The notes under the pieces were generated by a model. It worked only from the letters and a program-made list of their open reading frames with translations, was not told the origin of the DNA and ran no database searches. This document shows positions 1 through 7,564 of a DNA stretch of 7,564 nt, piece after piece. Both the position numbers and the translations under genes were made by a program. Each line of letters starts with the position of its first letter. Position 1 is the stretch's first letter. Origin of the DNA: a bacterium (lineage in GTDB: Bacteria > Blakebacterota > Blakebacteria > Blakebacterales > Blakebacteraceae); contig JALGWK010000076.1 of the NCBI GenBank assembly GCA_025774205.1, positions 1 to 7,564 of the forward strand. Reading direction: 5' to 3'.

Positions 1-402
1 GCCGACGATTACCTGATCAAGCCGTTCGCGTTCCCCGAACTCCTGGCCCGCATCCGGGCGCTCCTCCGACGCGGACGGTCAGACCAGATCCTGCGGCTGA
101 AATGCGATGACCTGGAAATGGACCTGGTAACCCGTCAGGTCAGACGCGCGGAGCAGGAGATCCAGCTCTCTGCCAGGGAATTCGACCTGCTGGAGTATCT
201 GATGCGCAACAGTGGACACATCGTATCGCGTCAGATGCTCGCCAGGGATGTCTGGATGGAGACAGACCGCGTCACCCCGATCGATAACGTGATCGATGTT
301 CATATGACCCGCCTGAGGAAGAAGGTGGACCAGCCCTTTGAGCAGCAGCTGATCCACACCGTCCGGGGCGTGGGATTCATCATCGGAGAGAACAACCAGT
401 GA
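1..402 (+). CDS. OmpR-family response regulator, C-terminal part
   Basis: This is the C-terminal 133 residues of a two-component response regulator; the start and the phospho-accepting Asp lie left of the window. The reading frame is open from base 1 and begins ADDYLIKPFAFPELLARIRA, the end of a receiver domain: K-P with the conserved Lys, then the alpha-5 helix. A short linker follows, then a winged-helix DNA-binding domain with the typical LSAREFDLLEYLMRN segment, the recognition-helix region around DNVIDVHMTRLRKKVD and the C-terminal hairpin HTVRGVGFII. By family it would bind promoter DNA as a dimer once phosphorylated by its partner kinase. Its stop codon overlaps the GTG start of the kinase gene, so the two are very probably co-transcribed and translationally coupled. 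The receiver tail resembles Cus-type metal-responsive regulators, but nothing here fixes the signal or targets. Confidence 0.95.
   Translation, partial: ADDYLIKPFAFPELLARIRALLRRGRSDQILRLKCDDLEMDLVTRQVRRAEQEIQLSAREFDLLEYLMRNSGHIVSRQMLARDVWMETDRVTPIDNVIDVHMTRLRKKVDQPFEQQLIHTVRGVGFIIGENNQ
385..390 (+). promoter_or_regulatory. Ribosome binding site of the kinase gene
   Basis: GGAGAG lies inside the end of the regulator gene, 8 nt before the GTG at 399. It supports a GTG start that overlaps the regulator stop codon (GTGA). Confidence 0.6.
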
Positions 403-1793
403 AATTCCGTCCAACCACCATACGCGTTCGCATGACTCTCTGGTATACCCTCTCCCTGGCCTCCATCATGGCCGTCCTCTCCATCGGCACCTGGTTCCTT
501 CTGGAAGGTCAGCTGGAACGCCAGACCTATGAGAGGCTCGAGGAGCGCACATCCACTCTCGACAACCTTATCCAGGCCAACCGGGATACCCGGTCGCTCT
601 ACCGTGAGATCGGAGATCTCGAGGAGAACGAGATCCTTCCTTACTTCCGGATACTCCGCAATGACGAGAAATTCTACCGATCAGATGACTGGGCCCGGGC
701 CGGGCTGGACACCACCCTGCTGGCGACCACGAGCGATTCCACCTGGGTATGGGAGTCTGCGGAGGGTCGCCGCTTCTTCCTGTTGACGATAACCGACATC
801 CACAACCGGACCAGGGGTGATTACCAGATCGCCGTAGCCGAGGATGCGGAAGTGGTTCTGGGAATCCTGCAGAGTCTGACCCGGATGCTGATCCTGGCCA
901 TACCGATCATGCTGATCCTGGCAGCGATCGGTGGTTATCTGCTGGCCGGCAGGGTTCTCGCGCCGGTCTCCACCCTGACTGCCAGGGCGGAGGAGATAAC
1001 CGCTCAACGATTATCCGACCGGTTGCCGGTCGGAAATCCCGACGATGAGTTCGGAAGACTGGCAACGGTATTCAATGAGATGCTCGGCCGGCTCCAATCC
1101 TCCTTCGATCAACTCCGCCGTTTCACCAGTGATGCCTCGCATGCCCTGCGCACACCGCTGACGGTACTCCGCAGTGTCGGAGAGGTGGGACAGCAGGAAT
1201 CCACCGATCTGGAATCGTTCCGGGATGTGGTCGGCAGCATGCTGGAGGAGACGGACCACATGACCTCGACGGTCGACGCCCTGCTCTCCCTGTCCCGGGC
1301 CGAAGCCGGTCTGGTTACCGGTGCCAGGGAATCATTCTCCCTGAACGAATTGACCGAGGAGGTCGTCAAGTCGATCGGCATCCTGGCCGAGGAGAAGCAT
1401 CAGGACCTGAACACCTCATCCGAGGTCGAGGTCTGGGCCACTGCCGACAGGAGCATGATCCGTCACGCTCTCATCAACCTGCTCGACAACGCCATCCGGT
1501 ACTCACCGCCCGGAGGCAGTATCAACCTGGTGGTGAGCTGCAACGATACAGGGAACGGCGTGATCGAGGTCAGCGACACCGGCCCGGGTATCCCGCCTGA
1601 GGAGCAGGAGAAGGTATTCGAAAGATTCCACCAGATCGCTGTGGAAACGCGGGAAGATGGAACAGGATCAGGGCTGGGTCTCGCCATCGCCAGGTGGGCG
1701 GTTCACCTCAATAATGGAACGATCGAACTCGAGAGTGAGCCCGGCTCAGGCAGCACCTTCAGGATCATCCTGCCCTTCACGGCGGAGGATTGA
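399..1793 (+). CDS. Membrane sensor histidine kinase (HAMP-HisKA-HATPase)
   Basis: A complete 464-residue sensor kinase, partner of the regulator upstream. The first membrane segment is about residues 13-35. A periplasmic sensor region of roughly 120 residues follows, then a second membrane segment at about 161-183 and a HAMP linker to about 238. The dimerisation/phosphoacceptor domain has its H-box at 241-255 with His248. The ATP-binding domain shows the N-box (N360, N364), the G1 box DTGPGI (393-398), the F-box FERF (407-410) and the G2 box GTGSGLGLA (421-429). All catalytic elements are present. The H-box reads SHALRTPL, with Ala where most HisKA kinases have Glu or Asp right after the His. 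The GTG start is chosen because GGAGAG precedes it by 8 nt and it gives the usual 4-nt overlap. The layout resembles CusS-type kinases, but the ligand is unknown. The last two codons and the stop lie inside the 50-bp direct repeat. Confidence 0.95.
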   Translation: MKFRPTTIRVRMTLWYTLSLASIMAVLSIGTWFLLEGQLERQTYERLEERTSTLDNLIQANRDTRSLYREIGDLEENEILPYFRILRNDEKFYRSDDWARAGLDTTLLATTSDSTWVWESAEGRRFFLLTITDIHNRTRGDYQIAVAEDAEVVLGILQSLTRMLILAIPIMLILAAIGGYLLAGRVLAPVSTLTARAEEITAQRLSDRLPVGNPDDEFGRLATVFNEMLGRLQSSFDQLRRFTSDASHALRTPLTVLRSVGEVGQQESTDLESFRDVVGSMLEETDHMTSTVDALLSLSRAEAGLVTGARESFSLNELTEEVVKSIGILAEEKHQDLNTSSEVEVWATADRSMIRHALINLLDNAIRYSPPGGSINLVVSCNDTGNGVIEVSDTGPGIPPEEQEKVFERFHQIAVETREDGTGSGLGLAIARWAVHLNNGTIELESEPGSGSTFRIILPFTAED

Positions 1794-1834
1794 TCCGACT
1801 ACTCTCCCGCGCCCCGTGAGGTCACCGTTTCCGC
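1785..1834. repeat. 50-bp direct repeat, left copy
   Basis: This stretch recurs at 3873-3922 in the same orientation with one mismatch (c1826 against t3914). It covers the last two codons and stop of the kinase. Read on the minus strand, it also holds a copy of the final 11 codons (AETVTSRGAGE) and the TAG stop of the 825-residue lipoprotein gene that actually ends at 3887. The mismatch is synonymous in that frame (ACG against ACA for Thr817). Five bases after the repeat comes the stop codon of the oxidoreductase gene. Confidence 0.95.
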
Positions 1835-1839
1835 TTCAG

Positions 1840-2850
1840 CTATTTAGTTGAAGGGTTCTCAATGAGAGTAATGACCACATTGCCCTTTTTATGTCCCAAG
1901 TCTACATATTTGTGGGCTTTAGCTATCTCCTCAAGAGGATAACTTCTATCAATAACAGGTTTGATCCGGCCTGATTCCAGAAGCTCTTTAAGCACTATTA
2001 AGTCTTTCGTTCTTTCCTCAGGTTTTCTGAGACCGGTCGCAGCAAATCTGGCTTTTTTCCCGGAGCCCATTAAGGTCCAAAGTGCATTGACAAGAAATCC
2101 CAGGCTAAACCCCGCCTCAAGAAATATCCCTTTCGGAGTCAGTGACTGTTTGCTCTGTGTAAAAGCTGTTTTACCTACTGCATCAAAAATGAGGTCGTAA
2201 GTCTCTCCTGATTTCGTAAAGTCCTGACTGGTATAGTCGATTACGTGCTGTGCTCCAAGAGCCCTGACCCATTCAACGTTGGCGGAGCTGGTTACTGCTG
2301 TCACATCTGCACCGTAGTAATTGGCAATCTGAACCGCTGCAGCACCGATACTTCCAGAAGCTCCATAAATCAGGACTTTTTGTCCCTTTTGAATATTTCC
2401 AGTATCCCGCAAAAAGGGCAGAGCGGTCAAAAATCCGTCCACACTGGAGGCGGATTCTGCATGGTCCAGATTGAATGGTTTGATAGCCAGGACACCATTT
2501 TCAGGTGAGGTGATATACTCTGCATTGGCACCAAATTTCGGTCCGGCGGTGCCAAAAACCTGGTCGCCATTTTTGAAACGGGTTACATCGCTGCCACATG
2601 CTACGACTTCCCCGGATAACTCCTCCCCCAGGGTTGTGTGTTTAGGTTTTGTAATTCCTGTAAACAGCCTTGAAAAATAGGGCTCACCTTTTCGGAAGGT
2701 AGCCTCGGTGGCGGTGACGGTCGTAGCATGAATTTTGATGAGAATTTCATTATCCGCGGGTACCGGCTGCTCCACCTCAATGAGTTTGAGGACATCTGGA
2801 GATCCATATCTAGTATATGTAATTGCTTTCATGTCAGTCGCTTTCATCAT
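1840..2850 (-). CDS. NAD(P)-dependent MDR quinone oxidoreductase-like
   Basis: A complete 336-residue medium-chain dehydrogenase/reductase of the zinc-independent quinone oxidoreductase type, expected to be a soluble enzyme using NAD(P)H to reduce quinones or enones. The N-terminal GroES-like domain (about 8-130) includes GEELSGEV (75-82). The Rossmann domain begins near 157 with the cofactor loop GASGSIG (163-169), then IDYTSQDF and a long C-terminal lobe with GRIKPVIDRSYPLEEIAKAH. I see no structural-zinc Cys cluster. The family start is normally MKAITYTRYGSPDV, which would be the third Met (codon 2830-2832); the earlier ATGs add MMKATD. Neither start has a clear Shine-Dalgarno, unlike the neighbouring genes. 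Together with the low GC and the wording of the N-terminus, this suggests transfer from a Bacteroidota-like donor. The gene is intact. It stands alone, convergent with the kinase and divergent from the gene at 3027. The substrate cannot be told. Confidence 0.93.
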   Translation of the reverse strand: MMKATDMKAITYTRYGSPDVLKLIEVEQPVPADNEILIKIHATTVTATEATFRKGEPYFSRLFTGITKPKHTTLGEELSGEVVACGSDVTRFKNGDQVFGTAGPKFGANAEYITSPENGVLAIKPFNLDHAESASSVDGFLTALPFLRDTGNIQKGQKVLIYGASGSIGAAAVQIANYYGADVTAVTSSANVEWVRALGAQHVIDYTSQDFTKSGETYDLIFDAVGKTAFTQSKQSLTPKGIFLEAGFSLGFLVNALWTLMGSGKKARFAATGLRKPEERTKDLIVLKELLESGRIKPVIDRSYPLEEIAKAHKYVDLGHKKGNVVITLIENPSTK

Positions 2851-2950
2851 ATTAGTTTGATGATTTTAACGGTTACTGTGTTGATCGCATCCGTTCCAGG
2901 CTGACCGGGGCCCTGAGCAGATACCGGGCAGTATGTGCGAGTCCATTTCC

Positions 2951-2979
2951 TTTTATTACCTACTTTATTGCGGTACAAT
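2951..2979 (+). promoter_or_regulatory. Possible sigma-70-type promoter for the gene at 3027
   Basis: TACAAT at 2974-2979 matches the -10 consensus in five of six positions. With a 17-nt spacer the -35 position reads TTTTAT (2951-2956), a weak match. It sits 47 nt before the start codon in the 176-bp divergent spacer. The rest of the spacer holds nothing I can name. Its left part (2851 to about 2880) is AT-rich like the oxidoreductase gene, and base composition changes near 2885. Confidence 0.25.
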
Positions 2980-3026
2980 CCGGTTCACGACGGTTTTATA
3001 ACCAGAAATCATCCGGAGTAATCCAC

Positions 3027-3860
3027 ATGGGACGTATAGAGAATACCTTCAAACTGCTGGGCGCCTCCTGGCAGGTACTCAAAGCGGACAAGGAACTTCT
3101 GTGGCTGCCGATCCTTTCGGGGTTGGCCAGCATCATTGTCGCCGCTTCCTTCATTCTCCCCATCTCGCTCACTGTCGGATTAGAGGTACTCGAGGAAGGT
3201 GACCCGATGTACTACGTGGTCCTCTTCGTCATGTATTTCATTCTCATGTTTATCGCCATCTTCTTCAACGCCGCTCTTGTACATGCCGCCCTCGATCGTC
3301 TTCAGGGTGGTGATCCCACCGTCGGTAGCGCCATCGGGGGAGCCATGGCGAAGCTCTGGCTCATATTCAAGTGGGCGTTCGTGGCTGCCACGGTTTCACT
3401 GGTCCTGCAAATCGTAGAGGAGAAACTGGATTTCCTTGGGAAGATCGTGATCAGACTCATCGGGCTCGCCTGGACGCTTGTAACATTCCTGATAGTTCCC
3501 ATCCTGGTCGTCGAGGACATTGGAGTGATGGAAGCCCTCAGGCGCTCCGGTCAGCTTTTCAAGAAGACCTGGGGGGAAAACGTCACGGCTCAGATAGGCT
3601 TCGGGATCGTCGGTATTCTGCTGTGGCTGCCTGCCTTCGGTCTGATCGCCGCCGGTGCTGCAGCGGGTGGACCGATCCTGTTCCCGGCCATCGCGATCGG
3701 GATCGTCTGGATCATACTCTCCATGGTAGTACTGAGCGCACTTAACGCGATTTTCAGGACAGCGCTCTATCTCTATGCATCCCGCGGTGAGACACCCAGC
3801 GAGCACTTCCCCCGGGAGGTTTTAGAGGGGGCTTTTGCGCCGAAGCGCAGGCGGTATTAA
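3027..3860 (+). CDS. Polytopic membrane protein, DUF6159-like
   Basis: A complete 277-residue inner-membrane protein of unknown function. Hydrophobic segments lie at about 26-51, 62-88, 112-130, 140-163, 190-212 and 216-240, so six membrane spans are likely. The N-terminus (GRIENTFKLLGASWQVLKAD), the middle part HAALDRLQGGDPTV (86-99) and LFKKTWGENV (177-186) fit, from memory, the DUF6159 family of uncharacterised integral membrane proteins found widely in bacteria and archaea. There is no signal peptide or enzymatic motif, and the tail is basic (KRRRY). The ATG is preceded by GGAG at 3015-3018, 8 nt upstream. GC content is nearer to the host genes than to the AT-rich oxidoreductase gene. It is convergent with the lipoprotein gene, only 26 nt separating the two stop codons. 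It sits inside the segment flanked by the direct repeats, but is not obviously foreign by itself. Confidence 0.9.
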   Translation: MGRIENTFKLLGASWQVLKADKELLWLPILSGLASIIVAASFILPISLTVGLEVLEEGDPMYYVVLFVMYFILMFIAIFFNAALVHAALDRLQGGDPTVGSAIGGAMAKLWLIFKWAFVAATVSLVLQIVEEKLDFLGKIVIRLIGLAWTLVTFLIVPILVVEDIGVMEALRRSGQLFKKTWGENVTAQIGFGIVGILLWLPAFGLIAAGAAAGGPILFPAIAIGIVWIILSMVVLSALNAIFRTALYLYASRGETPSEHFPREVLEGAFAPKRRRY

Positions 3861-3872
3861 ACGGCGACGTCA

Positions 3873-3922
3873 GAGGATTGATCCGACTACTCTCCCGCGC
3901 CCCGTGAGGTCACTGTTTCCGC
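3873..3922. repeat. 50-bp direct repeat, right copy
   Basis: Matches 1785-1834 at 49 of 50 positions. Here the repeat forms the real 3' end of the 825-residue lipoprotein gene (codons 815-825 and TAG) plus 14 nt beyond it. It also carries GAGGATTGA, the last two codons and stop of the kinase, without any kinase gene attached. ACGGCG at 3861-3866 also occurs just left of the other copy (1779-1784), so the match may extend further with a 6-nt difference in spacing. Confidence 0.95.
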
Positions 3923-6364
3923 CGGCTCACGGGTACGAAGTTCAACCCGGGCTCTCGTCTCCTCACCGCCATTGAACCTGCAGTCGAAGGTCAGCGTGTG
4001 GTCCCCGTTACGCACCTGCCACTCCCCGGGATTGATCACCACCCCCAGCTGCTCATTCCAGTTTTCATCGCGTAGAGTGGCGCGGATCCCCCCCTCGTAC
4101 TTCAGCGACCATCCTTCGGGCAGCTGGATCTTGAAGCGGACCTCGGAGCCGACACCGATTCGCATGGAGAGATCCGAGATCGACCCTCCTTCGGCGGTGA
4201 CGATCCACTGCAGTTCCTGTACATCACCGGGATTGGTGAAGGAGAACGAGGAGGCAGCCGGCTCACCCGGCTGGCGGACCGGCCGGTCGTGGCGATAGAT
4301 GTGGGCCGTGACCGGGATCAGGGCCCAGCTCTCCGGTCCCGTTTCCCAGAGTGAGAATTCGGCGTCGATGTCCTCCATCCGCCGCTTCTGATCGATAGTG
4401 AAAGCGTCGGCCATCCGGGCCCGCTCCCACAGACCGATGGCCGCCAGGATCCGGTCGGTGTACCCGTTCGCCTCCAGCTCGTCGTATCCCGTCACGAACG
4501 AGTAGCCGGCATCGAAGGCCGCTGAACGGGCCAGCATCCATTCGACATCCTCGATACTGGTGTTTGGACGCATCGAGAACCAGCCGAGCATCCCCGGCAT
4601 GAGGTTCCGGCGGAAGTAGGCCTGGTTCTTGAGTCGATACTCTGTCTGGCTCTCCCGGAACCCCGCGTACCAGGGCTCCCCCCAGTTCATCCGGGTATAG
4701 ATGTGCCAGAAATAATGTGAGGTCCGGCTGGCGTCGGCGATATACCGCTGCCGGATATCGGGATCGAGGCTCTCGTACCAGGTGGTGGTGAACAGGATCT
4801 CACCGTAGTTGCCCATTCCGGTCGAGCGGTTCCCTTCGAGACCGTCGAAGGAGATCTGGCGTACTCGGGTCTCATTGAAGAAATCGGCGATGTTGCCGGC
4901 CATCTCGATTCCGAGTTCGGCGTTCGTGAGAAAAACGTTGTATCCGTGATCGGCCAGCTTGGCGATCGGCGCCCCCGCCACGTGCTCAGCTCTCCCCGTC
5001 CCATAGGCGCCCCGCTGGCAGTCGAGCAGTTGCCACGGCGCCTCCGTGGAAACAGTTCCGTAAATGATCAGTTCCTCACCGATCACAACCGTACGCAGTT
5101 TGTTGTTCCGGTACTGGTTAAAGAAATCGGGGGAAGCGATTCCGATCTCGGTCTCGCGCGCTCCGATCGCGACGGTCAGCGTGCTCTCACCCACCCTGGC
5201 CAGCCTGGGATCGGGGACCGGGGTTACCCAGGCATCATTGGTGGTCACAAAGTTCGACAGGGTGTGCACGCCGACGTAGATCCCGACCCGCTCGGCTCTC
5301 TCGACACAGGCCCGGAATCCGGCCCGCCCGTTCGGGAACTGTTGGACCTTGAGTTCGAAGTGCCCCCAGGTCCTGAAAGGACCGGAATGGTAGAGAGTCT
5401 GCAGCCCGGCCTGCCGGACATACGTGAGGGCCCGGTCGATATCCGCCTCCCCGAAGTCCATGATCATGTACGCCCCCGCCGCTCCGGGTGCCTTCTTCCC
5501 CCACTGGCCATCGATCATCGGGTGCGGCAGCCCCTCGGCGATCTCGATCTCCCCGATCGTGTCGAGGGCCCTGGAGGAAGGGGAACCGAAGAGCGCGATC
5601 TTCGATCCGACAACCCCTCCGTCAGAGAACGGCGGCGCAACGTAGCGGTCGTGGTTCCAGTTCTCGATCACCCGCTCTTCGAAGCGATTCCGGCAATACG
5701 CCTGCAGGGTCGAACCGAAATCCTCCGGTTTGGCCGCCTCCACGCGGTAGAGGACATACCGCTTCCCCTCCTCACTCAGATCGGAGTAATCGTCCCCCTC
5801 GAAGATGTCGAGCTGGGGCATGCAGTCGTTCTCGTTCCAGGGATAGCCGCCAAGGGTTTTCGGGTTCAGGGCCTGCAGTCCCACTGCGAAGACCGAGTCA
5901 CGGACCACCCCGACCGTTTCACCGATTGTCCCGTCGATCGTGGTGGCATACGGTCCCCAGACAATGAGTTCAATCGCCTCAACAGGCGCGATCGCGGTCA
6001 GCTCGAAGGTTATATGGGTCGCCTTGCTCACAATCTGTACCGTGGCTGTCACATCTCCCGGGAACTGCAGTGTCAGCAGGCCGGTATCACGATCCCAGCG
6101 TGAGGAGCGGGGGGCGTGGAGGACACTGTCGATCCGGACCGAGAGCAGAGGTGAGGACATGCCGTGAGGGTTGTGGACCTGTCCGGTCTCCAGATTGACC
6201 AACCGGGTAACCTCACCGCGTCCATTCAATGTGATGCCCAGTGTCCCGGCAGTCAGTTCATCTGGTCGGGATCCACAGCCGGAGGAAGAGAGCACCAGCA
6301 GCAACAACAGCGATCCTGCCATCCAGCCGGTCGATCCCGGCAGGTGCAGAGCATTCATACGCAT
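3887..6364 (-). CDS. Lipoprotein with glycoside-hydrolase-like barrel, unassigned family
   Basis: A complete 825-residue exported protein, probably a lipid-anchored carbohydrate-active enzyme; the substrate is unknown. The N-terminus has a hydrophobic signal (about 14-27) and a weak lipobox SSGC with Cys30. Residues about 38-275 look like a beta-sandwich (TLGITLNGRGEVTRLVNLET, WGPY). Residues about 295-650 look like a TIM barrel: MIMDFGEADIDRAL, LQTLYHSGPF, GVHTLSNFVT (365-374), then NVFLTN and QISFDGLEG (503-511), whose Asp507 and Glu510 are candidate catalytic acids. The barrel appears to carry a small beta-rich insert at about 392-473. A C-terminal beta domain covers about 685-815. The family placement is by overall layout and not by a recognised signature, so another sugar-active or even non-catalytic role remains possible. 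ATG 6364 is preferred over ATG 6358 because of the ribosome binding site. The last 11 codons lie in the 50-bp direct repeat. Confidence 0.85.
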   Translation of the reverse strand: MRMNALHLPGSTGWMAGSLLLLLVLSSSGCGSRPDELTAGTLGITLNGRGEVTRLVNLETGQVHNPHGMSSPLLSVRIDSVLHAPRSSRWDRDTGLLTLQFPGDVTATVQIVSKATHITFELTAIAPVEAIELIVWGPYATTIDGTIGETVGVVRDSVFAVGLQALNPKTLGGYPWNENDCMPQLDIFEGDDYSDLSEEGKRYVLYRVEAAKPEDFGSTLQAYCRNRFEERVIENWNHDRYVAPPFSDGGVVGSKIALFGSPSSRALDTIGEIEIAEGLPHPMIDGQWGKKAPGAAGAYMIMDFGEADIDRALTYVRQAGLQTLYHSGPFRTWGHFELKVQQFPNGRAGFRACVERAERVGIYVGVHTLSNFVTTNDAWVTPVPDPRLARVGESTLTVAIGARETEIGIASPDFFNQYRNNKLRTVVIGEELIIYGTVSTEAPWQLLDCQRGAYGTGRAEHVAGAPIAKLADHGYNVFLTNAELGIEMAGNIADFFNETRVRQISFDGLEGNRSTGMGNYGEILFTTTWYESLDPDIRQRYIADASRTSHYFWHIYTRMNWGEPWYAGFRESQTEYRLKNQAYFRRNLMPGMLGWFSMRPNTSIEDVEWMLARSAAFDAGYSFVTGYDELEANGYTDRILAAIGLWERARMADAFTIDQKRRMEDIDAEFSLWETGPESWALIPVTAHIYRHDRPVRQPGEPAASSFSFTNPGDVQELQWIVTAEGGSISDLSMRIGVGSEVRFKIQLPEGWSLKYEGGIRATLRDENWNEQLGVVINPGEWQVRNGDHTLTFDCRFNGGEETRARVELRTREPAETVTSRGAGE

Positions 6365-6372
6365 CGTTCCAT

Positions 6373-6377
6373 CTCCC
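6373..6377 (-). promoter_or_regulatory. Ribosome binding site of the lipoprotein gene
   Basis: GGGAG on the minus strand, 8 nt before ATG 6364 and 14 nt before ATG 6358, favours the upstream ATG. The rest of the 190-bp divergent spacer (6365-6554) shows no convincing promoter pair or operator. ATCATA at 6428-6433 is TATGAT on the minus strand, a possible -10 without a matching -35. Confidence 0.55.
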
Positions 6378-6541
6378 GACTCTGGCCATGCGATAGAGAT
6401 ACTGAATCAATTCCAGCCTACAGTACCATCATACAGGGAAACCGGATATGATGGGTTTCACACCTGCATTTCGACTCATCAGTCAAAGCGAAAACAGGAA
6501 TGATGGCAGAAACTCGATATCCTGTGACGGAAATGCTTATC

Positions 6542-6547
6542 AAGAGG
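6542..6547 (+). promoter_or_regulatory. Ribosome binding site of the ureohydrolase pseudogene
   Basis: AAGAGG lies 7 nt before ATG 6555 and only 4 nt before the in-frame GTG 6552. The ATG is therefore the likelier original start. The signal is still intact although the gene is broken. Confidence 0.45.
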
Positions 6548-6554
6548 TCAAGTG

Positions 6555-7417
6555 ATGGAAGAAAAAATACGCCACCATGAATCCTCATCACGTTTCTCCG
6601 GAATGGCGACATTTCTGAATGCGCCGCTGGTACGAGATCCAATCCTGCTGGATATAGCGCTAATCGGGGTACCCTTCGACGGTGGAGTCGAGAACCGGCC
6701 CGGTCAGCGTCATGCTCCACGTGAGATACGCAATATGTCGAGTCTGCTCCGCCCCATCCATCACGTCACGGGGGTGAATCCATACGATCTCTGCCGGGTA
6801 GGCGACATGGGAGATATCCCCTTCCCTCATGCCCTGGATCTGGAGGCGAGCCACTCAGATATCACGAAGTTCGTCAGTGAGGTGCACAACGCCTGCGTGG
6901 TGCCGCTCTGCGTGGGAGGTGACCACTCCATCAGCCTGCCGGCCTTGCGCGCAATCGCCCATGACAGATCGGTCGGGATGGTACTGGTTGATGCTCATAC
7001 CGACACGCTCGACGAGGAACTCGGCTCCAGATTCAGCCACGGCACCCCGTTCCGGCGGGCCGTTGAAGAGGAGCTCCTTGATCCTGCCCGGACGGTGATG
7101 ATAGGCATCAGGGGGCCCCGGAGTTCGACTGAGGGCTTTACCTTCGCACTTGAATCGGGAATACGCGTCATCTCCATGGAAGAATTCACGGAGATGGGTG
7201 TGCAGTCAGTGATCGCTGAAACAAGGCGCGTGGTGGGAGCATCGAGGCGCAGGCGCTGATCCGGGGACTGCTCGGGCTGGATCTCATCGGAGGCGACGTG
7301 GTCGAGGTATCGCCACCGTTTGATCCGACGGGAAACACCGCCCTTGTCGGCGCCACAATGATGTATGAGATCCTGTGTGTTCTGGCAGAGAGTGTTGTCC
7401 AGCGAAGAACAGCATAG
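6555..7417 (+). pseudogene. Agmatinase/guanidinobutyrase-type ureohydrolase, internal deletion and frameshift
   Basis: This is the remnant of a Mn-dependent ureohydrolase (SpeB-like family), which cleaves a guanidino compound such as agmatine or guanidinobutyrate to urea and an amine. Counting from ATG 6555, the first part carries VPFDGGVENRPGQRHAPREI, the metal motif GGDHS (His124), DAHTD (Asp147, His149, Asp151), HGTPFRRA and MIGIRGPR. It should then continue into VYxSFDxDxLDPxxAPGTGTPExGG. Instead, after RRVVG near 7235, the frame runs into a stop at 7257-7259. The family C-terminus resumes in another frame: GGSIEAQALIRGL from 7232, GGDVVEVSPPFDPTGNTALV, and a stop at 7415-7417. Compared from memory with E. 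coli SpeB, about 28 codons are missing, including two Asp metal ligands. Even with the frame restored, the product could not bind the full Mn pair. The substrate within the family cannot be assigned. The unbroken frame by itself ends at 7259 (234 residues). Confidence 0.88.
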
Positions 7418-7437
7418 AACCAGTAAACCGGCTCAGA

Positions 7438-7564
7438 TCAACCCAGATGCTCCAGATCAGCAAGATCCTGATGACGGCCTGTTGTCTCCTTGTTCTTCTT
7501 CAGATTCGGCAGGTCGATAAACAGTACCTGAACCCCATCGATCACTTCCACTATCCGGGATTCA
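7438..7564 (-). CDS. Nucleotidyltransferase-like protein, C-terminal end
   Basis: A minus-strand frame enters from the right edge and gives 41 residues before TGA at 7438-7440. It reads VIDGVQVLFIDLPNLKKNKE followed by TTGRHQDLADLEHLG. The pattern F-I-x-L-x-x-L-x-x-N-K-x-x-T-G-R-x-x-D-L-x-D-L-E-x-L at the extreme C-terminus is characteristic of small stand-alone nucleotidyltransferase-fold proteins (DUF6036 and AbiEii-like relatives). Some of these act as toxins or in phage defence, while many are uncharacterised. The catalytic GS(x)nDxD part lies outside the window, so activity cannot be judged. The stop is 20 nt from the end of the ureohydrolase pseudogene, in convergent orientation. Confidence 0.75.
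   Translation of the reverse strand, partial: ESRIVEVIDGVQVLFIDLPNLKKNKETTGRHQDLADLEHLG

Follow-up and report, generated by a model that had tools for sequence, protein, structure and literature searches.

A two-gene insertion flanked by a 50-bp duplication of a convergent gene junction in an uncultured bacterium

Insertion of DNA with a long target duplication (Nobusato et al. 2000, as cited in PMC1643837, PMC3031569, and PMC3874152) was initially reported for restriction-modification genes of Helicobacter pylori (PMC1643837), and the duplications have a size on the order of 100 bp (PMC3874152). The restriction-modification cargo is a frequent association in the first description and not a strict definition. 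Also common within bacterial species are small variable segments bounded by direct repeats, most of which are shorter than 30 bp (PMC2884548); in Arabidopsis, furthermore, transposed genes have flanking repeats, for which the authors consider the integration of a circle as well as a long target duplication (PMC2869330). Direct repeats and a restored gene end are also found with the integrase-type genomic islands that reside at gene 3' ends.

Here, we have analysed a stretch of 7,564 bp (hereafter called the window, meaning the whole stretch), in which a pair of 50-bp direct repeats flanks a segment with two genes. The locus resembles the described insertions with long target duplication in that a related genome has the empty site with the repeat in single copy, the long direct repeats stem from the target, and transposase and terminal inverted repeats are lacking; it differs in that the cargo is not of the restriction-modification type, the repeat is 50 bp instead of on the order of 100 bp, and two species of an uncultured genus are compared here, not two strains. 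Like the small variable segments (PMC2884548), the inserted segment is short, flanked by direct repeats, and devoid of mobile-element genes, whereas its repeat has a length of 50 bp and is located at a gene junction. A repeat of more than 30 bp that is also present at the empty orthologous site is a feature common to the transposed genes of Arabidopsis (PMC2869330), but those are native genes moved in a plant nuclear genome, while acquired genes are concerned here. Also, the integrase-type islands are similar in terms of the direct repeats and the restored gene end but not in terms of an integrase and a conserved attachment sequence, neither of which is seen at this locus. Two further types of element fit the locus poorly, namely, a tyrosine-recombinase integrative element (no integrase gene and no tRNA or housekeeping attachment site, with 23-24 of the 50 bases shared with the congener) and a DDE transposon or insertion sequence (no terminal inverted repeats and no target duplication of 2-14 bp). 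The locus is a clear single case of an already described kind of DNA uptake, not a new type of mobile element.

The repeat pair and the empty site in a congener

The window contains, in this order, the end of a response regulator gene, a sensor histidine kinase gene, repeat copy 1, an oxidoreductase gene, a gap, a DUF6159 gene, repeat copy 2, a putative lipoprotein gene, and a damaged gene of the arginase/agmatinase family. Copy 1 (1785-1834) and copy 2 (3873-3922) are separated by 2,088 bp from start to start and are identical at 49 of 50 positions, with the sole mismatch being C at 1826 in copy 1 and T at 3914 in copy 2. The longest exact run common to both copies is 41 bp, while it did not exceed 17 bp in any of 200 windows simulated with a first-order Markov model, and only ~1e-20 pairs with at most one mismatch in 50 are expected by chance. 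Further to the left, four of the six bases match (1779-1784 and 3867-3872); the sequence ACGGCG left of copy 2 might be an extra match with a 6-bp interruption but is too short to weigh.

Each copy spans the end of the kinase gene (399-1793, plus strand) through the end of the lipoprotein gene (3887-6364, minus strand; 825 amino acids) and thus covers the same two-gene junction in full. Copy 1 opens with the three final kinase codons (GAG GAT TGA), which are followed by a 5-bp spacer and then by 36 bp that duplicate the end of the lipoprotein gene but are non-coding there; conversely, copy 2 is composed of a 9-bp duplicate of the kinase end, which is detached from any kinase gene, the spacer of 5 bp, and, in functional form, the final 36 bp of the lipoprotein gene. 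Apart from this pair, no further copies of the repeat were found in its own genome. We also scanned 101 contigs (621 kb, a fifth of the genome, with the window included) for direct repeats of at least 40 bp with at least 95% identity and a spacing of at least 300 bp, and only the pair in the window was hit; the event thus looks sporadic and not like the mark of an active element. A hairpin, a terminator, or a known RNA in the repeat was not supported, with its folding being no better than that of shuffled sequences, and no Rfam family was hit in the window.

As a reference, we used the genome of one congener (G001; 82% complete, ~80% DNA identity), in which the corresponding kinase and lipoprotein genes are located on contig JALGVQ010000029.1 (L003). 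The two genes are convergent there, with the stop codons 8 bp apart and no insert between them. When the flanks of the window were fused with a single copy of the repeat, indeed, the alignment to L003 was free of gaps over the whole junction, and both flanks, i.e., the kinase and the lipoprotein gene, were ~80% identical to their counterparts at the DNA level. The congener hence lacks the inserted segment of 2,038 bp (1835-3872) at this place, and no second copy of the segment was found in its own genome, i.e., that of the window. DUF6159 is absent in G001 as well, and the best relative of the oxidoreductase there is only 31% identical, leaving no close copy. Presence and absence of the insert are accordingly seen between two species of one genus; the sampled stretches of both genomes can be aligned over ~10 kb, including the window. 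An earlier note on this DNA had described the repeat pair and proposed to look for an empty site, where one copy joins the kinase to the lipoprotein gene; the pair was confirmed with the same coordinates and identity, and the empty site was found as proposed.

Comparison with L003 also informs the age of the duplication. In the 50-bp junction, the window and L003 agree at 23-24 bases (26-27 differ), whereas the copies in the window differ from each other at a single position. Given that the copies are 98% identical but the site is only 46-48% identical between the species, the duplication is considered to be far younger than the species split, barring homogenisation. At the variable position, furthermore, the congener has T and agrees with copy 2 (3914) but not with copy 1 (1826), so that the simplest history, as judged from one outgroup only, would be one change in copy 1, which is non-coding there.

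The two genes in the insert

Of the 2,038 bp in the insert, 2,021 bp are occupied by two genes and the region between them. One is a gene for a zinc-type NAD(P)H:quinone oxidoreductase/alcohol dehydrogenase (1840-2850, minus strand), which is intact and has its stop codon 5 bp from copy 1, and the other is a gene for a DUF6159 membrane protein (3027-3860, plus strand; Pfam PF19656, 2.7e-42), which is also intact and has its stop codon 12 bp from copy 2. The two genes are divergent with an intergenic region of 176 bp (2851-3026). Neither a recombinase, a transposase, nor an integrase was found among the open reading frames of the insert or the domains of both genes, and the insert has no terminal inverted repeats. 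Defence families in PADLOC matched neither gene.

The GC content of the oxidoreductase gene is 46%, in contrast to a mean of 62% for 337 genes sampled from the genome, and its codon usage is the most atypical of these 337 long open reading frames (z = -4.1). The DUF6159 gene, with a GC content of 57%, is near-native in composition and only mildly atypical in codon usage (z = -1.2), but the distribution of its family is patchy; among 386 sampled genomes, matches were found in 10, six of which were above the family cut-off. As far as can be judged from sequence, the foreign codon usage makes a horizontal origin of the oxidoreductase gene well supported, and the rarity of the family makes that of the DUF6159 gene likely. 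Given the unlike GC contents (46% and 57%), the two genes may be of different sources, and the segment may thus be composite or have been assembled in more than one step.

The closest relatives on plasmids were 53% identical for the oxidoreductase and at most 40% identical for DUF6159, and viral contigs contained no relatives of either gene. In a search of a phage database, the oxidoreductase matched an alcohol dehydrogenase family, and DUF6159 had no match. A better donor of DUF6159 was not found in the class of genome G289, and the donor of the insert as a whole was not found in the comparisons with plasmids, viral contigs, and that class. Also, in the other DUF6159 loci examined, which are short, an oxidoreductase gene was not seen next to DUF6159.

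Origin of the insertion

We consider, with a probability of roughly 0.6, that the locus results from a recent insertion of the two genes with duplication of the 50-bp landing site, most likely as a one-off and recombinase-independent event, for which we favour a template switch in repair. A segment of 2.0 kb with two divergent genes would have entered the convergent junction of the kinase and lipoprotein genes in the lineage of this species, after the split from the known congener, and 50 bp of the landing site would have been copied so as to leave one copy on each side. More specifically, we infer that a broken or stalled fork underwent repair synthesis, which copied beyond the junction, then switched to an incoming DNA fragment, and finally rejoined the chromosome ~50 bp behind the point of its departure. 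Because the duplicated stretch holds the 3' ends of both neighbours, neither the kinase nor the lipoprotein gene is broken. Uptake of free DNA is plausible, given that a ComEC-type competence protein is encoded in the genome; together with the arguments against an integrase, a transposon, and end joining given below, this favours template switching. It nonetheless counts against this reading that the stop codons of both cargo genes are within 12 bp of the repeats, which is a neat fit not required of a random fragment. The explanation offered in the earlier note, namely that the duplication arose during repair or that relatives recombined, is compatible with our data but unproven.

A site-specific integration would instead take the two 50-bp copies as attL and attR of a non-autonomous circular cassette, with the crossover performed by an integrase encoded elsewhere. 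Direct repeats at a gene 3' end with the gene end restored are indeed typical of integrase islands, four tyrosine-recombinase matches are present in the genome, and integrase-less segments are found between tRNA-Val copies in the congener. The insert has, however, no integrase, and the TGTGCCA-type repeats beside those tRNA-Val copies are absent from the window; the repeat is, moreover, neither a tRNA nor conserved (23-24 of 50 in the congener), is unstructured, folding no better than shuffles, and has no second site in the genome, so that its role as an attachment site is disfavoured and this explanation is unlikely. We regard as just as doubtful an artefact of assembly, in which the shared 41-bp exact run served to join reads from two strains or organisms. 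The window is the whole of a short contig in a metagenome bin with 527 contigs and 4.8% contamination, and the arginase gene 2.6 kb away, with its frame-shifting deletion of 91 bp, adds another anomaly to the contig. Nonetheless, joining reads falsely through a single shared word would leave just one copy at the join and not two that differ by a base, the insert would in any case have to border on this junction sequence at both ends somewhere, and both flanks match the congener at 80%.

End joining of a fragment captured at a staggered double-strand break, the 50-nt ends of which were filled in, would yield the right product, for which support is cited from E. coli topA mutants (PMC6954433). 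No match to Ku was found in the genome (86% complete); this speaks against end joining and renders it very improbable, albeit Ku may sit in the missing 14%. We assign a similarly small chance to the idea that the oxidoreductase and DUF6159 genes constitute a recombinase-free mobile cassette, which is transferred in circular form and produces a duplication of ~50 bp at its target; if true, the route would be one that has been put forward chiefly for restriction-modification genes to date. Alternatively, the insertion might be old, with the congener having lost it through recombination of one repeat with the other. In Escherichia coli and Streptococcus pyogenes, an association with deletions is known for direct repeats that flank small variable segments (PMC2884548), but the near identity of the copies at a site that has diverged so far between the species, as well as the lack of DUF6159 and of a close oxidoreductase copy in the congener, leaves this history with a slight probability. 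The known DDE transposases produce target duplications of ~2-14 bp. While the foreign codon usage of one cargo gene, the oxidoreductase, would fit a transposon-borne segment that has lost its transposase, the 50-bp duplication is beyond that known range, terminal inverted repeats are absent, and two genes with the region between them fill nearly the entire insert, all of which makes such a remnant extremely unlikely. In this regard, two statements of the earlier note were upheld: the repeats do not fit the target duplication of a normal transposon, and a transposase or integrase is not visible.

With an empty site in the congener, repeats that have diverged by only 2%, and cargo unrelated to defence, the locus provides a clean case, suggesting that restriction-modification genes are not special in showing insertion with long target duplication. 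It may be a general by-product of illegitimate DNA uptake, including that in an uncultured lineage, and duplication of a convergent junction lets foreign DNA in without breaking either gene.

Other features of the window and the related genomes

The 825-residue lipoprotein to the right of the insert (3887-6364) has no match in Pfam or NCBIfam, and a search at the DNA level gave no match for its gene on plasmids. Its relatives with ~48-60% identity are found in Gemmatimonadota, Bacteroidota, Calditrichota, and others, representing a conserved family of unknown function. Further downstream (6552-7418), the gene of the arginase/agmatinase family is without ~91 bp coding a conserved SFDIDCLDPAFAPGTGTPE stretch, where the reading frame changes. 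The corresponding gene reads intact in G001 (L239) and G003 (L240), and the deletion in the window is either a real broken gene or an error of assembly.

On other contigs of the same genome, we noticed near-perfect tandem duplications at positions 3102-3304 of L129 (a period of 104 bp) and 223-345 of L170 (61 bp); both are near contig ends and are either possible assembly loops or real duplications. In the congener, furthermore, two full tRNA-Val(tac) genes and two partial or degenerate copies are present within 7 kb (L191, 912-7802), an arrangement with tRNA-Val and TGTGCCA that has no counterpart in the window. A TGTGCCAG.TATGTGCCAAA motif is close to several of these tRNA-Val copies, which divide segments without an integrase, one of them with a Fic-domain gene, and the locus has the appearance of attachment sites arrayed in tandem.
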